Shown here piece after piece: positions 1 through 5,759 of a stretch of DNA of 5,759 nucleotides. Origin of the DNA: Candidatus Firestoneibacteriota bacterium. GTDB taxonomy: Bacteria; JACRDZ01. The position numbers were made by a program, and so were the translations under genes. The notes below the pieces were generated by a model. It ran no database searches and had not been told where the DNA came from. It was given only the letters and a program-made list of their open reading frames with translations. Location: NCBI GenBank assembly GCA_016212735.1, contig JACRDZ010000241.1, positions 1 to 5,759 on the forward strand. Direction: 5' to 3'. Every line of letters starts with the position of its first letter. The first letter of the stretch is position 1.

Positions 1-303
1 CCAATATCAAAAAGGTTAAAAATTGAATCTGGTTATAATAAAATAGTTTCATGGGTAGACAGAGAAAAATTTATAATTTTAAAACAGGATTTTTATGGTA
101 AAAAAGACGGAGTTTTAATAAAAAGATTAATTAATTCTCTACTTAAAGATTTTGGCGGAATTTTAAAATGGGGAAAAAGAGAAATGATAACTATTTCAAC
201 TGGACATAAGACTATAATAGAATATACAAAGCAGGAATTTAATACTGGTATAAAAGACAAGTATTTTACAATTCATTATCTTAAGAGAGGGAATAAAAAA
301 TGA
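1..303 (+). CDS. LolA-like outer-membrane lipoprotein-sorting protein, C-terminal fragment
   Basis: The gene is open at the left edge. The last 100 residues are visible, ending at TGA 301-303. The fragment has the pattern of the C-terminal half of the LolA-like family annotated as 'outer membrane lipoprotein-sorting protein' (PF17131 type). A 'WVDRE' strand is followed by a hydrophobic/charged strand (FIILKQDFYGKKDG), then a 'TGHKTIIEY' strand and a closing 'FNTGIKDKYFT' segment, which match the family's alternating half-barrel strands. Such proteins are periplasmic, and by analogy with LolA they may carry a lipid or lipoprotein between membranes. They are often encoded beside RND/MMPL exporters and DUF1302-like barrel proteins, and a barrel gene of that kind follows here at 1100. 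The signal peptide and N-terminal half lie outside the window. The family call comes from pattern memory, not a search. The exact cargo is unknown. Confidence 0.7.
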   Translation, partial: PISKRLKIESGYNKIVSWVDREKFIILKQDFYGKKDGVLIKRLINSLLKDFGGILKWGKREMITISTGHKTIIEYTKQEFNTGIKDKYFTIHYLKRGNKK

Positions 304-316
304 AAAGAATTTTTCC

Positions 317-345
317 TTGACATTATATGAATATGTAACTATAAT
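317..345 (+). promoter_or_regulatory. Consensus sigma-70 promoter of the vapBC operon
   Basis: A perfect -35 box TTGACA (317-322) and a perfect -10 box TATAAT (340-345) are separated by exactly 17 nt. Transcription should begin near 352, leaving a leader of about 23 nt before the antitoxin start at 375. The -35 begins 14 nt after the stop of the upstream gene. This shows that the toxin-antitoxin pair has its own strong promoter and does not depend on the envelope operon. The -10 box lies within the left arm of an inverted repeat, which implies repression. Confidence 0.85.
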
Positions 346-363
346 ATAACCATAATAGTTACA
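334..363. promoter_or_regulatory. Inverted-repeat operator for VapB/VapBC autorepression
   Basis: Two perfect 9-bp inverted half-sites, TGTAACTAT (334-342) and ATAGTTACA (355-363), are separated by 12 bp. Counting one mismatch, the arms extend to 12 bp with a 6-bp centre. The left arm overlaps the -10 box and the right arm covers the predicted transcription start, so a bound protein would block RNA polymerase. Known FitAB/VapBC operators have this form: short inverted repeats over the -10 region, bound by antitoxin ribbon-helix-helix dimers bridged by the toxin. Binding by the neighbouring VapB is inferred from position and symmetry. Confidence 0.75.
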
Positions 364-374
364 AAGGAGATGAT

Positions 375-662
375 ATGGTAAATATGACACTAAGAAATAT
401 ACCTGAAGACATTATTGATAAAATTAAGATATTGTCCGTTTTGGAAAGGCGAAGTATGAATAGCGAAATTTTAGTAGTTTTAGAGAAAGGATTAAAAGAA
501 GAGACAATGATTGATGAACAATCAGAAAAGATTATAAATCCGGAGATCCAGATTAAAATTTGGGAAAATTTATGCGGGAAATGGAAGGACAAGAGGTCAA
601 CAGAAAAAATTATTGATAACATTATATCAACAAGGTCAAAAGGGAGAAAAGTAGAATTATGA
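375..662 (+). CDS. vapB: Ribbon-helix-helix antitoxin, FitA/VapB type
   Basis: This 95-residue protein has two parts. Residues 3-43 have the ribbon-helix-helix layout: a short strand NMTLRNIP, helix A (EDIIDKIKILSVL) and helix B (MNSEILVVLEKGL). This is the DNA-binding fold of FitA/Arc-like antitoxins, which typically begin 'MANLTIRNLP'. The C-terminal part (about 62-95), with WKDKRSTEKIIDNI and a basic-acidic tail GRKVEL, resembles the toxin-binding tail of VapB proteins. It should neutralise the PIN toxin and repress the operon through the inverted repeat just upstream. The start at 375 is set by GGAG at 366-369, 5 nt upstream. An in-frame ATG at 384 is a possible alternative but is spaced too far from this site. 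The TGA stop overlaps the toxin start (ATGA at 659-662), indicating translational coupling. The family call is firm. The exact subfamily (VapB or FitA) is less so. Confidence 0.88.
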   Translation: MVNMTLRNIPEDIIDKIKILSVLERRSMNSEILVVLEKGLKEETMIDEQSEKIINPEIQIKIWENLCGKWKDKRSTEKIIDNIISTRSKGRKVEL

Positions 663-1051
663 TTTTACTCGATACTGATGTTTGTATAGAATTACTGCGC
701 GGGAATAAAAAAGTTATTGAGTACAGAAAAAAAACAAAAGACCTGATTGCTGTATCATTTATGACAGTAGCTGAATTATATTATAGTGCGGAGAAATCCG
801 GAAATAGGGATAAAAACATCGGATTAATAGAAGAATTTTTATTGACTGTGAAAATTATACATTCCAATATAGCCGTTTTAAGAAAATTTGGTGAATTGAA
901 AAATGATTTAAAAAAAACAGATAATTTAATAACAGATGCGGATTTATTAATAGCATCCAGTGCTGTTATTAAATGTGACAGGTTGATAACAGGAAATGTC
1001 AGGCATTTTAGCAGATTTGGAGGATTGAAAGTTGAAAATTGGATACATTAA
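659..1051 (+). CDS. vapC: PIN-domain endoribonuclease toxin, VapC/FitB type
   Basis: This 130-residue single-domain PIN protein has the usual VapC length. VapC toxins are Mg2+-dependent RNases that cut tRNA or rRNA and stop translation. The acidic active-site set is visible: D5 (and D7) in ILLDTD, E39 in TVAEL, and D93 and D95 in TDADLLIASSA. N113 in 'ITGNVRHF' and the terminal 'GLKVENW' are typical of the family. All expected catalytic residues are present, so the toxin looks active. Its start overlaps the antitoxin stop by 4 nt, and it has no strong Shine-Dalgarno sequence of its own, so antitoxin is made first and toxin by coupled translation. No terminator follows, so transcripts could continue into the barrel gene 48 nt downstream. 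The RNA target cannot be read from the sequence. Confidence 0.93.
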   Translation: MILLDTDVCIELLRGNKKVIEYRKKTKDLIAVSFMTVAELYYSAEKSGNRDKNIGLIEEFLLTVKIIHSNIAVLRKFGELKNDLKKTDNLITDADLLIASSAVIKCDRLITGNVRHFSRFGGLKVENWIH

Positions 1052-1099
1052 CCTGAAAGGTATCTTTTAAAATAAATATCGAATCTAAAATAACTTATT

Positions 1100-2389
1100 A
1101 TGCAAAAGATAATTATAATTCTATCTCTATGTTATTTTTTTATTTTCCATATACATTCTGTGATATATGGCGAGATTGATATTAAGTGGCAGGGGACTAT
1201 AGATTATTCGCATATTAATTATAATAAAAATGATAAAACGGAAACTCCTCTTGCATATGATGAGATTAATTTTTTTCCAAAAATGGATTTATCTTTAAGT
1301 GAGTTTTTACATATAGGAATGGAAGGAGATTTACGGAAAAGTTTTCAACTTGATGAAAGAACATATTCTGATTTCAGGGAATTATATTTTGAAATAGAAT
1401 ATAAAAATGAGTTGATTTTTAAAATAGGCAGACAGATAATAGAATGGGGACGGACTGATACTATAAAACCTACTAATGTATTTAATGTTAGAGACTGGAC
1501 AGATTTACCTCTTGATATTAATATTGGAATAAACGCTTTTAAATTTACTAGATTATTAGGAATGCATGAATTAGAATTTGTTTATGCACCTTTGTTTGAA
1601 GTAGACCGTCTGCCATACTTAAGAAAGAACAGGTGGTTTATTTTTCCATTAGAAGATGAAGGGAATACATATATTTACGATATTGAAAAAAACAAAGCTC
1701 CAGGAGATATAAACCAGTTTGGTTTAAGATTTAATTATATTGGATCAGGTTTTGACCTGGCTTTAGTTGGAGCAAAGATTTATGATCGTGTTCCAACGTA
1801 TTTTTCAAAACAGGTAAAAAATATTGATATAAATAAGAATGAAGTTTTATTGCAGATCATGCCATATTATAAATCAATTTATCTTATTGGTATGAATGGA
1901 GCTGCGACAGTTTCACAATATGGATTTAGAAGCGAACTTGCATATGTATTAACAGAAGATAATAAAAATAATAATATACTAATAGATGATCCCTATCTTC
2001 AGTTTGTTATTGGTGCAGATCACACATTTCTTGATATTATAAGAGACTGGGATTTATTCATGTTAATACAGTATGCTCTGGATAAAGAGCTTCCTGTTCT
2101 GGGAGAAGAAAATCAGGAAACAGAGAGCGGAAAATTTAAACATTTTTATCGTCAAGCAGGTCTTATTAATTCAGAATTCAAATTCTCAGAATTTAAAAAA
2201 ATAGCAATTAAAGGATTTAGAAATTTAGAAAAAGATGATTATATTATTAAAGCGGAATATATTTATAAACCTGTAGATGTACTTGAAATATCAATAAGTG
2301 CTGAATATCCTGGAGGAAGAAAAGATGGATTTTTTGGGTACTTTGACAGGAATGATAGAATTATAGCTGGAATAAAATACTATTACTAA
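1100..2389 (+). CDS. Outer-membrane beta-barrel protein, DUF1302-like porin family
   Basis: The product has 429 residues. Residues 1-24 form a signal peptide: Lys3, a hydrophobic core (IIIILSLCYFFIF) and a likely cleavage after VIYG. The rest alternates polar and hydrophobic/aromatic residues in short strands broken by charged turns, as in a transmembrane beta-barrel. It ends in aromatics (GIKYYY), which fits the C-terminal beta-signal read by the BAM complex. The segment RELYFE (93-98) and then GRQIIEWGRTD..KPTNVFNVRDWTD (110-135) resembles the signature of DUF1302-like/alginate-export-like barrels, which have 'GRQ..WG..D...PTDV.NP.D'. The substrate is unknown. The LolA-like gene, separated from it by vapBC, is a frequent partner of this family and suggests a role in lipid or hydrophobic-compound transport. 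An in-frame TAA at 1091-1093 makes ATG 1100 the first possible ATG start, yet there is no recognisable Shine-Dalgarno sequence before it. Confidence 0.8.
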   Translation: MQKIIIILSLCYFFIFHIHSVIYGEIDIKWQGTIDYSHINYNKNDKTETPLAYDEINFFPKMDLSLSEFLHIGMEGDLRKSFQLDERTYSDFRELYFEIEYKNELIFKIGRQIIEWGRTDTIKPTNVFNVRDWTDLPLDINIGINAFKFTRLLGMHELEFVYAPLFEVDRLPYLRKNRWFIFPLEDEGNTYIYDIEKNKAPGDINQFGLRFNYIGSGFDLALVGAKIYDRVPTYFSKQVKNIDINKNEVLLQIMPYYKSIYLIGMNGAATVSQYGFRSELAYVLTEDNKNNNILIDDPYLQFVIGADHTFLDIIRDWDLFMLIQYALDKELPVLGEENQETESGKFKHFYRQAGLINSEFKFSEFKKIAIKGFRNLEKDDYIIKAEYIYKPVDVLEISISAEYPGGRKDGFFGYFDRNDRIIAGIKYYY

Positions 2390-2433
2390 AGTTTTTTGTT
2401 AAAAAACCGAATATTTCAGAAAAGAGAATGATT

Positions 2434-2439
2434 AGGAGG
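2434..2439 (+). promoter_or_regulatory. Perfect Shine-Dalgarno site of the 52-residue protein
   Basis: AGGAGG lies 6 nt before ATG 2446. This is the strongest form of the site at near-ideal spacing. It is the main reason to accept the short reading frame that follows as a translated gene. Confidence 0.8.
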
Positions 2440-2445
2440 AATCTC

Positions 2446-2604
2446 ATGATAGATGAATTTGAGGAATTAGAGGTAAAATGTTTTTTATGCAAGAAAATTG
2501 TTGAAAAGATTAAGAAAGATAAACCTGTTACTGAAGAGGAACAATATCACCTGTCTGTAGATCTGCCTGCTATTAAAGTATTACGTCAGAATATTAATAT
2601 GTAA
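2446..2604 (+). CDS. Small CxxC protein of unknown function (52 aa)
   Basis: I do not recognise this gene. It encodes 52 residues starting at ATG 2446, behind a perfect AGGAGG, and ending at TAA 2602-2604, just before a strong terminator. The N-terminus is acidic (MIDEFEELEV). It is followed by a single Cys-x-x-Cys pair (C12, C15 in KCFLCKK), a lysine-rich helix-like stretch (KKIVEKIKKDK) and a C-terminal half containing EEEQYHLSVDLPAIKVLRQ. One CxxC pair could form half of a zinc site in a dimer, with H35 as a possible further ligand, or could be redox-active. There is no signal peptide or membrane segment, so it is probably cytoplasmic. It lies 56 nt after the barrel gene with no clear promoter of its own, so it is probably co-transcribed as the last gene of that unit. 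The codon pattern and the ribosome site support real translation. The function is open. Confidence 0.7.
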   Translation: MIDEFEELEVKCFLCKKIVEKIKKDKPVTEEEQYHLSVDLPAIKVLRQNINM

Positions 2605-2606
2605 AA

Positions 2607-2642
2607 TAACAGAGAGGGTATCCAGAGATATCCTCTCTGTTA
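2607..2642. terminator. Bidirectional rho-independent terminator between convergent genes
   Basis: A 16-bp stem (2607-2622 pairing with 2627-2642) closes on the 4-nt loop CAGA. On the plus-strand transcript all pairs are Watson-Crick except one G-U (2618/2631). The core is ACAGAGAGG with its complement. On the plus strand the stem is followed by GTGGTTTTTG. On the minus strand it is followed by TTTTAC, so a U-rich run exists in both directions. It starts 3 nt after the stop of the small CxxC gene and lies 17 nt beyond the stop of the cold-shock gene. It therefore ends both transcripts. In the minus direction the G-U pair becomes a C-A mismatch, which slightly weakens the stem. Confidence 0.88.
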
Positions 2643-2658
2643 GTGGTTTTTGTGGTTG

Positions 2659-2865
2659 TTATTGTTCTACTGAGACAACATTAGTAGCTTGTTGTCCTTT
2701 ATCGCTATCAATAATATCAAATTTTACTTGCTGTCCTTCTTTTAATGTTCTAAATCCCTTCCCGCTAATTGCAGAAAAATGAACAAACACGTCTCCACCT
2801 GAATCTTGTTCAATGAAGCCAAAACCTTTACGTTCATTGAACCATTTAACTTTACCTAACGGCAT
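2659..2865 (-). CDS. csp: Cold-shock domain protein, CspA family
   Basis: This 68-residue protein is a single cold-shock domain, with length and sequence typical of CspA-family RNA/DNA chaperones. It starts [24 protein letters not shown]1 is KGFGFI (13-18) and RNP2 is VFVHF (26-30); these aromatic patches stack on single-stranded nucleic acid. The later segment [15 protein letters not shown] and the ending [10 protein letters not shown] complete the five-stranded OB fold. It is cytoplasmic and melts RNA secondary structure; whether this copy is cold-induced or constitutive cannot be told. The start is fixed by AAGGAGGG (2873-2880, read on the minus strand), 7 nt upstream. It is monocistronic: its own promoter lies at 2932-2959, a leader of about 60 nt follows, and the shared terminator lies just beyond the stop. 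The family has many paralogues, so no specific letter is assigned. Confidence 0.96.
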
Positions 2866-2903
2866 TTCTAAACCCTCCTTCCTAAATAAACAAAACTAAA
2901 TAG

Positions 2904-2920
2904 GTAAGCCCAATGCTTAC
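2904..2920 (-). promoter_or_regulatory. Small hairpin in the csp leader
   Basis: GTAAGC (2904-2909) and GCTTAC (2915-2920) form a perfect 6-bp stem with a 5-nt loop, close to the predicted 5' end of the csp mRNA (transcription start near 2925). Leader structure controls stability or translation of some cold-shock mRNAs. Here the stem could protect the 5' end, but it lies well upstream of the ribosome site and does not cover it. The structure is seen directly; a role is inference. Confidence 0.4.
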
Positions 2921-2931
2921 AATACCAGAAC

Positions 2932-2959
2932 ATTATAGCATAATATATATATTTGTCAA
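2932..2959 (-). promoter_or_regulatory. Sigma-70 promoter of csp with extended -10
   Basis: On the minus strand, a perfect TTGACA (2959-2954) and a perfect TATAAT (2937-2932) are separated by 16 nt, and the -10 is preceded by TGC, an extended -10 element. The spacer is mostly alternating A and T, with (AT)5 at 2943-2952. Transcription should start near 2925. This strength of consensus suits an abundantly expressed cold-shock protein. Confidence 0.85.
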
Positions 2960-2985
2960 TTTAAATTTCTCAAGAAATAATGATA

Positions 2986-3014
2986 TTGAATTTATATGGA
3001 TGATATGTTAAAAT
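2986..3014 (+). promoter_or_regulatory. Probable sigma-70 promoter of the lysS-lolC operon
   Basis: TTGAAT (2986-2991) and TAAAAT (3009-3014) are separated by 17 nt, with TG at 3006-3007 forming an extended -10. Transcription would begin near 3021, leaving a leader of about 38 nt before ATG 3059. The promoter diverges from the csp promoter, with 26 bp between the two -35 boxes. There is no room for a T-box or other large riboswitch in the leader. Confidence 0.6.
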
Positions 3015-3058
3015 AAAAATTTGTGGATTTTGTCAGCATAGTATAATTGGGGGAACAA

Positions 3059-3784
3059 ATGTTAGAAACTAATGATTTAATAGAGCAGAGAATTCAGAAA
3101 TTAGATAAATTGAGAAAAGAAAATGTCAATCCATATAAAAATAAATATATTATTACTCATAAAGCAATAGAAATAATAAATAAATTTTCTCAAGTTAAAA
3201 CAGGAGAAGAAGATAAAACAGAGATTTCAACAGCTGGAAGAATAATGGCATTACGTAAACATGGAAAAAGTTGTTTTGCTCATATTGAAGATGCTACAGG
3301 TAAAATTCAGATTTATATTAAACAGAATAAATTAGGTAAAGAGAGTTTTGATTTATTTGATAATACAGTAGATATAGGTGATTTTATTGGTGTTACAGGT
3401 TGTGTTTTTCGTACAGGGACAGGTGAACTTACATTATTTGTAAATACATTTACTCTATTAACAAAGTCATTACATCCATTACCTGAAAAATGGCATGGAT
3501 TAAAAGATAAAGAAACAAGATATCGACAGCGTTATGCAGATTTAATAGTGAATTCCGAAGTAAAAGAAGTGTTTTTAATGCGCAGTAAGATAATAACTTT
3601 AATGAGGAAGTTCTTTGATGACAGGAATTTTCTGGAAGTTGAAACTCCTATGATGCAGCAAATCCCTGGAGGAGCTACAGCACGTCCGTTTGCAACTCAT
3701 CATAATGCGCTGGATATTGATCTTTATTTACGTATTGCTCCTGAGCTGTATCTTAAAAGGCTTGTTGTTGGTGGTCTGGAGTAA
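3059..3784 (+). CDS. lysS: LysRS N-terminal fragment: anticodon-binding domain and motif 1
   Basis: This is the part of lysS translated before the stop, 241 residues from ATG 3059 to TAA 3782-3784. It contains the N-terminal helix ([20 protein letters not shown]), the OB fold (about 55-140) that reads the tRNA anticodon, and the first part of the class II catalytic domain with dimer-forming motif 1 (FLEVETPMM). ATP-binding motifs 2 and 3 are missing, so alone it could bind tRNA-Lys but could not charge it. An in-frame TTG at 3047 would add four residues but would use up the purine-rich ribosome site at 3049-3055, so ATG is preferred. Confidence 0.75.
3782..3784 (+). other. In-frame ochre codon inside lysS
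   Basis: TAA follows GAG (Glu241) and is directly followed by GTG (Val243) and G-starting context (TAA-G). The flanking protein, GGLE then [12 protein letters not shown], lines up with the unbroken bacterial consensus '[17 protein letters not shown]', so exactly one residue is replaced. TAA is the normal stop of at least five other genes in this window, which argues against a reassigned code. Confidence 0.9.
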
Positions 3785-4516
3785 GTGTATGAAATTAACC
3801 GCAATTTTCGCAATGAAGGTCTATCACAGAGACATAATCCGGAATTTACCATGATGGAATTATACCAGGCTTATGCGAATTATGAAGATTTAATGATTTT
3901 AACAGAAGACGTTCTATGTTATATAGCACAGAATACTTTAGGAAAATTGATATTTGATTATCAGGGAAATAGTATTGATCTAACTCCTCCATGGCAGAGG
4001 CTCAGTATGGAAGAAGCTATTAGAAAATATACAGGAGAGGATCCATTAAGCCCTGGTCTCCTGGAAAAAGTTAAAGATAAACTTGGAGCAGAAACACGGT
4101 CTGCTTACGTTAAAAAGATAGTATTTGAAGAATTAGTAGAAAGTAAACTGATTCAACCTACTTTTATAATTGATTACCCTGTAGAACTTTGTCCATTAAC
4201 TAAAACAAAGGAAGATAACCCTCTTATAGCAGAACGGTTTGAGCTTTATATTAGTTCCTTTGAAATAGCGAATGCTTATTCAGAGTTAAATGATCCTATG
4301 GAACAGAAAAACAGGTTTCTGAAACAGGTAGAAGAACGTAATGCTGGTGATACTGAAGCACACATGATGGATGAAGATTTTATCCGAGCCCTGGAATATG
4401 GAATGCCTCCAACAGCTGGGCTTGGTATAGGTGTTGATAGACTGGTAATGCTTTTAACTAATTCAAGCTCAATCAGAGACGTAATATTTTTTCCACATAT
4501 GCGTCCAGAAAAGTAA
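3785..4516 (+). CDS. lysS: LysRS C-terminal fragment: catalytic motifs 2 and 3
   Basis: This is the part of lysS after the stop: 243 codons without another stop, ending at TAA 4514-4516. It carries motif 2 (NRNFRNEG), which contacts ATP and the acceptor stem, the lysine-pocket stretch [12 protein letters not shown], and motif 3 ([23 protein letters not shown]). A GTG at 3785 directly after the stop could act as a restart codon. GGAG at 3778-3781 is too close for an ideal ribosome site, while GGTGG at 3770-3774 is at a workable distance. It is a single-frame continuation of the upstream fragment. The intact motifs mean the interruption is recent, tolerated or artefactual. Confidence 0.75.
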
Positions 4517-4533
4517 ATCATAAGGAACTCCAG

Positions 4534-5748
4534 ATGCTTTCTTTTGAATTATTTGTAGGTTTTCGTTATCTTAGAGCCAAACAAAAACGGGCTTTTATCT
4601 CCTTAATTACTTTTATTTCTATTGGTGGTGTCAGTCTTGGTGTTATGGTACTTATAACTGTACTTGCAGTCATGAATGGTTTTGAAAAAGATATGCGTAA
4701 TAAAATTCTTGGTACTATGGCACATATAACTATATTTAAACAGAGAGAAGAAAATTTTAATGAATATCCTGAAGTAATATCGCGAATATCAAAAACTTCT
4801 CATGTAGTAGCTTTAACTCCATTTGTTCTTGCTCAGGCAATGCTGCAATCTTCAAGCGGATCTATGGAAGGAGTAGTAGTCCGTGGTATTGATGCTGTTC
4901 AGGAAAGCGCTGTAACGCAGATTAAAAAAAATCTTATTGAAGGCAATCTCAATCTTGAAGATAATGGAATTTTAATCGGGATAGAACTTGCATATAAATT
5001 AGGATTAAAGCTTGGAGACAAGATATTGATAATATCAAAAGTTGTACAAACTCCAATGGGACTTATGCCTCGTTCTACAGAATTTAAAGTAGTAGGTATT
5101 TTTCAGACAGGTATGTATGAATATGATACAGCTCTATCCTATATTTCTTTAAAAATGGCACAAAAATTATATGGCATGGGAAATAGCATTACAGGGATTG
5201 AAGTTAAACTTGATGATATTTTTAAAGCTGAAAAAATATCAACTTTATTGCAGAATGAATTACGTTATCCTTACTGGGTTAGAAGCTGGGTGGATATGAA
5301 CAGAAATCTTTTTTCAGCACTTAAACTGGAGAAGATTACGCTTTCTATAATTCTTACATTTATTGTACTTGTTTCTGCTTTTAATATTGTTAGTACTCTT
5401 ATTATGGTTGTGATGGAAAAAACATGTGATATAGGTATATTAAAAGCTATTGGAGCTACACAGAAAAGTATTGCTAATATATTTCTTCTTGAAGGATTTA
5501 TTATCGGAGTCATAGGAACTGCAATTGGAACAATCGGAGGAGTGCTGCTTTCCTGGGCTCTGGATAAATATCAGTTTATTAAACTTCCTGGTGATGTATA
5601 TTACATAGATACCTTACCTGTAGAAATGCGATTCCTGGATATTTTATTAATAGGCATAGCAGCTATTACAATAAGTTCTCTTGCTGCACTATATCCGGCA
5701 TGGCAGGCATCACGTTTGGATCCGGTTGAAGCTTTAAGGTATGAGTAA
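4534..5748 (+). CDS. lolC: Lipoprotein-releasing ABC transporter permease, LolC/LolE family
   Basis: This is a complete 404-residue inner-membrane permease of the type that, with the LolD ATPase, pulls mature lipoproteins out of the inner membrane and hands them to LolA. It has the expected layout: a cytoplasmic start (FELFVGFRYLRAKQKRAFIS), TM1 (about 21-48, with SIGGVSLGVMVL), a MacB-type periplasmic domain (about 50-265), then the FtsX domain with TM2 (about 268-293), TM3 (about 314-344) and TM4 (about 366-388). The coupling segment EKTCDIGILKAIGAT after TM2 contacts LolD. The ending YPAWQASRLDPVEALRYE is the usual family C-terminus. AAGGA (4522-4526) sits 7 nt before ATG 4534, and the gene begins 17 nt after lysS, so the two are probably one operon. 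Outside gamma-proteobacteria a single LolC/E-like protein often acts as a homodimer (LolF). No second permease is visible here. Confidence 0.92.
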   Translation: MLSFELFVGFRYLRAKQKRAFISLITFISIGGVSLGVMVLITVLAVMNGFEKDMRNKILGTMAHITIFKQREENFNEYPEVISRISKTSHVVALTPFVLAQAMLQSSSGSMEGVVVRGIDAVQESAVTQIKKNLIEGNLNLEDNGILIGIELAYKLGLKLGDKILIISKVVQTPMGLMPRSTEFKVVGIFQTGMYEYDTALSYISLKMAQKLYGMGNSITGIEVKLDDIFKAEKISTLLQNELRYPYWVRSWVDMNRNLFSALKLEKITLSIILTFIVLVSAFNIVSTLIMVVMEKTCDIGILKAIGATQKSIANIFLLEGFIIGVIGTAIGTIGGVLLSWALDKYQFIKLPGDVYYIDTLPVEMRFLDILLIGIAAITISSLAALYPAWQASRLDPVEALRYE

Positions 5749-5759
5749 AAAATTAAAAG
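5741..5759 (+). CDS. lolD: Probable start of lolD (ABC ATPase), cut by window edge
   Basis: ATG at 5741 opens a frame reading MSKKLK before the window ends. It overlaps the last 8 nt of lolC, the arrangement expected for translationally coupled lolC-lolD, and LolD proteins often start in this way. Only six codons are visible, so the identity rests on position. The nearest ribosome-like sequence (AAGG, 5736-5739) is too close to the ATG to act alone, which fits coupling to lolC translation. Confidence 0.5.

Follow-up and report, generated by a model that had tools for sequence, protein, structure and literature searches.

The window, i.e., the whole stretch of 5,759 nucleotides that was analysed, contains eight frames (Table 1), one of which, lysS, encodes a class II lysyl-tRNA synthetase (LysRS) and carries a TAA in the middle of its reading frame. 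The lolC-like gene starts 17 bases past the lysS end, and the two genes likely form one operon. Upstream of lysS, the nearest curated models for the VapC-like gene are those of tRNA(fMet)-specific VapC, with scores below their cut-offs. A terminator-like hairpin of 16 pairs (2607–2642) lies between the convergent 159-base frame and cold-shock gene, and a promoter-like site matching the consensus at 12 of 12 positions (2932–2959, minus strand) is found upstream of the latter. Promoter-like sites are not in excess between 2380 and 4700 (11 versus a shuffle mean of 10.8), and the window contains neither Rfam families nor tRNA genes.

Table 1. Genes and features of the window, with the parts of the interrupted lysS frame.
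Feature	Position	Strand	Remarks
LolA-like gene, 3′ end	left edge, cut by window		ends TGA
Ribbon-helix-helix antitoxin-like gene and overlapping VapC-like PIN gene	375–1051		end TGA and TAA, respectively
DUF1302 protein gene	between VapC-like gene and 159-base frame		ends TAA
159-base frame	convergent with cold-shock gene		ends TAA
Cold-shock gene	between 159-base frame and lysS	−	ends TAA
lysS, class II lysyl-tRNA synthetase	3059–4516	+	485 codons plus stop, one interruption
N-terminal lysS part, residues 1–241	3059–3781	+	OB-fold domain 57–134, start of catalytic domain 150–241
GGTGGTCTGGAG, Shine-Dalgarno-like	3770–3781	+	encodes Gly238-Gly239-Leu240-Glu241
In-frame TAA, codon 242	3782–3784	+	Arg/Lys in 112/120 listed relatives
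C-terminal lysS part, residues 243–485 and terminal TAA	3785–4516	+	opens with GTG directly after TAA
lolC/lolE-type lipoprotein-release permease, intact	4534–5748	+	TIGR02212, 399.7 bits (cut-off 362.45); ends TAA

The lysS frame is that of an otherwise complete synthetase. With the ATG at 3059, preceded by GGGGG, taken as the start (a TTG at 3047 is an earlier alternative in frame), the 486 codons contain only two stops, codon 242 and the terminal TAA at 4514–4516, as the sequence-only reading had claimed when it described a full-length frame broken once and open elsewhere. The N-terminal part matches PF01336 (3.8e-14) and PF00152 (2e-27), and the C-terminal part PF00152 (1.7e-61); together they match the LysRS model PRK00484 at positions 1–238 and 240–488, so that a single model position is absent. 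The gene therefore has the OB-fold and the class II core that fit the bacterial LysRS model, and its chain is interrupted at one point. Also borne out is the claim that the class II motifs are intact, motif 1 lying in the N-terminal part and motifs 2 and 3 in the C-terminal part: residues P197, F250, R251, N252, E253, G454, G456, G458, and R461 are all present, and they are invariant in a 10-row alignment.

What relatives have at the position of the TAA is, judging from the alignments, a basic residue in most cases and not an invariant one. Among the 120 full-length relatives listed, residue 242 is Arg in 63, Lys in 49, Gln in 5, Met in 2, and Ser in 1, which agrees with the earlier statement that the stop replaces an Arg or Lys; in DNA, where 83 of the 88 fetched lysS loci extend over this codon, the residue is Arg (45), Lys (35), or Gly (3). 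An in-frame stop occurs in the aligned part of none of these 88 loci, 85 of which align over at least 90% (L016 and L086 represent a single locus). Phe250, Arg251, Asn252, and Glu253 are invariant among the 120 listed relatives, which places the TAA nine codons ahead of the arginine of motif 2, just as had been proposed. The three closest listed proteins (P0001–P0003), which are 76, 75, and 74% identical to the read-through product over 99–100% of the query and two of which are labelled Candidatus Poribacteria and Candidatus Desantisbacteria, all have Arg at this residue; the next listed proteins fall to 63% identity. The source organism is therefore probably a member of the wider kin of that group, with an AT-rich genome. 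An AAA-to-TAA change had been put forward as the simplest origin. A one-step origin from Lys is indeed possible, but it is not favoured: the nearest three relatives carry Arg, every codon for which lies at least two changes away from TAA, so that a single step presupposes an earlier replacement of Arg in this lineage.

Nothing on either side of the stop suggests decay. When conserved columns are defined by at least 95% agreement among the 117 more distant listed relatives, the window protein differs at 2 of 130, one among the 64 that precede the stop and one among the 66 that follow it, while the 117 relatives themselves, each left out in turn, differ at a mean of 1.0 and a maximum of 6. P0001 and P0002 differ at exactly these two columns, and P0003 at one more; both deviations being shared with P0001 and P0002, nothing private is broken before or after the TAA. 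Private differences, i.e., departures from a residue that the other three close proteins share, number 16 of 164 before the stop and 21 of 182 after it (Fisher p 0.61), and the share that falls after the stop is slightly higher in the window (21:16, after to before) than in the three relatives pooled (25:33; p 0.21). P0001 is identical at 180 of 241 residues ahead of the stop and at 184 of 243 beyond it. The losses of conserved residues, frameshifts, and multiple stops of a decayed pseudogene are thus missing from this frame, which is continuous and has one stop, and the earlier observation that the 243 downstream codons are undecayed holds. The part after the stop is, as far as these comparisons indicate, under normal constraint still, or was until very recently. 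A chimeric junction at the stop was considered as a cause and rejected, identity to P0001–P0003 being alike before and after. Separately, codon usage in lysS breaks some 240 bases upstream of the TAA, where third-position GC jumps near codon 163 from 15 of 160 codons (3059–3547) to 84 of 325 (3548–4513), a contrast reached in 4 of 5000 permutations that kept the amino acids fixed; lolC (297/2000) and the DUF1302 gene (1570/2000) have no comparable break. The shift in lysS could reflect an old recombination within the gene or a join of two strains.

Because the rest of lysS looks healthy, the TAA most probably reflects a mistake in the sequence or a private and transient mutation, and not a novel mode of decoding; we give a probability of roughly 70% to its being a wrong base in the consensus or else a nonsense variant that arose very recently and is not fixed in the sampled population. 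The gene would then be an ordinary housekeeping class II lysS bearing one nonsense codon with no role in decoding, the record would probably be an environmental assembly that lacks deep support, and the living population would have a functional, full-length LysRS. Of the single substitutions possible in the window's 1762 sense codons, about 5.4% create stops, so one base error could account for the TAA, and a scan hunting for oddities would pick out such a case. A point against this explanation is that the TAA lies at least two base changes from the Arg of the nearest three relatives; Lys, although common at residue 242 in the family (49/120), is missing from those three.

The TAA allele rests on a single record. 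Protein-database searches, which scored roughly 8000 candidates sharing most words with the query, were expected to yield an intact close copy with the full-length query and a broken one with the halves, and the 120 proteins listed for each include no close copy of either kind, the best identities being 76% for the read-through protein and 60 and 61% for the halves; the window's own lysS fragments are not among the listed matches either. With nothing listed closer than this, the TAA has no independent support. A scan of genome contigs with the queried lysS half gave no stretch above 62% among the best 80 of 593, a plasmid collection gave 23 records, all at 60–80% and none spanning 80% of the query, and viral contigs gave no match to the exact flanks with the codon masked and one stretch matching a LolC pattern, which encodes no relative. 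Our literature search found no report of a natural nonsense codon in a bacterial lysS, its matches concerning mitochondrial disease, Charcot-Marie-Tooth disease, and genetic code engineering.

The other options that had been listed next to a base-call error, namely a recent mutation with a backup synthetase, suppression, and a split enzyme, form a sound list, and they fare differently. The first of them, in which the nonsense mutation is real, fixed, and very recent, another LysRS (class II lysS or class I lysK) is present, and the window lysS is a young pseudogene, is unlikely, even though a preserved frame free of decay suits a very young event and both LysRS classes co-occur in some bacteria, Bacillus cereus and B. 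thuringiensis being the examples given in PMC2916919. A spare copy is rare in what could be sampled. No genome of the nearest group was usable as a centre, so the rates come from two phylum samples that were drawn around unrelated centres, are not close kin, and provide a rough prior only: two class II matches at E 1e-80, a threshold that would miss a diverged second LysRS, occur in 1 of 262 matching genomes (299 searched) and in 1 of 271 (285 searched), 37/299 and 14/285 genomes having no match at this threshold. The matches listed are at most 62% identical to the window lysS and have no internal stops. None of 58 genomes yielded a class I LysRS, the control being positive in 4 of 14 named genomes. 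Gene order argues in the same direction. In 34 of the 88 fetched loci (L016 and L086, the same locus, are both counted), the next gene on the lysS strand within 400 bases is lolC-like, while 33 have room but no lolC, 16 have too little room, and 5 are unclassified; the window lysS, sharing this recurrent housekeeping context, looks like the main copy. The synthetase gene and the lipoprotein-release gene appear to be a conserved pairing. The 34 loci, found between L002 and L088, are mostly labelled as Deltaproteobacteria and its groups, with one Omnitrophota. The backup option thus keeps its place on the list and loses likelihood to the lolC context and to the rarity of a second LysRS.

A genuine, fixed TAA combined with a working enzyme, through either a restart at the GTG or leaky decoding of UAA, is improbable; were it so, this would be an unusual case, in which an essential synthetase consists of two pieces or depends on leaky decoding. 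The second route, in which a near-cognate tRNA or an ochre suppressor decodes the UAA at codon 242 and some full-length enzyme is made, has quite a low probability. The TAA is followed by G, whereas the strong UAAU signal has U there, and misreading of UAA by tRNA-Gln in Escherichia coli and by tRNA-Lys in yeast is cited in PMC5289835, which also describes UAA as the stop with the least read-through. Natural suppression, with a feedback loop through tRNA-Lys, had been entertained in the sequence-only reading. It finds no support in the window, where tRNA genes are absent, the seven other frames are free of in-frame stops (the one at the left edge being cut), and TAA ends six of the eight frames; positive evidence for locally leaky decoding thus appears to be missing from these letters. 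If leaky decoding were true, the level of LysRS would depend on the charged tRNA that LysRS itself produces.

A split LysRS, in which ribosomes stop at the TAA and begin anew at the GTG next to it (3785), so that one chain with the OB-fold and motif 1 and another with motifs 2 and 3 are made and assemble, is a long shot. The GTG adjoins the TAA in frame behind a purine-rich stretch, and conservation is kept in both halves. However, Gly238 and Gly239 are found in 120 of the 120 listed relatives (Glu241 in 107), so the Shine-Dalgarno-like letters are explained by protein conservation; moreover, their GGAG lies just 3 bases from the GTG, and the seven other starts used in the window are ATG. A structure model based on 25 of the 120 listed relatives places the break between a predicted helix (228–237) and a predicted strand (242–247), which would make a split structurally not absurd, but the model is weak (mean pLDDT 75, pTM 0.62, residues 251–253 under 50). 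In a fold search with this poor model, the top 50 listed matches were all LysRS, with TM 0.52–0.57 and an rmsd of about 14–15 Å. Relatives speak against a split as well: the nearest three are full length, although the length limits of that search precluded it from showing split ones, and 5 of the 120 listed C-terminal fragments start at the residue that the GTG encodes, two of these having Met there, while 4 of the 120 listed N-terminal fragments end within 240–244, none at 241. LysRS fragments that end or start near residue 242 can come from contig edges or gene callers. Two C-terminal fragments from other organisms (P0130 and P0188) have Met exactly at the residue after the stop position.

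Finally, a genome-wide reassignment of UAA to an amino acid, which has nothing in its favour beyond codon 242, is negligible in probability and is contradicted by the window's own gene ends, TAA terminating vapC, the DUF1302 gene, the 159-base frame, the cold-shock gene, lysS, and lolC, and by the statement in PMC8629427 that every known bacterial stop reassignment concerns UGA. The marks of an alternative code, i.e., a UAA that does not terminate or that recurs at sense positions, are absent from the window. The 290 bacterial stop codons for which PMC8629427 also reports an inferred amino acid are unvalidated candidates.

We therefore return to a base error or an unfixed variant as the preferred reading of codon 242, and a nonsense codon seen in one record of an otherwise healthy essential gene is best taken as a warning, to be verified in the reads before anything is built on it. 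The window gene resembles the single nonsense errors and young nonsense alleles of draft assemblies, having likewise one stop, a clean frame, no decay, and no independent copy. Compared with known class II LysS (NCBIfam PRK00484/TIGR00499), its two halves fit the model end to end, each falling short of the curated cut-off of 468 bits (338 and 351 bits). The solved LysRS structures 3a74 and 3e9h from Bacillus stearothermophilus are relatives, 3a74 aligning over window residues 3–482. From full-length class II LysS, the nearest three listed being 74–76% identical, the window gene differs by a single in-frame TAA at codon 242.
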